From contig NZ_JWJD01000011.1 in assembly GCF_000820505.1 (NCBI RefSeq), positions 1 through 64,000 on the forward strand: a DNA stretch of 64,000 nucleotides, in the 5' to 3' direction. Positions within the stretch are counted from its first letter, which is position 1. The number at the start of each line of letters is the position of its first letter. The notes below the pieces were generated by a model. The model had not been told where the DNA came from and did no database searches. It was given only the letters and a program-made list of their open reading frames with translations. The translations under genes were made by a program, and so were the position numbers. This stretch comes from Geoalkalibacter ferrihydriticus DSM 17813 (GTDB taxonomy: Bacteria > Desulfobacterota > Desulfuromonadia > Desulfuromonadales > Geoalkalibacteraceae). Shown piece by piece: positions 1-64,000 of the stretch.

Positions 1-64
1 GCTGGGCTATCTGTCACCGGCCGCCTACGAGCAGCAATATTTCAAAGAACTACGAGCAGCATAA
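1..64 (+). mobile_element. 3' end of an IS3-family transposase (OrfB), cut by the window edge
   Basis: The first reading frame ends in LGYLSPAAYEQQYFKELRAA followed by TAA at 62-64. The LGYLSP motif is the usual C-terminal signature of IS3-family OrfB (DDE) transposases. Only the last 20 codons are in the window, so catalytic residues cannot be checked. The inverted repeat that ends the element was not identified with confidence. Confidence 0.6.
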
Positions 65-263
65 AGGTTTGGTGTCCGCTATTGACGACCGACCCCAAGT
101 CGCCGTTGCCCATCAGCATCGTGATCCTGATTATTGGGTGGATCGGGCAACTTAAGTCTTGCTATTGCTATTGCTATTGCGAGAATTTGACCATTCAACA
201 CTTGAAACCCATGTATGGTTTTTTGCCTCTGACCCTACGGCGCGAGAATTAAAGGTCGTCACC

Positions 264-330
264 GCGACGGGCGTGAGGCAGGTTTTTGGGTTTGGGTTTC
301 ACGCAGAGCCGCCAAGGCGCGAAGAAGGGC
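264..330. repeat. Partial copy of the CTCACGC...GCGTGAG repeat family
   Basis: It contains GGGCGTGAGGCAGG followed by TTTCACGC, GCCGCCAAGGCGCGAAGA. The same two blocks in this order recur at about 700-760, 1605-1662, 2374-2430 and 2846-2896. Confidence 0.6.
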
Positions 331-388
331 AGGGGGCCGATTTGCCCTGTTTTTGGTGGCGGAGTTGACGTTGTAAGATATTAAATGA

Positions 389-445
389 GTCGCTTTTTTG
401 TGCATTTTGTCGTAGAAACAGGTAGTTGGTTTGGTCCGACCCCGG
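389..445. repeat. Short interspersed repeat, copy 1
   Basis: It shares GTCGCTTTTTTG, TTTTGTCGTAGAAACA and a GACCCCGG-like end with a second copy at 1775-1831. Both lie in the toxin-antitoxin array. Confidence 0.55.
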
Positions 446-613
446 AATCCCCGGAAAATTCGTCTCCCTTTTATTGATGAGGTTCAAGATCTTCAAGGTC
501 ATTTTTTTGAACGCAGATAAGGTCAAAGGCATAAACCCGATAAATTCGCAAGGTGTACCCAGATAAAGTTTCAGGGTTTTGAGGTATTATCCTGAGATTT
601 GGTTTAAATGTTT

Positions 614-817
614 TCATCTGCGTAAATCCGCCTTTATCTGCGTTCACCAAAAAGTCTTTCCCCGCGTTCATTGTGTTTTGAGAGTGCGCAGCGAACGGGC
701 GTGAGGCAGGTTTTTGGGTTTGGTTTTCACGCAAAGCCGCCAAGACGCGAAGAGGGGCAAATTCCAATTGCGGGCGATGAAGGGTAAAGAGCTTGTCAAC
801 AATAAAGATTTGACCCC
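614..817. repeat. Composite repeat of about 204 bp, copy A
   Basis: Nearly identical to 2759-2962, especially over the first 140 bases. It begins TCATCTGCGTAAATCCGCC, passes through GCGAACGGGCGTGAGGCAGG and TTTTCACGCAAAGCCGCC, and ends TTGTCAACAATAAAGATT, TGACCCC. The end contains a small dyad, GTCAA...TTGAC. The mntA start codon lies 29 bases beyond the end. Confidence 0.8.
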
Positions 818-846
818 ATTTCTGTTTCTGTGCCTCGGGAGAAATC

Positions 847-1161
847 ATGGGAAGGATAAAAAAAGAAAATCTCGATGTGCAACAGGTGGCTGAACGTCTC
901 CGTCAGGAAATCCCGCGTCTGCGCCGTGAATACTCAGTTCGATCTCTTGGCCTATTTGGGTCATACGTTCGTGGTGAGCAACGTCGCGGCAGCGATCTCG
1001 ATGTTCTGGTTGAGTTTTCTGAAGTGCCCGGAATGCTGCGCTTTCTTGATCTTGAACGAGATATCTCACGGTTAGTTGGCATACCTGTCGACCTGGTGCA
1101 GAAGGAAGCCCTCAAACCTGCTATCGGCCGGCGAATCGAAAAAGAAGTTCTGCCGATATGA
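847..1161 (+). CDS. mntA: MntA-type nucleotidyltransferase antitoxin
   Basis: A 104-residue minimal nucleotidyltransferase. It shows the family signature GS-x10-D-x-D as G38-S39 and D50-x-D52 ([15 protein letters not shown]). In characterised HepT/MntA systems this enzyme adds AMP units to the HEPN toxin and so neutralises it. The gene overlaps hepT by four bases (ATGA), the classical order. A composite repeat ends just upstream, so the module looks like a cassette placed behind that repeat. Function is inferred from family and pairing. Confidence 0.85.
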
Positions 1162-1526
1162 AAGAGCCGCGCTTGGTTCAAGATTATCTGGGCGATATTC
1201 TCGATGCGATGGATAAAGCTGAGGATTTCACTGACTCAATGAACCTTCAGGCATTCAAGAAAGATGATAAAACCGTTTTTGCTGTCATTCGGAGCCTGGA
1301 AATCATTGGCGAAGCGGCTAAAAAGATACCGGTTCATTTGAGACGGAGATTCCCTGATATCCCGTGGAAAAGCTTAGCGGGAATGCGCGACAAGTTGATT
1401 CATGATTATGTCGGTGTGAGTCTTGAGGTTGTCTGGCGCACCGTAAAGGAGGATATCCCAACAGTGCGGCCACGTTTGAACGATATGCTGGAGGCAGTTC
1501 GGGACGAAGAGGTTAATCGTCCTTGA
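1158..1526 (+). CDS. hepT: HepT-type HEPN ribonuclease toxin (DUF86)
   Basis: A 122-residue HEPN-domain protein. The catalytic R-x4-H-x-Y motif is intact as R77, H82 and Y84 (RDKLIHDY), as expected for an active RNase toxin. The GEAAKKIP segment is typical of DUF86 proteins. It is translated from the ATGA overlap with mntA. The target RNA cannot be read from the sequence. Both partners are full length and show no damage, so this is probably a functional module. Confidence 0.85.
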
Positions 1527-1570
1527 GACATGGAAGATGGCCCAAAAGGGTATAGTCCTGGCTCCTTGGC

Positions 1571-1724
1571 TCTCTTTGCGGCTTGAGTGAGGGTTAGCGA
1601 GCGGGCGTGAGGCAGGTTTTAAAAGATCGGGCTTCACGCAAAGCCGCCAAGGCGCGAAGAGAGACATATGCCAACCGGGGACAAAGAGGGATGAAGGACT
1701 TGTCAACAATAAAGATTTGACCCC
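1571..1724. repeat. Composite repeat, copy B
   Basis: It contains GGGCGTGAGGCAGGTTTT, TTCACGCAAAGCCGCCAAGG, CGCGAAGA and the ending TTGTCAACAATAAAGATT, TGACCCC. It lies between hepT and the next toxin-antitoxin pair. After GACCCC it shares ATCTCT with the copy ending at 2495. Confidence 0.7.
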
Positions 1725-1774
1725 ATCTCTCCTGGAGACCCTTCAGACTCATTTCATTTTGGAAAAGGCTAAGG

Positions 1775-1831
1775 GTCGCTTTTTTGGGTATTTTGTCGTA
1801 GAAACAAAAGGTTGGCTTGGTCAGGCCCCGG
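1775..1831. repeat. Short interspersed repeat, copy 2
   Basis: It matches 389-445 (GTCGCTTTTTTG, TTTTGTCGTAGAAACA, then a GGCCCCGG end). It lies about 30 bases before the start of the ParE-pair antitoxin. Confidence 0.55.
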
Positions 1832-1862
1832 TAGGGTCCGACATGTGAAGGGGTAGTTGCCG

Positions 1863-2051
1863 ATGAACACCGCCAAGGAAGAGGTCAGGGATCTTCTCGA
1901 CAGGCTTCCCGAAGACTGCTCGCTGGAAGATGTCCAGTATCATCTGTATGTTCTGGAAAAGATCAAGCATGGCCTAAGGGTGGCTGAAGATCAGAGTGTC
2001 TATTCACAGGAGGAGGCGGAACTCCGCTTGAAAAAGTGGCTCACCGAATAG
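1863..2051 (+). CDS. Small antitoxin of a ParE/RelE-type pair
   Basis: A 62-residue acidic protein. Its length and position match addiction-module antitoxins that precede ParE/RelE toxins (…YHLYVLEKIKHGL…SQEEAELRLKKW). ATG at 1863 is chosen because AAGGGG lies nine bases upstream; an in-frame TTG at 1857 is too close to that site. No DNA-binding fold is obvious. It overlaps the toxin gene by 16 bases, so the two are translationally coupled. Assignment rests mainly on context. Confidence 0.65.
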   Translation: MNTAKEEVRDLLDRLPEDCSLEDVQYHLYVLEKIKHGLRVAEDQSVYSQEEAELRLKKWLTE

Positions 2052-2332
2052 TCTGGTCTCAGCAGGCGTTGTCCGATGTCGAGGAGATTGCTGAATATAT
2101 CGAGAAAGACTCACCGTTTTATGCACGATCCGTTGTGGCCAGGATCGTCGCTGCGACTAGGCTTTTGGTGCAGTACCCACTATCTGGGCGGGTAGTTCCC
2201 GAGATGAGAGACGCTGCTATTCGCGAAGTGTTTGCCGTCAATTACCGGATTATTTATCGAGTTGAGGAGACCGTGGTGACGATTGCTGCCGTTGTTCATG
2301 GCAAAAGGTTGCTGGACACTGGCGGGGCCTGA
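2036..2332 (+). CDS. ParE/RelE-type toxin
   Basis: A 98-residue protein with the plasmid-stabilisation fold pattern. It begins IVWSQQALSDVEEIAEYI, followed by a middle RxLxxxPxSGRxVPE-like segment and a C-terminal REVFAVNYRIIYRV strand. ParE-family toxins act on DNA gyrase and RelE-type toxins on ribosome-bound mRNA; the sequence does not decide between them. The start is GTG at 2036, inside the antitoxin gene. A composite repeat follows the stop codon almost immediately. Confidence 0.8.
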   Translation: MAHRIVWSQQALSDVEEIAEYIEKDSPFYARSVVARIVAATRLLVQYPLSGRVVPEMRDAAIREVFAVNYRIIYRVEETVVTIAAVVHGKRLLDTGGA

Positions 2333-2340
2333 TTTTCACT

Positions 2341-2495
2341 TTGCGTCCTCGCGGCTTGAGAGAGCGCAGCGAACGGGCGTGAGGCAGGTTTTATGAGTTC
2401 GGGTTTCACGCAATGTCGCCAAGGCGCGAATAGAGATATACCCACCCGCGGGCAAAGAGGGATGAAAGTCTTGTCAATATTAAAGATTTGACCCC
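2341..2495. repeat. Composite repeat, copy C
   Basis: It holds GCGAACGGGCGTGAGGCAGG, a slightly diverged TTTCACGCAATGTCGCCAAG block, and ends TTGTCAATATTAAAGATT, TGACCCC. Its right edge coincides with the truncated 5' end of the HEPN fragment that follows. Confidence 0.7.
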
Positions 2496-2707
2496 ATCTC
2501 TTTGACGAGTTGGTTCAGGGTTGCGTTGCGGTCGAATGTGATGAGGACGTTCTTGGCGAATTGAGTACGGTTTGCCTTGAAGCCCGCTACCCTTCGGACT
2601 TCGGCCTGTTGCCTCATGGCCGGCCTTTGCCGAGCGACATCGCGCGGTATCGGCAAGCTGTAAAAGCAATTTACGATAAAATCAGTTGTTTTCTGGAAAA
2701 GCCCTGA
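2492..2707 (+). pseudogene. 5'-truncated HEPN-domain protein fragment
   Basis: The open frame after the TGA at 2489-2491 encodes a tail typical of HEPN proteins (…LEARYPSDFGLLPHGRPLP…AVKAIYDKI). The N-terminal half of the domain is absent. The frame begins inside the end of the composite repeat, so the breakpoint appears to be the repeat junction. There is no good ribosome binding site before the TTG at 2510. It is best read as a remnant of an MNT/HEPN-like pair. Protein production is doubtful. Confidence 0.6.
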
Positions 2708-2758
2708 TTATTTGGTCGATTGAGGACATGTTTAATGCGTGTCATGCTTGAAAGGTTC

Positions 2759-2962
2759 TCATCTGCGTAAATCCGCCTTTATCTGCGTTCACCAAAAAGT
2801 CTTTCCCCGCGTTCATTGTGTTTTGAGAGTGCGTAGCGAACGGGCGTGAGGCAGGTTTTTGGGTTTGGGTTTCACGCAAAGCCGCCAAGGCGCGAGAGGG
2901 GCAAATTCAAATTGATGGACGTAGAAGAACAAAGGGTTTGTCAACAATAAAGATTTGACCCC
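2759..2962. repeat. Composite repeat, copy D
   Basis: A near-identical, same-orientation copy of 614-817, ending TTGTCAACAATAAAGATT, TGACCCC. Its right edge is 42 bases before metK, so it probably forms part of the metK upstream region. Confidence 0.8.
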
Positions 2963-3004
2963 GTTTGCTCGGTTCAAATAATACACAGAAAAAATGGAGA
3001 TTTC

Positions 3005-4159
3005 ATGTCAAGACTGACGACTTTTACTTCAGAATCGGTGTCTGAGGGGCACCCCGACAAGATGGCTGATCAAATTTCTGATGCCGTCCTCGATGCTATT
3101 CTGCGGCAGGATAAAAACGCGCGTGTCGCCTGCGAAACCATGCTGAAAACCGGTGCGGTGATTCTTGCCGGGGAAGTGACCACTGGCGTATGGGTAGATT
3201 TGGAAGAACTGGTGCGCAAGGTGGTGACCGATATTGGCTACGACCACTCAGATCTGGGTTTTGACGGCAATACCTGCTCCGTGAACAATATGCTCGGGAA
3301 ACAGTCCCCGGATATTGCACAGGGTGTCGATGAATACGAGGGCCATGAGCAGGGCGCCGGCGACCAGGGATTGATGTTTGGTTTTGCCTGCGATGAAACC
3401 GATGTGCTTATGCCCGCTGCCATTACCTACGCCCACCGCCTGGTGCAGCGTCAGAGCCAGCTCCGCAAAAAAAGGATTCTCCCCTGGCTACGCCCCGACG
3501 CTAAGAGTCAGGTCACCTTACGCTACGTCGACGGTAAGCCGGTCGGTGTTGACGCTGTGGTGCTGTCCACGCAGCATGATCCAGACATCTCGGCCAAGGA
3601 TCTTAAAGAAGCGGTCATTGATGAGATCATCAAGCCCGTTCTCCCCGCAGAGTGGCTGGATAATTCAACGCGTATTCATGTCAACCCCACCGGCCGCTTC
3701 GTCATCGGTGGTCCCGTCGGGGATTGCGGCCTGACCGGCCGAAAGGTTATCGTAGATACCTATGGTGGGTTTGCACGCCACGGAGGAGGTGCCTTTTCCG
3801 GAAAGGACCCTTCCAAGGTGGATCGCTCCGCTACCTATGCCGCCCGTTACATTGCCAAAAATATTGTGGCCGCAGGATTGGCCAGCAAATGCGAACTCCA
3901 GGTTTCCTATGCGATCGGTGTCGCGGAACCGACCAGTGTTGCCGTTGACACCTTTGGCACCGCCGTTATCGACGAGGAAAAGATTGAGGCGTTGATTCGT
4001 CGCCATTTTGATTTGCGGCCCAAAGGGCTGATTGCCATGCTGGATCTGCTGCGCCCCATCTATCAGGCAACTGCAGCGTATGGGCATTTTGGCCGCAACG
4101 AGTTTCCGTGGGAACAAACCAATAAGGCCGAGGAATTACGCCAGGATGCGGGGCTCTAA
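3005..4159 (+). CDS. metK: S-adenosylmethionine synthetase
   Basis: A 384-residue cytoplasmic enzyme that makes S-adenosylmethionine from methionine and ATP. It has GHPDK at 15-19 near the N-terminus, the GAGDQG signature and the [17 protein letters not shown]-loop-like motif. Length is normal for the family. The start is ATG at 3005 with GGAG upstream. It ends two bases before the flippase gene and may be co-transcribed with the polysaccharide operon, which contains an SAM-dependent methyltransferase. No SAM riboswitch was recognised upstream; a composite repeat occupies that region. Confidence 0.97.
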
Positions 4160-4161
4160 GC

Positions 4162-5502
4162 TTGTTGGCGAAAGCTTTTAGATCCATCGGTTCGCCGCGC
4201 CAGTGGGTGCAGGATGACCTGCTGCGGCGCCTGTTCAAAAATGCAGCCGTCTTGTTCAGTGGCAATATGATTGCCTCCCTGCTGGGGCTGGCATCCCTGG
4301 CGTTGACTGCCCGCGCGTTGGGTGTCGAGCAGTTTGGTTTTTTGGTGCTGATCACCACCTATGTGCTGATCGTCGACAGGCTGGTTAATTTTCAGAGTTG
4401 GCAGGCCATTATCAAGTACGGCGCGGATGCTTTGGAGAAAGAGCGCCGTGAGGACTTCAAATCCCTCATAAAATTCGGGTTTCTGCTGGATGGCGCAACG
4501 GCGGTTCTGGGGGCGGTTGTAGCCGCCTGCGCTGCCTGGTTCGTGGGGCAGTGGCGTGGGTGGGATGACCAGCTTGTGCTGATGGCGGCTCTGTACAGTT
4601 TCACCATCCTTTTTCACATCAACGGCACCCCGACGGCTATTCTCAGGTTGTTCAACAAATTCAAACTGGTGGCTTACCAGAATGTCATCGCCTCGGTCAT
4701 TAAGTTGGTCGGCGTGACAATCGCGTTTTTCAGTGGGGCGGGGTTGTGGGCATTTCTGCTGGTGTGGGCGGTGGTCGATGTTGTCGGCAAGCTTGTTCTG
4801 GTTTTCTTCGCTGGACAGGAATTGACGGCAAAAGGGTATCGGGGGCTCTGGGGGAGCAGTACCAAGGCCATATCTCAAAAATTTAAAGGGATATGGGCGT
4901 TTGTTTGGACGACCAATATTAACAGCTCGATACGCATGACGTCGCGTGAGCTTGATGTCATGATCATTGCAGGTTTTCTTGGGCCGGCGGCAGTCGGGCT
5001 TTATAAAATTGCCAAACAGTTCGCTTCGGTTATTCAGAAAACTATAGACCCGCTTTATCAAGCGATTTATCCAGAACTTGCAAAGCTTTTTACGAGGGGC
5101 GAGATAAAAAACTTCATTTTTTTCGGCCTTCGCTCATCACTGATTGCCGGGATGTTTGCGGCCTTGGTCTGGCTTGGATTTTATTTCTTTTCAGAATACA
5201 TTTTCCTTTTCACGGTAGGCGCTGAATACCTGGATGCCGTAGGCGTTTTGCTCTGGTACATGATGGCAATCGTTGTTGCAACAATCGCCTTTCCGCTGCA
5301 ACCCGCCATGCTTGCCATGGGTCTACCGCATACAACCTTTTGGGTCCATATCGGCAGCACCATTGTTTATTTTTCTGTGCTTTATGTCGCCTTGCCTTCA
5401 CTTGGCCTCATCGGTGCCGGGGTGGCTTATTTAGTTTATTATCTGAGTTGGTCTTGTGCCATGTTGGCCATTGAAGCTTATTTGCTGGCAAGGAGGGTTT
5501 GA
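4162..5502 (+). CDS. wzx: Oligosaccharide flippase (Wzx-like)
   Basis: A 446-residue polytopic membrane protein with about 12-14 hydrophobic segments. The N-terminus (KNAAVLFSGNMIASLLGLAS) is typical of polysaccharide flippases of the MOP superfamily. These carry lipid-linked repeat units across the inner membrane before polymerisation. The likely start is TTG at 4162; no better in-frame codon with a clear ribosome site is seen, so the start is uncertain. It sits first in an operon that also encodes a Wzy-like polymerase, as in Wzx/Wzy-dependent loci. Confidence 0.88.
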   Translation: MLAKAFRSIGSPRQWVQDDLLRRLFKNAAVLFSGNMIASLLGLASLALTARALGVEQFGFLVLITTYVLIVDRLVNFQSWQAIIKYGADALEKERREDFKSLIKFGFLLDGATAVLGAVVAACAAWFVGQWRGWDDQLVLMAALYSFTILFHINGTPTAILRLFNKFKLVAYQNVIASVIKLVGVTIAFFSGAGLWAFLLVWAVVDVVGKLVLVFFAGQELTAKGYRGLWGSSTKAISQKFKGIWAFVWTTNINSSIRMTSRELDVMIIAGFLGPAAVGLYKIAKQFASVIQKTIDPLYQAIYPELAKLFTRGEIKNFIFFGLRSSLIAGMFAALVWLGFYFFSEYIFLFTVGAEYLDAVGVLLWYMMAIVVATIAFPLQPAMLAMGLPHTTFWVHIGSTIVYFSVLYVALPSLGLIGAGVAYLVYYLSWSCAMLAIEAYLLARRV

Positions 5503-5503
5503 G

Positions 5504-6766
5504 TTGAAGTGCGTCCCCCTAACAAAGGATGAAGTGAACGCCTTTCTTCATTTCGGATATTTACCGAGCCCAAAGCCTGTCAATGTGGCCGGCTTGCTTT
5601 CCCGTTACAATATCGCACCTAAACCCGAGGAAAATAAGGCTGACGAAAAGAGTTTGATTGAGGAAGGATCAGGCATTCTTGATAGCATTTTTGCCGATAT
5701 AGCTAAAAAAATTGAAAATAAGAAGGTCGTTATCCCGATAAGTGGCGGGATGGATTCACGGGGCATATTGGCTGGTCTTTTAAGGCATTTGCCGAAAGAA
5801 AAAATTCAAACTGTGACTTTGGGCATTCCCGGGGCGCTGGATTACGAAATCGGGCAACTGGTTGCAAAAAAAGCAGGGGTACACAACAAGGCTATTGATT
5901 TAAATGAAATCAGGTTTTGCGAAAAAGAATTGATTGAATACGCCAAGTGCTTTAATCGACCGATCGCCTTGCTGGAAGGTTATCTGTTTAGTCAGGTATT
6001 TAGGGGCTTTGGAAGCGAGAGTGTTTTTCTAAGCGGATTTTTGGGGGAGGCGCTAACCGGCGCACATTTGCCCTCTGTGGAAAGTAAGACGTGGGAACAG
6101 GCCAAAGAAGTTTTTTCTAAATGGAATAACTATACAAAGGGTGAATATGGTTGCCAGCTAAGCGAAGCATTGCCTCTTGGTGAATATTATAGAGGGAACC
6201 TCTCACTGGATGACCAGTTGGATTTTTTTATTCGGCAAAGGTTCTACATTAGGCCCCTTGTTTTACAAAAAGGTTATACACATATTGCCCCATATTTGAA
6301 TGAAAAATGGTTTGACTTTGCTCTTAATTTGCCTAGGAATTATCGCGAAAACCAAAGTATTTTTAAGAAAATTCTTTTATATAGTTACCCTGAGCTTTTT
6401 AGTCTGCCTCTTAAAAACAATAGAGGTTTGCCGTTGACAGCAGGGAGTTTTGCTCTTTTTCAAAAGAGGGTGAGAAATAGATTGACATTGATGGGGAATA
6501 AATGTCTGCCAGCATTAATTCCTAAGCCACCTCATGGCTTAAATTATATAGACTTTGAACAGGGCTATTGTAATAAAGAGGATCTTAAGCGGCTTGCTGA
6601 TAAGTCTTTACATGATCTTGATATGCGCCAGTTAATTGACTGGATTGATATAAGAAAGATATGGCAAGAGCATCTTTCCAGTGGAGAAAACCACGCCCAG
6701 ATTATTTCACTTCTAGTTTCCCTAGAAATTTTTTACAAGGCACATGAATATAATGAAATTACGTAA
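5504..6766 (+). CDS. Asparagine synthase-like amidotransferase lacking the glutaminase domain
   Basis: A 420-residue protein with the ATP-pyrophosphatase PP-loop SGGMDS at about 80-85, which characterises the synthetase domain of AsnB-type enzymes. The usual N-terminal glutamine-hydrolysing domain with catalytic Cys2 is missing. TTG at 5504 is chosen because AGGAGG stands eight bases upstream; the frame extends further into the flippase gene only by chance. Homologues in O-antigen loci are thought to amidate sugar carboxylates, but the substrate here is unknown. The DNA is visibly more AT-rich than the flanks. Confidence 0.75.
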   Translation: MKCVPLTKDEVNAFLHFGYLPSPKPVNVAGLLSRYNIAPKPEENKADEKSLIEEGSGILDSIFADIAKKIENKKVVIPISGGMDSRGILAGLLRHLPKEKIQTVTLGIPGALDYEIGQLVAKKAGVHNKAIDLNEIRFCEKELIEYAKCFNRPIALLEGYLFSQVFRGFGSESVFLSGFLGEALTGAHLPSVESKTWEQAKEVFSKWNNYTKGEYGCQLSEALPLGEYYRGNLSLDDQLDFFIRQRFYIRPLVLQKGYTHIAPYLNEKWFDFALNLPRNYRENQSIFKKILLYSYPELFSLPLKNNRGLPLTAGSFALFQKRVRNRLTLMGNKCLPALIPKPPHGLNYIDFEQGYCNKEDLKRLADKSLHDLDMRQLIDWIDIRKIWQEHLSSGENHAQIISLLVSLEIFYKAHEYNEIT

Positions 6767-7508
6767 TAAATTTGAGATTCAGGATTCTCAATATGAGTTT
6801 CCTTATCACTATATCCCCCATTTTGACAAAAATGGCACTCCAAGTTTGATGCGTAAACTCAATTGGGGGTTCGACTACTTGTGTTACCAAAGGCATATCA
6901 GGGAGAAGGTTTCGGAAATAAATCCCCGGTCCGTTCTTGAGGTGGGTTGTGGAGACGGTTATTTTATTGGGAATCTGCCGACGAGCATTCCTGTGCGTGT
7001 TGGTTGCGACCTATCTGAAAGGGCGATTGCCTTTGCGAGGGCTTTTCATCCAAATTGCCAATTTTCTGCTTCGGATGTTGGGGAGTTGGGCGAAAAATTT
7101 GATATTGTCGCCGCAATAGAGGTTTTAGAACATATTCCTGATGATTTAATCGCCAGTTTTTTTTGCAAATTATCGGAGCGCCTCGAAGAGAATGGCAGGA
7201 TTGTTTTGTCTGTCCCAACGACGGTCATTCCGTTAAATAAAAAGCATTATCGCCACTACACATTGGACCTTTTGGAAAAACAGTTAGGGCAAAGCGGGGC
7301 GATGCTGGAAATAATTGAGCACGAGTATATTTATAATAAGCCCATCTGGTTTGATTTTTTTAAAAGAACTTTTGACAACAGGTTATTCAGTTTTGAACTT
7401 AAACCTTTTATGCGGCTTGCCTGGAATTGTGTTTGGAAGAAAAACAGATATGCCAACGGTCAAAATGGCTATCACTTGGTTGCAATCATCGGCAAGGCGA
7501 AAAAGTGA
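6744..7508 (+). CDS. SAM-dependent methyltransferase
   Basis: A 254-residue class I methyltransferase. Motif I is E66-V-G-C-G-D-G (residues 66-72), followed by an acidic residue for ribose binding (VGCDLS) and the IEVLEHIPDD motif common in small-molecule and sugar methyltransferases. It overlaps the preceding gene by 23 bases; a second ATG at 6753 is possible. It probably methylates a sugar or the chain end of the surface glycan. That substrate is inferred from the operon. Confidence 0.82.
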   Translation: MNIMKLRNKFEIQDSQYEFPYHYIPHFDKNGTPSLMRKLNWGFDYLCYQRHIREKVSEINPRSVLEVGCGDGYFIGNLPTSIPVRVGCDLSERAIAFARAFHPNCQFSASDVGELGEKFDIVAAIEVLEHIPDDLIASFFCKLSERLEENGRIVLSVPTTVIPLNKKHYRHYTLDLLEKQLGQSGAMLEIIEHEYIYNKPIWFDFFKRTFDNRLFSFELKPFMRLAWNCVWKKNRYANGQNGYHLVAIIGKAKK

Positions 7509-8647
7509 AAATCGTTTATATCTCCAGCTCAGCCATCCCCTCTCGCGCTGCCAACAGCATCCACGTCATGAAAATGTGTCAGGCCTTTGCGAAGAACGGC
7601 CACGAGGTTGTGTTGCTGGCGCCTGACCGGAAGGCAGAATATGAGCCTAGTGTGGGGGATTGTTATGAATATTATGGTGTGGAAAAATGCTTTGAAATTG
7701 TAAAAATCCCATGGCTTCCCTTGAAAGGGCGAGGGTATATTTATGGGTTTTTAGCGGCACGAAAGGCAAAAGAATTAAGCCCGGATCTTGTGTATTGCAG
7801 GAATGCGCCTGGTTGCTATTTTGCGGCAAGGTTTGGTCAACCAGTGTTTTTTGAATCCCACGCGCCACTTGAAGACGCTGGTAAAATTTCTGACTGGATG
7901 TTTCGAAAGATTATTAAAGATCCCAATCTTCAAAAATTGGTAGTTATTACCAATGCGCTCAAAGATTATTATGAAAAAAACTATCCCGCAACCAGAAATA
8001 AAATCCAAGTGGCCCCTGATGGTGCTGACCCAATCCCTCCCGATATCGAGCCTGTTGTTTTTCCAAATGCAGGGAAGCGGTTGCAGGTGGGATACGTGGG
8101 GCATCTATATAGGGGGCGTGGTATTGAACATATAGCAAGCCTCGCTTTGGCCTGCAGAGAATGGGCCGATTTTCATGTCGTGGGAGGGGGGCAGGATGAC
8201 CTTGCCCGCTGTATTTCAGAATTTAGTTACATCGACAATCTATATTTTCATGGTTTTTTGCCATACGTGGATGCTCAAAATTTCCGAGTCGGCTGTGATG
8301 TTCTAATTGCCCCTTACCAAGAAGACATAAGTATAGCGGGGCTAGGAAAGGGAAATACATTGCAGTGGATGTCCCCATTAAAAATATTTGAATACATGGC
8401 TGCGGGAAAACCGATTATATGTACAAATTTTCCAGTGTTACGAGAAGTACTCGTTGACAAAAAAAATGCCTTGCTATGCCATTTTTGCAGCCAAGTGGAA
8501 TGGATAGAGGCACTGGCAAGCATAAGAGACGATAGTTTTTTGGGCAAATCGCTCGGGGAAAACGCCTATTCTGACTTTATTAAAAAATATACGTGGGGCT
8601 CGCGGGCACAGCGATTGATGAGTCAGCCAGATAAGAGTTTGAGTTGA
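7505..8647 (+). CDS. Glycosyltransferase, GT4 family
   Basis: A GT-B fold glycosyltransferase of 380 residues. The N-terminal Rossmann half begins VKIVYISSSAIPSRAANSIH; the C-terminal half has the donor-binding segment PLKIFEYMAAGKPII with an E-x7-E-like pattern. GTG at 7505 is selected: it overlaps the preceding stop (GTGA) and starts exactly at the first beta strand, whereas the longer frame adds an unrelated N-terminus. It transfers a nucleotide-activated sugar during repeat-unit assembly; donor and acceptor are unknown. Confidence 0.88.
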   Translation: MKIVYISSSAIPSRAANSIHVMKMCQAFAKNGHEVVLLAPDRKAEYEPSVGDCYEYYGVEKCFEIVKIPWLPLKGRGYIYGFLAARKAKELSPDLVYCRNAPGCYFAARFGQPVFFESHAPLEDAGKISDWMFRKIIKDPNLQKLVVITNALKDYYEKNYPATRNKIQVAPDGADPIPPDIEPVVFPNAGKRLQVGYVGHLYRGRGIEHIASLALACREWADFHVVGGGQDDLARCISEFSYIDNLYFHGFLPYVDAQNFRVGCDVLIAPYQEDISIAGLGKGNTLQWMSPLKIFEYMAAGKPIICTNFPVLREVLVDKKNALLCHFCSQVEWIEALASIRDDSFLGKSLGENAYSDFIKKYTWGSRAQRLMSQPDKSLS

Positions 8648-10098
8648 TTACAAAACCAGAATTTATAGCATTTCAGGGTTTTTCGTACTTTGCGTTGCTG
8701 GCTTTTATTGCGCTGGTCGAATATAGGCGAAATAAAAACAGTATAATAGATTTTTTGTCTATTTTTAATTTTGTTTTTTGTGTGTTTTATGTGATTTCGC
8801 CTGTCGTTAGTTTATTTATTGCTGAGGATTTAGTATCAATTCATAATCTTCGTGGTTTAAAATTTTATATTTCCCAGTGGTATACGCCCCTGCTTGCATG
8901 GTTCGGCTATCTCTCATTTTTGGCCGGCTATAATTTTACACCTATGAAATTTTACATTGTCTCAATGCGCTTTAAGGTAAAAAAACTGCCGTTCCTTTAT
9001 TTTTCTTTTCTTATGATAATTTTCGGCATGTTTATTCTGTTTTCTTTTGATTACGGGGGCGTTAAGAATATGGTGGTGTCCCTTGTGTTGTCGAGACATT
9101 CAGGGTTGAATGTTGAGACAGGTACATTTGCTTTTCTTTGGAAGTTAATCAGGCCCTTAAGTGTCGTTGCCTTATATGCGGCATTCTTATTTTTTATTAA
9201 AAACCTAAGTAGAGTTCATTTTTTAAAAAGAAAATCGTTTTGGATTTTTTTATTAGCACTGTCCTTGTTTTTGGTTGTTGGCTTCGCACACGCGAGTAGA
9301 GGTTTTTTGTTTTTTTCACTTTTTGGGCTTATGGTTATTTTTGCTAATTTTGAAAAAAAAATTCCATGGAGATTCGCATTTGCTTTTTTCACTGGATTGC
9401 TCCTTCTAATAGTATATGGAAAAGCCTACATCGCCACTCTTGGTCATTATTTAGCAATTGGTGATATGTCCGCGGCTCAGCAAATTTCATTACAGCGTTA
9501 TAGTGTGGTTAGTGAACTATATCCCGTTTTGCTAGAGTTTTCTCGTTACACAATCCACGCTGTAAATTCCATGCAAGCAGGTGTTGTGGAATTTGGTAAC
9601 TATGAATTGCGACTTTTTTACAATGATATTTTGTCTGCATTAATATCACAGGTTCCTCAAGGCCTTCTCGGTATAAAACTTCAAATACCAGAACATGCCG
9701 CTATATTAACTTCTGAGATTATAGCCGGCAACCCTAATTATGGGTATGTTCCGGGGCTTATTGGTGCCTGTGTTTTTTCTCTATTTATCCCAGGTATTTT
9801 CTTTGGCTGTTTTTTATATGGGGCTATGTGTAAAGTTTTCCATTGTTTCTTCCACGATAATATCGATAGATCATTTTTTATTTATGCAATTTATGTAAAG
9901 ATCTCAATTTCACTTTCTCTTTTCATCAGCACTGGAGTTTTAACAAACATAATCAGCGGAAATATGGGAATTTTTGTAGCACTGTTTTTTCTTTTACCCT
10001 TTCTGAAGATTAAATCTTCTTGTGATGGAAATTTTGTTTCCAATATAAATCATAAAGGGATAATACGACATCTGCCGCTATACAATCCGAAAGGATAA
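8644..10098 (+). CDS. wzy: O-antigen polymerase-like membrane protein (Wzy candidate)
   Basis: A 484-residue protein with about a dozen hydrophobic segments and a large periplasmic-type loop near residues 270-370. This is the topology expected of Wzy/O-antigen polymerases, which are poorly conserved in sequence. It starts at TTG 8644, overlapping the previous stop codon. It is flanked by glycosyltransferases and accompanied by a flippase, which supports the polymerase role. Strongly AT-rich compared with metK or wecB. A ligase-like function cannot be excluded. Confidence 0.72.
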   Translation: MITKPEFIAFQGFSYFALLAFIALVEYRRNKNSIIDFLSIFNFVFCVFYVISPVVSLFIAEDLVSIHNLRGLKFYISQWYTPLLAWFGYLSFLAGYNFTPMKFYIVSMRFKVKKLPFLYFSFLMIIFGMFILFSFDYGGVKNMVVSLVLSRHSGLNVETGTFAFLWKLIRPLSVVALYAAFLFFIKNLSRVHFLKRKSFWIFLLALSLFLVVGFAHASRGFLFFSLFGLMVIFANFEKKIPWRFAFAFFTGLLLLIVYGKAYIATLGHYLAIGDMSAAQQISLQRYSVVSELYPVLLEFSRYTIHAVNSMQAGVVEFGNYELRLFYNDILSALISQVPQGLLGIKLQIPEHAAILTSEIIAGNPNYGYVPGLIGACVFSLFIPGIFFGCFLYGAMCKVFHCFFHDNIDRSFFIYAIYVKISISLSLFISTGVLTNIISGNMGIFVALFFLLPFLKIKSSCDGNFVSNINHKGIIRHLPLYNPKG

Positions 10099-11231
10099 TG
10101 TTTGTGAAAGTCATTATCGTTGGTAACGGGCCCACAACAACTAAAGACGGTCATTTCTATAAGGACAAGCACACTGCACATTTCCTTAAGGATGCCGCAG
10201 GGCTCTTTAAGGCTACTTCTTGGCTGGAACCTGTTGTCTCGATCAGAGACCTTGAAAAGGGAAATTTGCTCGCTTCCGAAATTGATTCAAGGGTGGCTTT
10301 GCTCAACAAAGCGACTGTGAGGCATGGAAGATTTGGCAAGGTTTTTGATTATCTACGGCTTTTTTCCCTCTTTTTGGCTGAGGCTAGGAGAAGTGATTGT
10401 GTCTATCTTTTTTTTAACGGTCATTTGCCGTGGCTTTGTGCATTGACTTCTGTTCTGGTGCGTAAACGCTTTGGCCTTTATATCCGGTGTGACTTTACAC
10501 CTCGTAATTTCTTTGATCGAATGATTGTTACACATGCGCATTTTATTTTGGCCAACGGTGAGGAGTTGGTTTCCAGGGTAAGGCCATTCAATCCGCGAGT
10601 CAATTTAGTAGCCCCTATGATTGATTTTTCGGCAGACGACCTGTTCACTCGCGATGTGGATCGATTTGGAAAAGCAATAAAACTATTATTTGTTGGCAGG
10701 TTAGAGCGAGCCAAGGGTGTTTATGTGTTACTTGACGCGGTATCAATTCTTTATAAAAAAGACATTGTAATTAGCCTGGATGTTGTTGGGGGGGGGGCGG
10801 AATATGATGCGTTAGTTGAATATTCAACGCGCCTTGGTATTTCAAAATCTGTACACTTTCATGGTCTGATTAAAGATAAAGACAAGCTGAAAAAAATGTA
10901 CCAAGGTGCTGACATTTTTGTTTTGCCAAGCTTTAATGAGGGTTTCCCGAGAGTGGTTTACGAGGCAATGCTTTCTTCGCTACCGATTATTACAACTGCG
11001 GTTGGCTCTATTCCTTCTTTGCTTGTACATGAAAAAAGCGCACTGTTTGTGCCAAAAAATGATTCGAACGCACTTGCAGATGCAATTGAAGTTTTAATCA
11101 GAAATTCACAATTGCGAAAAATTCTATCAGATGGCTCAGCTTGCGCCATACTTGAGTACCTTTCTCGGTTTGATGTGACCCATGCGATGCAGGTTAAAAA
11201 ACAGTTCGGGGAGAAGATTGCCAGTGTTTAA
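10098..11231 (+). CDS. Glycosyltransferase, GT4 family
   Basis: A 377-residue GT-B glycosyltransferase. The C-terminal half carries [15 protein letters not shown] and the donor-site motif [16 protein letters not shown], both characteristic of GT4 enzymes. It begins at ATG 10098 within a TAATG overlap with the polymerase gene, preceded by AAAGGA. It belongs to the same overlapping operon and is AT-rich. The sugar specificity cannot be read from the sequence. Confidence 0.88.
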
Positions 11232-11808
11232 CAAAGTTTGGAATGGTCAGTTGAGCGGACTGCCCATAGCGCTGTTTTCGATAGCCCGTTCGTTGTTTTT
11301 CAGAATTTTAGATCTAATCAGCACTTGGTGTCATCGTGGCAATTTGGGTAAATGCGGCAAAGGCTCTATTGTACAGTCAGGCACAACAATCCGTCACCCT
11401 GCGCAGGTCTCACTTGGGAAAAATGTCCATATTGGAAGGGGTGTTTATCTCGGAGCTGAAATCTCTAACAATTTAAAGCTTGAGGATGGGGTGCAAATAA
11501 ACAAGGGTTGTCATATAGATTTTTCGGGCGGTGTAGTCATCCGTAAAGGGGCCCTTTTGTCTGAGGACGTAATGATTCAAAGTCACGACCATGGTATCGA
11601 CCCAAGAAGTAAGCCTGTTGGTTGTCCGCTTGAGATAGGGGCTAATGTATGGGTTGGTGCTAGGGCTTTAATATTGCACAACGTTAAACATATTGGGGAT
11701 GGTAGCGTCATCGCAGCGGGGGCTGTAGTTACTAAGCCAGTTCCTCCTCGTGCGATTGTTGGTGGAAATCCGGCAAAAATCATTAAAAAAATGGAAAATG
11801 GCAATTGA
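11224..11808 (+). CDS. Hexapeptide-repeat O-acyltransferase (WbbJ/LacA-like)
   Basis: A protein of about 194 residues with left-handed beta-helix repeats. The N-terminal part has hydrophobic helices; then come [LIV]-G-x4 hexapeptides ([15 protein letters not shown]) and the C-terminal [20 protein letters not shown] / [13 protein letters not shown] block with the catalytic-type SHDHG histidine. GTG at 11224 is preferred, with GGGGAG upstream; a TTG at 11218 is also possible. It probably acetylates a glycan residue using acetyl-CoA. It overlaps the previous gene by eight bases. Confidence 0.82.
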
Positions 11809-12965
11809 AGGTATTGGTTTTTGTCGAATATTATCTTCCCGGCTACAAATCCGGTGGCCCCATCCGCACCATCTCCAGCATTGTAGAAACTGCTGGGAGC
11901 GATTTTCAGTTCCGGATTGTCACCAAAGATCGCGACTCTGGTGAGGATGAATCATATCCATCCGTTTTTCCTGATTCATGGAATCAAGTCGGGCTTGCCA
12001 AAGTTTTTTACCTAAGTCCTAAAAGGCAGACTTTAAGGGGTGTTTATGATGTTTTGCGAGAAGACTCCTTTGGGGTTTTGTATTTAAATAGTTTCTTTAA
12101 CCCTGGGTTCACGCTAAGACCTTTTTTGGCAAATATCTTTTTTTTCCGTAAACCAACCATCCTCTGCCCCCGTGGCGAATTCTCACCCGGAGCTTTAGGA
12201 ATCAAATCGCCAAAAAAGAAATTGTACATTTGGCTTTTTCGTTTCTTGGGATTCCATAAAAAGATAATCTGGCAGGCGACCACCGCAGAGGAGGCTGCGT
12301 TGATCCAGGATGTTTTCGGTACAGGAATCCAAATTAAAATAGCCCAGAATATTTCTCTGCCTTCTTTGTCCTCTGGTGATTTCCTTCCCAAATCCTCGCC
12401 GCTGAAAGTAGTGTTTCTCTCGCGTGTCTCCGAGAAAAAAAATCTGATGGGAGCTTTGCAATCGTTTGCATCTGTTCAAACGGGTGTCCGCTTTGATGTT
12501 TATGGCCCAACCTCCCGTGCAGAGGATATCGCTTATTTGAAAGAATGTCAGAGGGTAGCATCCGCATTGCCAAAGAACATAGATGTTCGGTTTTGCAGCG
12601 AAATCCACCACGATGATGTGGCCACGACCCTGTCACGATACGATCTTTTCTTTTTGCCTACGCTCGGAGAAAATTTTGGGCACGCAATTCTGGAAGCGCT
12701 TGCTGCGGGTTTACCCATACTTATTGGCAACACCACGCCATGGCGAAACCTTGAAGAAGCAGGTGTCGGCTGGGATATCGACCCCTACGATCACGCGGCT
12801 TTCGCCGATGCCATTGAAAGTGTTGCCAAGCTTTCGCCGGAAGATCATTTGTACATGCGTAAGAAAGCTTTGGCGTATGCCACCGGATACGTCGAAAATA
12901 GTGAAGCTGTAGAGCAGACAAAAGCCCTCTTTCAATTTGCGCTAAACAGTTCTGAACAGAAATAA
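11805..12965 (+). CDS. Glycosyltransferase, GT4 family (EpsF/WcaI-like)
   Basis: A 386-residue GT-B enzyme. It opens with [20 protein letters not shown], where the GGP segment is typical of a GT4 subgroup, and ends with [20 protein letters not shown] in the nucleotide-sugar site. It starts at TTG 11805 overlapping the preceding stop. Base composition is rising toward that of the flanking genes, which suggests the edge of the acquired block is near here. Role in chain assembly is inferred. Confidence 0.87.
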
Positions 12966-12989
12966 TCGCAATCGAGTATTCAGAATCCC

Positions 12990-14084
12990 ATGACAAAAAC
13001 AATTGACCTCATCGCCGGCGCCCGCCCCAACTTCATGAAGATCTCCCCAATAATCGACGCCTTAAAGCTGGCCGAAGCCAGTGGCGGGCAACTCCGCTAC
13101 CGCCTCATCCACACCGGTCAACACTACGACCACGCCATGTCCGGCGGGTTTTTCGAACAACTCGGCATCCCCGCCCCGGACGTCAACCTTGAAGTCGGTT
13201 CGGGAACCCAAGCCGAGCAAACCGCCGCCATCATGGTGCGCTACGAAAAACTGTTGCTGGAGCAGCGCAGCGATTTGTGCCTGGTGGTGGGTGATGTCAC
13301 CTCAACCATGGCCTGCTCTATCGCGGCGCGCAAGCTCGGTGTTCCCGTGGCGCATGTGGAGGGCGGAATTCGTTCCGGTGATTGGGCCATGCCCGAGGAG
13401 ATCAACCGGGTAGTGACCGATTCCATTACCAACTGGTTTTTCACCACCAGTGCCACTGCAGGCGACAACCTGCGGCGTAGTGGCGTGGCTGACGAGAATA
13501 TCTTTTTTGTCGGCAACACCATGATCGATACCCTCATGAAGCAGATGCCCCGCTTCCGCCTACCGGAGTTCTGGCAGGAACTGGACCTTGAATCCGGTAA
13601 CTACTTTGTCGTGACCCTGCATCGCCCGGCCAACGTGGATGGCGAACATCATCTGCTGCGCCTGCTGCAGGCCATCTCCAAGGGAACGGCGGGGTTGCCG
13701 ATCATCTTTCCCGTTCACCCGCGCACTGCAAAAAATCTTCAGAACCTGGCAGGCCAGATTCCCAACATTCATTATGTCGATCCCCAGGGTTATCTGGAAT
13801 TCAACTATCTGGTCAAACACGCCAAGGGCGTGATCACCGATTCCGGCGGCATCACGGAGGAAACCACCGTCATGGGCATCCCCTGCCTGACCCTGCGTGA
13901 CAACACCGAGCGCCCCGAGACAGTCACAATCGGCACCAATGAACTGATCGGCACCGATCCCGCCAACCTTGCCCCGGCGCTTGCCAGGTTGATGGCGGGG
14001 CAATGGAAAAAAGGGGGGATTCCTGAGACGTGGGATGGACGTGCGGCTGAGCGGATTGTTGGGCATTTAGAAAATCTTTTGTAG
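12990..14084 (+). CDS. wecB: UDP-N-acetylglucosamine 2-epimerase (non-hydrolysing)
   Basis: A 364-residue enzyme that interconverts UDP-GlcNAc and UDP-ManNAc in the cytoplasm. Family motifs are clear: ARPNFMKISPII at the N-terminus, HTGQHYDHAMSGGFF, HVEGGIRSGDW, and ITDSGGITEETTVMGIPCLT in the C-terminal half. It starts with ATG at 12990, 24 bases after the last glycosyltransferase gene. GC-rich codon use contrasts with the AT-rich genes upstream. It likely provides a ManNAc-type precursor for the glycan. Confidence 0.95.
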   Translation: MTKTIDLIAGARPNFMKISPIIDALKLAEASGGQLRYRLIHTGQHYDHAMSGGFFEQLGIPAPDVNLEVGSGTQAEQTAAIMVRYEKLLLEQRSDLCLVVGDVTSTMACSIAARKLGVPVAHVEGGIRSGDWAMPEEINRVVTDSITNWFFTTSATAGDNLRRSGVADENIFFVGNTMIDTLMKQMPRFRLPEFWQELDLESGNYFVVTLHRPANVDGEHHLLRLLQAISKGTAGLPIIFPVHPRTAKNLQNLAGQIPNIHYVDPQGYLEFNYLVKHAKGVITDSGGITEETTVMGIPCLTLRDNTERPETVTIGTNELIGTDPANLAPALARLMAGQWKKGGIPETWDGRAAERIVGHLENLL

Positions 14085-14091
14085 ATTCTGT

Positions 14092-14194
14092 CTCACGCAA
14101 AGCCGCTAAGGCGCTAAGAAGGACATAAAAGAAATGGGTTCAAGATTTACTTCGCGCCTTTGCGGCTTAAATGAGCATAGCGAACGGGCGTGAG
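14092..14194. repeat. 103-bp MITE-like inverted-repeat element, copy 1
   Basis: It is bounded by CTCACGC and GCGTGAG. The left part (CAAAGCCGCTAAGGCGCTAA) pairs with the right part (CTTCGCGCCTTTGCGGCTTA), so transcripts would form a long hairpin. It ends five bases before the ATG of the GxxExxY gene. Confidence 0.75.
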
Positions 14195-14198
14195 ACAA

Positions 14199-14576
14199 AT
14201 GTCAGAGAATGAGATTGCGACGCAGATCGTCGATTCATGTTTCAAGGTGCATACGACTCTCGGACCTGGTTTGCTTGAATCTGTATATGAATCAGTGCTC
14301 GCTTTCGAGTTGACACAGCGGGGGCTCTCGGTCTGCAAGCAGCAACCCATCCCCCTGATTTATGCAGGCATGCAATTTGATGAAGGGTTCCGGGCGGATC
14401 TCGTCGTTGAAGATAAGGTCATCGTCGAGTTGAAATCGGTGGAAAAGGTCGCGCCAGTGCATTAGAAGCAATTATTGACCTACTTGCGGCTCAGCGACAG
14501 AAAGCTAGGTCTTCTGGTGAATTTTGGAGAGAACCTGATAAAGAATGGCATATCGCGGGTTGCAAACGGCATTTAA
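14199..14576 (+). pseudogene. GxxExxY-family small protein interrupted by one in-frame amber codon
   Basis: The first 88 codons encode a GxxExxY protein: the name motif is present in GPGLLESVYESVLAFEL and is followed by DLVVEDKVIVELKSVEKVAPVH. TAG at 14463-14465 then stops the frame. Translation continues in the same frame after it as KQLLTYLRLSDRKLGLLVNF…, the normal family C-terminus, ending at TAA 14574-14576. A tyrosine or similar residue would be expected at the amber position. The function of the family is unknown. The gene is flanked by two copies of a 103-bp repeat. Confidence 0.8.
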
Positions 14577-14584
14577 ATCGCAGT

Positions 14585-14687
14585 CTCAGGCAAAGCCGCA
14601 AAGACGCAAAGAAGGGCATAAAAGAAATGGGTTCAAGATTTACTTCGCGCCTTTGCGGCTTAAGTGAGCACAGCGAACGGGCGTGAG
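14585..14687. repeat. 103-bp MITE-like inverted-repeat element, copy 2
   Basis: It has the same length and orientation as copy 1, with a near-identical core (CATAAAAGAAATGGGTTCAA). It lies between the GxxExxY remnant and the oxidoreductase gene at 14709. The left terminus is slightly diverged (CTCAGGC). Confidence 0.75.
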
Positions 14688-14708
14688 ATATTTTTTTGAG
14701 GGGTTTTA

Positions 14709-16847
14709 GTGAAACAGATATTACAAGATATGGCCAAAGGCGGCACTTCCATCGTCGAAGCCCCTTCTCCCACAGTCAGTCCCGGCACTCTTCTCATCAA
14801 TACCACCACAACACTCGTGTCCGCAGGTACCGAGCGCATGCTGGTTGATTTCGGTAGGGCGTCCTATCTGCAAAAAGCCCGACAGCAGCCCGACAAAGTC
14901 AAGATGGTGCTGGAAAAGGTCAAGACCGATGGCTTGCTGACCACGGTCGATGCGGTGCGCTCCAAACTGGCCCAACCCTTGCCGCTGGGCTATTGCAATG
15001 TGGGAGTGGTCGCAGAGGTCGGCGCTGGTGTTGATGGGTTTAAAGTGGGAGATCGTGTGGTGTCCAACGGACCCCATGCCGACCTGGTCAAGGTGCCGAA
15101 AAATCTGTGCGCGCGCGTCCCCGAGAACGTGGATGATGAAGCAGCGGCTTTTACCGTTCTGGCAAGTATCGGCTTACAAGGCATCCGCCTGGTGGGACCG
15201 ACTCTGGGTGAATCTGTCGTCGTGACCGGAGTGGGGCTGATCGGGCTTGTCACCGTTCAGTTGCTACGCGCTCAGGGGTGCCGGGTGCTAGCTATCGACT
15301 TTGACCAGGGAAAATTGGATCTGGCCCGTCAGTTCGGTGCCGAAATCTGCAACCCAGGGATGGGGGAAGATCCTGTCGCCGCCGGCATGGCATTCAGCCG
15401 CGGCCAGGGTGTGGACGCAGTCCTCATCACGGCATCGACTAAATCCAGCGATCCGGTGACTCAGGCAGCGCGTATGTGCCGAAAGCGCGGGCGAATCGTG
15501 CTAGTCGGAGTGACAGGCCTTGAGCTGAACCGGGCTGACTTTTACGAAAAGGAACTCAGTTTTCAGGTCTCCTGTTCCTATGGCCCAGGCCGATACGACC
15601 CGAATTACGAAGAAAAGGGCCAGGACTATCCCCTGGGTTTTGTCCGCTGGACCGAACAGCGCAATTTCGAAGCCATCCTCGATATGATGGCCACCGGGCG
15701 ACTGGATATGCAGCCGCTGATTACCCACCGCTTTGCCTTTGAAGAGGCTCCGCAGGCTTATCAGGTATTATCGGATGACCGTTCGGCGCTGGGCATTTTG
15801 CTGCAATACTCTGCGGATGTTGCCGCACGCAGGGAGCGCCGGGTGGTGCTGCGCCCCGATGTTCAATTCACCCCGGCAAAGCCGACCATCGGTTTTGTCG
15901 GCGCCGGAAACTATGCCTCGCGCGTTCTGATCCCGGCCTTTAGGGCTGCGGGGGGGCAGTTTCACACCATCGTGACCTCCGGCGGTATCAGCGGTGTGAT
16001 TCACGGCGACAAAGCCGGCTTTGCCGAGGCTTCGACGGATGTTGAAGCGATGCTGGCGAATGACAAAATCAACACGGTTGTCATCGTCACGCGCCACGAC
16101 ACCCACGCTCGCCTCGTCGCCCAAGCTCTCAAGGCAGGTAAGCATGTATTCGTTGAAAAACCCCTGGCCATTAACACCGAAGAGTTATCGGATCTGGAAA
16201 AGCTTTACGCGTCCCTCGTCCCTCGTCCCCCGTCCCCGCTTCTAATGCTCGGTTTCAACCGCCGCTTCGCTCCGCAGGTCCAGAAGATGAAAGAATTATT
16301 AGACACGGTCAAGGAACCCAAATCTTTCATAATGACGATGAATGCGGGAGCCATTCCGGCAGATCATTGGACTCAGGATATTTCCGTGGGCGGTGGGCGC
16401 ATTATCGGCGAAGCTTGCCACTTCATCGATCTGATGCGTTTTCTTGCGGGGAGTGAAATCATTTCAGTTCAGGCGCGGCGCATGGGGAACCATCCCGGTG
16501 TTCAGGTCGTTGAGGACAAGGCGGTGATTACCCTGGGTTTTGCCGATGGCTCATTCGGTACCATTCACTATCTGGCCAATGGGGCGGCAAGTTTTCCCAA
16601 GGAGCGCATCGAAGTGTTTGCGGGCGGTCGGGTCTTGCAACTGGATAACTTTCGCAAGCTCAAGGGATACGGCTGGCCCGGATTCAAGAAGATGAACCTC
16701 TGGCGCCAGGATAAGGGGCAGAGTGCCTGTGCGGCGGTTTTTCTGACGGCAATCGAGCAGGGCATGTCGGCGCCGATTCCGGCGGATGAGATATTTGAGG
16801 TGGCGCGGGTCAGCATCGAAGCGGCGGAATTGTTGCGGGGGCAATAA
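14709..16847 (+). CDS. Bi-domain oxidoreductase: zinc-type alcohol dehydrogenase fused to Gfo/Idh/MocA dehydrogenase
   Basis: A 712-residue fusion. Residues about 1-370 form an MDR dehydrogenase (PLGYCNVGVVAEVG, then the Rossmann motif VTGVGLIGLVTVQLL). Residues about 390-712 form a Gfo/Idh/MocA dehydrogenase (IGFVGAGNYASRVLIPAF and the catalytic-type EKPLAI). Such fusions recur in polysaccharide loci beside a heparinase-like gene, as here; the substrate is unknown. Around 16206-16240 a low-complexity CCTCGTC repeat encodes SLVPRPPSP within the second domain, in frame. The start is GTG at 14709 after GAGGGG. Confidence 0.88.
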   Translation: MKQILQDMAKGGTSIVEAPSPTVSPGTLLINTTTTLVSAGTERMLVDFGRASYLQKARQQPDKVKMVLEKVKTDGLLTTVDAVRSKLAQPLPLGYCNVGVVAEVGAGVDGFKVGDRVVSNGPHADLVKVPKNLCARVPENVDDEAAAFTVLASIGLQGIRLVGPTLGESVVVTGVGLIGLVTVQLLRAQGCRVLAIDFDQGKLDLARQFGAEICNPGMGEDPVAAGMAFSRGQGVDAVLITASTKSSDPVTQAARMCRKRGRIVLVGVTGLELNRADFYEKELSFQVSCSYGPGRYDPNYEEKGQDYPLGFVRWTEQRNFEAILDMMATGRLDMQPLITHRFAFEEAPQAYQVLSDDRSALGILLQYSADVAARRERRVVLRPDVQFTPAKPTIGFVGAGNYASRVLIPAFRAAGGQFHTIVTSGGISGVIHGDKAGFAEASTDVEAMLANDKINTVVIVTRHDTHARLVAQALKAGKHVFVEKPLAINTEELSDLEKLYASLVPRPPSPLLMLGFNRRFAPQVQKMKELLDTVKEPKSFIMTMNAGAIPADHWTQDISVGGGRIIGEACHFIDLMRFLAGSEIISVQARRMGNHPGVQVVEDKAVITLGFADGSFGTIHYLANGAASFPKERIEVFAGGRVLQLDNFRKLKGYGWPGFKKMNLWRQDKGQSACAAVFLTAIEQGMSAPIPADEIFEVARVSIEAAELLRGQ

Positions 16848-16859
16848 ATGCAAGGGCGT

Positions 16860-16963
16860 CTCACGCAAAGCCGCAAAGTCGCAAAGAAGGACATAAAGGA
16901 AAAAAGGCTTAAGATTTTCTTCGCGCCTTTGCGGCTTGAGTGAGCGAAGCGAACGGGCGTGAG
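16860..16963. repeat. MITE-like inverted-repeat element, copy 3
   Basis: Bounded by CTCACGC and GCGTGAG with the same pairing arms as copies 1 and 2 but a slightly different loop. It separates the fused oxidoreductase gene from the heparinase-like gene, and the open frame of the latter runs back into it. Confidence 0.75.
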
Positions 16964-17002
16964 GCTGGTTTAAAGGTATTTTACGAGTTCATTGTAGGTG
17001 TA

Positions 17003-18652
17003 ATGCGATTTTCAGTACGACAATTAGAAAACTTACTCCGAATTATCCACACTGTTCGCTACCTGCGGCTGCGTCAAATTTTCTATCGCCTGTGGTATCG
17101 CTTGCGGAGTGCAGCGCCTGATCTGCGCCCTGCGCCTGTCGTTCGCCAACGCCAAGGTCTTTGGGCAGAGCCGACGGCCAAGCCCGTCTCGATGGTCTCA
17201 CCAGGCCGTTTTCGCTTCCTTAACGTCGAATATTCTCTCGAATCCGCCACCGACTGGAATCACCCGCAACGCCCTAAGCTCTGGCTGTATAATCTGCATT
17301 ACTTTGACGACCTGTGCGCAACAGATGCTGCTGCGCGCCGCGATGCTCATCTTGCTTTGATCCGGCGCTGGATTGCCGAGAATCCTCCGGCGGTTGGTAA
17401 CGGCTGGGAGCCTTATCCCATCTCTCTGCGTGTCGTCAATTGGATCAAATGGGCGCTGGCCGGCAATGAACTCCCCGCCGAGGCGCTGGATAGTTTGGCT
17501 GTGCAGACCCGTTATCTGCTCAAACGGCTGGAGTATCATCTGCTCGGCAACCACTTGTGGGCCAATGCCAAGGCGTTGGTGTTCGCCGGTCTTTTTTTTG
17601 CGGGGGATGAGGCGCAGGCCTGGTTGAGCCGTGGCCTGAAAATTCTTGATGCACAGATGCCGGAACAGATCCTTGAAGACGGGGGGCATTTTGAGCGCAG
17701 CCCCATGTATCACGCGATTATCCTCGATGATCTGCTCGACCTGATCAATCTTTATCGTGCCTATGGGCGTGAGATACCCGTTGACTGGCTGGGGGCTCAT
17801 GTATGCATGCGCGCTTGGCTGATCGCCATGAGTCATCCGGACGGTGATATTGCCCTTTTCAACGATGCCGCTTTTCAAATCGCGCCACGCTGGCAGGAGT
17901 TGGATGCTTATGCCGGGCGTCTGGATCTCGCGCGTCAGAGTTATCCCCCTGATCCTATTCTCCGGTTTCCGGAAACCGGCTACATCCGTTGCGAAAAGGG
18001 TCCGGCGGTGCTGCTGGTGGATGTCGCGCCGGTCGGCCCTGACTATCTGCCCGGCCATGCTCATGCCGACACGCTCAATTTTGAGCTCTCCCTTTTCGGG
18101 CAGCGGGTTTTCGTCGACAGCGGCACCTCGACTTATGAGAAAACAACTGAACGGGAACGCCAGCGCGGTACCACCGCCCACAATACGCTGACCGTCGACG
18201 GCGAAAACTCAACGGAGGTTTGGGGCGGATTTCGTGTGGCCCGCCGTGCCTATCCATTGGCATTGACATGCGGAATGACGTCCAAAGGGGTGTTTGTGGA
18301 CTGTGCCCATGACGGCTATCGACGACTGCCGGGCAAGGTCGTGCATCGGCGACGTTGGGATTTCGTCGAAGGGCGTCTGACTCTGCATGACCGGCTGGAG
18401 GGCCGTTTCGGCCGGGCTCAGGCGCGGCTGCATCTGCATCCGGATGTGCAGGCGGAACTCGTGAACGATGACGGTTGGCGCTTATCTCTGGCCGACGTGC
18501 ACGGCGTTGCAGTGCGCGTCATAGGTGCGGAAACGCTGCGCGTTGAGCAAACAACCTGGCACCCTGCCTTTGGTGTTGCGGTGCCGAATCAATGCCTGGT
18601 CGCTGAAATCGGTACGGGTGAGTTGGTTACGCAGATAGAATGGACAGAATGA
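17003..18652 (+). CDS. Heparinase II/III-like protein
   Basis: About 550 residues. An all-alpha toroid-like N-terminal region (LWLYNLHYFDDL, NGWEPYPISLRVVNW) is followed by a beta-sandwich region with PGHAHADTLNFELS and RGTTAHNTLTVDGENS, the conserved His/Tyr-bearing segments of heparinase II/III-type lyases. No signal peptide is seen, so it may be cytoplasmic, as is common for members in polysaccharide loci. ATG at 17003 is preferred; the open frame extends upstream only by running into a repeat element. It may modify or edit an intermediate; this is not demonstrated. Confidence 0.82.
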   Translation: MRFSVRQLENLLRIIHTVRYLRLRQIFYRLWYRLRSAAPDLRPAPVVRQRQGLWAEPTAKPVSMVSPGRFRFLNVEYSLESATDWNHPQRPKLWLYNLHYFDDLCATDAAARRDAHLALIRRWIAENPPAVGNGWEPYPISLRVVNWIKWALAGNELPAEALDSLAVQTRYLLKRLEYHLLGNHLWANAKALVFAGLFFAGDEAQAWLSRGLKILDAQMPEQILEDGGHFERSPMYHAIILDDLLDLINLYRAYGREIPVDWLGAHVCMRAWLIAMSHPDGDIALFNDAAFQIAPRWQELDAYAGRLDLARQSYPPDPILRFPETGYIRCEKGPAVLLVDVAPVGPDYLPGHAHADTLNFELSLFGQRVFVDSGTSTYEKTTERERQRGTTAHNTLTVDGENSTEVWGGFRVARRAYPLALTCGMTSKGVFVDCAHDGYRRLPGKVVHRRRWDFVEGRLTLHDRLEGRFGRAQARLHLHPDVQAELVNDDGWRLSLADVHGVAVRVIGAETLRVEQTTWHPAFGVAVPNQCLVAEIGTGELVTQIEWTE

Positions 18653-18653
18653 G

Positions 18654-19856
18654 ATGAAAATCCTGCTGTTGAGTTTTTACTATTCCCCCGACCTGTCCGC
18701 CGGGTCTTTTCGCACGACCGCCTTGGTCCACGCGCTCCTTGAGCAGTTGCCTGAAGGGGCGGAAATTGATCTGATTACCACCCTGCCCAATCGCTATCAG
18801 AGTTTTTCCAGTGAGGCTCCGGAAGAGGAGGCGCATGACTGTTTGAGAATTCGCCGGGTCAAACTGCCGGCGCATCAAAGCGGGATGGGCGATCAGACCA
18901 AGGCATTTATGGCATTTGCCAAGAAGGTTCTGGAGTTGACCCGTGCGGAGGATTACGCGCTGGTTTACGGAACTTCGTCACGTTTGATGACGGCGGCGCT
19001 CAGCGCCTATGTGGCGCGAAAAAAGAGTGCGCGCCTATATCTGGATATTCGCGACATTTTTGTCGATACAATCAAGGATGTTCTGCCAAAGAAAGCGGCG
19101 TTGGCCGCCAAACCGGTTTTCTCTGGGCTTGAACGCTGGACGATGAACCGCGCGGATAAAATCAACCTGGTCTCCGCCGGTTTTGCTGACTATTTCCAGC
19201 AGCGCTATCCGGGCAAGGAATTGTCATTTTTCACCAACGGCATCGATGACGTATTTATTGCTGCGGGGAAGGAAATCCATGAAGGTGAGCCCCAACGCGG
19301 TGCAGCACTCCAAGAGCCTGTCACGGTGCTTTATGCCGGCAATATGGGGGAAGGGCAGGGGTTGCATGCCATAATTCCCGAACTCGCCAATCGCTTGGAT
19401 GGAAAAGTCAAATTCCGCTTGGTCGGCGATGGCGGTCGCCGGGCGCGACTTGAGCAGCGCTTGGCCGAGTTTGAGTGCCGCAACGTCGAAGTGGTGCCGC
19501 CCGTGAAGCGCGAGCAACTGCTGGTCGAATATCGCAACGCCGACATTTTGTTTCTGCATTTGAACGATTACGATGCCTTCCGCAAGGTGCTGCCGTCAAA
19601 GTTGTTTGAATACGCCGCGTTAGGCAAGCCGGTCTGGGCTGGGGTAGCAGGCTACGCCGCCGAGTTCGTCCAGGCCGAGATTGGCAATGCCGCAGTTTTT
19701 GACCCCTGCGATGTCGAAGCGGCGGTGCAGAGCTTTGATACGCTGAAACTCGAGAATGTCCAGCGTACGGGGTTTATTGAGAAATATGCCAGAGACAACA
19801 TCATGCGGACCATGGCGGAAGATGTGCTATCACTTTTGCGTGATCGAAGGCATTAA
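18654..19856 (+). CDS. Glycosyltransferase, GT4 family (WbuB-like)
   Basis: A 400-residue GT-B glycosyltransferase beginning MKILLLSFYYSPDLSAGSFR, the start typical of WbuB-like GT4 enzymes, with the C-terminal VLPSKLFEYAALGKPVWAG donor motif. The ATG at 18654 follows the previous stop by one base. The stop overlaps that of a convergent antitoxin gene by two bases. A decayed duplicate of its 3' end lies at 22303-22521, showing that a second copy once existed nearby. Confidence 0.88.
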   Translation: MKILLLSFYYSPDLSAGSFRTTALVHALLEQLPEGAEIDLITTLPNRYQSFSSEAPEEEAHDCLRIRRVKLPAHQSGMGDQTKAFMAFAKKVLELTRAEDYALVYGTSSRLMTAALSAYVARKKSARLYLDIRDIFVDTIKDVLPKKAALAAKPVFSGLERWTMNRADKINLVSAGFADYFQQRYPGKELSFFTNGIDDVFIAAGKEIHEGEPQRGAALQEPVTVLYAGNMGEGQGLHAIIPELANRLDGKVKFRLVGDGGRRARLEQRLAEFECRNVEVVPPVKREQLLVEYRNADILFLHLNDYDAFRKVLPSKLFEYAALGKPVWAGVAGYAAEFVQAEIGNAAVFDPCDVEAAVQSFDTLKLENVQRTGFIEKYARDNIMRTMAEDVLSLLRDRRH

Positions 19857-20083
19857 AGGTCACGATATGCCTCCTCATCTGTGGCCGATTCCCATTCGCT
19901 GAGAGTTTGTTCGCGTGCCTTGGCAAAGGAGAAGTCTATGGGGCGCGCTTTTCTGATGCGAATCTGGTTGTCCTCAATGTCAAAAGCAATGGCACCTCCA
20001 GCTTTTAAGTGCAGAACTTTACGCACCGGGTCCGGGATGGTCGCTTGATACTTGGATGTGATTTTACTCGTCGCCGTCGGCAT
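19853..20083 (-). CDS. AbrB/MazE/SpoVT-type DNA-binding protein, orphan antitoxin
   Basis: A 76-residue protein with a swapped-hairpin AbrB domain (SKYQATIPDPVRKVLHLKAGG, then IAFDIEDNQIRIRKA) and a charged C-terminal tail of the kind that wraps a toxin. No toxin gene follows: on the minus strand its stop codon meets the stop of the glycosyltransferase. It may be a solitary regulator or what remains of a toxin-antitoxin pair. AGGAGG precedes its start on the minus strand. Confidence 0.78.
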   Translation of the reverse strand: MPTATSKITSKYQATIPDPVRKVLHLKAGGAIAFDIEDNQIRIRKARPIDFSFAKAREQTLSEWESATDEEAYRDL

Positions 20084-20280
20084 GGCAGACCTCCTTTGTT
20101 GGTATGACTGGCATTACCATGTTCGTTGCGCAAGTGACGGTCAGGTCTTTGACTGGAAAAACTTTATCACGCGGAGATCGCAGAGGGCTCAGAGAAAAGT
20201 CTAAACCAATACTTGAACATTTCAGGCATTAATGGTATACACAAAGTCACAAAAACTGTCACCCTGTGTGGATCTTTTTG

Positions 20281-20829
20281 ATGCAGCCGATAAAACAACT
20301 CAGCCGGATTCTGGACAACCTTGCCGATTCGGAGAATTATCTTTTTGCTCTGGATGATCTGCGTGGCGCATTGCCGGATGCCGGTCCGGGGTCATTCAAG
20401 GCGTTGCTAAGCCGCGCGCAAAAAAGCGGCATTCTCAAGCGGGTCTGTAAGGGGATCTATCTATATCAGCGTATCAACTACCCGGCAGGGCATATTCTGT
20501 TTCATACTGCTGTCAAACTACGCGCTGATGCTTTTAATTACTTAAGCCTTGAATCGGTGCTCAGCGATGCCGGGGTCATCTCCCAGATTCCTCTAAACTG
20601 GATTACTTTGATGTCGTCTGGGCGCAGCCACATTGTTGATTGTGGCGAATTCGGGCATATCGAATATATTCACACCAAACGCAAACCGGACGATGTTGCC
20701 AACCAGTTGACCTATGACAGGGAATGTCGCCTCTGGCGCGCCTCGGTGGCATTGGCTCTGCTCGACATGAAGCTGACTCGCCGCAATACCGACCTGGTGG
20801 ATTGGAGTCTTGCCAATGAGCTTGTTTGA
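20281..20829 (+). CDS. AbiEi-type antitoxin of a type IV toxin-antitoxin system
   Basis: About 182 residues. The N-terminal winged-helix region (ALDDLRGALPDAGPGSFKAL…KRVCKGIYLY) and C-terminal recognition region match AbiEi proteins, which repress their own operon and counteract the nucleotidyltransferase toxin. ATG at 20281 is chosen over an upstream GTG. It overlaps the next gene by 14 bases, the usual AbiEi-AbiEii arrangement. AbiE systems are also phage-defence modules. It is not related in function to the glycan genes around it. Confidence 0.8.
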   Translation: MQPIKQLSRILDNLADSENYLFALDDLRGALPDAGPGSFKALLSRAQKSGILKRVCKGIYLYQRINYPAGHILFHTAVKLRADAFNYLSLESVLSDAGVISQIPLNWITLMSSGRSHIVDCGEFGHIEYIHTKRKPDDVANQLTYDRECRLWRASVALALLDMKLTRRNTDLVDWSLANELV

Positions 20830-21676
20830 TCAACTGGTTGACGAAGCGATACGCAGCCTGCCGCAATTTTCTTCTTTGCGGGTTGTGGTGGAAAAAGAGC
20901 TGCTGCACCATGACATTCTTCGTGAAATGAGCCGTGCCGGATTTTTGCAGAAGCTGACGTTCATCGGCGGAACCTGCCTGCGTACCTGCTACGGCTCGCC
21001 GCGCTTGAGTGAATATCTGGATTTTACCGGAGGAGCGGATTTCACTAAAGACGCTCTGATGGAGCTTGGCGCTGTTCTTGTTGAGCGGCTGAAGGTAAAA
21101 TACGGTCTGCCGGTCTCTGTCAGTGAGCCGGTTCGCGAAGAGGGCAATGTTGCTACCTGGAAGCTAAGGATGATGACGCGTCCTGACCGCAAACATTTAC
21201 CGGCCCAACGCATCAATATCGATATTTGTGCGCTGCCGAGCCATGATCGGCGCCCCGTGATGCTGCGCAACCACTATGCGGTCGAGATGGGAACCTCGGG
21301 TCTGATTATACAGGCCCAGAGCCGGGCAGAGATTTTCGCCGATAAAATCGTCGCGTTCGCCATGCGTCCGAACCGTCTCAAAAACCGTGATCTTTGGGAT
21401 ATTGTCTGGCTAAATCAGCAAGGCGTCGCGTTGCCGGTGGATCTGGTATGGCATAAGGTTGTCGATCGTCGCCTGGATCGAAGCGATTTTTTGAGCCGGC
21501 TCGTGCAGCGACTGGCCGAGCTACGGTCAGACCCTTTGTATCAAAAAGAATTTTTGTCGGAAATGCGCCGCTTTCTACCGCCATCGGTTGTGGCTGAAAC
21601 ACTCACGCAGGACGGCTTCTGGACTGTACTGGTAGATGTGGTAACAGGAGAATGCGAACGGGTTAAAAATCAGTGA
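20816..21676 (+). CDS. AbiEii-type nucleotidyltransferase toxin with an altered active-site motif
   Basis: A 286-residue DUF1814 protein. The signature region reads FIGGTCLRTCYGSPRLSEYLDF, where relatives normally have S-E-D-[LI]-D-F. Tyrosine therefore replaces the first metal-binding aspartate (codon TAT at 21014-21016). A later segment, RINIDICA, supplies the third acidic position. The toxins add nucleotides to RNA targets, so this change could abolish activity. The rest of the protein appears intact. ATG at 20816 is preferred. Confidence 0.8.
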   Translation: MSLFDQLVDEAIRSLPQFSSLRVVVEKELLHHDILREMSRAGFLQKLTFIGGTCLRTCYGSPRLSEYLDFTGGADFTKDALMELGAVLVERLKVKYGLPVSVSEPVREEGNVATWKLRMMTRPDRKHLPAQRINIDICALPSHDRRPVMLRNHYAVEMGTSGLIIQAQSRAEIFADKIVAFAMRPNRLKNRDLWDIVWLNQQGVALPVDLVWHKVVDRRLDRSDFLSRLVQRLAELRSDPLYQKEFLSEMRRFLPPSVVAETLTQDGFWTVLVDVVTGECERVKNQ

Positions 21677-21803
21677 TCACAAAGGCAAGAAACAGACGAA
21701 GGGCTTCTAAGAATTTTTCTGAACGCTGATGAATGGGATGAACGCTGAGGGAAAAGCATGAAATTTAAGGGTTTAAAGACAAATTTTTTGTTTTTATCCG
21801 CGT

Positions 21804-22254
21804 GACCAAAGGCAACGACTGGATCAGGCGCTGAAAGAGACTGCCGCGGCCGCTGGAGAGATTTTGCCCGAGGCGGTTTATGCGCCTCTTAGCTTCAGTG
21901 TCGTGCAAGGAGACGAATTCCAGTTCGTTTTGCAAAGGCCACAGGATGCTTATGCATTTGTGGTTCTGATGCGTACTCTGTTGTGAACCTCCGGCCTCAG
22001 CCCCGCCCCTTCCTTTCGTTCCGCCATCGGCATCGGCGAACTGACGGTGGGCAAGGGCGATTGAGAACCGCTGGACCGCGCTTCAGTGCGAGACGATTCG
22101 ATATCGCCTGCAACATCAAATATATGAAACGATTGGGAAAGAATTAAGGATTACGAAACAGGGTGTTGAAAAGCGGCTGCGCGCCGCATACTGGGATGAG
22201 CTTTCCCGTGGAATGGACTTTATAATCAAAGCTTTGTCACCGTCTAAAGGTTGA
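21804..22254 (+). pseudogene. Decayed SatD-like gene
   Basis: The frame from 21804 encodes RQRLDQALKETAAAAGEILP then FSVVQGDEFQFVLQRPQDAY, which resembles the SatD family (…TLGDEFQ…). It continues in frame past a TGA at 21984 into FRSAIGIGELTVGKG. In another frame, 22143-22254 gives KELRITKQGVEKRLRAAYWD, resembling the C-terminal HTH-like part of such proteins. The start is missing and there are stops and a frame change, so it is not functional. The family identification is tentative. Confidence 0.45.
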
Positions 22255-22302
22255 CACTCGCCATGTCAACCTTTGGGTAACTATTGGACACCCACTTAAA
22301 GC

Positions 22303-22521
22303 TTCCTGTCGAAGCTCTTTGAATATGCAGCCGAGTTCGTTCGCGCCGAAATCGACAATGCCGCGGTGTTTGCGCCCTGCGATGTCGAAGCGGCGGTCAG
22401 CAGTTTTGATGCGTTGAAACGGGAGAATGTCAGGCGCACCACATTTATTGAAAAATATGCCAGAGACAACATCATGCGTGCCATGGCGGCGGATGTACTT
22501 TCGCTTTTTCCGCGATCGTAG
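22303..22521 (+). pseudogene. Fragment of a glycosyltransferase gene, duplicate of the 3' end of 18654-19856
   Basis: The frame encodes LSKLFEYAAEFVRAEIDNAA…NVRRTTFIEKYARDNIMRAM and ends at TAG 22519-22521. It closely matches the last 85 or so residues of the complete GT4 enzyme. An internal segment (ALGKPVWAGVAGY) is missing exactly between two YAA-coding stretches, as expected from deletion between short direct repeats. Confidence 0.8.
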
Positions 22522-22544
22522 AGTTGATGATTGAAAACCATTCT

Positions 22545-22640
22545 CACGCAACGCCGCAAAAGAATTTTATGAACGCTGATGAACAGGATAAACGCTGATG
22601 AAAAAAGTATGAATCTGAGGGTTTAAAACCCAAAGCATTT
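22545..22640. repeat. Partial repeats: CTCACGC-type end plus GAACGCTGATGAA-type block
   Basis: TTCTCACGCAACGCCGCAAA resembles the left end of the MITE-like element. It is followed by GAACGCTGATGAACAGGATA, a block also seen around 21722 and, diverged, at 24127. Confidence 0.5.
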
Positions 22641-22752
22641 GCTTTTTTATCTGTGTTGATCAGCGCTCATCTGCGTTCGACACCCGCTTAAAGACGCTCC
22701 TCAGTGCCCAGTAATTGCATTTACCTTGCAAAAATGGATGTAGGTTCCTAAA

Positions 22753-23934
22753 ATGCAAGGTATGTTGAAGCGATTTCTAGCAGACAGACTCCAGAAAAGC
22801 ATGGCGCAATACCCGTCGGTGGCATTGCTGGGTGCGCGTCAGGTCGGCAAAACCACCCTGGCCAAGACGATTGCCAAACACCAGAACACGATCTATCTGG
22901 ATCTGGAAGCACCGGAAGACTTGCTCAAATTGAGCGACCCCGGCAGTTATTTGAGTGGTCACGGCGATAAGCTGGTCATCCTGGATGAAATCCAGCGTGC
23001 CCCCGATTTGTTTGGAGTTTTGCGCGGCATCATCGACAAGAACAGAGAACGGGGAAGGAAGGCCGGCCAATTTCTTTTGCTTGGATCGGCCTCGATGGAT
23101 TTGCTGCGGCAGTCTTCTGAAAGTTTGGCCGGGCGCATCAGCTATATTGAAATGAGCGGGCTGAATGTGCTGGAAACGGGACATAATAGGGACGCCCTCT
23201 TGAATCTCTGGTTCAGGGGCGGTTTTCCGGATAGTTATCTGGCGGACGATGATGCCCTGGCCATGGATTGGCAGGAGAATCTCATCCGCACTTACCTGGA
23301 ACGCGATGTGCCGCAAATGGGGTTTCGGGTACCAGCAAACAGGTTGCGGCGGTTGTGGACGATGTTGGCGCACAACCAGGGAGAGACGGCCAACTGCTCC
23401 AAGCTTGGCGGCAATCTCGAAATTGACGGCAAGACAGTCAGCCATTACATCGATATTCTTGTTGATCTGCTCCTGGTAAGGCGTCTGGAGCCCTGGCATA
23501 ACAACGTAAAAAAACGGCTGATAAAATCCCCGCGCTTCTATATCAGAGACACAGGCATACTGCACCGGCTCCTTGGTATTGATGATTACGAGTCTTTGCT
23601 GTCGAACCCGGTGCTCGGGAAAAGCTGGGAAGGCTTTGCCGTTGAAAATATTCATTCCGTGCTGCCCCGTCGCGCTGAAACCTATTATTACCGCACTGCC
23701 GCAGGAGCTGAAATTGATCTGGTTATTAACTTTTCCTCGGCAGAAACCTGGGCTGTTGAAATAAAACACGGAGTCGCCCCCAAACTGGGCAAGCATTTCA
23801 GCAGTACATGTGAAGACGTGGGCGCGACTCACAAATACGTTGTGTATGGCGGCGATGATGAATTTCCGGTGGGTGATGGGGTGACGATGATCTCGCTGCC
23901 GCGGATCATGGAAAAGCTCAGGAGCAAGGGGTGA
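22753..23934 (+). CDS. AAA-type ATPase with DUF4143 domain
   Basis: A 393-residue protein. The Walker A motif GARQVGKTT is at about 25-33 and the Walker B-like VILDEIQRAPDLF at about 75-87, followed by the sensor segment FLLLGSASMDLLRQ. The C-terminal DUF4143 region contains a restriction-endonuclease-like patch (AGAEIDLVI…WAVEIKHG). Cellular function of this widespread family is unsettled; members often behave as accessory genes. It sits between repeat debris on both sides, which fits a mobile origin. Confidence 0.85.
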   Translation: MQGMLKRFLADRLQKSMAQYPSVALLGARQVGKTTLAKTIAKHQNTIYLDLEAPEDLLKLSDPGSYLSGHGDKLVILDEIQRAPDLFGVLRGIIDKNRERGRKAGQFLLLGSASMDLLRQSSESLAGRISYIEMSGLNVLETGHNRDALLNLWFRGGFPDSYLADDDALAMDWQENLIRTYLERDVPQMGFRVPANRLRRLWTMLAHNQGETANCSKLGGNLEIDGKTVSHYIDILVDLLLVRRLEPWHNNVKKRLIKSPRFYIRDTGILHRLLGIDDYESLLSNPVLGKSWEGFAVENIHSVLPRRAETYYYRTAAGAEIDLVINFSSAETWAVEIKHGVAPKLGKHFSSTCEDVGATHKYVVYGGDDEFPVGDGVTMISLPRIMEKLRSKG

Positions 23935-24258
23935 GAGTTGAGAGAATTAACCCTCAACCCTGCTTTTGTATTCGCCTTCTTGGCGTCTTGAGTGAGCACT
24001 GGCGATCGGGCGTGAGGCAGATTTTTTCGCGGTTCGAGAATTGCGCAATCAGCCGCATGGGCGTTCGTGCCAGCTCTGTTTTTACAGCGTCGCTCTCACC
24101 CAAGCTAAGGCACCAAGAATTTTTCGAACCCTGATGAATGGGATGAACACAAATGAAGGGCGTCATGAATTCAGTTAAATCGTCAATGGAATTTTATCTG
24201 CGTCCATCCGTTTTTATCTGCATTCAATTAGCCGTATCTGAGTACTGAGGGGGAGTTT
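23935..24258. other. Intergenic stretch with repeat fragments
   Basis: No gene is seen. It contains the right half of the MITE-like element (CTTGAGTGAGC…GGGCGTGAGGCAG, about 23985-24021) and a diverged GATGAATGGGATGAAC block near 24133. A purine-rich GAGGGGGA precedes the GTG of the next gene. Confidence 0.5.
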
Positions 24259-25200
24259 GTGTCTAGAATTTTAATCACCGGCGCTACAGGCTTTGTCGGT
24301 CGTGGGCTCTGTTCGCGACTCGGGTCCGAAGGGCGTGATTTGCGCTGTGCCCTTCGCCATCCGTCATCTTTGGCAAACGCAGTGGTCGTCGGCGACATCG
24401 GTCCTGAAACTGATTGGGAGCAGGCGCTAAGCGGGGTTGATACCGTTATCCATCTGGCGGCCCGTGCCCATGTCATGAACGATAGCTCCAGCGATCCCCT
24501 GGCCGAATTCCGCCGCGTCAATGTCGCCGGCACCCTCAACTTCGCACAACACGCCGCTGCCGCCGGTGTCAAGCGCTTCATTTTCCTCAGTTCCGTCAAG
24601 GTCAACGGCGAACAGACTGCCCCCGGCCGGCCATTCACCGAACAAGATTCCCCCGCCCCTCAAGATCCCTACGGTATCTCCAAGCACGAAGCTGAAGAGG
24701 GTCTGCACCGCTTGTCCACCGAAACCGGTCTGGAAATCGTCATCATCCGCCCGCCCCTGGTCTACGGCCCCGGCGTCAAAGGCAATTTTTCCGGCATGAT
24801 GCGCTGGATCGGCAAAGGCATCCCCCTGCCCCTCGGCGCCATCCGCAACCAACGCAGCCTGGTCGCCCTCGACAACCTCGTCGATTTCATCATCACCTGC
24901 ATCGATCACCCCGCCGCCGCCAACCAGACCTTTCTCGTCGCCGACGGCGAAGACCTCTCCACCACCGAACTGCTGCGTCGCGTCGGGCAGGCCATGGGCA
25001 AACCCGCGCGCCTGATTCCGGTGCCCATGTCGGTACTCAAGTTCGGTGCGCGATTGCTCGGCAAACAGGCCATGGCTCAGCGCTTGTGCGGCAATCTGCA
25101 GGTAGATATTTCCAAGGCCAGAGAGGTGCTGGGATGGGAACCGCCGGTGAGGGTGGGGGAGGGACTGGGGAAGGCAGCGAGGGAGCGAGAGAGCAAGTAG
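24259..25200 (+). CDS. NAD-dependent sugar epimerase/reductase (WbpV/GalE-like SDR)
   Basis: A 313-residue extended SDR. It has the Rossmann motif GATGFVG at 8-14, HLAARAH, the active-site S-S-V plus YGISK (Y-x3-K), and RPPLVYGPGVKGNF. In loci with a WbpM-type dehydratase and a PglC-type initiator, as here, relatives act as 4-reductases making UDP-QuiNAc; that role is inferred and a 4-epimerase function is possible. The last residues, GKAARERESK, are coded by the low-complexity GAGCGAGA repeat that follows. GTG at 24259 follows GAGGGGGA. Confidence 0.85.
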   Translation: MSRILITGATGFVGRGLCSRLGSEGRDLRCALRHPSSLANAVVVGDIGPETDWEQALSGVDTVIHLAARAHVMNDSSSDPLAEFRRVNVAGTLNFAQHAAAAGVKRFIFLSSVKVNGEQTAPGRPFTEQDSPAPQDPYGISKHEAEEGLHRLSTETGLEIVIIRPPLVYGPGVKGNFSGMMRWIGKGIPLPLGAIRNQRSLVALDNLVDFIITCIDHPAAANQTFLVADGEDLSTTELLRRVGQAMGKPARLIPVPMSVLKFGARLLGKQAMAQRLCGNLQVDISKAREVLGWEPPVRVGEGLGKAARERESK

Positions 25201-25250
25201 CGAGAAGGTAGAGGCAGTGAGAGAGCGAGATAGCAAGTAGCGAGGAAGTG
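25174..25250. repeat. GCGAGAGAGCAAGTAGCGAG-type repeat, two imperfect units
   Basis: Two units of about 38 bases lie end to end, sharing GAGCGAGA(G/T)AGCAAGTAG and CGAG. They overlap the 3' end of the epimerase gene and lead directly into the four-helix-bundle gene. Confidence 0.7.
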
Positions 25251-25253
25251 AAA

Positions 25254-25619
25254 ATGGAAAAGCCACATAAAAAACTAAATGTCTGGCAGAAAGCGGTTGA
25301 TCTGTCGGTAGATACGTATCGTATTACAGAATCTTTTCCCAAATCTGAGCTATTTGGACTCGTCAGTCAAATGCGCCGTGCCGCGGTAAGTGTGTCTGCA
25401 AATATTGCAGAAGGGGCAGCGAGGACAGGGCCGAAAGATCAGCTGCACTTTCTGAATATCGCCAGAGCATTATTAAGCGAACTTGACACCCATCTGGAAA
25501 TAGCCTTAAGGATCAAATTCGTGTCTGGCACAGATGCTCAACTAGTCTCATCTTTGATGACCGATGTAGATCGTCTACTTTACGGATACATGAAGTCAGT
25601 CAGGAAATTAGTGAGTTGA
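25254..25619 (+). CDS. Four-helix bundle protein (23S rRNA intervening-sequence family)
   Basis: A 121-residue helical protein (NVWQKAVDLSVDTYRITESF, then MRRAAVSVSANIAEGAAR) of the family first known from 23S rRNA intervening sequences. Its biochemical role is not established; related Avd proteins assist diversity-generating reverse transcriptases, but no reverse transcriptase is seen here. The gene is bracketed by octamer-type repeats on both sides and looks like an inserted cassette between two glycan genes. ATG at 25254 is preferred over GTG 25248. Confidence 0.87.
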   Translation: MEKPHKKLNVWQKAVDLSVDTYRITESFPKSELFGLVSQMRRAAVSVSANIAEGAARTGPKDQLHFLNIARALLSELDTHLEIALRIKFVSGTDAQLVSSLMTDVDRLLYGYMKSVRKLVS

Positions 25620-25626
25620 TAGGGCA

Positions 25627-25713
25627 GCGAGGTAGCGAGGTAGCGAGGTAGTAAGGTCAAATCCTCTCTCGCAATCTCGCAATCTCGCAATCTCGCAATC
25701 TCGCTACCTTACT
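25627..25713. repeat. Octamer tandem repeats GCGAGGTA and CTCGCAAT
   Basis: Three copies of GCGAGGTA (25627-25650) are followed by four copies of CTCGCAAT (25668-25699) and a variant ending CTCGCTACCTTACTG. The GGTAGCGAG and CTCGCTACC blocks are mutual reverse complements, so the region can fold back. Confidence 0.8.
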
Positions 25714-25766
25714 GATTTTCCTTTCCTGCTATCTCACTTTCTAACACCTTTACATAGGAACACCCC

Positions 25767-26321
25767 ATGCTCCGGATTTTTGACATTGTCCTTTCCCTTA
25801 CCGGCTTAATTCTTGGCGCCCCGGTTTTTATCATCATCACTGTTCTGGGATACTTTGACACAGGTTCCCCCATCTTTCGTCAGGAGCGGGTCGGAAAGCA
25901 CAAAAAGTCATTCATTCTGGTGAAGTTTCGTACGATGAAGCTGGATACGGCATCTGTGGCAAGTCATCTGGCATCGACCTCTTCCATCACCAGGATCGGT
26001 AGCTTTTTACGTAAAACCAAGCTCGATGAGCTGCCGCAGCTGTGGAACGTGCTTAAGGGCGAGATGAGTCTGGTGGGTCCGCGCCCCAATTTGTTCAATC
26101 AGGCCGAGCTGATCGCTGAGCGTGACAAGCGAGGCGTCTATTCCGTGCGCCCCGGCGTCACCGGTCTTGCGCAGATCAACGCAATCGATATGTCGACCCC
26201 GCAACTGCTGGCGGAAACCGACGCGAAAATGATCAAGGAGTTGACCATCGGCAAGTACTTTTCTTACATCCTGCAAACGGTCACCGGCAAAGGATCGGGG
26301 GATCGGGTGCGGGGGGAATAG
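25767..26321 (+). CDS. Initiating sugar-phosphate transferase (monotopic phosphoglycosyl transferase, PglC/WcaJ family)
   Basis: A 184-residue bacterial sugar transferase. It has one N-terminal hydrophobic re-entrant helix (about 4-28), then the core [26 protein letters not shown] with the catalytic Asp-Glu pair, and [12 protein letters not shown]. It moves a sugar-1-phosphate from a UDP-sugar to undecaprenyl phosphate at the inner membrane. With the epimerase/reductase and the WbpM-like dehydratase nearby it would start the repeat unit. The C-terminus is short and basic. Confidence 0.9.
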
Positions 26322-26598
26322 AGGGGTGGGACGGTGTTTACCGGAGCCTGGCGGGGACGTTGTCGATGTTTTGATTTTCTTGCGGAACCCTGGTGCGCGG
26401 GGCCGCTTGTGGCCAGGGCAAGGCTGAAGACTCTATTCCGAACGCCGATCAAGGCGGATAAAAGCGATAAGGGCAATCAATTTGGGGACGTTGTTGAACA
26501 GTTGACTTCCTGGTTGGGACCACGTTTGTCTCAGGGTCACGGGTTACCGATAAGGGATTCGCAGTTTATTTAGATTTTTGCATTTATAGGAGGTGGTT

Positions 26599-28005
26599 GT
26601 GGAGGTGTTCCCCGAGATTGTCCATCATGGCGGAAAGGACGGCGTGACCGGGTCCTGCCATGAATTGCGGGTTGATGATGAAAACGGCCTGCTCGTCGAC
26701 TGCGGCCTGTTCCAGGGCGAGGATGCCGAACGGCTCAGCGGTTCGCAGGAGGCTTCATCTCTTGAAATCGATTTTACCCTGACGCACATCAAGGCTCTGG
26801 TGGTCACCCATGCCCATATCGACCACGTGGGCAGGATTCCCTATCTGCTGGCCGCCGGTTTTGCCGGTCCCATCTATTGCAGCGAACCGACGGCGCTGCT
26901 TCTGCCGCTGATGCTGGAAGATGCGATAAAAATCGGCTTCACCCGCGATCAACGTCTTATCGAGAAATTTGTCGCCCTGCTCGAACAACGACTGGTGGCT
27001 CTGCCTTACGGCCAATGGCGTGAGGTGCCCCTGAGCGGCTCTGCCCGCCTCGACATCAAGCTGCGGCGCGCGGGTCACATTCTGGGCTCGGCCTACGTGG
27101 AGTGCCGGGTGAAAAGTGCCTGCGGTGATGCGTCGCGGGTGCTCTTTTCCGGCGATCTCGGCGCGCCTTTTGCGCCGCTTTTACCGGCGCCGAAGTCGCC
27201 TTATGGGGCGGATGTGGTGGTGCTGGAGAGCACTTACGGCGATCGCGTGCATGCGGATCGCCGCTCCCGCCGTTCACGCCTGCAAACGCTCCTTGAACAT
27301 GCGTTGGTTGATCGCGGCGTGGTGCTGGTGCCGGCCTTCAGCATCGGCCGCACCCAGGAGCTGCTTTACGAGATAGAAGGTATCATTCATCGTCAAGGAC
27401 GGCGCGAGGCCGCGCCCGGCGTGCCCTGGGCGGATCTGGAGATCATCGTCGATTCGCCCCTGGCGAGCCGGTTCACCGAGGCCTATCGACGCCTCAAGCC
27501 CTTCTGGGACGCCGAAGCGCAGCAACGCCTGCGCGCCGGGCGCCATCCCCTGGCCTTCGAACAACTCACCACTATCGACAGCCACGCCGATCATCTGCAC
27601 ACTGTCGACTATCTGCACCGCACCCGCCGTCCCTGCGTGGTGATCGCCGGCAGCGGCATGTGCGCGGGCGGGCGCATCGTCAACTATCTTAAGGCGCTTC
27701 TCGCGGAGCCCGCCACCGATGTGCTGTTCGTCGGCTATCAGGCGGCGGGCACGCCGGGGCGGGCGATCCAGCAGTACGGCCCGCGCGGCGGTTATGTGAC
27801 GCTCGACGGCAAGCGCTACGACATTCGCGCCCAGGTGCATACTCTCTCGGGCTACAGTGCCCACGCCGATCAGCGCAATCTGCTCAATTTCATCAAACGC
27901 ATGCGCCGCCGTCCAAAGTTGGTGCATCTGGTCCATGGCGAGGCGCAAGCCAAGGCCGCGCTCAGGGGAGAGTTGGAGGCGCTGGGCGTGGCGGTGCGCG
28001 TCTGA
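26599..28005 (+). CDS. MBL-fold RNA-processing exonuclease-like protein (beta-CASP)
   Basis: About 468 residues. The metallo-beta-lactamase motif THAHIDHVG supplies the zinc ligands, with HILGSAYVE and SGDLG further on. The beta-CASP and RMMBL regions follow (VDSPLASRFTEAYR; IAGSGMCAGGRI; LSGYSAHADQRNLL). Such proteins resemble CPSF-73 and bacterial RNA-specificity nucleases. AGGAGG at 26588-26593 points to GTG 26599, with GTG 26605 an alternative. It is not obviously linked to glycan synthesis. Upstream, 26322-26598 holds no supported gene. Confidence 0.88.
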   Translation: MEVFPEIVHHGGKDGVTGSCHELRVDDENGLLVDCGLFQGEDAERLSGSQEASSLEIDFTLTHIKALVVTHAHIDHVGRIPYLLAAGFAGPIYCSEPTALLLPLMLEDAIKIGFTRDQRLIEKFVALLEQRLVALPYGQWREVPLSGSARLDIKLRRAGHILGSAYVECRVKSACGDASRVLFSGDLGAPFAPLLPAPKSPYGADVVVLESTYGDRVHADRRSRRSRLQTLLEHALVDRGVVLVPAFSIGRTQELLYEIEGIIHRQGRREAAPGVPWADLEIIVDSPLASRFTEAYRRLKPFWDAEAQQRLRAGRHPLAFEQLTTIDSHADHLHTVDYLHRTRRPCVVIAGSGMCAGGRIVNYLKALLAEPATDVLFVGYQAAGTPGRAIQQYGPRGGYVTLDGKRYDIRAQVHTLSGYSAHADQRNLLNFIKRMRRRPKLVHLVHGEAQAKAALRGELEALGVAVRV

Positions 28006-28079
28006 ATGGCGTGGTTCGCACAACCAGCAGGGGGGGCTCTTGAGGGAAAACGAAATACCTGTAACCGCTGGGTCGCTAT

Positions 28080-28376
28080 TTAGACGAGCCGATTTGGATC
28101 CTGTCTGCTGTGTAACACGCGGACAATCGTGATGTGCTTGGATTGCACCTGATAAAATACGATGTGACTTTCAATCGGAAAACTTCGGATCTCAGGGAGA
28201 AGTTCGGGGCGCTCCATGCCGATATGAGGCCGTTCAGTCAGCGACCAAAGACATTCTTTGAGATTCTCGATATACTTGGATGACTGGTTCTGCCCCCAGT
28301 TTCGCAGACTAAATAGATAAATGTCTCTGAGGTCATCTCGTGCAGCGGGTGAGATGACCAGATGATGATGGCTCAT
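28080..28376 (-). CDS. parE: ParE/RelE-type toxin
   Basis: A 98-residue toxin (ISPAARDDLRDIYLFSLRNWG…RPHIGMERPELLPEIRSFPIESHIVFYQV…IVRVLHSRQDP). The YLFSLRNWG and IVRVLHSRQD segments are typical of ParE toxins, which poison DNA gyrase. It overlaps the antitoxin gene by four bases (ATGA), so expression is coupled. All regions expected of the family are present. Confidence 0.88.
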   Translation of the reverse strand: MSHHHLVISPAARDDLRDIYLFSLRNWGQNQSSKYIENLKECLWSLTERPHIGMERPELLPEIRSFPIESHIVFYQVQSKHITIVRVLHSRQDPNRLV

Positions 28377-28642
28377 GAACGAGGCTCGCCCCGGAGATCA
28401 TCAAACAATTTATCAAGCTCTTTTCTGGATTCAATCCTGATCCCTTGCCCCTGCTTAAGTTGGTCAACGCCCATTTGGATCTGTTCGCGCAAACGAGCGA
28501 GCTTGATCTCATAGATCCACTCTTCGTGGGCATCCATAAAGCGCAAGGCTTCTCGGATGACCTCGCTGGCGTTGCTGTAGAGGCCGCTTTCAACCTTGGC
28601 TTTGACGCGGGCTACCAATTCCGGTGTCAGTGAGATGTGCAT
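28373..28642 (-). CDS. parD: ParD-type ribbon-helix-helix antitoxin
   Basis: An 89-residue antitoxin. The N-terminal ribbon-helix-helix (HISLTPELVARVKAKVESGLY, then NASEVIREALRFM) binds DNA; the charged C-terminus would bind ParE. The gene precedes parE with a four-base overlap. A perfect 23-bp palindrome lies 45-67 bases upstream of the start codon and overlaps a good promoter, which fits autoregulation. Confidence 0.9.
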   Translation of the reverse strand: MHISLTPELVARVKAKVESGLYSNASEVIREALRFMDAHEEWIYEIKLARLREQIQMGVDQLKQGQGIRIESRKELDKLFDDLRGEPRS

Positions 28643-28673
28643 AACTTTCTCCGTATCGAGGGACTTTAATCAA

Positions 28674-28710
28674 AGAATAGGGCGCTATACAAAGATTGTC
28701 AATCTTTGTA
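28674..28710 (-). promoter_or_regulatory. parDE promoter with palindromic operator
   Basis: On the minus strand TTGACA (28697-28702) and TATTCT (28674-28679) are separated by 17 bases. The -35 box sits in a perfect palindrome at 28688-28710 with half-site TACAAAGATTG centred on one base. A ParD repressor bound there would block the promoter. Confidence 0.75.
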
Positions 28711-28908
28711 GTTTTTGAGGGGCCTTGGAGTGCTTTCAGGTTTTGCGAACCCCTTTTTCAGGTTTTTCCTGATAGACAAGTCGGGAAATTTTGTTCTATG
28801 CTAATGGCTCAATTTTGTGCTGTTTTTATCGTCTACGGATGGGTTGGCCCGTGCTGCGCGGTCTGATATGGCATGGGACGCAAAACCTTGAGGGGTTTAT
28901 ACAGGTTT

Positions 28909-30885
28909 ATGAAGTCTTCTTTAGTTCTCAGCAAAAGATCCTGGATCATTTTTGGTCTTAAGACCGTCATTATTGCCTCTGCTTTTTTCCTCGCCTTTCT
29001 GCTGCGTTTCGATTTCCAGATTCCCGGGGCGCAGTGGCGCATCTTTCTCGAGATGGTGCTGCCCGTTCTGCTGATCAAGCATGCGATTTTCTGGGGTTTC
29101 GGACTGAGTCACGGCTGGTGGCGCTATGTATCGCTGGCCGATGTTTTCGATGTGTTCAAGGCCAATCTGGCGGCCTCGTTGGCGGTGGTGCTCTACGTGG
29201 TGTTCGTCCACGGGGTGGCGGGGGTGCCGCGTTCGGTGCTGATTCTTGACGGGGTCTTTTGCTTTCTTTTTTCCTGTGGTGTCCGGTTTCTCACCCGGGC
29301 CTTTCGAGAAAATTATTTCCCCCGGCTGCGCGCCAGATCTCTCAATCAGAAGCGGGTTTTGATCGTCGGTGCCGGTCAGGCCGGGCAGATGCTGGTGCGC
29401 GAAATCCGCTCCAATCCCGACATCGACAAGACCGTGGCCGGTTTTGTCGATGATGACGCGGAGAAACAGGGGCGGCGCTTTCAGGGATTCAAAGTGCTCG
29501 GTGGCCAGGAGCGCCTGGCCGAACTCTGCGCCAGGGAAAAGATCGACGAGGTCATCATCGCCATCCCCTCGGCCACGGGCAAGCAGTTGCGTAAAATCGT
29601 CGAGCGCTGCCAGGGTGCGGGCGTTGCCTTCAAAACCCTGCCGGGAGTGGGTGATCTCATCGAGGGCCGGGTGACCATTCAACAGGTGCGCCCGGTGGAT
29701 GTCGAGGATCTGCTCGGCCGTGACATGGTGCGCATCGAGGTCGATCGCATCAAAGCCTTCCTCGGCGGCAAGCGGGTGCTGGTGACGGGTGCGGCCGGCA
29801 GCATCGGCAGCGAGATTTGCCGTCAGGTGGCGCGTTTTGGGCCGGCCAAGCTGGTGCTGTTCGACAATGCCGAGTCGCCCCTGTTTTATGTGGAGAAGGA
29901 GCTCGGCGAGGCCTTTCCCGATATCCCCGTCGCCGCCATCATCGGCGATGTGCGCTACCGGGCGCGGGTTGAGGCGATTTTCGACGAATTTCAGCCGCAG
30001 GTGGTGTTTCACGCCGCCGCCTACAAGCATGTGCCCATGATGGAGCACAATCCGGCGGAGGCCGCCAACAACAACGTGCGCGGCACCAAGATCATCGCCG
30101 ATGCGGCCCATGTTTTCAAGGCCGAGAGCTTTGTCATGATTTCGACGGACAAGGCGGTTAACCCCACCAACATCATGGGCGCGACCAAGCGCGCCGCCGA
30201 ACTCTATGTGCAGGATCTCAGCAGGCGCAGCAAGACGCAGTATGTGACGGTTCGCTTTGGCAACGTGTTGGGCAGCGCGGGCAGCGTCGTGCCCATCTTC
30301 AAGTCGCAGATTGCGGCCGGGGGCCCGATTAAGGTGACCCATCCGGAAGTCACGCGCTTTTTCATGACCATTCCCGAAGCCACGCAGTTGGTTCTGCAGG
30401 CCGGCAGCATGGGCAAGGGCGGTGAAATCTTCCTGCTGGATATGGGAGAACCGGTCAAAATTCTGAATCTGGCCGAACAGCTGATCCGCCTCTCGGGGAT
30501 GCGTCCCTACGAGGATGTAGAAATTGTATTCACCGGGCTGCGCCCCGGCGAAAAACTCTACGAGGAACTCTTGCTGGCGGGTGAAGGCATCATGCCGACC
30601 GCCCATGAAAAAATCCGCGTGGCGCGCGCGGCCTTTTGCGAACCGCAGATTCTTGCGCGGCAGATCGAGGAGCTGTATCAGGCCGAACGGGCTATGGATA
30701 TGGAACGGGTGCGCGCGCTGCTGCGTACCATCGTTCCCGAATATCAGCCGCCGGAACCCGGCAACCCCGCATATGAGCAGCTTTTCGTCGAACCCGACCG
30801 GCGCCAGAATCAGGAGGGCGTGGTGATCAGGCTTGCCGACCGGCGCCACCGCAGAGGTCGGGTCGCCGGCGAGAAGGCGGGCTAG
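28909..30885 (+). CDS. UDP-GlcNAc 4,6-dehydratase (WbpM/CapD/PglF-type), membrane bound
   Basis: About 658 residues. Several N-terminal transmembrane segments are followed by a first Rossmann domain (VLIVGAGQAGQMLVREI) and a second, catalytic SDR domain (RVLVTGAAGSIGSEICRQV). The active site reads STDKAVNPTNIMGATK, with methionine in place of the usual tyrosine (S-M-K triad), as in WbpM-like enzymes. It forms UDP-4-keto-6-deoxy sugars. ATG 28909 is preferred; an ATG at 28873 is possible. A strong terminator follows the gene. Confidence 0.92.
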   Translation: MKSSLVLSKRSWIIFGLKTVIIASAFFLAFLLRFDFQIPGAQWRIFLEMVLPVLLIKHAIFWGFGLSHGWWRYVSLADVFDVFKANLAASLAVVLYVVFVHGVAGVPRSVLILDGVFCFLFSCGVRFLTRAFRENYFPRLRARSLNQKRVLIVGAGQAGQMLVREIRSNPDIDKTVAGFVDDDAEKQGRRFQGFKVLGGQERLAELCAREKIDEVIIAIPSATGKQLRKIVERCQGAGVAFKTLPGVGDLIEGRVTIQQVRPVDVEDLLGRDMVRIEVDRIKAFLGGKRVLVTGAAGSIGSEICRQVARFGPAKLVLFDNAESPLFYVEKELGEAFPDIPVAAIIGDVRYRARVEAIFDEFQPQVVFHAAAYKHVPMMEHNPAEAANNNVRGTKIIADAAHVFKAESFVMISTDKAVNPTNIMGATKRAAELYVQDLSRRSKTQYVTVRFGNVLGSAGSVVPIFKSQIAAGGPIKVTHPEVTRFFMTIPEATQLVLQAGSMGKGGEIFLLDMGEPVKILNLAEQLIRLSGMRPYEDVEIVFTGLRPGEKLYEELLLAGEGIMPTAHEKIRVARAAFCEPQILARQIEELYQAERAMDMERVRALLRTIVPEYQPPEPGNPAYEQLFVEPDRRQNQEGVVIRLADRRHRRGRVAGEKAG

Positions 30886-30935
30886 ATAGAGAAGAGACGC
30901 GCGCATTGTCCCGGCGTGGTGTGTCGCAAAAGTTG

Positions 30936-30984
30936 AAAACCGGCTTTATCTGCCTTAAGGTAGAGGCCGGTTTTGTTGTTTTAT
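30936..30984 (+). terminator. Rho-independent terminator after the dehydratase gene
   Basis: AAAACCGGC at 30936-30944 pairs with GCCGGTTTT at 30966-30974, with a smaller inner stem around CTTAAG and a T-rich tail. It separates the dehydratase from manC. Confidence 0.85.
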
Positions 30985-31008
30985 TATCCCATCGCCACGA
31001 GGTTTCCC

Positions 31009-32490
31009 ATGATTGTCCCCGTCATCCTGTCCGGCGGCGCCGGCACGCGACTGTGGCCGCTGTCGCGCGAACTCTATCCCAAGCAGCTGCTGCCCCTGGC
31101 GGGCGAACGCACCATGCTGCAGGACACCGCCCTGCGTCTGGAGGGTGTGGCGCAATTGAGCGCGCCCCTGGTGGTGTGCAACGAGGCGCACCGTTTCATG
31201 GTGGCTGAGCAAATGCGCCAGGCGCAGCGTACCCCGGCGGCGATCATCCTCGAGCCCCTGGGGCGCAATACCGCCCCGGCGGTGGCGGTGGCGGCGCTGC
31301 AGGCCATGGCGGACGGCGAAGACCCGCTGCTGCTGGTATTGCCCGCCGATCATGTGATCGAGCGTCCCGAAGCCCTGCGCGCGGCGGTGGAGATGGGCGC
31401 GCCTCTGGCGCAGGAGGGTCGTCTGATCACCTTCGGCATCGTGCCAACGGCGCCGGAGACGGGGTATGGCTACATTCGAGCGGGTCAACCGCTCGAATGT
31501 AGCCGTCAGTCGTCCGTTGTCCGTTGTCAGTTGGGGATTTCTGAAGCCACGGACAACGGGCCACGGACAACGGACGCAGCCTTTGCCGTCGCCCAATTCG
31601 TCGAAAAGCCCGACTTGGCGACGGCGCGGGCTTATCTGGCCTCGGGGGAGTATTTCTGGAACAGCGGGATGTTTCTGTTCAAGGCCTCGCGTTTTCTGGA
31701 GGAATTGGAGCGGCTGGCGCCGGAGATTCTGCGCTGGTGTCGCGCGGCGCTGGATGAGGCGGAGCGGGATCTGGATTTCATACGTCTGAACGCCGATGCC
31801 TTTGCCGCCTGTCCGGGTAATTCCATCGACTATGCGGTGATGGAGAAGACCGACGCGGCAGTGGTGATTCCTCTGGCGGCGGGATGGAACGATGTGGGCT
31901 CCTGGTCGGCGTTGTGGGAGATCGGCGCGCGTGATGCCGACGGCAACGTGCGGCGCGGCGACGTCCTGGTGAGCGACAGCCGCAACTGCTACCTGCATGC
32001 CGAGCGCCGCCTGATCGCGGCGGTGGGGCTGGAAGATATGATCGTGGTGGAAACCGCCGACGCGGTGCTGGTGGCGCGCCGCGACCGGGTTCAGGAGGTC
32101 AAGGATATCGTCGCGCAACTCAAGGCCCAGGACCGCGAAGAAGCACTGCTGCATCGGCGTGTCAACCGCCCCTGGGGCAGCTACGAAGGGCTGGTGCAGG
32201 ACGGCCGCTTTCAGGTCAAGCGCATCAGCGTCAACCCCGGCGCCAGCCTCTCGCGCCAGCTCCATCACCACCGCGCCGAGCACTGGGTGGTGGTGCGCGG
32301 CACCGCTCGCGTCACGCGCGGCGAAGAGACTTTCATCCTCGCCGAAAACGAATCGACCTTCATTCCCCTGGGTGTCGAGCACCGCCTGGAAAACCCCGGA
32401 AAGATTCCCCTGGAAATGATCGAAGTGCAAAGCGGCAGCTATCTCGGCGAAGACGATATCGTGCGCTTTGAGGATCGGTATGGCCGCTAG
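31009..32490 (+). CDS. manC: Mannose-1-phosphate guanylyltransferase / mannose-6-phosphate isomerase
   Basis: A 493-residue bifunctional enzyme for GDP-mannose. It has the nucleotidyl site [25 protein letters not shown], and a C-terminal cupin isomerase domain (RPWGSYEGL…[16 protein letters not shown]). ATG at 31009 is chosen because GAGG precedes it. Residues of about 162-190 (SVVRC…TDNGPRTTD) look foreign to the family: they are encoded by a palindromic CGTCCGTTGTCC/CGGACAACGGAC repeat inserted in frame next to a perfect 16-bp hairpin. The frame is otherwise intact. Confidence 0.93.
31468..31576 (+). repeat. Hairpin and palindromic repeat inserted within manC
   Basis: GGCTACATTCGAGCGG (31468-31483) is followed, after a five-base loop, by its exact reverse complement (31489-31504). 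Next comes CGTCCGTTGTCCGTTGTC (31511-31528) and its inverted counterpart, CACGGACAACGG units up to 31576. The reading frame stays open across the insert. Confidence 0.85.
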
Positions 32491-32558
32491 CGCGGCCTCA
32501 TCGACGAGCTTGTGCCGAAGATCAATGCCTATCTCAAATCCATAGGAAGCAATAACTC

Positions 32559-33944
32559 ATGAATCAACCACGGACAACGGACAACGGACAACGGACGTCA
32601 CTTCCCTGCTTTAAAGCCTACGACATTCGCGGGCGTTTGCCTGACGAGCTCAACGAGGACGTCGTCTACCGCATCGGGCGGGCTTATGCGCAGTTTCTTC
32701 AGCCGCAAAAGGTTGTGGTGGGGCGCGACGTGCGTTTGTCCAGTGCTTCGTTGTGCGCGGCATTGGCGCGCGGGCTGACGGATGGCGGCGCCGATGTGGT
32801 GGATATCGGGTTGTGCGGGACCGAGGAGATTTACTTTGCCACCTTTCATGGCGCGATGGATGGCGGCATCATGGTGACTGCCAGCCACAACCCCATGGAT
32901 TACAACGGGATGAAGCTGGTGCGCGCCGGGGCGCGTCCCATCAGCGGCGACAGCGGCCTGCATGAGATCGCCGCGCTGGCGGCGGCGGCCGACTTTGCTC
33001 CGGCGGCGATTGTGGGGCGGGTGGTTGCACAAGATTTCAAGGCGGCTTACGTGCGCCATCTGCTGACTTATGTCGACGTCGCGCAGCTCAAACCTCTCAA
33101 GGTGGTGGTCAATGCCGGAAACGGCTGTGCCGGCCCGGTGCTTGATCTGCTTGAGCAGCAGCTGCCTTTTGAATTTATCCGCGTGCATCATGAGCCGGAC
33201 GGAAACTTCCCCAACGGCATTCCCAATCCGCTGCTGCCCGAAAACCGCGACGCCACCGCCGCTGCGGTGCGCGCCCACGGCGCCGATCTGGGCCTGGCCT
33301 GGGACGGGGATTTCGATCGCTGCTTTTTCTTTGACGAGGCGGGCGATTTTATCGAAGGTTATTACATCGTCGGGCTGCTCGCCGAAAGCATTCTGCAGAA
33401 ACATCCCGGCGCGCCCATCATCCATGATCCGCGCCTGACCTGGAACACCATCGAAATGGTGGAAGCGGCGGGCGGGGTTCCCATCCAGAGCAAAACCGGG
33501 CACGCCTTTATCAAGGAGCGCATGCGCGCCGAAGACGCAGTGTACGGCGGCGAGATGAGTGCGCATCATTATTTTCGCGACTTCGCCTATTGCGACAGCG
33601 GCATGATCCCCTGGCTGCTGGTGCTGGAAATCATGGGACAAGGCGGCAAGCCCCTGTCGGCCCTGGTGGGTGAGCGTCAGGCGCGTTTTCCGGCAAGCGG
33701 CGAAATCAATCGCAGGCTCGACAATCCACAAGCGGCAGTAGCGGCGGTGGAAACCCGCTACCTAGACGCGGCCCTGGCCCTCGACCGCACCGATGGATTG
33801 AGCATGGAATTTGCCGATTGGCGCTTCAATCTGCGCCTGTCCAACACCGAACCGGTGCTGCGTCTCAACGTGGAGAGCCGCGGTGACGCAGGGCTGATGC
33901 ACGCCAGGACCGAAGAACTGCTGGCGCTCATCGACACCGCTTGA
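32559..33944 (+). CDS. algC: Phosphomannomutase/phosphoglucomutase
   Basis: A 461-residue alpha-D-phosphohexomutase that converts mannose-6-phosphate to mannose-1-phosphate, feeding ManC. It has the phosphoserine loop [12 protein letters not shown], the metal loop [12 protein letters not shown] and the C-terminal phosphate-binding [12 protein letters not shown]. The first 14 residues ([14 protein letters not shown]) are coded by the same CGGACAACGGAC repeat found inside manC, so the repeat supplies the start region. The catalytic domain begins at CFKAYDIRG. Confidence 0.93.
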
Positions 33945-33983
33945 AAGGCAAACGACCCATCCCTGTAACAAGAGCTGGTTTGA

Positions 33984-34015
33984 CGACCACACGGATCTGC
34001 TGATGCGTGTGGTCG
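33984..34015. terminator. Perfect 10-bp hairpin after algC
   Basis: CGACCACACG at 33984-33993 pairs with CGTGTGGTCG at 34006-34015. There is no T-run, so it may be a weak terminator or another structural signal. A TATAAT at 34035-34040 follows and could be the -10 box for the protease gene, but no clear -35 box is seen. Confidence 0.5.
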
Positions 34016-34067
34016 CGCGGCGTGATTCTTGCTTTATAATGGTAAAACCATACGGCGAGGATCGCAT

Positions 34068-35978
34068 ATGTCAATTTTTCGCGTTCTTGACTCGATTCTG
34101 CCTGCCCTGTTGGCGACTCTCCTGCTGACCATCCTTCCCGTCTCGCACTCCTCGGCAGCAGAAATCGCACCCGGCCTGCGTACCGCTTTGCAACATACCT
34201 CTGCGGAGCAGAGGGTGGATATCATCCTCATCCTTGACGCGGCGCAGGAGGTGCCGGATTTCGTCCGGCAGCGCAGTGTTAAGACGCGGGCGTCCCTGGC
34301 GCGCGACCTGCGCGCACGGGCCCGTGGGAATGAGGCGCCCCTGGTTGCCTTTCTGCAGCGTCGCGGCATCACTGATCTCCAATCCCTGTGGCTCATCGAC
34401 GGCTTGGCTTTTCGCGCCACTCCCGCGCAAATTGCGGAACTGCAAACCCTGGTCGAAGTCAGAGCCTTGCATCTTGATGAGTTTGCCGAGCCGCCGCCCG
34501 TGGAGCCGAGCTTTGCGCACAATTCACCAGGCTGGAACATTGCCCGGGTGGGCGCGCCGCAACTCTGGGAGCAGGGTTTCACGGGTGCCGGGCAAGTGGT
34601 CGCCATCATCGACACGGGCGTTGATTTGAGCCATCCTCTGCTGGGTTCGCGCTGGCGCGGGGGAGCCAATAGCTGGTTCGATCCCTTTGACGGCACTGTG
34701 GAGCCGAGCGATTTTGTCGAAGGGCAAGGTCTCGCCCACGGCACGGCGGTTGCCGGGGTGGTGGCGGCTGGCGATGGTTTGGGTGTGGCTCCAGGGGCGC
34801 AATGGATCGCTGCGCGTATTTTTCATCCCGAACGTCAGACCCGCACTTCGCACATCATTGCGGCCCTGCAGTGGGCGCTTGATCCCGACGGCGACCCGAC
34901 CACCGACGATGCGCCCCAGGCGGTCAACAACTCCTGGGGTCTCACCACGCAGGATTCCTGCAACACCGTTTATCGTCCCGCCGTTCAGGCACTCAAGGCG
35001 GCAGGCATCGCCGTGGTGTTCGCGGCCGGCAACGCGGGGCCGGACGAGGCGACCAGCGAAAGCCCGGCCAACTATTCCGAAAGCTATGCCGTTGGAGCTA
35101 CCGACAGCCTCAATCGCATTGCCCCTTTCAGCGCGCGCGGTCCCTCGGCGTGCGACGGCGGCATCTATCCCGATGTGACGGCGCCGGGGGTCAGTATCGT
35201 CACCACCGACATCGGCGGCGAATTTGTTTCTGCTTCGGGAACGTCTTTCGCCGCGCCCCATGTCGCCGGGGTTATGCTGTTGCTCATGGAAGCCTTTGCC
35301 GACGCAACAGTGGCCGAGATCGAGGAAGCACTGCGGGCTTCGGCCATTGATCGGGGGCCGGCGGGACCGGATAACAGCTTTGGCCATGGGCTGATCAGTG
35401 CATCGGTCGCCTATGAGTATCTCGATTTCACGCCGGTGCCCGAACTTCTGGCGCCGGCCAATAGCGCGGTGATTGCGGGCAGCGAAGTGACTTTGGCCTG
35501 GCGGCAGCCGCCCGACAGTTTTGGAGAACCGGTGGCCAATCGGGTGATGGTGGCGTTGGACGCAGAGTTTTCTCACCCACTGGAAGTGGTGGCGGCCGCG
35601 GATGCCCTGCAGCCTGGCCTGCCGGGAGGCGGTGGTGGCGTGCTTCCGGCCATGGTGGGGCTGGCCATGGCCGGGATTGCCTGCCGGCGACGCCTGCGTC
35701 TGCTGCCGGCGGTGCTGGTGCTTGGGCTGTTACTCTCTTGCAGCGGCGGAGGCGGCGACGGCAACAGCGGAGATTTCCTTGTGGAGAGCGATAATGGCTT
35801 GATTTTTGTGGTTGATGAGGATGTCGATCCGGAAATCATCGAGGGCGAGGATCCGGAGCAGCGCACTCTGACTCTGACCGGATTGGCGGGCGGCGCTACC
35901 TACTATTGGAAAGTGACGGCGGAAAACGCCCGCGGCAGCCTGAGGGAAAGCGACGTGCGCTCTTTTGCCCTGGAGTGA
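34068..35978 (+). CDS. Exported S8-family serine protease (subtilase) with unusual C-terminus
   Basis: About 636 residues. A signal peptide (about 1-32, ending SHSSAAE) precedes a propeptide-like region and the catalytic domain with D182 (IIDTGVD), H224 (AHGTAVAGV) and S393 (SGTSFAAPHVAG). After the domain an FN3-like strand set begins, but it is interrupted by GGGGG, a hydrophobic segment, an arginine cluster (CRRRLR), a second hydrophobic segment and a lipobox-like LLLSC ending at C558. FN3-like sequence (TYYWKVTAEN) then resumes. ATG 34068 follows GAGG. Confidence 0.88.
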   Translation: MSIFRVLDSILPALLATLLLTILPVSHSSAAEIAPGLRTALQHTSAEQRVDIILILDAAQEVPDFVRQRSVKTRASLARDLRARARGNEAPLVAFLQRRGITDLQSLWLIDGLAFRATPAQIAELQTLVEVRALHLDEFAEPPPVEPSFAHNSPGWNIARVGAPQLWEQGFTGAGQVVAIIDTGVDLSHPLLGSRWRGGANSWFDPFDGTVEPSDFVEGQGLAHGTAVAGVVAAGDGLGVAPGAQWIAARIFHPERQTRTSHIIAALQWALDPDGDPTTDDAPQAVNNSWGLTTQDSCNTVYRPAVQALKAAGIAVVFAAGNAGPDEATSESPANYSESYAVGATDSLNRIAPFSARGPSACDGGIYPDVTAPGVSIVTTDIGGEFVSASGTSFAAPHVAGVMLLLMEAFADATVAEIEEALRASAIDRGPAGPDNSFGHGLISASVAYEYLDFTPVPELLAPANSAVIAGSEVTLAWRQPPDSFGEPVANRVMVALDAEFSHPLEVVAAADALQPGLPGGGGGVLPAMVGLAMAGIACRRRLRLLPAVLVLGLLLSCSGGGGDGNSGDFLVESDNGLIFVVDEDVDPEIIEGEDPEQRTLTLTGLAGGATYYWKVTAENARGSLRESDVRSFALE

Positions 35979-36093
35979 GACGCGCCTAACCCTCGGACGC
36001 AGATGAACGCGGAAAAGGCTGGATCAAGGCGGATAGCGCTGGAGCCTGGATTTGAAATCCGTGTTTATCCATGTAAGGCTTTGCCCCCTGTCT

Positions 36094-36786
36094 TTATTGC
36101 CCTGCCGAATGCACCCTTTGTTGCACGGCGGCGCCGAGATTGTCGGCCAGGCCGGCGGCGGCAAGCAGTTGTCCCCAAGGCTGGTTCTGTTCCTGCACCT
36201 GGCTGAAGATGGCAGTGGCCGGACGGCCGGTGGTGTGCGCGAGCAATACGGCCAGGATCGCCTGTTGCGGATCACAGCCGGCGTCGCGCAAACCCTTGAG
36301 GGTTGCGGCATCGGCGAATCCCTGCTCCAGCAGCACCTGGTCGATAACGGCGCGCGCCAGCACTTCGTCCCATCCATCGCGGATTTCGACACCGGGAACT
36401 GCCAGGTCGATACGGTGCTTTTCCAGAACCTCGCCCCAGTGAGCGGCACGTCGCCTTTCCTGCATAAGGGCGCGCGGCTCCAGGGACGAGAGGGCGGCGG
36501 CGCGATAGGCGATCCACAGATCCTCGTTGCTGGTGCCGGTCTGCTTGGCCATCACCACTTCCCGCTTGGAGCGTTCGAAGACCGTCGCCAGCAGGGTGTT
36601 CTGGGCGCTGGCGAGAAAATAGGCATCGGCGGCCGCCGGGCTGTTCGGGTCGTAGGAGCGGTCTTGAAAGCAATGACAGGTGATGGTGGAGGTCATTGCG
36701 TGGACACTCGTGACGGCCGCAGGCATCAGGAAAAGAAAAACCGGTAAAAAGCGCAAGGCTTTCGGCAAAGAGAGAACATTCGGCAT
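36094..36786 (-). CDS. Exported protein of unknown function
   Basis: A 230-residue protein with an N-terminal signal peptide (hydrophobic LPVFLFLMPAAVTSVHA) and a mature region beginning with a Cys pair (TITCHCFQDRSYDP). The rest is mostly helical and soluble. No family was recognised. ATG at 36786 is chosen for TGGAG upstream and for placing the signal peptide at the N-terminus; the longer frame adds nine residues. It converges on the protease gene. Confidence 0.6.
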   Translation of the reverse strand: MPNVLSLPKALRFLPVFLFLMPAAVTSVHAMTSTITCHCFQDRSYDPNSPAAADAYFLASAQNTLLATVFERSKREVVMAKQTGTSNEDLWIAYRAAALSSLEPRALMQERRRAAHWGEVLEKHRIDLAVPGVEIRDGWDEVLARAVIDQVLLEQGFADAATLKGLRDAGCDPQQAILAVLLAHTTGRPATAIFSQVQEQNQPWGQLLAAAGLADNLGAAVQQRVHSAGQ

Positions 36787-36901
36787 CTTGACAACTCCAG
36801 GAAAAAAGATCGGCACGGCAAAATGGCTGGAGAAAACCTTAGCCGAACCCGCTGCGACAGTCCTTGACCAAAGTCAAAAACCTTCGATACGAAAAAAGTC
36901 C

Positions 36902-37203
36902 TTGTCTTTGCGACAGATTCCTGTATTATGCCGATCGACTGTCCCATGGGAGGACGGTGCGAACTTTTGCATTGCCCCCTGTCCCATCGCTCACTGACCC
37001 TCCTGCACCCGGTTCCTTTTTCTTCGAGCCCGTGGCAACACTTAAGGTTGGCGAGGATGTTAGCGCCCCCTGCGATGATTCACCGCGTGGGGCCCAAGTG
37101 CCAGTCCTGATGTGTTGCGGCCGCTATTGTTCGGGAGATCTGTTTGTCCCGACGGCCCGCACGCCACCTCGTATCGCCCTTTAAGCCCCTAACGGCTGAA
37201 GGG
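36902..37203 (+). promoter_or_regulatory. Candidate promoter and long leader of the helicase gene
   Basis: TTGTCT (36902-36907) and TATTAT (36924-36929), spaced by 16 bases, could form a sigma-70 promoter. The implied leader is about 270 bases. It ends with a hairpin (CCCTT..AGCC pairing with GGCT.AAGGG, 37177-37203) immediately before the AAGGAA ribosome site. No gene was recognised between 36787 and 37215. Confidence 0.45.
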
Positions 37204-37215
37204 AAAGGAATCTCT

Positions 37216-38529
37216 ATGTCGTTTGACCAACTGCAACTGGCCGCCCCGCTTCTGCAAGCTATTAAATCCTGTGGCTACACCGAACCCACCCCGATTCAGG
37301 CCAAAGCCATACCCGAAATTCTCGCCGGCCGCGATGTTCTCGCTTCGGCTCAGACCGGCACCGGCAAAACTGCCGCGTTTATGCTGCCGGCTTTGCAACG
37401 CTTGTCCACTATCGTAAAAGGCCCCAAGGGCGCTCCGCGCGTACTCGTGCTGACTCCCACCCGCGAGCTGGCCGCGCAGGTGACCGAGGCGACCCGCACT
37501 TACGGCCGCAACCTGCACCTGCGCAGCGCCGTGATCCTCGGCGGCGTACCTTACGGCCCTCAGTTCAAGAGTCTGGGCGCACCCATCGATTTTGTCGTCG
37601 GAACCCCGGGGCGGCTCATCGATCATCTGGAGCGCGGAAGTCTCGATCTGTCGCGCCTGGAAGTTCTGATTCTCGATGAAGCCGACCGCATGCTCGACAT
37701 GGGTTTTAAAGAGGATGTGGAGAAAATCACCGCGGCTGCTCCGGCAAACCGCCAGACTCTTCTGTTTACCGCGACCCTCGACCGCACCATGGCCGATCTC
37801 GCCCGGCGTCTGCTGCGCGACCCGGTACGTATCGACATCGCCGGCAAAAAGGTGACCCACGAGCATATCGTTCAGCATCTGCATGTGGCCGACAATCTTC
37901 ACCACAAAAAGCAGTTGCTCCAGCATCTGGCCGGCGACCAGGCCGTGACACGGGCCATCATCTTTTCCGCAACCAAACGCGATGCCGACAGCCTGGCCCG
38001 TGAACTGACCGCTGGTGGACATCGCGCCGCCGCCTTGCACGGCGACATGAATCAGGGCGCACGCAACCGCACCGTCGGTGATCTGCGCCGCGGTAAAATC
38101 CGCCTGCTGGTGGCTACCGATGTAGCGGCACGCGGCCTCGATGTGTCGGGCATCAGCCACGTAATCAATTTCGATCTGCCCCAGTCGGCCGAAGACTACG
38201 TACATCGTATCGGTCGCACCGGGCGCGCCGGCGCCTCCGGCATCGCGATTTCCTTTGCCGCCGGTGATGACGCCCTGCGCCTGCAGCGTATTGAACGCTA
38301 CATCGGCCAGCGTTTGGACCAATCGGTCATTGCTGGGCTGGAGCCTAGCCGTCCCTTGCGAAGCGCACGTCCCGCAGCGGGCCGTCCCGGCAATCGTCGC
38401 GAAGGCGCGGCCCCCGGCCGCTTCGGCGGCAACCGCAACAGTGAGGTTCGGGAGCGTGGCGAGCGCCGTCCCCGTCCCGAGCGCAAGGGGCCGGTGATCG
38501 AGTACCGCAGCCGCAAGAACAATTTGTAA
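37216..38529 (+). CDS. DEAD-box RNA helicase (RhlE-like)
   Basis: A 437-residue ATP-dependent RNA helicase. Motifs in order: Q motif (TPIQAKAIP), AQTGTGKT, PTRELA, TPGRL, DEAD (from residue 154), FTATL in place of SAT, RGLD and HRIGRTGRAG. The basic, Arg/Gly-rich tail is typical of RhlE-type proteins involved in ribosome assembly and RNA decay. ATG 37216 follows AAGGAA; the longer frame upstream is unlikely. A strong terminator ends the gene. Confidence 0.93.
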   Translation: MSFDQLQLAAPLLQAIKSCGYTEPTPIQAKAIPEILAGRDVLASAQTGTGKTAAFMLPALQRLSTIVKGPKGAPRVLVLTPTRELAAQVTEATRTYGRNLHLRSAVILGGVPYGPQFKSLGAPIDFVVGTPGRLIDHLERGSLDLSRLEVLILDEADRMLDMGFKEDVEKITAAAPANRQTLLFTATLDRTMADLARRLLRDPVRIDIAGKKVTHEHIVQHLHVADNLHHKKQLLQHLAGDQAVTRAIIFSATKRDADSLARELTAGGHRAAALHGDMNQGARNRTVGDLRRGKIRLLVATDVAARGLDVSGISHVINFDLPQSAEDYVHRIGRTGRAGASGIAISFAAGDDALRLQRIERYIGQRLDQSVIAGLEPSRPLRSARPAAGRPGNRREGAAPGRFGGNRNSEVRERGERRPRPERKGPVIEYRSRKNNL

Positions 38530-38545
38530 AAGCAAGGCTGAAGAG

Positions 38546-38588
38546 AAAAAAAGGGCGGCATTCCGGTAAGGGATGCCGCCCTTTTTTT
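38546..38588. terminator. Bidirectional rho-independent terminator
   Basis: GGGCGGCAT and ATGCCGCCC form a perfect stem, with A-rich and T-rich flanks on the two sides. It serves the helicase on the plus strand and the MazEF operon on the minus strand. Confidence 0.92.
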
Positions 38589-38606
38589 GTGGGGAAATTC
38601 AACGGA

Positions 38607-38933
38607 CTAACCGGCGATGCCGATCCATAACGCGAGCAGTCGTGTCATTTCCTGCATCTGCTGGTCGGTCAAAATGCCGATCTTTTGTCCTGCTTTCGAT
38701 CTGGGGAGAGTCATCAGCTTGTCGACTTGGACTTGGGATTTTACAGTCAGTCCGTTTTCCGGCAAGGGCTCAACAGTGTAGCGAAAGAGCGGTGTCGGTT
38801 GCAGATGGCTACTCAGAAGGCAGATCGTAACGCTCGGATGTTCCGCAAACAAGTCGGATTGTACGATCAAGGCGGGGCGGGGTTTCCCGAAAGCCCCAGG
38901 TACCGCCACCAGAACGAGATCGCCTCGTTTCAT
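38607..38933 (-). CDS. mazF: MazF/PemK-type endoribonuclease toxin
   Basis: A 108-residue toxin. It opens with KRGDLVLVAVPGAFGKPRPA, the conserved start of PemK/MazF mRNA interferases, then LIVQSDLF, and the SQVQVDKLMTLPRSK segment carrying the catalytic-region threonine/serine. It overlaps the antitoxin gene by four bases (ATGA). The RNA cleavage site cannot be predicted from sequence. Confidence 0.9.
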   Translation of the reverse strand: MKRGDLVLVAVPGAFGKPRPALIVQSDLFAEHPSVTICLLSSHLQPTPLFRYTVEPLPENGLTVKSQVQVDKLMTLPRSKAGQKIGILTDQQMQEMTRLLALWIGIAG

Positions 38934-39148
38934 TCATGGCCCCAGTCAGCGAGATCGGCCAGAAGTTCAAGATCGCGGGTTTCCAGGGGATCATTGCGAA
39001 TAATGCGCGATTGTCTGCGGCATTCCTCGGCAAAGTCGCATGAATTCGCGTCCGGCACCCATATTTGGACGGGTTTGAGGCCTGCGGCGCGCATGCGGCT
39101 GCGGTAACTTTTTACTCGATCCTTGGGCGATTTGGCTTGGGATTGCAC
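38930..39148 (-). CDS. mazE: MazE-like antitoxin (DUF3018)
   Basis: A 72-residue antitoxin from the chosen GTG at 39148. The core RVKSYRSRMRAAGLKPVQIW followed by VPDANSCDFAEECRRQS is characteristic of DUF3018 antitoxins paired with MazF. The ATG at 39190 is rejected because it lies inside an 18-bp perfect palindrome that is more likely the operator; AGAGAGG stands eight bases before GTG 39148. It is the first gene of the mazEF pair. Confidence 0.83.
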   Translation of the reverse strand: MQSQAKSPKDRVKSYRSRMRAAGLKPVQIWVPDANSCDFAEECRRQSRIIRNDPLETRDLELLADLADWGHE

Positions 39149-39167
39149 AGTAGGCACCTCTCTTGGC

Positions 39168-39185
39168 AGCGTTACATGTAACGCT
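39168..39185. promoter_or_regulatory. Perfect 18-bp palindrome, probable mazEF operator
   Basis: AGCGTTACATGTAACGCT is its own reverse complement and lies 19 bases upstream of the chosen mazE start. Toxin-antitoxin operons are normally repressed through such sites by the antitoxin. Confidence 0.7.
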
Positions 39186-39257
39186 ACCATAGTGGTCGTG
39201 CAAGGACAAGGAAATTGAAAATCCGTACTTACGCCCTGCCGAGCCTGGAAAAGGGAT

Positions 39258-40118
39258 TCACACGGGCACCCGCGATTCGCAGGGGATCTTCACCTGGCAC
39301 AGCCCGCAGGGGGTGGCGCCGGTGCCGAATTTTTCCGTGGTGTAGGGCGTCGTCACTTCACGGATGTAGGTGCGGCAGCGCTCCTTGTCGTGGCCGTGAA
39401 CGGTGGTGATGGCGTTCACCGGGCAGCGCCGCACGCAGGCCCCGCAGGTGCCGCGTGCATGCCACAAACACCAGGCCTGATGATCATCCCCGTAGGGTCG
39501 TTCACTGACCGGCAGTGCGAGGCGCGTGACCACCGAACCGAAACGCACCGCCTTGCCGTAGGGGGTAATGAGACCGTCGGAGAGTCCGAAGGTGCCCATC
39601 CCGGCAATGAAGGCGGTGTGGCGTTCAGACCAGTTGGAGGCAATGCCGAAATTTTCTGAAGTGCGGTAGTCAAAGCCTGGCAAGCGCTCGGGTGCGACAG
39701 ACGCGAAGCCGGCGTCAGTAAGGGTCGCGGCCAGATGCAGACGCAGGTCGCAGTTGAACTGCTCACCGAAAAAACGTGAGCGCGCCCAGCGCTCGGCGGG
39801 AAGTTTATCTTCCCGCTGCTGGTCGTGGCGGGTTGCGGCGGTCTGCGGCAGCACATAGCTGATCACGCGCAACTCGGAGGCCGCAGCGGGTGTCTCGGGA
39901 AAGGCTTGCGCAAAGGCTTCTTCGGGTGTCCAGTAAAAGGGGCCGATCATGTCCTTGAGGCGCGCAAACCAGGGATCGTCGCCGCGCGCCACCGCAAAGT
40001 GGGGCGCGGCCCAGGCTTTTTCAGAGCTTGCAAGGTGCAGGCTGTTGGCGGGGGATTTCTGCCAGAAATCGTGCAGGATGTCCTGCACCCAGGCGCGCTG
40101 TGTGTCAGGTTGAGTCAT
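39258..40118 (-). CDS. QueG-like 4Fe-4S double-cluster protein
   Basis: A 286-residue protein related to epoxyqueuosine reductase. The cluster-binding motifs are CGACVRRCPVNAI (CxxCxxxCP) and a second set CGLCQVKIPC near the C-terminus, with GTFGLSDGLITPYGKAVRFG as the conserved core. ATG at 40118 is preceded by GGAG; the longer frame adds 47 unlikely residues. It may be a paralogue rather than QueG itself. It follows znuB by 141 bases on the same strand and may share transcription. Confidence 0.78.
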   Translation of the reverse strand: MTQPDTQRAWVQDILHDFWQKSPANSLHLASSEKAWAAPHFAVARGDDPWFARLKDMIGPFYWTPEEAFAQAFPETPAAASELRVISYVLPQTAATRHDQQREDKLPAERWARSRFFGEQFNCDLRLHLAATLTDAGFASVAPERLPGFDYRTSENFGIASNWSERHTAFIAGMGTFGLSDGLITPYGKAVRFGSVVTRLALPVSERPYGDDHQAWCLWHARGTCGACVRRCPVNAITTVHGHDKERCRTYIREVTTPYTTEKFGTGATPCGLCQVKIPCESRVPV

Positions 40119-40259
40119 GGCGATCTCCGCTGAAAGGCAACGTAAGGGTTCAGCATGCACCGCAGGGTGCGGCACTGTCGGACGTTGCGGCTGAATAGCA
40201 ACGCAACAGGATGTTTTTACTCTAACCGATGTTTGGAAAAAACCCAAGGAGCGCGGCAA

Positions 40260-41060
40260 TCAGGCGCGAGAAAAACGCCGTGGCACGGCACGGCTCAGGA
40301 TGAACAGAAGGGCGGCGGCAACGACAATGGACGGCCCTGCCGGGGTGTCCCACTGCAGGGATGCGGCCAGCCCGCCGCCGACCGCCAGGCAGCCGACCAG
40401 GCTTGCCGCCGCGGCCATGGTTTCGGGGGTGCGGGTCAGGCGACGTGCCGTGGCGGCTGGAATGATGAGCAGGGCAGTGACCAGAATGACGCCGACGATT
40501 TTCATCATCACCGCCACCACCAGAGCCAGCAGTGCGGTGTAGAGCCACTGCACGAAACCCACCCGGACCCCATCCACCCGAGCCAGATCTTCATGCACGG
40601 TGAGGGCCAGCAGCGGTCTCCAGATAGCGGCCAGCGCCGTAATGGCGAGGAGTCCGCCGCTGAAAATCCAGGCCAGATCGGTGCGGTTGACGGCCAGGAT
40701 ATCGCCGAACAGATAGGCCATGAGATCCACCCGCACATCCTGCATAAAGGCCAGGGCGACAAGCCCCAGAGCCAGAGAGCCGTGGGAGAGGATGCCGAGC
40801 AGGGTGTCGCTCGCCAGCTCGCGCTGGCGTTGCAATGCAAACAGCAGCAGGGCCAGCAACTGACAGACGGCGATCACCGCCAGGGTCGGATCCAGGTTCA
40901 GCAGAAGTCCCAGGGCGATGCCGAGCAGGGCGCTGTGCGCCAGGGTGTCACCGAAATAGGCCAGGCGCCGCCACACCATGAAGACACCGAAGGGCCCGGA
41001 TACCGCAGCGACGCCGAGGCCGCCGAACAGGGCGCGCAGAAGAAAGTCGTCGAAAATCAT
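40260..41060 (-). CDS. znuB: Zinc ABC transporter permease
   Basis: A 266-residue inner-membrane protein with about eight hydrophobic segments. It belongs to the ABC-3 family of metal permeases (LRALFGGLGVAAVSGPFGVF, YFGDTLAHSALLGIALG). With ZnuC and ZnuA it imports zinc. It overlaps znuC by four bases. The operon runs zur-znuC-znuB away from the Zur box. Confidence 0.93.
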   Translation of the reverse strand: MIFDDFLLRALFGGLGVAAVSGPFGVFMVWRRLAYFGDTLAHSALLGIALGLLLNLDPTLAVIAVCQLLALLLFALQRQRELASDTLLGILSHGSLALGLVALAFMQDVRVDLMAYLFGDILAVNRTDLAWIFSGGLLAITALAAIWRPLLALTVHEDLARVDGVRVGFVQWLYTALLALVVAVMMKIVGVILVTALLIIPAATARRLTRTPETMAAAASLVGCLAVGGGLAASLQWDTPAGPSIVVAAALLFILSRAVPRRFSRA

Positions 41061-41794
41061 TGTGCTTTCTCCTGATGATGACGGTGCTTGCGGTCATGGC
41101 TGTAGATGGCGAGGCTGTCGGCGCGCGCCCCGAAAAGCTCGATGAAAGCGCTGTTGCGCGCGATGGCTTCGGGAGTGCCGCTACAGCAGATATGGCGGTT
41201 GAGGCATACCACCCGGTCGGTGGCGCCCATAACCAGATGCAGGTCGTGGGAGACGAGGAGGATGGCGCACCCGAGGCGCCGCCGCAGGGTGCCGAGGTAC
41301 TCATAGAAATCCTGCTGGCCATGCACATCGATGCCCTGGGTCGGTTCATCGAGCACCAGCAATTGCGGCCGGTTGAGCTGTGCCCGCACCAGCAGCACGC
41401 GCTGTAACTCGCCGCCGGAGAGTTTCTGCAAAGGGCGCTCGGCAAGATGCCCGAGTCCGGCGTTGGCAAGCTCTCGCAGAGGTTTAAGGCCGGCCGTGGG
41501 TGCCAGGTTGAGAAAGCGGAGCACGCTCAGGGGAAAGGTTTCGTCCAGGTGCAGGCGCTGCGGCACATAGCCCAGACGCAGGCCGGGCTGGCGCCAGACC
41601 TCGCCGCTGTCCGGCTTAAGCAGGTTCAGGGCGATGCGCAGCAGGGTGGTTTTGCCCGCACCGTTGGGGCCGACGATGGTAATGATTTCATCGGCGGTAA
41701 CGTTGAGATCGACCGCTTTGAGGATTTCACGATCCCCGAGACGCACGCTGACGGCAGACACACGCAGCAACGTTTGGCTTTCAGCGCTTGTCAT
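41057..41794 (-). CDS. znuC: Zinc ABC transporter ATP-binding protein
   Basis: A 245-residue ATPase. Walker A is GPNGAGKTT, the signature is LSGGELQRVLL, Walker B is LLVLDEPTQGID, and the switch histidine follows in LLVSHDLHLV. It energises ZnuB. It starts four bases after zur ends and overlaps znuB. Confidence 0.95.
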   Translation of the reverse strand: MTSAESQTLLRVSAVSVRLGDREILKAVDLNVTADEIITIVGPNGAGKTTLLRIALNLLKPDSGEVWRQPGLRLGYVPQRLHLDETFPLSVLRFLNLAPTAGLKPLRELANAGLGHLAERPLQKLSGGELQRVLLVRAQLNRPQLLVLDEPTQGIDVHGQQDFYEYLGTLRRRLGCAILLVSHDLHLVMGATDRVVCLNRHICCSGTPEAIARNSAFIELFGARADSLAIYSHDRKHRHHQEKAQ

Positions 41795-41797
41795 CGT

Positions 41798-42280
41798 TTA
41801 GTCCCGGCACTGGGGACAGAGGCCGAGGATTTCCACTGTCTGCAGACGCGGGGCGAAACCCGAAGCGCTGCTGCCGCGGGCGATGGCGGCGCTGATGTCG
41901 GCGTCATCGAGTTCGACCAGATTCTGGCACTGTTCACAGATCAGAAACTGGCCGCTGTGATCTTCTCCGGGGCGTGCGCAGCCGACGAAGGCGTTGAGGG
42001 AGGAAACGCGGTGGATAAGGCCCTGCTCCAGAAGAAAGTCCAGGGCGCGGTAGACCGTCGGCGGGGCCGCGGAGCCATTCTCCTGCAAGCGCGCCAGCAA
42101 AGCGTAGGCGCCCACCGGCTTGTGGTTGCTCCAGACCAGTTCGAGAACCCGGCGCCGCAATTCGGTCAGGCGCACCCCGCGGGCGCGGCAGATGGTTTCG
42201 GCGGTATCGAGGGCGGTGGCCACGCAGGTTGCATGGTCATGGTCCTGGCTGGGAAACAGATGATCCGGGGCAGGTCGCAA
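41798..42280 (-). CDS. zur: Zinc uptake regulator, Fur family
   Basis: A 160-residue Fur-family repressor. The N-terminal winged helix contains RLTELRRRVLELVWS and PTVYRALDFLLEQGLIH; the C-terminal dimerisation region has the structural zinc cysteines CEQC and CPQC. Position at the head of znuCB and beside a Zur-type palindrome indicates zinc rather than iron control. Its start is 26 bases from that box. Confidence 0.9.
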   Translation of the reverse strand: MRPAPDHLFPSQDHDHATCVATALDTAETICRARGVRLTELRRRVLELVWSNHKPVGAYALLARLQENGSAAPPTVYRALDFLLEQGLIHRVSSLNAFVGCARPGEDHSGQFLICEQCQNLVELDDADISAAIARGSSASGFAPRLQTVEILGLCPQCRD

Positions 42281-42306
42281 AGCGGTTTTCTCCTGTTTTT
42301 TGATTT

Positions 42307-42331
42307 GAAAATGTTATAACCTAACATATTC
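42307..42331. promoter_or_regulatory. Zur box between zur-znuCB and znuA
   Basis: GAAAATGTTATAACCTAACA, TATTC contains the arms ATGTTA and TAACAT spaced by five bases. It resembles the known Zur operator (GAAATGTTATAACATTTC). It sits in the divergent region, so one site can repress both directions. Confidence 0.8.
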
Positions 42332-42401
42332 TGCGGGGCAAGGGCTTTTGTCCTTTGTCCTTGGTTGTCCAAATTTGTCCGTGCCGGTTGGAGGTTTTTT
42401 T

Positions 42402-43376
42402 ATGTTCTTCAAAGTGATTTTTTCTGTATTCGCCCTTTTGTTGTCCTCAACGGCCTGGGCGCAGCCCAAGGTGGTCGTGAGCGTCAAGCCGGTGCATTCT
42501 CTGGTGGCGGGGGTGCTGGACGGCATCGGCGAGGCTGAACTGTTGCTGTCCGGCGGCGAGTCGCCGCACAGCTATGCGTTGCGCCCTTCCCAGGCGCGTG
42601 CTTTGGCCGCGGCGGATCTGGTGTTCTGGGTCGGCCCCGACCTGGAGACTTTTCTGACGCGGGCCCTGCGTTCCTTGAGCGCCGATGCGCGCGTTGTACG
42701 TCTGTCTGAGGCCCCGGGGCTCGAACTTCTGCCGATGCGCAGTGGCGGAGTATGGGACGCGCATGACCACGACCACGGGCACGGGCACGGCCATGGACAC
42801 GAACATGCCTCTGACAGTCATGGCCATGCGAAAAAACATCAGCAGGAGGGCGGCTCTGATCCTCACCTGTGGCTTGATCCAGGCAATGCCCAAGCCATTG
42901 TGGCGATTGCCCTGGCCGAGTTGCAGAAGCTGTTTCCCGAGCAGCGCGAACGCTTGGCCGCCAATGCCGCGCAATTGACGGAGCGCCTTGCGGTCCTGGA
43001 TGCCGAACTCGGGCGGCAGCTGGCGCCGGTGCGCGAAATGCCTTTTGTCGTGTTTCACGATGCCTACCAGTATCTGGAGCAGCGCTATGGACTCAACTCG
43101 GTCGGCTCCATCAGCCTCAACCCCGAGCGCACGCCCGGCGCACAGCGGGTGCGCGAGGTGCAGCGCCTGATCCGGGAGCGCGGCGCGCGCTGCGTGTTTG
43201 CCGAGCCCCAGTTCACCCCGCGTCTGGTGGACACGGTGATGCAGGGCAGCGGCGCACGCCTGGGCGTGCTCGATCCGCTGGGGGCCGAATTGGTGCAAGG
43301 GCCTGATGCCTATTTCGCACTCATGACAGCCTTGGGCGAGAATTTACGCGCCTGCCTGGACCCGGACGGCCCGTGA
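42402..43376 (+). CDS. znuA: Periplasmic zinc-binding protein with His-rich loop
   Basis: A 324-residue substrate-binding protein. A signal peptide (about 1-20, ending TAWAQP) is followed by metal ligands (SVKPVHSL, GESPHSYALRPSQA, PHLWLDPGN, FVVFHDAYQYL). A His/Asp-rich loop (DHDHGHGHGHGHEH) at about 125-150 is typical of ZnuA and collects zinc. ATG 42402 follows GGAGG by seven bases. It is divergent from zur across the Zur box. Confidence 0.94.
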   Translation: MFFKVIFSVFALLLSSTAWAQPKVVVSVKPVHSLVAGVLDGIGEAELLLSGGESPHSYALRPSQARALAAADLVFWVGPDLETFLTRALRSLSADARVVRLSEAPGLELLPMRSGGVWDAHDHDHGHGHGHGHEHASDSHGHAKKHQQEGGSDPHLWLDPGNAQAIVAIALAELQKLFPEQRERLAANAAQLTERLAVLDAELGRQLAPVREMPFVVFHDAYQYLEQRYGLNSVGSISLNPERTPGAQRVREVQRLIRERGARCVFAEPQFTPRLVDTVMQGSGARLGVLDPLGAELVQGPDAYFALMTALGENLRACLDPDGP

Positions 43377-44041
43377 GCGAACTGCGTGAAGAGGTGGCGG
43401 CCTACGGCCGCCACCTGGCACACTATGACCGCTGGTTTGAGCGCTGCTTGCAGCGCTTTTCCCAGCGCATCCGCTGCGCGGCTGGTTGTTCGGCCTGCTG
43501 CCGGGCGCTGTTCGATATCAGTCTGCTCGATGCCGCCCTGCTGCAGGAGGGGTTGCGGCGCTTGCCGGCGAAGGTGCAGACACAGGTTGCTGAGCGCGCC
43601 TGGGCGATCATCGCTCGTCTCCAACAGCGCTGGCCGGGGTTCGACCATCCCTTCACTCTCAATCATCTTCCTGAAGACCAGTGGGAGGTGCCCGAGGAGG
43701 ACGACACGCCCTGCCCGCTGCTCGACGCACAGGGGCGCTGTCTGGTTTACGCATATCGCCCGGCCACCTGCCGGCTGCATGGGCTGCCCAATATCGATGA
43801 AGGCGGAGAGGTTTTTCAGGCGCAGAGTTGCAGCCATAATTTCCCAGGGGAAGACGCGCTGGAAATCCTGGAGCTGCGCGCGGATTTTCGCACGGTCTTC
43901 AGGGAAGAAGCGCATCTTTACCGGCGCTTTGCCGAGAAGGTCTGGGGATCGCCCGAGGTGCAGGCCGACACATTCATCGCCGCTGTGCCCTTTATTGATT
44001 TCACCGTGCTTGGCGCGCGCAAAAGACATGATAAATTATAG
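43373..44041 (+). CDS. YkgJ-family cysteine-cluster protein
   Basis: A 222-residue protein with the cysteine cluster CAAGCSACCRALFDIS near residue 38, and CPLLDAQGRCLVYAYRPATC with RLHG in the middle, the pattern of the YkgJ family (putative zinc or iron-sulfur binding). GTG at 43373 overlaps the znuA stop (GTGA), so it is co-expressed with the zinc importer. Its function is unknown; a metal-handling role is suggested only by cysteines and context. Confidence 0.82.
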   Translation: MSELREEVAAYGRHLAHYDRWFERCLQRFSQRIRCAAGCSACCRALFDISLLDAALLQEGLRRLPAKVQTQVAERAWAIIARLQQRWPGFDHPFTLNHLPEDQWEVPEEDDTPCPLLDAQGRCLVYAYRPATCRLHGLPNIDEGGEVFQAQSCSHNFPGEDALEILELRADFRTVFREEAHLYRRFAEKVWGSPEVQADTFIAAVPFIDFTVLGARKRHDKL

Positions 44042-44070
44042 GAGAATCCTGCATCGCCGGAGATTTTCCC

Positions 44071-45186
44071 ATGTCCTTTTCCCTGCCGACCTATCATCCC
44101 CCGGATTTCACCACGGCAAAACTGGCCGCCGCGCCCCTGACGCGCTTCGCGCGGGTTCAACGCGACGGCGTGGCGCCGCCGGATTATCACGCCACTTCGA
44201 TTTTCCCCGAATACCTGCATCTGGCTCCCGGTGACTGGCGCCTGCTGACCGATTCGCGCATGGACTGCGTGGTGCGCCGGGGAGAAAAGGGTGCCCTGGA
44301 GGTGGTTGAATTTCGCCGCTTGCGGTGCGGTGACCGGGTCGCCCTCGGGCGGCACGAGGATGGCAGCGACGGCATCTATGTGCATACCAGCGGTTTTCGC
44401 TTTGCCGAGCAGCGCCCCGAAAAATTCGCCTTTCGTACCCTGACCACCCGTGAATCCTCCTTTTCCTTTGATTACGATGAGCTTTCCACGCTGCTCGAAC
44501 ATGAGCGGGAGGCGGGTTTTGTTCTCTGGGTGCTGGGGCCGGCCCTGGCCTTTGATCGCGATGCCCGCGCGGCCTTTGTGCGCCTGGTGCGCAACGGCTA
44601 CGTTCAGGGTTTGCTGGCCGGCAACGCCCTGCCCACCCACGATCTCGAAGCGGCCCTCTATGGCACCGCCCTGGGCCGGGAGATCTACCGCAAGCGCCCG
44701 GTGGCGGGAGGCCATTACAAGCATCTCGATGCCCTCAACACCCTGCGCGAGTTGGGCTCCATCGAGGCCGCCGTGAAGCGGGGCCTGGTCGGCGAGGGCA
44801 TCGTTCACGCCCTGGTTGAGAAAGAGATCCCCTATGTTTTCGCCGGCTCCATCCGCGACGACGGGCCGCTGCCCGAAGTCGTCGCCGACGCCTATGCCGC
44901 CCAGGATACCATGCGCGCCCTGGCACGCCGCGCCACCACCGTCATCTGCCTGGCGACGCAGCTGCACACCATCGCGACGGGCAACATGGCGCCGAGCTAT
45001 AAGGTCCTGGCGGATGGGGCGGTGCGTCCGGTGTTTTTTTACAGCGTCGATATGTCGGAATTCGCCGCGCAGAAACTCATCAATCGCGGCTCGCTCACCA
45101 CCCGCGCGATTCTGACCAATGTTCAGGATTTTGTCGTGACACTGGAGCGGGGACTCAAGGCGCGGGATCAGGGGCCGGGGTCCTAA
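44071..45186 (+). CDS. Archaeal-type ornithine cyclodeaminase-like protein (TIGR00300, LOR/SDH domain)
   Basis: A 371-residue protein matching the TIGR00300/LOR-SDH family: an N-terminal domain (YHATSIFPEYLHLAPGDWRL), then a NAD-binding-like region (LWVLGPALAFDRDARAAFVR, GLLAGNALPTHDLEAALYGT). Some relatives convert ornithine to proline and ammonia (methanogen ornithine cyclodeaminase, cyanobacterial AgrE/ArgZ C-terminal part). A carbamate kinase gene ends 14 bases away on the other strand, which fits arginine/ornithine metabolism. Activity here is inferred. Confidence 0.72.
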   Translation: MSFSLPTYHPPDFTTAKLAAAPLTRFARVQRDGVAPPDYHATSIFPEYLHLAPGDWRLLTDSRMDCVVRRGEKGALEVVEFRRLRCGDRVALGRHEDGSDGIYVHTSGFRFAEQRPEKFAFRTLTTRESSFSFDYDELSTLLEHEREAGFVLWVLGPALAFDRDARAAFVRLVRNGYVQGLLAGNALPTHDLEAALYGTALGREIYRKRPVAGGHYKHLDALNTLRELGSIEAAVKRGLVGEGIVHALVEKEIPYVFAGSIRDDGPLPEVVADAYAAQDTMRALARRATTVICLATQLHTIATGNMAPSYKVLADGAVRPVFFYSVDMSEFAAQKLINRGSLTTRAILTNVQDFVVTLERGLKARDQGPGS

Positions 45187-45200
45187 GGGACGTTAAAGAC

Positions 45201-46136
45201 TCATTCCGGGAAAAATTCGGTGCCGGCCTCGCCTGCCACCGCGGCTTCAATGTCCTCGACGGCGCAGATCAGGGCGCGGCGTCCTCCGTCTGCGAGAAAG
45301 CGCAGGCATGCCTGAACCTTCGGGGCCATTGAACCTGGGGCGAACTGTCCGTCTTCCTGGTGCCTGCCTGCCTCAGTCACGCTCAGGTGGCGCACGAAGC
45401 GTTGTTGCGGCGTACCGAAATTCAGCGCCACGCCGGGGACGTCGCTGGCAATAATGAACAACTCGACCCCCACCTCCCGCGCCAGCCGCGCGCTGGCCAA
45501 ATCCTTGTCGATGACCGCCTCCACTCCGTGAAACCCCCGTCCTTCGCGCACCACCGGTATCCCGCCGCCCCCGCAGCAGATGACGACAAAGCCCTGCTTC
45601 GTGAGCAGGCGGATTTCGCGTTTCTCGACGACGCTCCGGGGCTCGGGCGAGGCCACCACCCGCCGCCAGCCCTGGGGCGTTTCCACCAGCGGGAATTCGG
45701 CCTGGGGGCGCTTTTTATAAAAAGGGCCGATGGGTTTGGTGGGATGCTGAAAAGCCGGATCTTCGGCGTCAACGACCACATAACTGATGAGACTCAACAT
45801 CGGTGGCGGATCATTCACGCCCTCCGCGGCGAAAGCAGCATCAAGGGACGATTCGATCATGTAGCCGATCTGGCCCTGGGTCTGGGCGACGAGGATTTCC
45901 AGGGGCAGTTGCGGTACTTCGCGGCAGCTTTCCTGCTGCAGGAGCAGATTGCCCACCTGCGGGCCGTTGCCGTGGGTGATGACAAGGCGATGGCTGGTTG
46001 TCAGCCTTGCCAGTTGGCGCGCCGGCCGCTCCAGATTGGCGAACTGCTGGGTAATTGTGCCTTCTTCATTGGCGCGTACCAAGGCGTTGCCGCCCAGAGC
46101 GACGAGCAGCAGGGGTAAATCGGCTCTGGCGTTCAT
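45201..46136 (-). CDS. arcC: Carbamate kinase
   Basis: A 311-residue amino-acid-kinase-fold enzyme. It opens LLLVALGGNALVRANEEGTI and has THGNGPQVGNLLLQQ, CCGGGGIPVV and IDKDLASARLA, all standard carbamate kinase motifs. It reversibly transfers phosphate from carbamoyl phosphate to ADP. ATG 46136 overlaps the stop of the GTPase gene by four bases. A length close to 310 residues is typical. It may act in arginine or purine catabolism. Confidence 0.93.
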   Translation of the reverse strand: MNARADLPLLLVALGGNALVRANEEGTITQQFANLERPARQLARLTTSHRLVITHGNGPQVGNLLLQQESCREVPQLPLEILVAQTQGQIGYMIESSLDAAFAAEGVNDPPPMLSLISYVVVDAEDPAFQHPTKPIGPFYKKRPQAEFPLVETPQGWRRVVASPEPRSVVEKREIRLLTKQGFVVICCGGGGIPVVREGRGFHGVEAVIDKDLASARLAREVGVELFIIASDVPGVALNFGTPQQRFVRHLSVTEAGRHQEDGQFAPGSMAPKVQACLRFLADGGRRALICAVEDIEAAVAGEAGTEFFPE

Positions 46137-47476
46137 AGGCTTCTCCCGCGTTCCTCGCACAGCGCCTGCAGTCGCGGCCGCAGCACTTGCGCCAGGGTGG
46201 GACTGCCCCCGTCGGCATAGCCATAACGCACGCGCAGGCTGGGATGCTTGATAGTGAGAAGGCGCGACAGGTCACTGGGCGTGGCAAACAGCACCAGATC
46301 ACAGGGCACGGCATTGATGCTGGCCTGCAGATCGGCCATTTGTTCGGCTCCGTAGCCCATGGCCGGCAGTACGTTTTCGAGATGAGGATAATCCTGATAA
46401 ACCTGTGCCGACGCGCCCTGCGCATAGGGACGCGGGTCGAGAATCTGTGCCGCGCCTTCGCGTCGGGCGGCCAGGGTCGCGGCGCCGAAGGCCATGCCCC
46501 CGTGGGTGAGGCTGGGGCCGTCCTCTACCACCAGTACCCGTTTGCCGCGAATAGCCTCGGGTTGTTCCATGAGCAGCTCTGAGCGGCCGAGAATCACCTC
46601 GGCGTGGGGGCGCAGCTGAGCGATGCTGCGCCGCACAGCGGCAATGTCCTCGGGCATTGCGGAATCGCTTTTGGCGATGATCGCGATGTCGGCGCTCAGC
46701 AGATTGCTTTCTCCGGGAAAATACAGGCGTTCATGGCCTGGGCGGTGAGGGTCGAGAAGCACGATGTGTACATCCGGATGAAAGAAAGGCAGATCGTTGT
46801 TGCCGCCGTCCCAGATGAGTATATCGGCCTCGGCCTGCGCCTGCCGCAGAATTTCCTGATAGTCGACGCCCGCATAGACGATCTGTTTTTCATCGAGCAG
46901 CGGCTCGTATTCCTCGCGTTCTTCGATGGTGCATTGATGGCGATCCAGGTCCTCGTAAGAGGCGAAGCGCTGTACGGCCTGGCGGGCAAGATCACCGTAG
47001 GGCATGGGGTGGCGCACCACCACAGGGTGCAGGTTGAGTTCTCCGGCCAACTCACAGAGCTTGCGCGTAACCGATGATTTGCCGCAGCCGGTGCGGACCG
47101 CGCCCACCGAAATGACCGGCCGCGTTGCCACAAGCTGAGTGCGGCGCGGACCGAGCAGCACAAAATCGGCGCCGCGCGCCAGAACCAGGGACGCCAGGTG
47201 CATGACCTCCATGTGGGGCACGTCACTGTAGGCGAACACCACTTCGTCGACGGGCTGTTTTTGCAGCAGGGCGTCGAGGGCGCGCTCTTCAAGAATGGCA
47301 ATGCCGTCGGGGTACAGAGGTCCGGCCAGGGCCGACGGGTAGCGGCGCCCGGCGATGTCGGGAATCTGGGCGGCCGTGAAGGCCAGCACCCGGTAGTTCG
47401 GGTCGTTGCGAAAGACGACGTTGAAATTGTGAAAATCCCGTCCCGCTGCGCCCAGGATAACCACGGATCGCGACAT
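46133..47476 (-). CDS. Predicted GTPase related to cyclic 2,3-diphosphoglycerate synthetase (COG2403)
   Basis: A 447-residue protein. An N-terminal Rossmann-like region (SVVILGAAGRDFHNFNVVFR) precedes a P-loop domain with VGAVRTGCGKSSVTRKL and the nucleotide-site segments ILIWDGGNNDLPF and IIAKSD. Members occur beside carbamate kinase in many genomes, but their reaction is not established. It is first in a two-gene operon with arcC (ATGA overlap). AAAGGAG precedes its start and a long perfect hairpin lies just upstream. Confidence 0.75.
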   Translation of the reverse strand: MSRSVVILGAAGRDFHNFNVVFRNDPNYRVLAFTAAQIPDIAGRRYPSALAGPLYPDGIAILEERALDALLQKQPVDEVVFAYSDVPHMEVMHLASLVLARGADFVLLGPRRTQLVATRPVISVGAVRTGCGKSSVTRKLCELAGELNLHPVVVRHPMPYGDLARQAVQRFASYEDLDRHQCTIEEREEYEPLLDEKQIVYAGVDYQEILRQAQAEADILIWDGGNNDLPFFHPDVHIVLLDPHRPGHERLYFPGESNLLSADIAIIAKSDSAMPEDIAAVRRSIAQLRPHAEVILGRSELLMEQPEAIRGKRVLVVEDGPSLTHGGMAFGAATLAARREGAAQILDPRPYAQGASAQVYQDYPHLENVLPAMGYGAEQMADLQASINAVPCDLVLFATPSDLSRLLTIKHPSLRVRYGYADGGSPTLAQVLRPRLQALCEERGRSL

Positions 47477-47500
47477 GGTTCGCTCCTTTACTCTTTGTCA

Positions 47501-47540
47501 CTGTTACGCTGCGGCGTCCGACAGCGCCGCAGCGTAACAG
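47501..47540. promoter_or_regulatory. Perfect 16-bp inverted repeat upstream of the GTPase-arcC operon
   Basis: CTGTTACGCTGCGGCG pairs exactly with CGCCGCAGCGTAACAG across an eight-base loop. On the plus strand a T-run follows, as in a terminator, but no plus-strand gene ends nearby. It lies 25 bases from the GTPase start and so may be a leader structure or operator. Confidence 0.7.
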
Positions 47541-47675
47541 TTGCCGTTCTTTTTTAATATTTTAGCGCACTTGCGTGGGGCGACAAGCCGACGGCGGCGA
47601 AAATGCTGGCGGGAAAGGGGGGGGCTGCTGCTACAATAGCTGCCTGGTGTTCGGATTTCTGCTCGTGGAGGTTTT

Positions 47676-48176
47676 ATGGCGCGTGAAAAAAAAGAGGACG
47701 GCGGAATTCTCAAGGGGATTTTCGCCGGCTATCTCATATTGGTTCTGCATGCTCTGCTGATGCTGGTGGTGGCCCTGCTGGTGGTGTTTCTGCGCGGCGT
47801 GGTGGAGTACATGCTGTGGATTTTTCTCGGCGGGGTGGCGCTCATCGGTCTGTCAGCCTATTTGTTTTACCGCCGCATAAAAAAAGGTGCTCTCAATATC
47901 GGTGGTGCGCTCAACGATCCCTCTCTGCGTGATCGGCCCCTGGAGATCAGCTTTCTCGGCGGGTTGGCTTCGGTGCGTTTCGGTCGACCGGGACAATTCA
48001 GCGAAGGCGACCAGCCCCGCGCCATCGAAAGCAGGCTCGTCGAAGAGGCGCCACGTCTGGAAGACCCCGAAGCCATGCGCCGGCGCGAACTGGCGCGGCT
48101 GGTGCTGATGCTGGAAAGGGAACTGATTACCCAGGAAGAGTACGACAAGCTTAAGCAGGATCTGCTGAAGAATTAG
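47676..48176 (+). CDS. Small membrane protein with SHOCT-like C-terminus
   Basis: A 166-residue protein. Two hydrophobic segments (about 15-40 and 46-66) are followed by a soluble region and a C-terminal ELARLVLMLERELITQEEYD, which resembles the short SHOCT motif. No enzymatic motif is seen. ATG 47676 follows GGAGG by four bases. It stands alone between divergent and convergent neighbours; its function is unknown. Confidence 0.72.
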   Translation: MAREKKEDGGILKGIFAGYLILVLHALLMLVVALLVVFLRGVVEYMLWIFLGGVALIGLSAYLFYRRIKKGALNIGGALNDPSLRDRPLEISFLGGLASVRFGRPGQFSEGDQPRAIESRLVEEAPRLEDPEAMRRRELARLVLMLERELITQEEYDKLKQDLLKN

Positions 48177-48228
48177 GGCTCGGGAAGAGCCGAAGGAACC
48201 CCCTCTGTTCCCCCCAAACTATGTCGCC

Positions 48229-49926
48229 TTAGTGCCGTCGGTCGCGGAAGGTGCGGCTGAAGGTCTTTTCCTGTTCGGGGTTGCCGATGAGAATCAGCCC
48301 CATGCCCTGCTCAAGGATCGTCTCCGGCGGCGGTACCACCAGGGGCGGTTGACCGTCGGCGCGTTCCAGAGCGACGATGGAGCAACCGCTGAGGGGGCGG
48401 ATGCGTGAGTCGTTGATGCTCTTGCCGACCAGCGTGGGCGGCAGGCTTCGGCGAAAAACGTTGATGCCCTCGGTGAGAAAAATCGATTCCTTGCCTTCCA
48501 GGATATTGCTCAGAATGTTGGCGCCCACCGAGGCGTTGGAGACCACGAAGTCCGCGCCCGCGGCGTAGAGTTGATCGACGTTCTCCTCTTGATTGGCGCG
48601 TGCGACGATGCGAATGTCGGGGTTGATGTGGCGGCTGGCCAGGGTGAGAAAGATGTTGGTGCTGTCGTCATTGGTGGTGACAATAAGGCCCTTGGCGGAC
48701 TCGATGCCCGAATCGTTCAGCACTTTGGAACTGGTGGCGTCGCCGATCACCGCCACATGGTCCAGGCAGTCGACATTGGCCTCGCGGTCGATGAGGATAA
48801 AGGGCACTGCGCGCTGTTCGAGAAAACCGGCCGCTGCGCAACCGATGCGGCCATGCCCGAGAATCAGGATCCTGTCCTCGGCTTCCTCTTCGCCGGTGAT
48901 CTGCTCCAGGGCCTGCAACTGCTCGCGCGTGCCGGCCAGTACCATGAGGGCCTTGGGGGACAGATGCGTGTCGGCGTGCGGTGTGGTGAAATGCCCCCGC
49001 TCCCAGAGGCCGATTACCGCCAAACCGGTACTCTGGCGGATTTTTGCATCGGACAGGGACTGCCCGGAAAAGGGTGTGGCCTGCACGGGGATTTCGGCGA
49101 TTTGCAGGGCGCCGAAGGAATCGATGATATGGGCCTGAGCGCCGCGGGTCGTTGCGCGGCTGGCCAAGTAATGACCGAGGATGCGTTTGAGGGGAATGGC
49201 CTGATCGGCACCGGCCAGGCGCAAAAGATCCCTGTTGTCCGGCTCGCTTACCAACGTGGCGATGGGTGTGGTGCACATCGCGTGGGCGGTTAGGCACAGG
49301 TTGGTGTTTTCGGGGTCGCTGAGATTCGCGATGATGTGTCTGGCATTTTCCACCCGCGCGCCGCGCAGGGACTTCGCGTCGGTGGGCGTGCCGAAGACGA
49401 CCCGGAAGCCCTCTTCCTCAAGGCGCACGGCCTGGTCATGGCTGGGGGAAACGATCACGAAGGGGATGTGTCGGTTTTGCAGGTTGCGCGACAGGGCGCG
49501 TGTGACAGAATCAAACCCGAAAATGAGAACATGGCCCGCGGTGTCTTCCGGCAATTCCAAGGTGGCGCGGTAGCGCAGGCGCTGTTCGATCCAGGGAGCG
49601 AGAAACAGACTGATCATGCCGAATGGCAGCAGAATCAGCATGAAAACCACCCCCGATAGCGTCACGATGGCGGAAAACAGAAATCCCGGATCGCTGCTGA
49701 AGGTGATGTCGCCGTAGCCCAAGGTGGACATGGCGGTTATCGTCCAGTATATGCCCGTGATGAAAGAATATTCACGTCCCTCCAATTCCCACATGAGAAC
49801 CCGGAACAGCCAGGCGTACATTATCACCAGACCCGCCAGGAACGAGCAGTAGAGAGTGAGAAGTTTGATGTTCTTGCGCGCCTGGCCGCGAAAAAAGTAG
49901 GCCAACTCCGCCGCGATGGCTTTCAT
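48229..49926 (-). CDS. Potassium channel with two TrkA-N (RCK) domains
   Basis: A 565-residue protein. The membrane part has two helices around a pore loop with the selectivity filter TLGYGD. Two cytoplasmic Rossmann-type TrkA-N regions follow (HVLIFGFDSVTRALSRNL and RILILGHGRIGCAAAGFL), with a TrkA-C-like end. The layout is that of Kch/MthK-type ligand-gated potassium channels. ATG 49926 is accepted. It converges with the SHOCT-like gene. Confidence 0.9.
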   Translation of the reverse strand: MKAIAAELAYFFRGQARKNIKLLTLYCSFLAGLVIMYAWLFRVLMWELEGREYSFITGIYWTITAMSTLGYGDITFSSDPGFLFSAIVTLSGVVFMLILLPFGMISLFLAPWIEQRLRYRATLELPEDTAGHVLIFGFDSVTRALSRNLQNRHIPFVIVSPSHDQAVRLEEEGFRVVFGTPTDAKSLRGARVENARHIIANLSDPENTNLCLTAHAMCTTPIATLVSEPDNRDLLRLAGADQAIPLKRILGHYLASRATTRGAQAHIIDSFGALQIAEIPVQATPFSGQSLSDAKIRQSTGLAVIGLWERGHFTTPHADTHLSPKALMVLAGTREQLQALEQITGEEEAEDRILILGHGRIGCAAAGFLEQRAVPFILIDREANVDCLDHVAVIGDATSSKVLNDSGIESAKGLIVTTNDDSTNIFLTLASRHINPDIRIVARANQEENVDQLYAAGADFVVSNASVGANILSNILEGKESIFLTEGINVFRRSLPPTLVGKSINDSRIRPLSGCSIVALERADGQPPLVVPPPETILEQGMGLILIGNPEQEKTFSRTFRDRRH

Positions 49927-50112
49927 AGGGATCCAGTCCGAAGGGAAGGTTACGGCATTGCCTCTTCGTTCAAAGGGGCCAACCAGGATTGACGTTCTTT
50001 TACCCTAGTTGCGCCATGGCAGGCAAGGGACAATGCACGATGATTTTTCATTATAGACGCAGTTGGCCGCGTGCGGCAGTGCCGATCGCGACGTAGAATC
50101 ATTAAGCCCCAT

Positions 50113-50152
50113 AAAAAATGCAGACAGGCTGTATGGGCCGTCTGCATTTTTT
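50113..50152. terminator. Bidirectional rho-independent terminator
   Basis: AAAAAATGCAGAC and GTCTGCATTTTTT form a perfect 13-bp stem. It lies just beyond the stop codon of the ferritin-like gene on the minus strand. Confidence 0.92.
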
Positions 50153-50176
50153 ATGGAATTTCACTCCGAGGTTCGC

Positions 50177-50638
50177 TCAGGCCGAACGCTGATAAGCTTC
50201 CTGAAAATAATCACGCAAGGTGCCCACGTGCTTCTCATCCTCGCGGGCCAGTCGCTGGAAACGCTCTTTGAGCTTGGGGTCGCTGAATTCCAGGGCCGAT
50301 CCGACATGTACCTGCATGAAGTCCTCCTCCAATTCGATGGCGCGCAGCAGCGCCTCTTTTTCCGACGGAGGCGAGGTTTCGATGTCCTGCAGCAGGCTCT
50401 GGGCTTTGAGCAGCATCAGGTCGAGCTTGGCTTTGGGGATCCTGACCCCTGAGAAATTTTCCTCGAAAGGCAGTAACCTTGCGAAACGGATCTGGTTGAC
50501 ATGATCAGCTTCGTCCTTGGCCATTTTCAAGAGCATTTCCTTGAGCCGTTCATTCGCTTTAACCGCATTGGCCATGCGGCGGTAGATAAGGCTCATGGTG
50601 CTTTCAATTTCGGCACAGGTGTCAAAAAACTCGTCCAT
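50177..50638 (-). CDS. Ferritin-like (rubrerythrin-type) di-iron protein
   Basis: A 153-residue four-helix protein. It shows paired iron-ligand motifs: EIESTMSLIYRRMA, DEADHVNQ (E-x-x-H), an ELEED segment and REDEKHVGTL (E-x-x-H). This is the erythrin-type ferritin-like pattern without a C-terminal rubredoxin domain. Such proteins are linked to peroxide or iron handling in anaerobes. It ends at a strong terminator. Confidence 0.82.
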   Translation of the reverse strand: MDEFFDTCAEIESTMSLIYRRMANAVKANERLKEMLLKMAKDEADHVNQIRFARLLPFEENFSGVRIPKAKLDLMLLKAQSLLQDIETSPPSEKEALLRAIELEEDFMQVHVGSALEFSDPKLKERFQRLAREDEKHVGTLRDYFQEAYQRSA

Positions 50639-50915
50639 GAACAGCTCCCGACAGTAGGTGAGATAGGAAAATTCTGATTACAACTGATTCAGCCTGCATC
50701 CCAGGCCGCGGCGGCATCGCTTGCGGTGAAAACTCGCCTGCGGCTCAGACGCTTGCCGCGGCACTCAACCGCCAGATCCTGCGGAGGGATTAGCGTTGTA
50801 GCTGAACCGTTGAAAAATTAAAGGCATTTTATCTCACTTGGTGGGCGCCGGGCAAGACATTTCCATTGAATTTTTCAGATCGCTGCGTGGTCGGGTTTGG
50901 CGACACCCAAAGACT
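50639..50915. other. Gene-free interval upstream of the ferritin-like gene
   Basis: No gene is supported. The sequence is GC-rich with no obvious repeat family, and it presumably contains the promoter of the ferritin-like gene on the minus strand. Confidence 0.4.
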
Positions 50916-51254
50916 TCAACTCAGTGCCGGGCCAAGATAAGCGCGGGCGCGTTCGCCGAAATCGCTGGGGCTGCCCTCAAATTCCACGGCCGGTTGGCTC
51001 TCCTCGCCGTTGATGAAGCCGAAGCGGCTGATGCAGCGCCAGTTCTTGCCGTAAAGCAGCTCGTGGCCGGGAAGTTCGCGCCAGCTCTCGGGCCGCCGAC
51101 CGGACAGGGCCGCCGCGGCATCCCCGGCGAAATCCGTCGACCCGCTGCCGTCGACGTCGATGTAGACCCGCTCATCGGGTAGTTTGACCGCCAACTCGCC
51201 CAGGTTGTTCTCATAAAGTTCCGCATTGATGTTGAAGCTGACTTTGTCTTGCAT
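50916..51254 (-). CDS. Hypothetical soluble protein
   Basis: A 112-residue acidic protein (QDKVSFNINAELYENNLGEL…VYIDVDGSGSTDFAGDAAAA…). No family was recognised. ATG 51254 is chosen because the longer frame begins with an unlikely Pro/Arg-rich stretch. No signal peptide or membrane segment is seen. It stands alone between the ferritin-like gene and the pilin operon. Confidence 0.5.
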   Translation of the reverse strand: MQDKVSFNINAELYENNLGELAVKLPDERVYIDVDGSGSTDFAGDAAAALSGRRPESWRELPGHELLYGKNWRCISRFGFINGEESQPAVEFEGSPSDFGERARAYLGPALS

Positions 51255-51527
51255 GAGTAACACCCTTTCCCCTGGATTTTTGTAACTGTTCACCCTGGCC
51301 GGGGAGGGGCTCGCGACATCCCTGCCGAAGGCCGCATGAACCCTTCCCTGGGGCTTGTCCGGCGCCATGGATGCCGCGAGCCCCTATTCTGAATAGCAAC
51401 CGATTTTTGTACCTGTTCAGCACTCAACCGCCACGGGCTGCGGCGCGCCTGGGGATTGCAACTGAATCGTTACGGATTTCTTTTCGACTTCAGCCACAGG
51501 AAAATTATAGCCGATAAGCTGGAGAAG

Positions 51528-52163
51528 TCAGGGGTGTGCGACGCGCAGATTAACGGTGGTGGAAAGCATGCGGCGCGGCGGGCCCTTCGCCGGTGCCGTG
51601 AAGGTTGCCCCCGACGGCAGGCGAAAGACGCGCCTGGCTGGAGCCGGGGTCGCTTGGTGCGTGGGAGCGATGAGGGTCACTTCGACAGCACGTATGTCTT
51701 TGAATTCCCGGGCGTGGGGAGCGGCAGAGCGGCGTCCGTCCGCGAGAATATAGGAGAATTCCAGAAAATCGATGTCCGCGGCCAGAATCCGGGCAAAAGA
51801 GCCGTCGTTGCGCACCAGGTTGCCGGCGGAGAAGATGTAGGTCAGCCTGGGGTCAAGGGTTTCCGCCATTTCGCCGGGGGGATTGACCCGAAAGGTTAGA
51901 TGGGTCGCGTCGGCACTGATGAGTCCGCTTGTCGCGGGGGCATGGGCAAGACTTGTGGACAGCGTGCGCAAGTCGCCGGCTAGCTGCTGCAAGGCCTGGC
52001 GCTGGGTTGAGAAGCTCTCTTCCCGCTGCGGCGTGTCAGGACGGGGTGCGGAATCCGGCGAGGAAAACAGCAGGGCGCTCCCGACCAGTGCGCCGATCAG
52101 GGACAGAAGCACAAGCAGATTGCGGACGGTTATCCCCTTTTGGTTGAAAAGCGGACGAAACAT
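51528..52163 (-). CDS. Pilin-like protein with atypical leader, last gene of the minor pilin operon
   Basis: About 211 residues. It begins MFRPLFNQKG then ITVRNLLVLLSLIGALVGSA, which resembles a prepilin leader and hydrophobic helix, but position +5 after the glycine is Asn rather than Glu. The body resembles PilW-type minor pilins (TLDPRLTYIFSAGNLVRNDG). ATG 52163 is preferred. It lies downstream of the PilY1-like gene and probably belongs to the same transcript. Confidence 0.68.
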   Translation of the reverse strand: MFRPLFNQKGITVRNLLVLLSLIGALVGSALLFSSPDSAPRPDTPQREESFSTQRQALQQLAGDLRTLSTSLAHAPATSGLISADATHLTFRVNPPGEMAETLDPRLTYIFSAGNLVRNDGSFARILAADIDFLEFSYILADGRRSAAPHAREFKDIRAVEVTLIAPTHQATPAPARRVFRLPSGATFTAPAKGPPRRMLSTTVNLRVAHP

Positions 52164-52247
52164 TTTGCGCTCCGGAGAAGTGAGTCTCCGCAACAGCAGA
52201 GCAATATCCGAGCCAGGTTCGGCGGAAATCGTTGCCGGTCGGGCTTT

Positions 52248-54275
52248 TCAGGGCAGCAGCTCCCGCCAGGCGCGCAGCGAGGTGGGTCTGGCGGGGAGGG
52301 TCGGGCTGAGTGCGCGCAGGGACGTATCTCCGCTGGATGACAGCAGGGTGCCGGGCTGTCCATGACTGCCGAAACGCCATAGCAGCCCGCCTGGCGTGCC
52401 GGAGCCGAGTCGTTCGTAGCGTCGCCCCGCGGGCAAGTCTCCGCTCTTGCCATGCCTCAGTACGGTCCGTCTGCCATGGCGCGCCTGTATGCCGCTGTCG
52501 TGAGAGACGGCGTAGAGTCGCGCCTCTTCGGCGCCGAACCCACAGGGGCCCGCGGTGGGCGTGAAGGAAGTGAAAAAGACCACCCCCGCCACCACCAGCG
52601 GCGTGGCCGTGATGCGCTCGGCCGGATTTCCCGCCGGAGGATCCAGCAAAAAGTACCAGCCCTGTTCCCTGAGTTTTTCTTTTTCCTCTGCCTTCAGCCA
52701 GTGCACGGCGTTCTCATGGGCCAGGCCGGTGACATCGGTCAACTCGGCCGGGGTCTGAGGAGCAAACGGCGTCTGGCCGAAGGGGTGCGCGGGATGATCC
52801 TTGCGGCGACGCTCGATGAGCCCGTAGAAAGCGTTGCGGTGGCTGTCGTCATGCTCCGCGTCGATGAGATAGCGGCCGGTGCCGAAATAGACGCGCAGAT
52901 CGCCGCGGCCATCAAAGGCCAGGGTCGGACGCCCGCTGATGGCCCGGCCGCCGGTGTCGAAACGGGCCGTGGCGCGCCAGGCACGAATTTGCGCGTCGTA
53001 GAAAAACTTCCAGAGAAGGCCTTCGCTGTCACCGGCATAGATCAGGTCGAGATAGCCGTCGCCGCTGCTGTCGATGGCCACCGGATCGGACAGGGTGTAG
53101 TAGGGGTTCGCTTCGCCTTTGACGCCGGCATGCAGGGTGCGCGCGCCGCCGGGACCCAGGGGCAGGGCCGTGGCGTCGCTCAGGGCCAGGGCGCGCAGGC
53201 CGCCGCGCTGGTCATCTTCACGCACGCCGCTGGTGAACAGGGCGGCCCAGCGTTTGGTCGGGAGAATCGGGCCGATGACCGGGCGCGTCGAAGCCCGAGC
53301 GCCGGAGAAAGGGTGGGCTTCCCACAGCAGAGCGACACCCTGGGGCGTGGGTTTGGTAATATCCAGAGCAAAATAGCCGGGACCGCCCAGGCCGCTGCCG
53401 CCGATGAGCACGGTTTTCCAGGCGTTTTCCCCGAAGCCCCAGGCGCTGTCCCGGGCATCGGCGGCCATGGGCGCCAGATCGACCAGATAGCGGTGGCCGC
53501 TCTCCGGGGTATTTCCCAGGCGCTGCTGAACACTGGCGGGAAGATAGGCCCAGGCCTCGCTGCCGGCAGGGGTGTTCGGGCCGCCGAAGGCGTAGAAGGC
53601 ATGCAGCATGCCGTTGTTGGCTCCGGCATAGATCAGGGTCGGACGTCTCTGGTGCCGGTGGCGAAAGGCCGCATAATCCTCTGCGCGATGATGGGCTTGA
53701 GGCGCGCCCACGACCAGGGGGGCGGAATGGATGATGGTGCCCAGGGGCAGCGCGCGAATTGCATTGATGGTGTTCGCCGTTGCGGTCGCGTCCAGGCCCC
53801 AGAGTTGCTCAAAATAACTCAGGGTTTGCCCTGCCGCGCGCAGGGGCAGCAGGCGGTGGGCGGTGTCGTCGCCGGGGGTAAGAATGTGGCGCGTCGCGGG
53901 CACCCTGGCGTCCAGCAGGGCTGCGGCCGACCACAGAGGGCTGTGGTCGGGGGGCAGGGGGTCGGGAACGGGCAGACGGAAGGCTTCGAGATCGCCGCGT
54001 GCCTGCGCGGGAGCAAAGCGCGTGCGCAGCAGCAAGTCGGGTCCGTCAGGTGCGTTGCTGATAGCAGTCGGGCCGGCGCCCGCGATCCAGGATGGCGGAA
54101 AGTCCGTGGATAGTTCGTCAACGGCAGTAACCTGGTGCTCGCAGTCTTGCTGCAAGGCGCGTTTGGCCGAGGGCGGAAATTGCGGGACCCCGAACAATTC
54201 CACTCCGGACGCCGGGAATGGGGCGCACATCAGGAACTGAAGCAGGAGCGCCAAGGTCGGCAGTGGGCGCGCCAT
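52248..54275 (-). CDS. pilY1: Short PilY1-like type IV pilus assembly/adhesin protein
   Basis: About 675 residues. A signal peptide (RPLPTLALLLQFLMCAPFPA) is followed by the C-terminal beta-propeller domain of PilY1, with the calcium-site-like DSSGDGYLDLIYAGDSEGLL. The large N-terminal von Willebrand-like region of full-length PilY1 (usually over 1000 residues) is absent. ATG 54275 starts just after the pilX stop; ATG 54287 is an alternative. PilY1 promotes pilus extension, adhesion and sensing; a reduced version may keep only the pilus-assembly part. Confidence 0.85.
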   Translation of the reverse strand: MARPLPTLALLLQFLMCAPFPASGVELFGVPQFPPSAKRALQQDCEHQVTAVDELSTDFPPSWIAGAGPTAISNAPDGPDLLLRTRFAPAQARGDLEAFRLPVPDPLPPDHSPLWSAAALLDARVPATRHILTPGDDTAHRLLPLRAAGQTLSYFEQLWGLDATATANTINAIRALPLGTIIHSAPLVVGAPQAHHRAEDYAAFRHRHQRRPTLIYAGANNGMLHAFYAFGGPNTPAGSEAWAYLPASVQQRLGNTPESGHRYLVDLAPMAADARDSAWGFGENAWKTVLIGGSGLGGPGYFALDITKPTPQGVALLWEAHPFSGARASTRPVIGPILPTKRWAALFTSGVREDDQRGGLRALALSDATALPLGPGGARTLHAGVKGEANPYYTLSDPVAIDSSGDGYLDLIYAGDSEGLLWKFFYDAQIRAWRATARFDTGGRAISGRPTLAFDGRGDLRVYFGTGRYLIDAEHDDSHRNAFYGLIERRRKDHPAHPFGQTPFAPQTPAELTDVTGLAHENAVHWLKAEEKEKLREQGWYFLLDPPAGNPAERITATPLVVAGVVFFTSFTPTAGPCGFGAEEARLYAVSHDSGIQARHGRRTVLRHGKSGDLPAGRRYERLGSGTPGGLLWRFGSHGQPGTLLSSSGDTSLRALSPTLPARPTSLRAWRELLP

Positions 54276-54276
54276 C

Positions 54277-54771
54277 TCAGTACCCATCGCCGTGGATGAT
54301 GCGACCGGCGCTGACTTCGATGAGCGACTGCGCCTGCAAGGGTCCGTAACCGCGCGCGTGGATGCTGTAGTCGATGCGCCGGAAGTCGGTGCTGTACAGG
54401 GGCGGCTGACTGGTACCGAGATAGTGGATGGACACGGCGAAGCTGCTCTGCCCGTCGGCGGCGTCCAGGTTTTGGGGCGCACCGGCCGCGGCGCTGGAAA
54501 AAGCCTCTGCCCAGCCGCTCGGCGCGCTCAGGCTGCCCAGGTCTTCCCTGATCGCCCCGGGCTGGCTTTCCAGCCAGAACAGCCCGTACTGCCAGCCGCT
54601 CTCGGCTTGATAAAAGGCCAGGTCGCGAACCGTTTCATTGCGCGTGATGCAGGTCTCGACCAGGGCTGCCGAGGTGACCGCCATGCCCAGCAGGGTGAGT
54701 AGGGCCAAGACCATGAGAGTGATCAGCAGGGCCGCGCCGTTCTGCTTGCGAAGGTTGGTTTTCAGGTGCAT
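54277..54771 (-). CDS. pilX: PilX-type minor pilin
   Basis: A 164-residue protein beginning MHLKTNLRKQNGAALLITLM, the typical PilX N-terminus with G^AALLITLMVL and a hydrophobic helix. AGGAGGAGAAC precedes ATG 54771. It lies between pilV and pilY1 as in other minor pilin operons and is probably part of the pilus-tip priming complex. Confidence 0.88.
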   Translation of the reverse strand: MHLKTNLRKQNGAALLITLMVLALLTLLGMAVTSAALVETCITRNETVRDLAFYQAESGWQYGLFWLESQPGAIREDLGSLSAPSGWAEAFSSAAAGAPQNLDAADGQSSFAVSIHYLGTSQPPLYSTDFRRIDYSIHARGYGPLQAQSLIEVSAGRIIHGDGY

Positions 54772-54843
54772 GTTCTCCTCCTGCAATAACCGAGGTAATT
54801 CTCTGCTTTGCGTTCATCGCACCTCTGCGGGAAGCCCGTTCTA

Positions 54844-55284
54844 TCAGAACCCCGCTGCGCGAATGAATTCCAGGGTGGTGCTCTGCTTGCCGCCCTGTGC
54901 CTGCCAGAGGGCCAGGATCCGCACCGTCTTGAGACCGGGAACCGGATCGTCTTCGGCGATATTCCAGAACACCCGGATTCTTGCGATGCCGGGTGGTTCC
55001 CAAACGTGATCGGCCGGTGCATCTTCGTCGTCGCGGTCATCGAGTCCGGCGCGGCCGTTGCCGTTGACGTCCTGTAAATCGTCATGGTCGTAGGGCAACG
55101 CCAGCAGGTGTTCGGCAAGGCTTTTGGCCGCGGCCCGTCCCTGGGTGCGCAGCTCCGCCGCGCCGGCGGCACGAAGCCCCGTGCCTTGCAAAGTGGCGAC
55201 GGCCAGCAGCCCAACGGCAAACAGACTCAGGGCGATGAGTACTTCGAGTAAGGTAAATCCTTGTCGAGATTTGATGGGTATCAT
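54844..55284 (-). CDS. pilV: PilV-type minor pilin
   Basis: A 146-residue type IV prepilin. The cleavage and methylation site reads RQG^FTLLEVLIALSLFAVGL. The C-terminal domain is Asp-rich (DVNGNGRAGLDDRDDED), which may bind calcium. It overlaps pilW by four bases. It is processed by the prepilin peptidase and joins the minor pilin complex. Confidence 0.88.
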   Translation of the reverse strand: MIPIKSRQGFTLLEVLIALSLFAVGLLAVATLQGTGLRAAGAAELRTQGRAAAKSLAEHLLALPYDHDDLQDVNGNGRAGLDDRDDEDAPADHVWEPPGIARIRVFWNIAEDDPVPGLKTVRILALWQAQGGKQSTTLEFIRAAGF

Positions 55285-55988
55285 GGTCCCATATTGCGCA
55301 AATATACGGTTTCGCTCAGCAAACGGCGGCGCTCCTGGCCGCGCAAGATGAAGACCGTTGTCAGGCTGACGTCGATGCGCCGGATTTCTCCGGGAGATGC
55401 AACCTCGCCGCTGATGGGATCAGGCGCGCGTTCCTCCAGATTGCCGTCCTCATCGCTGACAAAGTAGCGAAAGCTGATCCCGGCAAGGTTGTCGGCGAGG
55501 GGCTGGTGATAACCCATTCCGGGCCGGTCGACGGCCCTCTGCCCACTGCCCGAGCAACTGCCGCCGCCACTTCTGCCGCTGTGCATGCCCAGGGTGTCGC
55601 CGCCGTATAGGCAGAAGGCGATATGCTCACCTGGAGCCGTCAGTTGTCCGTCCGGCGTGCCGGCATGGGGTCCAGAGCCTACGCCGCCCAGGTCGCGGGT
55701 GATGTAGAGGTAATCGGTGCGGGCACTGACAATGCCGGCACCGGCCCGTTCGGTAGGGTCAAAACCGGCGCTGCGCAGATGGCTGGTGAGAACGGCCATG
55801 GCTGCGCGCAACCTGCTCTGGTCCTCCATGAGTCGCACGTTGGCCGAGTAAGCGTCCTGGTGACTGCGATACAGCGCGAAGATCGCGCTTGCCGCCAACC
55901 CCGTCAGGGCCAGGGCCAACATCACTTCGATGAGGGTAAAGCCGCGCGGACGAAACCGGAATCTGCTCCTTCGTTTTGGGCTGTTCAT
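55281..55988 (-). CDS. pilW: PilW-type minor pilin
   Basis: A 235-residue prepilin with RPRG^FTLIEVMLALALTGLA and the conserved ANVRLMEDQSRLRAAMAVLT segment followed by HLRSAGFDP typical of PilW. It overlaps both pilV and fimT by four bases, so the operon is translationally coupled. It probably forms the initiation complex of the pilus with PilV and PilX. Confidence 0.9.
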   Translation of the reverse strand: MNSPKRRSRFRFRPRGFTLIEVMLALALTGLAASAIFALYRSHQDAYSANVRLMEDQSRLRAAMAVLTSHLRSAGFDPTERAGAGIVSARTDYLYITRDLGGVGSGPHAGTPDGQLTAPGEHIAFCLYGGDTLGMHSGRSGGGSCSGSGQRAVDRPGMGYHQPLADNLAGISFRYFVSDEDGNLEERAPDPISGEVASPGEIRRIDVSLTTVFILRGQERRRLLSETVYLRNMGP

Positions 55989-56476
55989 GGATTCAGACGC
56001 ACGGCGCCATAGAGAGTCATGGTCAATCTGTGAACCGAGCCATTATGGGGGCTGCGCAAGGACAGGGTGCCGCTGCCGTGAGTCGGCATCCCACGGAAGT
56101 CAAACCCGGCGCGCGCCGATCCCTGGGCAAAGCCGACCCCTTCGAGGTGCAAGGCTCGAAGGGGCGTAAATGCCTGGATTTCGCGCAACTGCCCGGCGCT
56201 GTCCGTGGCCAGAATACGGTAGCCGCCGCGCGTTTGAGCCGGGGGCTCCTCGGCCGGGGTAAATTCGAGGAAGGCGCGCCCGTTGCTGCGCGCTGCCTCG
56301 GAGCGCGCCTGTTGAAAGGCGGCCAGCAGGGCGCGCGCCTCGGCGTTTTCCTGCATGCGGATCTGCCAGTGGCGCAGATTGGGGAAGGAGAGAGCGGCGA
56401 TCACTGAGAGGATTAGCAGAACAATGAGCGATTCCCACAGGGTAAAGCCCCGGGAATGCCCGGAAAGCATAGGCAT
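55985..56476 (-). CDS. fimT: FimT/GspH-type minor pseudopilin
   Basis: A 163-residue prepilin with SRG^FTLWESLIVLLILSVI and a GspH/FimT-like body (ALLAAFQQARSEAARSNGRA). ATG 56476 is chosen because GGGGGGAA stands upstream and the leader is then short, as in the family. It is first in the operon fimT-pilW-pilV-pilX-pilY1-51528. FimT proteins are implicated in DNA uptake in some species. Confidence 0.87.
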   Translation of the reverse strand: MPMLSGHSRGFTLWESLIVLLILSVIAALSFPNLRHWQIRMQENAEARALLAAFQQARSEAARSNGRAFLEFTPAEEPPAQTRGGYRILATDSAGQLREIQAFTPLRALHLEGVGFAQGSARAGFDFRGMPTHGSGTLSLRSPHNGSVHRLTMTLYGAVRLNP

Positions 56477-56743
56477 GGCGGATTCCCCCCCAATCTTTCT
56501 AAATACAGGACGGCAGATGCCGTAAACAATTGCATAAAACAGGCGCGAGTATGCCAAAAGTTGCCTGTCCGAGCAACAAAAAAATACAGAAATGCCAGCA
56601 ATAACAGGTTTTTGTCTGATTTTAATCTTTTCGTTTTTTGGCTCTGCTCTGAGCCGCGCCGAAGGGTTTTAAACGCGTGCAGGTCTTGCGGCGGACGCTC
56701 AGGGGTGATAGACTCCGGCGCAACTTTTCGCAAGGAGTTCTCC

Positions 56744-56998
56744 ATGAGCAAAAAAGAAGAAATCAAACCCGTCAAGATTCCTGGGCTCGGGTTGGGCATA
56801 GCGGCGCTTGCCGTTTTCGTCGCGGGCGGATTGGCCGTTTTCGGGGGACTCGTTCTGTGGGCCTTTTATCGCAATGATTTTATCCTTGGTTTGGGAACCG
56901 GCGAGGCCTTTGGTTATCTCGGCATCTGTGTCGGATTGCTGCTGAGCATTCTGGGCGTGCTACTTATGCGCCTGCTCCGGAATCGCGACCTGTCCTGA
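56744..56998 (+). CDS. Small two-helix membrane protein
   Basis: An 84-residue protein with a charged N-terminus (SKKEEIKPVK) and two hydrophobic segments (about 15-42 and 54-76) around a short polar turn. AAGGAG at 56732-56737 supports ATG 56744; the longer frame lacks coding character. No family was recognised. Confidence 0.7.
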   Translation: MSKKEEIKPVKIPGLGLGIAALAVFVAGGLAVFGGLVLWAFYRNDFILGLGTGEAFGYLGICVGLLLSILGVLLMRLLRNRDLS

Positions 56999-57373
56999 GG
57001 TTTTCTCCCCGCGCTCCCTGGTTCGGGGCGCGCGGTTGATCGCTGCGACGCAACCTCTCATTTTTTAACTCACCTTAGTATATCTCTTTCATACACCCCT
57101 CGCTTTTTTCAATTTATTACTTAAAAAACAAGGCATTACGCGACATCTTTGCGCGCCCCGTCTCCCCGGTCCTGCATGTGCCGCATAATTTTCCTATACC
57201 TTCACACGCAAATTTCTCCCTCGCACCGCTTCCTGCAAGTCTAAAAAATCCAATAAAAACAATTGTTTAATTTATATCCGCGATTTTTCTCAAAATTGGT
57301 ACGGCTTATGCTCTATAGGAAGGTCAGATTGGATATGTAGGTAAGTAAGTGCATTGAGCAAAGGAGGCCAGCC
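56999..57373. other. AT-rich intergenic region upstream of the cytochrome operon
   Basis: No gene is seen. After a short GC-rich inverted repeat near 57015-57045 the sequence becomes AT-rich and ends with a sigma-54-like promoter (57296-57312) and a purine-rich ribosome site. Confidence 0.6.
57296..57312 (+). promoter_or_regulatory. Candidate sigma-54 promoter of the cytochrome operon
   Basis: TTGGTACGGCTTATGCT matches TTGGCACRNNNNTTGCW with two differences, and the invariant GG and GC are ten bases apart. The sequence upstream is AT-rich as expected for an enhancer-dependent promoter. The first gene begins about 60 bases downstream. Confidence 0.55.
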
Positions 57374-57622
57374 GTGAAAATTCGGATTCTGATGACCCTG
57401 ATCGTGTTGGTCGGCGCAACAAGTGCCTTTGCTGCTTCGGGCGGCGAACTTGAAGGTGCGAGCCTGGTCACAAAAATATTTTTCGGCTTCTTCGCGCTGA
57501 TCGTCGCCACCCAGTTGATTCCGGGCTTGATTCTGCTCGGTTCTCTGCTCAAGGGGCTGTTCGGCAAGAGCGCCAGGCAAGCCAAGCTGAGTGGAGGATC
57601 CCAGGGGCGCCGTTCAGGCTGA
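57374..57622 (+). CDS. Small membrane protein A of the cytochrome operon
   Basis: An 82-residue protein: a cleavable-type signal peptide (RILMTLIVLVGATSAFAASG), then one hydrophobic helix containing FFALIVATQLIPGLILLG and a basic tail. The GTG at 57374 follows AGGAGG. The helix motif is shared with the products at 58123 and 58449. It may be a small subunit or assembly factor of the cytochrome complex; no database family was recognised. Confidence 0.75.
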   Translation: MKIRILMTLIVLVGATSAFAASGGELEGASLVTKIFFGFFALIVATQLIPGLILLGSLLKGLFGKSARQAKLSGGSQGRRSG

Positions 57623-57678
57623 ATCAATCTTGGGTTCCACGCCAGGTGGGCGGTAAATGAAGGGAAAGGGGTGAAATC

Positions 57679-58071
57679 ATGGGCGTGCTGCTGATTGCTG
57701 ACAGAGATAAAGATGGGCGCAAACAGCTTGCGGATTTTTTTGATAATGCCGGCTACCAGGTTGTGGAGACCGACTCGGCGGCTCAGGTGCTTCTCGATAC
57801 CTTCAAAAAAGAGGCCCAGGTGATACTGCTCAGCGGCGAATTCGATGAAATACCCGCGGCTGACCTGATTCCCATCATCAAAAAATGCAACCGCAACCTC
57901 ACCATCATTCTGGTGTCCAACGAGGAGTCTTTGCCGCAGATTCGCAAGCTGCGCAGTGAGGGAATCTTTTATCACGCCCTCAAACCGGTCAATGCCGCTG
58001 ATAAAGAAGAACTTAAACTGGCCGTGCAGTGCGCTTTCGCCAATGTGGGATCGGCATCGCGCCAGCATTAA
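57679..58071 (+). CDS. Receiver-like protein lacking the phospho-acceptor aspartate
   Basis: A 130-residue stand-alone CheY-like domain. Acidic residues D8 and D10, the S/T position S80 (ILVSNEE) and the conserved lysine K102 (HALKPVN) are present. The residue at the phosphorylation position after strand 3 is S52 (VILLSGEF) instead of Asp. It is therefore probably a pseudo-receiver used as a protein-interaction module. It lies inside the cytochrome operon between two small membrane-protein genes. Confidence 0.8.
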   Translation: MGVLLIADRDKDGRKQLADFFDNAGYQVVETDSAAQVLLDTFKKEAQVILLSGEFDEIPAADLIPIIKKCNRNLTIILVSNEESLPQIRKLRSEGIFYHALKPVNAADKEELKLAVQCAFANVGSASRQH

Positions 58072-58122
58072 ACGAATACGCGTTTGGTTTATCCGTCCAT
58101 CAACAACAAAAAGGAGGATGTC

Positions 58123-58359
58123 ATGAAAGTCAAAAGTCTATTGGGAGCGTTGATTGTAGTACTGGCCGGCGCGGGACCGGCCTTGGCGGCAGCAGGAGCG
58201 CGCCAGGACAACAGCGGCCTCGTGGTGTGGGTATTTCTTGGTTTCTGCGCCCTGATCGTCGTCGCTCAATTGCTGCCCGCTCTGCTGATGATGCTGGGCG
58301 TGGTCAAGGCCGTGGCTCGCGACAAGGAGTTCACTCCGCAGAAAGTCCAGAACAAGTAA
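58123..58359 (+). CDS. Small membrane protein B of the cytochrome operon
   Basis: A 78-residue protein with a signal peptide (VKSLLGALIVVLAGAGPALA) and one hydrophobic helix, VFLGFCALIVVAQLLPALLM. It is related to small protein A (57374) and to the next small protein. AAGGAGG directly precedes ATG 58123. Its function is unknown; the organisation suggests a subunit of the membrane complex encoded downstream. Confidence 0.75.
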   Translation: MKVKSLLGALIVVLAGAGPALAAAGARQDNSGLVVWVFLGFCALIVVAQLLPALLMMLGVVKAVARDKEFTPQKVQNK

Positions 58360-58448
58360 CCGCGGGATACCAGGGGAGGACCCCGCGGATCGGAATGGCG
58401 CGGCATGTGGCCGTGCCCCGGCGCGCGGGCCAAACGGGGGAGGTTGCT

Positions 58449-58685
58449 ATGAAACGGGGAGCGTGGTCGTTAGTCTGCATCGGGTTGTTTCTTGGAGCAT
58501 TGACTCTTGCCGCGGCGGTGCCCGGGGTCATGGACGGGTTCGCCGGCATCGTCATCAGCATCTTTCTGCTCTACTGCGCCATCATCGTGGTGGCTCAATT
58601 GTTCTCGGCACTCTATGCCATGCGCTTGATGGTTGAGGACTCTCTTGATAAGAAGCGGGTTTCACGCCGCGTTGATCTGAACTGA
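58449..58685 (+). CDS. Small membrane protein C of the cytochrome operon
   Basis: A 78-residue protein with an N-terminal signal-like hydrophobic segment and a second helix (FLLYCAIIVVAQLFSALYAM) that repeats the [FY]-x-A-[LI]-I-V-x-x-Q-L pattern of proteins A and B. The tail is basic (DKKRVSRRVDLN). ATG 58449 follows GGAGG. Tandem duplication of one ancestral small gene is the simplest explanation of the three copies. Confidence 0.72.
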   Translation: MKRGAWSLVCIGLFLGALTLAAAVPGVMDGFAGIVISIFLLYCAIIVVAQLFSALYAMRLMVEDSLDKKRVSRRVDLN

Positions 58686-58726
58686 AGCCGGATAATTAAA
58701 TTGAATATCGAATAAGGAGATGAATC

Positions 58727-58819
58727 ATGAAAACCTCGACAAAAAGCGTACTTTTTCTGTTCGCCGCGTACTTCGTAAGTTTTGTCGTTCTGGTCGTGCT
58801 TCCGACCGGAGGGGCATAA
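58727..58819 (+). CDS. 30-residue membrane peptide resembling the cytochrome leader
   Basis: This short gene encodes a 30-residue peptide, basic at the N-terminus (KTSTK) with a single hydrophobic helix and a PTGGA end. AAGGAG lies eight bases before the ATG. The FLF-x2-YF-x2-F-x2-LV-x2-P-x-G pattern is shared with the first 30 residues of the cytochrome beginning at 58941. Its small size makes it easy to miss. It could be a small subunit or a decayed partial duplicate. Confidence 0.68.
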   Translation: MKTSTKSVLFLFAAYFVSFVVLVVLPTGGA

Positions 58820-58940
58820 TCCAATGTGCGGGATCTCTTCAGCGCGGCGCTGAACGAGAATTCCGGGAGATGAGGTGGGCAGTCTGCAGCCTGGGGTTGT
58901 CCTGGGTCGGCCCAGGGTTTATAGACAGGGAGGCAAAACC

Positions 58941-59993
58941 GTGAAAATCAAAGCGAAACACCTGGTTTTTCTATTTTTTATGTATTTTCTGGCATTTATT
59001 GCCCTGGTCGCGGTGCCGGGCGGTTGGGCCGCGGACACGGACCACTGCCTGATGTGTCATGGCGATGCCGGGATGGTGGGCGAGGCCCTGTATGTTGACG
59101 GGGATAAGTTCGCCGCCACTCGGCATGGCGACATGGGCTGCGTGGCATGCCACGAGGATGCCGGCTATGAGCATCCCGACGACGGCATGGCCTTGGCCGC
59201 GGTCAACTGCAACGACTGCCACTTCGACGTCGAGAAAGAATACAACGCCGGTATCCATGCTGGTCTGGCGAGCTGCAACGATTGCCACGAGCCCCACAGC
59301 GTACGTGGACCTACCGAAGTCAGTGGCTACGACATGAACCTGATGTGCATCGGTTGCCACTCGGTGTCGCGCATGGTCGACAGCCACAATCGCTGGCTGC
59401 CCCAGGCCGGACTGCATATCGAGGCGGTGCCCTGCATCACCTGCCATACCGATTCGGAAGAGGTGGTCATAACCTGGTACCTGGTCAAGCAGAAGCAGGC
59501 CTACGGCGATTTTGTCCTGATGAGCAACGAAGAGTTGCAGGAAGTTGCCGGTGAGCGCAGCATCACCGAACTCGTCGACCGCGACGGCGACGGCCATGTG
59601 AGCCTGGCAGAATTGCGTGCTTTCAACACCGCCCGGGAATTTCGCGGTCTGCACCTGGTGGGAATGATGACGCCCGAGCAGGTCAGCCATAACTTTCAGG
59701 TACTCGACAACCGCTGGGACTGCACCTTCTGTCACGCCTCCGGGCCCGAGGCGATGCAGGTGAGCTACCTCGCCTTTCCCCGCGGAGACGGCTCCTTCAA
59801 GAGGCTTGATGTGGAACGCGGCGCGGCTCTCGATGCCCTCTACGGAACGCCTAATTTCTACATGGTCGGTGCCACCCGCAACAAGACCATGGACATTCTT
59901 GGTGCCATGATCATCGCCGGCGGCCTGGTGCTGCCCGTCGGACACGGCACGATGCGCTTCTTTACCCGCAAAAATCGTCAGGGAGGACATTAA
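58941..59993 (+). CDS. cbcA: Membrane-anchored heptaheme c-type cytochrome with EF-hand (CbcA-like)
   Basis: A 350-residue protein. An N-terminal signal/anchor (about 1-30) is followed by seven CxxCH heme sites beginning at residues 36, 67, 90, 112, 136, 165 and 261, and a C-terminal transmembrane helix (ILGAMIIAGGLVLPVG). Between hemes 6 and 7 a canonical EF-hand loop occurs, D213-x-D215-x-D217-G-x-V-S-x-x-E224. GTG 58941 follows GGGAGGC. A heptaheme c cytochrome next to a di-heme b cytochrome matches Geobacter CbcA-CbcB, which pass menaquinol electrons toward extracellular acceptors. The symbol is by analogy. Confidence 0.82.
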   Translation: MKIKAKHLVFLFFMYFLAFIALVAVPGGWAADTDHCLMCHGDAGMVGEALYVDGDKFAATRHGDMGCVACHEDAGYEHPDDGMALAAVNCNDCHFDVEKEYNAGIHAGLASCNDCHEPHSVRGPTEVSGYDMNLMCIGCHSVSRMVDSHNRWLPQAGLHIEAVPCITCHTDSEEVVITWYLVKQKQAYGDFVLMSNEELQEVAGERSITELVDRDGDGHVSLAELRAFNTAREFRGLHLVGMMTPEQVSHNFQVLDNRWDCTFCHASGPEAMQVSYLAFPRGDGSFKRLDVERGAALDALYGTPNFYMVGATRNKTMDILGAMIIAGGLVLPVGHGTMRFFTRKNRQGGH

Positions 59994-59997
59994 GGCC

Positions 59998-60648
59998 ATG
60001 GCTCAGAGCAAATACATCTACCTGCAACCAACCCCCGTGCGCATCTGGCACTGGCTCAATGCCCTGGGATTCCTGGCCCTGATTCTTTCGGGCATCCAGA
60101 TCCGCTTTCCGGAAATTAACATCTTCGGCAGCTATCGTGCCGCCATCGAACTGCACAACACCGCGGGCATCGTTGTTTCGGTCAGTTTCTGCCTGTGGCT
60201 GATTTACTACCTGGTGATCTCGCGCAAGTTGGTGGCTCTTTACGTGCCGACCCGCGACGATCTGCAGTACGGTCTTTTCCGCCAGGCCATGTTCTATTTC
60301 TTCAACTACTTTCGGGGCAAGCCCAATCCCCATCATGCAACGCCCGAGTCCAAGTTCAACCCCATGCAGAAGTCGGCCTATCTGGTCATCATGGCGGTGC
60401 TGGTGCCGCTGGTCATCGTCTCGGGCTTGCTGCTGCTCAACATCGGTCCCATGCGCCAACTGGTGATGGCCTTGGGCGGGGTGAAAATCGTGGTCGGCGT
60501 GCATTTTCTGCTGTCCTGCTGCCTGATCGCCTTTTTGTTCGTCCATGTGTATCTGGCCACCCTGGGGCAGACCGCGCTGGCTTATTTCAAGCCCATGTGG
60601 ACCGGTTGGGAAAAAGTGGACAGCGATCATGCCGAAGAGGGCCACTGA
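59998..60648 (+). CDS. cbcB: Di-heme b-type cytochrome, quinol-oxidising subunit (CbcB-like)
   Basis: A 216-residue cytochrome b561-type membrane protein with four helices. Likely heme ligands are the histidines in RIWHWLNAL, ELHNTAG, VGVHFLLSCC and LFVHVYLAT. The PTPVRIWHWLNA start is typical of b-type subunits of hydrogenases and formate dehydrogenases. It directly follows the heptaheme cytochrome. It probably oxidises menaquinol and hands electrons to that protein. Confidence 0.86.
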   Translation: MAQSKYIYLQPTPVRIWHWLNALGFLALILSGIQIRFPEINIFGSYRAAIELHNTAGIVVSVSFCLWLIYYLVISRKLVALYVPTRDDLQYGLFRQAMFYFFNYFRGKPNPHHATPESKFNPMQKSAYLVIMAVLVPLVIVSGLLLLNIGPMRQLVMALGGVKIVVGVHFLLSCCLIAFLFVHVYLATLGQTALAYFKPMWTGWEKVDSDHAEEGH

Positions 60649-60681
60649 TCCCGGAAATCTCATTGTTCACTGAAACGCTGG

Positions 60682-60721
60682 GAGGCGGTCCGCAAGCAAA
60701 GCGGCCCGCCTCTCTTTTTTT
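60682..60721 (+). terminator. Rho-independent terminator of the cytochrome operon
   Basis: GAGGCGG.CCGC pairs with GCGG.CCGCCTC, followed by a run of T residues. It closes the operon that begins near 57374. Confidence 0.88.
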
Positions 60722-60846
60722 TGGGGGGGGAAGTCGCGGGAACGCAAAATCGACCATTGACAGAAGTGGCGGCATGATATAATAATTTTAAACATTAAGC
60801 GATTTTACTTTTTATTTCTAACTTGGGAGCGCGACCGCGGGTTTCT

Positions 60847-63108
60847 ATGGGCGCCAACAGCATCCGCAAACATATTCTTCTGCCCCTGACCTGCACCCTG
60901 CTTCTGCTGCTCGCCACCTTTCTATTCAGCATTTACCAGATAAAGCTCCAGGAGGTCGACGCGGCCCTCGATCAGTATTACGAGACGGCGCAGACCCTGT
61001 CCCTCGAGTTGCGCAATGAGCGTGCTGTGCAGATGAGCCTGGCCCTCGAACTGCTTGCCCGCGATCCGCATCTGCAGCACGTTATGGACAGCGGTGACCG
61101 CGAGAAACTGGATGAATACACCCGGGAGCTTTTCGAGGACGTTCTCAAACCCAACGGCATATCGCACCTCTATTTTCATTTTCCCGACCGGCGTGTTTTT
61201 CTGCGCAGCCACAAACCCGATTTTCACGGGGATCTCATCAACAGGTTCACCTTGCGCGAGGCCGCCGAGGAGGACCGCATGAGCAGCGGTGTCGAGTTGG
61301 GTCCTTTGGGCACCTTCACGCACCGGGTGGTGTTGCCCTGGCACGCGGCCGGCGATCGGATCGGTTTTATCGAGGCGGGCGAAGATGTCGATTTGTTCAT
61401 GGGACGGCTGCGCGCGAGCCTCGGCATCGAATACGTTGTGGTCTTGGAAAAGCGCTTTCTTGATCGGGATCTTTGGGAGCAGGGCATGGCCTTGCGCGGT
61501 CGCAGCGGCGCATGGGAGCGCTTTGCCGACCACGTGGTCCTTGATCAATCCCTCGACAGGCTGCCGGAGGGCTTCGCCGAAGCTTTGGACTTCGATCACG
61601 CCGAGCATCTGCATCTGGCCTTCGAGATGGATTCTAACGGACGAACCCTGCGTGGACGTCTATTGCCCCTGAGCAACGCCGAAGGGATAGACGTCGGCGA
61701 TGTGTTGCTGATGTTCGATGTCACCGACAGACTTGCCCTGTTCAATCGCTCCATGGTTGTCGGCGGTTTTCTGACCTTGGGTTTCGGCGGAATGCTCTTC
61801 GGCTTCTCTTACGTGATGCTCGGGCGCACTTCGCGGCAGTTGGAAGACGCTCAGAATCGCCTGATGGTGGAATTCGAGGCAACGCGTCAGGCCAACGATC
61901 TGCTCGAAGAAGAGATGGCTGAACGCCAGCGTATGGAAGAGGCTCTGCGCGAGGCGCGCGACGACCTGGAAGAAAAAGTTTCTCAGCGCACCGCCGAGTT
62001 GGAGTCGGCTCTGGCCGAGGCGCGCCAGGCGCGTGAGCGCATCGACGCGATCCTGCGCTCGGTGGGCGACGGGTTGTTGGTGGTCAGCGAAGCCGGCGAG
62101 GTCATTGTGGTCAACGAAGCGGCGCGCGCCATGTTTTCCCTGGGTGATGGCCCCCTCGCGGGCTGTTCCGTCGACGAATTGCTCAGGGGCAGCGCTCTGT
62201 TGCCGCACATCCGCAATGTTCTGGCCGCGAAAGATGGAGAACAGGCATTTGATGTGGAGATACTTGATGTCCAGGGCGCGCGGCGCATCATTGGGGCACG
62301 CACTTCGGCGATTCATGCCCAGAACGCAGGCCGCGACGGCATCCTGATCCTCTGTCAGGATGTGACCCAGGCGCGCATGATCGATCGCATGAAAAGCGAG
62401 TTTATCTCCACAGTGGCGCATGAGTTCCGCACGCCCCTGGCGACGGTACTCGGTTTTTCCGAATTGCTGCTGAGTCGCGATGATTTCAGCCCCGAGCAGC
62501 GTCAGGAGTTTTTGACCTATATTTTCGAAAAGGCCGACGCCCTCTCGGCCATCGTCGATGATCTGCTGGATCTCAGCCGCATCGAGGCCGGGCGCGAAAT
62601 CGAACTGCAGCTCGAGCCCTGCGAGCCGGAGCGCCTCTTTTTGCCCGTCATCCGCGATTTTCGTTTGCAGCATCCCGATGCCGAATTCGAGGTCAGTCTG
62701 TCCCCTGCGGCTGCCGATCTGCTGGTCGATCGGCGAAAATGCGCCCAGGTTATGGAAAACCTGCTGTCCAACGCCGTCAAATACGCCTCCGGCAGGCGTC
62801 GGGTGCGCGTCAGCGGCTATGCCGAAGGCTCTTTTTACCAATTGCGGGTGCGTGACTGGGGCATCGGCATGACCGCCGAACAGACGGCGCGGGTTTTTGA
62901 AAAATTCTATCGCGCCGACTCTTCCAATATTGCCATTGCCGGCACCGGCCTCGGCATGTCAATCGTCAAACATATTGTCGAAGCGCACGGCGGGCGTGTC
63001 TGGCTCGAAAGCGCTCCCGGCGAAGGCACGACCGTTTTCTTTACCCTGCCCCTGGCCCGCGCCGGCCATTCCTCGTCGCCCCCCGAAACGACCGAAGCGG
63101 TTTCCTGA
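60847..63108 (+). CDS. Membrane sensor histidine kinase with extracytoplasmic sensor, PAS and HATPase domains
   Basis: About 753 residues. A transmembrane helix (about 8-30) and a large periplasmic sensor region precede a second transmembrane helix (MVVGGFLTLGFGGMLFGFSY), a coiled coil and a PAS domain (IDAILRSVGDGLLVVSEAGE). The kinase core has H525 in the H box (VAHEFRTPLATVLGFSELLL), the N box (VMENLLSNAVKYA), G1 (DWGIGM) and G2 (GTGLGMSIVKHIVEAHGG). There is no partner response regulator in the window. ATG 60847 is the most likely start. Its position after the cytochrome operon hints at redox sensing, but this is inference. Confidence 0.88.
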   Translation: MGANSIRKHILLPLTCTLLLLLATFLFSIYQIKLQEVDAALDQYYETAQTLSLELRNERAVQMSLALELLARDPHLQHVMDSGDREKLDEYTRELFEDVLKPNGISHLYFHFPDRRVFLRSHKPDFHGDLINRFTLREAAEEDRMSSGVELGPLGTFTHRVVLPWHAAGDRIGFIEAGEDVDLFMGRLRASLGIEYVVVLEKRFLDRDLWEQGMALRGRSGAWERFADHVVLDQSLDRLPEGFAEALDFDHAEHLHLAFEMDSNGRTLRGRLLPLSNAEGIDVGDVLLMFDVTDRLALFNRSMVVGGFLTLGFGGMLFGFSYVMLGRTSRQLEDAQNRLMVEFEATRQANDLLEEEMAERQRMEEALREARDDLEEKVSQRTAELESALAEARQARERIDAILRSVGDGLLVVSEAGEVIVVNEAARAMFSLGDGPLAGCSVDELLRGSALLPHIRNVLAAKDGEQAFDVEILDVQGARRIIGARTSAIHAQNAGRDGILILCQDVTQARMIDRMKSEFISTVAHEFRTPLATVLGFSELLLSRDDFSPEQRQEFLTYIFEKADALSAIVDDLLDLSRIEAGREIELQLEPCEPERLFLPVIRDFRLQHPDAEFEVSLSPAAADLLVDRRKCAQVMENLLSNAVKYASGRRRVRVSGYAEGSFYQLRVRDWGIGMTAEQTARVFEKFYRADSSNIAIAGTGLGMSIVKHIVEAHGGRVWLESAPGEGTTVFFTLPLARAGHSSSPPETTEAVS

Positions 63109-63336
63109 TTTTCTTTTTTTCCCCGCAAAAAATCCCCTCGCATTTTTTCTGTGTTCCGTAACGATTTTCCAAGCGATTGATTGAGATGTGTTTTTTCTTA
63201 AGAGAGACTTTGTTTGTCGATTGCGAAAAAAATTAACTCAAATAAATGTTGAAATTGCAATTAAAACAGACTAACATCTTTTTAGCTTTTGGATTTCTTA
63301 ATTTATGATCCTCGCCCGGCGAGGGAGGGAATGCGC
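63109..63336. other. AT-rich intergenic region before the chemotaxis gene
   Basis: No gene is seen. It is AT-rich with several T and A runs, and no clear sigma-28 motif was found by eye. GAGGGAGGG stands just upstream of the next start codon. Confidence 0.5.
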
Positions 63337-64000
63337 ATGAAACAATTCTGGCGGTCTATGAATCCAGTAACGCTTTCCGCAGGGGTGGCCGGTGGTGCGA
63401 CTCTGGCGATACTGGCTGTGCTGATGCTCAAAGGCGCCGATCCTCTGGCTTTGGTATTGACCGCAGCGACCGCCCTGCTCTGGGCGGGTCTGCTGGGAGG
63501 GGCCCTGCATCTGCTGCGCCTGCGTGAACGCCGACAATGGCAGCAAACCAATCAACACCTCGCGGATCTGACCAGTCGCACGAAATCTCTGTTCGAATTT
63601 TTGGCAAAGCAGTTCAACGGCCAGTTTTCCAACATCAAAACCGAAAATGACCAGGTGCGCACTCTGCTTGCCGATGCCATTGAAAAGCTCATCAACAGCT
63701 TCACCGGCCTTGAAGAGCAGACCCGCCGCCAGCAGGAACTGGCCCTGGGGCTGGCCGGAAAAGGCGGCGGCGCGCAGAACGGCTTGAGCTTTGAAACCTT
63801 CCTGGCGGAAATCGATGAGGTGCTCAAGGTTTTTACCGACGCCATCGGGCGCAACAGCGACATGGCGCGCACCATGGTGCAGTCCATGAGCGAGACCAGT
63901 CGGCAGTTCCAGACCGTGTTGGGGTTGCTTGGCGAGGTGAAAAAAATCGCTGATCAGACCAACCTGTTGGCCATCAACGCCGCCGTCGAAGCGGCACGCG
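63337..64000 (+). CDS. Methyl-accepting chemotaxis protein, N-terminal part (cut by window end)
   Basis: The open frame from ATG 63337 runs to the window edge (221 codons). Two hydrophobic segments near the N-terminus (LSAGVAGGATLAILAVLML; LALVLTAATALLWAGLLGG) are joined by a very short loop, so there is no large periplasmic sensor. A cytoplasmic helical region leads into KKIADQTNLLAINAAVEAAR, the start of the conserved MCP signalling domain. GAGGGAGGG is the ribosome site. Confidence 0.85.
   Translation, partial: MKQFWRSMNPVTLSAGVAGGATLAILAVLMLKGADPLALVLTAATALLWAGLLGGALHLLRLRERRQWQQTNQHLADLTSRTKSLFEFLAKQFNGQFSNIKTENDQVRTLLADAIEKLINSFTGLEEQTRRQQELALGLAGKGGGAQNGLSFETFLAEIDEVLKVFTDAIGRNSDMARTMVQSMSETSRQFQTVLGLLGEVKKIADQTNLLAINAAVEAAR

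Follow-up and report, generated by a model that had tools for sequence, protein, structure and literature searches.

The cbc operon and its short open reading frame

Our analysis of a 64,000-nucleotide stretch of the genome of the iron-reducing bacterium Geoalkalibacter ferrihydriticus DSM 17813 (hereafter the window) revealed a respiratory gene cluster that encodes, in this order, an 82-residue membrane protein, a receiver-domain protein, two 78-residue membrane proteins, a peptide of only 30 residues, and proteins resembling CbcA and CbcB. The positions of these genes and of the associated sequence elements are given in Table 1.

Table 1. Genes and sequence elements of the cbc region, with positions in the 64-kb window.
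Feature	Position	Strand	Basis and remarks
Sigma-54-like promoter element TGGTACGGCTTATGCT	57297-57312	+	GG/GC elements with correct spacing; 10/12 consensus positions; presumed operon promoter
Small membrane protein 1, 82 aa	57374-57622	+	ORF; hydropathy (N-terminal signal-like segment and one TM); conserved in family
Stand-alone response-regulator receiver protein, 130 aa	57679-58071	+	Pfam Response_reg, E=9e-9
Small membrane protein 2, 78 aa, FLGFCALIVVAQL	58123-58359	+	ORF, hydropathy, relatives; resembles 1 and 3
Small membrane protein 3, 78 aa, FLLYCAIIVVAQL	58449-58685	+	ORF, hydropathy, relatives
AAGGAG ribosome-binding site of the 30-residue peptide	58714-58719	+	Sequence; 7 nt 5' of ATG; AAGGAG also 5' of the G002 ortholog
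30-residue peptide ORF	58727-58819	+	ATG start; 30 aa; encodes MKTSTKSVLFLFAAYFVSFVVLVVLPTGGA
G+C-rich hairpin CCTGGG-TCGG-CCCAGG	58901-58916	+	Predicted fold; possibly an mRNA element, lacking the T-tail of a terminator
cbcA ribosome-binding site GGGAGG	58928-58933	+	Sequence; kept in G001 and G002
cbcA-like heptaheme c-type cytochrome, 350 aa	58941-59993	+	Seven CxxCH; multiheme Pfam hits; C-terminal hydrophobic segment
cbcA leader (signal peptide), relative of the 30-residue peptide	58941-59030	+	Alignment; first 30 residues MKIKAKHLVFLFFMYFLAFIALVAVPGGWA; GTG start at 58941
cbcB-like b561-type cytochrome b, 216 aa	59998-60648	+	PF01292, E=3.5e-29

The seven CxxCH motifs of the cbcA-like product are located at residues 36, 67, 90, 112, 136, 165 and 261, and its C-terminal segment TMDILGAMIIAGGLVLPVG (mean hydropathy 1.75) is predicted to fit a membrane anchor. 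A loop at about residues 210-228, after the sixth heme motif and before the seventh, resembles a calcium-binding EF-hand (DRDGDGHVSLAEL); Pfam EF-hand matches in this protein were below cut-off. In Geobacter sulfurreducens, CbcA (GSU0594) is a membrane-bound heptaheme cytochrome and CbcB (GSU0593) a PF01292 protein (PMC7726332), and a part in electron transfer at potentials near -0.2 V has been described for the CbcBA complex (PMC12307469). The window likewise contains a heptaheme c-type cytochrome gene adjoining a PF01292 cytochrome b gene, and by this architecture and by hits in other Geobacter-type genomes the two products would represent the CbcA and CbcB of a menaquinol oxidoreductase. 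A second cbcB-like gene (73% identical) was found elsewhere in the same genome (G000:C4:48777-49394), with no cbcA-like gene seen directly upstream and no peptide within 1.5 kb upstream.

The sigma-54-like site was found nearly identical 5' of the same first gene in two species of the same genus (G002 and G001) and in one further member of the family (G005), and in a weaker form (9/12) in another (G004), so that its position is kept in 5/5 family genomes examined. Since six sites with at least 10 of 12 matches occur on both strands of the 64-kb window, the weight of this element rests on its conserved position and not on its score. No sigma-70-like promoter was called inside the gene cluster. 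The receiver-domain protein has an odd place among the small membrane genes of a respiratory operon, and is conserved in relatives. The three small membrane proteins share a helix pattern (FLGFCALIVVAQL, FLLYCAIIVVAQL, FFGFFALIVATQL) and appear paralog-like, none of them reaching the cut-off of a curated family; comparable small membrane proteins occur upstream of cbcA in many relatives. Further upstream of the operon, on the minus strand (52248-56557), we observed genes of the minor-pilin kind, whose products carry N-terminal motifs of the methylation type (GFTLIEV, GFTLLEV), together with a large PilY1-like frame.

The 30-residue product has a lysine-bearing N-terminus, a hydrophobic core of 19 residues with a mean Kyte-Doolittle value of 2.75, and four residues past a proline; very probably it is a single helix of the inner membrane with its N-terminus inside. 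Searches against Pfam, NCBIfam and PHROGs up to E=1 returned no match to it, profile methods being weak at a length of 30 residues. A coding role of the overlapping frames, including an antisense ORF that is also 30 residues long (58725-58817), was considered and rejected, as protein conservation in G002 was lower in all five alternative frames of the segment and one of them gains a stop codon there.

Similarity between the peptide and the CbcA leader

The original prediction, made from the letters of the window, held that the small frame encodes a likeness of the leader of the cytochrome that follows it, and this observation was borne out. In an ungapped alignment 14 of 30 residues are identical, the start residue included, and the proposed common pattern FLF-x2-YF-x2-F-x2-LV-x2-P-x-G recurs unchanged in each of the five sequences available from the genus (peptides and leaders). 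At the nucleotide level, 52 of 90 positions are identical between peptide and leader segments in the window, and 58 of 90 between the peptide of G002 and the leader of that species. Judged by its A-x-A-type motif, the CbcA leader would be cleaved after Gly-Trp-Ala, and the stop codon of the peptide coincides with the cut position thus inferred.

Both segments are short and hydrophobic, and two signal-like stretches of this kind might come to resemble each other by chance or convergence. Several results speak against such an explanation, which we consider the least probable of all readings discussed here. When the leader was shuffled inside its n-, h- and c-regions, a fraction of 2e-5 of the trials attained the BLOSUM score of the real pair, and a fraction of 6e-4 its identity count. 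When the peptide was searched against whole genomes, the best matches after the peptide itself and its G002 ortholog were the cbcA leaders of G002 (E=2e-4), of G001 (E=0.0012) and of its own genome (E=0.003), and not unrelated signal peptides. Moreover, homologous cytochromes outside the genus carry leaders that differ in appearance, as judged by eye. Because the search returns the leaders next after the ortholog and the region-preserving shuffles reach the score so rarely, we regard the similarity as real, and as exceeding what hydrophobicity would bring about.

Conservation and distribution among relatives

The peptide gene was found at the same place in G002, a sister species whose cbcA product is 90% identical to that of the window. 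The G002 ortholog, MNISTKSVLFLFAVYFVSFVALVVLPSGAA, shares 24 of 30 residues (80%), and the nucleotide changes between the two genes are distributed over the three codon positions as 1/4/18. This corresponds to a dN of 0.10 and a dS of 1.7 (dN/dS of about 0.055), where dS is based on 24 synonymous sites with change near saturation and is hence rough, the bias still being clear. For the same species pair, the receiver gene, the genes of small membrane proteins 2 and 3, mature cbcA and cbcB gave dN/dS values of 0.03-0.12, and the cbcA leader alone, over few sites, a value of 0.24. Under a null model of random substitution, an identity at least as high as that observed, without a stop codon, arose in 1e-4 of trials. 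As judged by this ortholog at the same place, by the distribution of changes over codon positions and by a dN/dS similar to that of other operon genes, the 30-residue ORF is a real gene under purifying selection.

The original prediction had offered two explanations for the small frame: a membrane peptide that stands alone and has a signal peptide as its source, and the remnant of a duplicated cytochrome. The former is supported by the frame being present in the corresponding place in G002 and by its strong synonymous bias. The latter shares with it the shared ancestry with the cbcA leader, from which the similarity stems, but a decaying remnant would not be expected to show purifying selection at the level of the other operon genes, nor an intact frame with a ribosome-binding site in two diverged species, and nothing recognisable by eye as mature cytochrome follows the stop codon of the peptide in the spacer. 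We therefore regard decay as very improbable and largely refuted.

The third species of the genus that could be compared, G001 (cbcA product 80% identical), has the same type of leader (MKIKAKHLFFLFIMYFLAFVALVAVPAGWA) and a complete operon, but there cbcA follows the third small membrane gene after a spacer of just 36 bp, and the peptide is absent; it is thus dispensable for CbcBA in that species. In the fourth genus member, G003, the contig ends inside cbcB, which makes this genome uninformative for the peptide. The two other family members, G005 and G004, carry other leaders and no peptide, and the 117 nt spacer upstream of cbcA in G004 contains no hydrophobic small ORF. At the remaining homologous loci the leaders differ in kind, and the leaders themselves, the ORF listings and the profile search revealed no small ORF resembling the peptide, the spacer being measured automatically at about half of these loci. 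A profile built from the five sequences gave its own members, by construction, 65-69 bits. Across 136 genomes of the order nothing else matched it convincingly, the best hit reaching 18.3 bits (E=0.013) and the next E=0.03, both of them partial. The expectation that the frame would be conserved in relatives therefore held in one of them, and failed in one species of the same genus and in all more distant relatives examined. Among the genomes examined the peptide gene is restricted to the genus and present in two species only.

Origin of the peptide gene

By its likeness to the leader, the peptide gene very probably arose through duplication of the leader segment of cbcA. Because this type of leader was seen only in the genus and the peptide in only two of its species, both are probably recent. 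In the simplest scenario, the leader segment was duplicated once, in the species ancestral to G. ferrihydriticus and G002; an older duplication followed by loss in G001 would fit as well, and so would the reverse direction, in which the small gene supplied the leader. A tree of the five 90-nt sequences placed the peptides apart from the leaders, a topology that is compatible with either direction of descent and with either loss or primary absence in G001. The duplicated segment would have ended at the leader cut site, so that the membrane-inserting part alone was retained. A narrow literature search turned up no described case in which the signal peptide of a gene had given rise to a small membrane gene beside it. 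Since the likely donor sequence, a species with the leader only and two species with a peptide under selection all survive, an origin from a signal peptide is directly testable in this genus.

Potential functions of the peptide

The position of the small gene directly upstream of cbcA, from which it is separated by a spacer of 121 nt in the window (58820-58940) and 79 nt in G002, would also suit a regulatory leader ORF, the translation of which tunes cbcA through a spacer hairpin or by drawing the mRNA towards the membrane, with little importance attaching to the product as such. Strong G+C-rich hairpins are indeed predicted in the spacers of both peptide-bearing species. However, the ribosome-binding site of cbcA is largely unpaired in the predicted folds, no T-tailed intrinsic terminator or sigma-70-like promoter was called between the peptide and cbcA, and the region gave no match in Rfam. 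The dN/dS of the peptide gene also indicates more conservation of amino acids than a simple leader ORF would need. Furthermore, as a matter of general knowledge, a chain of 30 residues remains within the ribosome tunnel, and an export-sensing arrest of the SecM/VemP type is unlikely. Taken together, we consider a regulatory leader ORF unlikely.

Another reading is that of a free membrane peptide that merely shares the operon, for example a small membrane-active protein of the stress or toxin kind, or one that modulates Sec or signal peptidase. TimP of Salmonella, a protein of 38 residues that is toxic when overexpressed, illustrates that a small protein can reside in the inner membrane with its signal sequence uncleaved (PMC7667032). 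The peptide described here and TimP are similar in that both are small inner-membrane proteins consisting mostly of signal sequence; TimP, however, is encoded by a gene standing alone, is repressed by the sRNA TimR and is toxic on overexpression, and nothing of that kind was seen at the peptide locus. The Rfam search around the locus and the calling of sigma-70-like promoters in the cluster revealed no antisense or sRNA partner, and the gene, embedded in a respiratory operon whose promoter precedes it, does not form a self-contained module. We rate this reading as less probable again than regulation by a leader ORF.

Because of the purifying selection on its amino acids and its place inside the operon, the peptide is most likely an accessory single-helix protein of CbcBA, encoded by a genus-restricted gene that arose from the leader duplication; we consider this reading somewhat more probable than not. 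The association with CbcBA, suggested by gene order, and the role itself are inferred. According to this proposal, translation of the peptide would start from the AAGGAG site that precedes it in the sigma-54-type cbc operon. Being too short to leave the ribosome before the stop codon is reached, the peptide would be inserted post-translationally, its lysine end staying in the cytoplasm while the Gly-Gly-Ala end comes to lie at the periplasmic face. There it would accompany the CbcBA menaquinol oxidoreductase and either stabilise the complex or adjust how it is assembled, in the way that CydX serves cytochrome bd.

Respiratory complexes are known to include small single-helix proteins, and the origin of the genes for these is seldom visible. 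The peptide has in common with CydX and CcoQ-type subunits its very short length, its single helix and the place of its gene in an operon for a respiratory membrane complex. Those subunits, however, are widespread and experimentally shown (CydX, PMC4325964), whereas the peptide is restricted to one genus, has no sequence relation to CydX that we could find, and would be derived from the signal peptide of its own partner. In comparison with CbcBA (GSU0593/GSU0594), the operon in the window is extended by the 30-residue peptide, which we saw in no homologous operon examined outside the two species of the genus. A new gene for a membrane subunit may thus have been born within its own operon by copying the signal peptide of a partner, and may have become a functional part of the menaquinol oxidoreductase in one branch of the genus, a proposal that we put forward tentatively, as possible rather than probable. 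The peptide may mark a lineage-specific change in a complex that serves extracellular electron transfer near the energetic limit.
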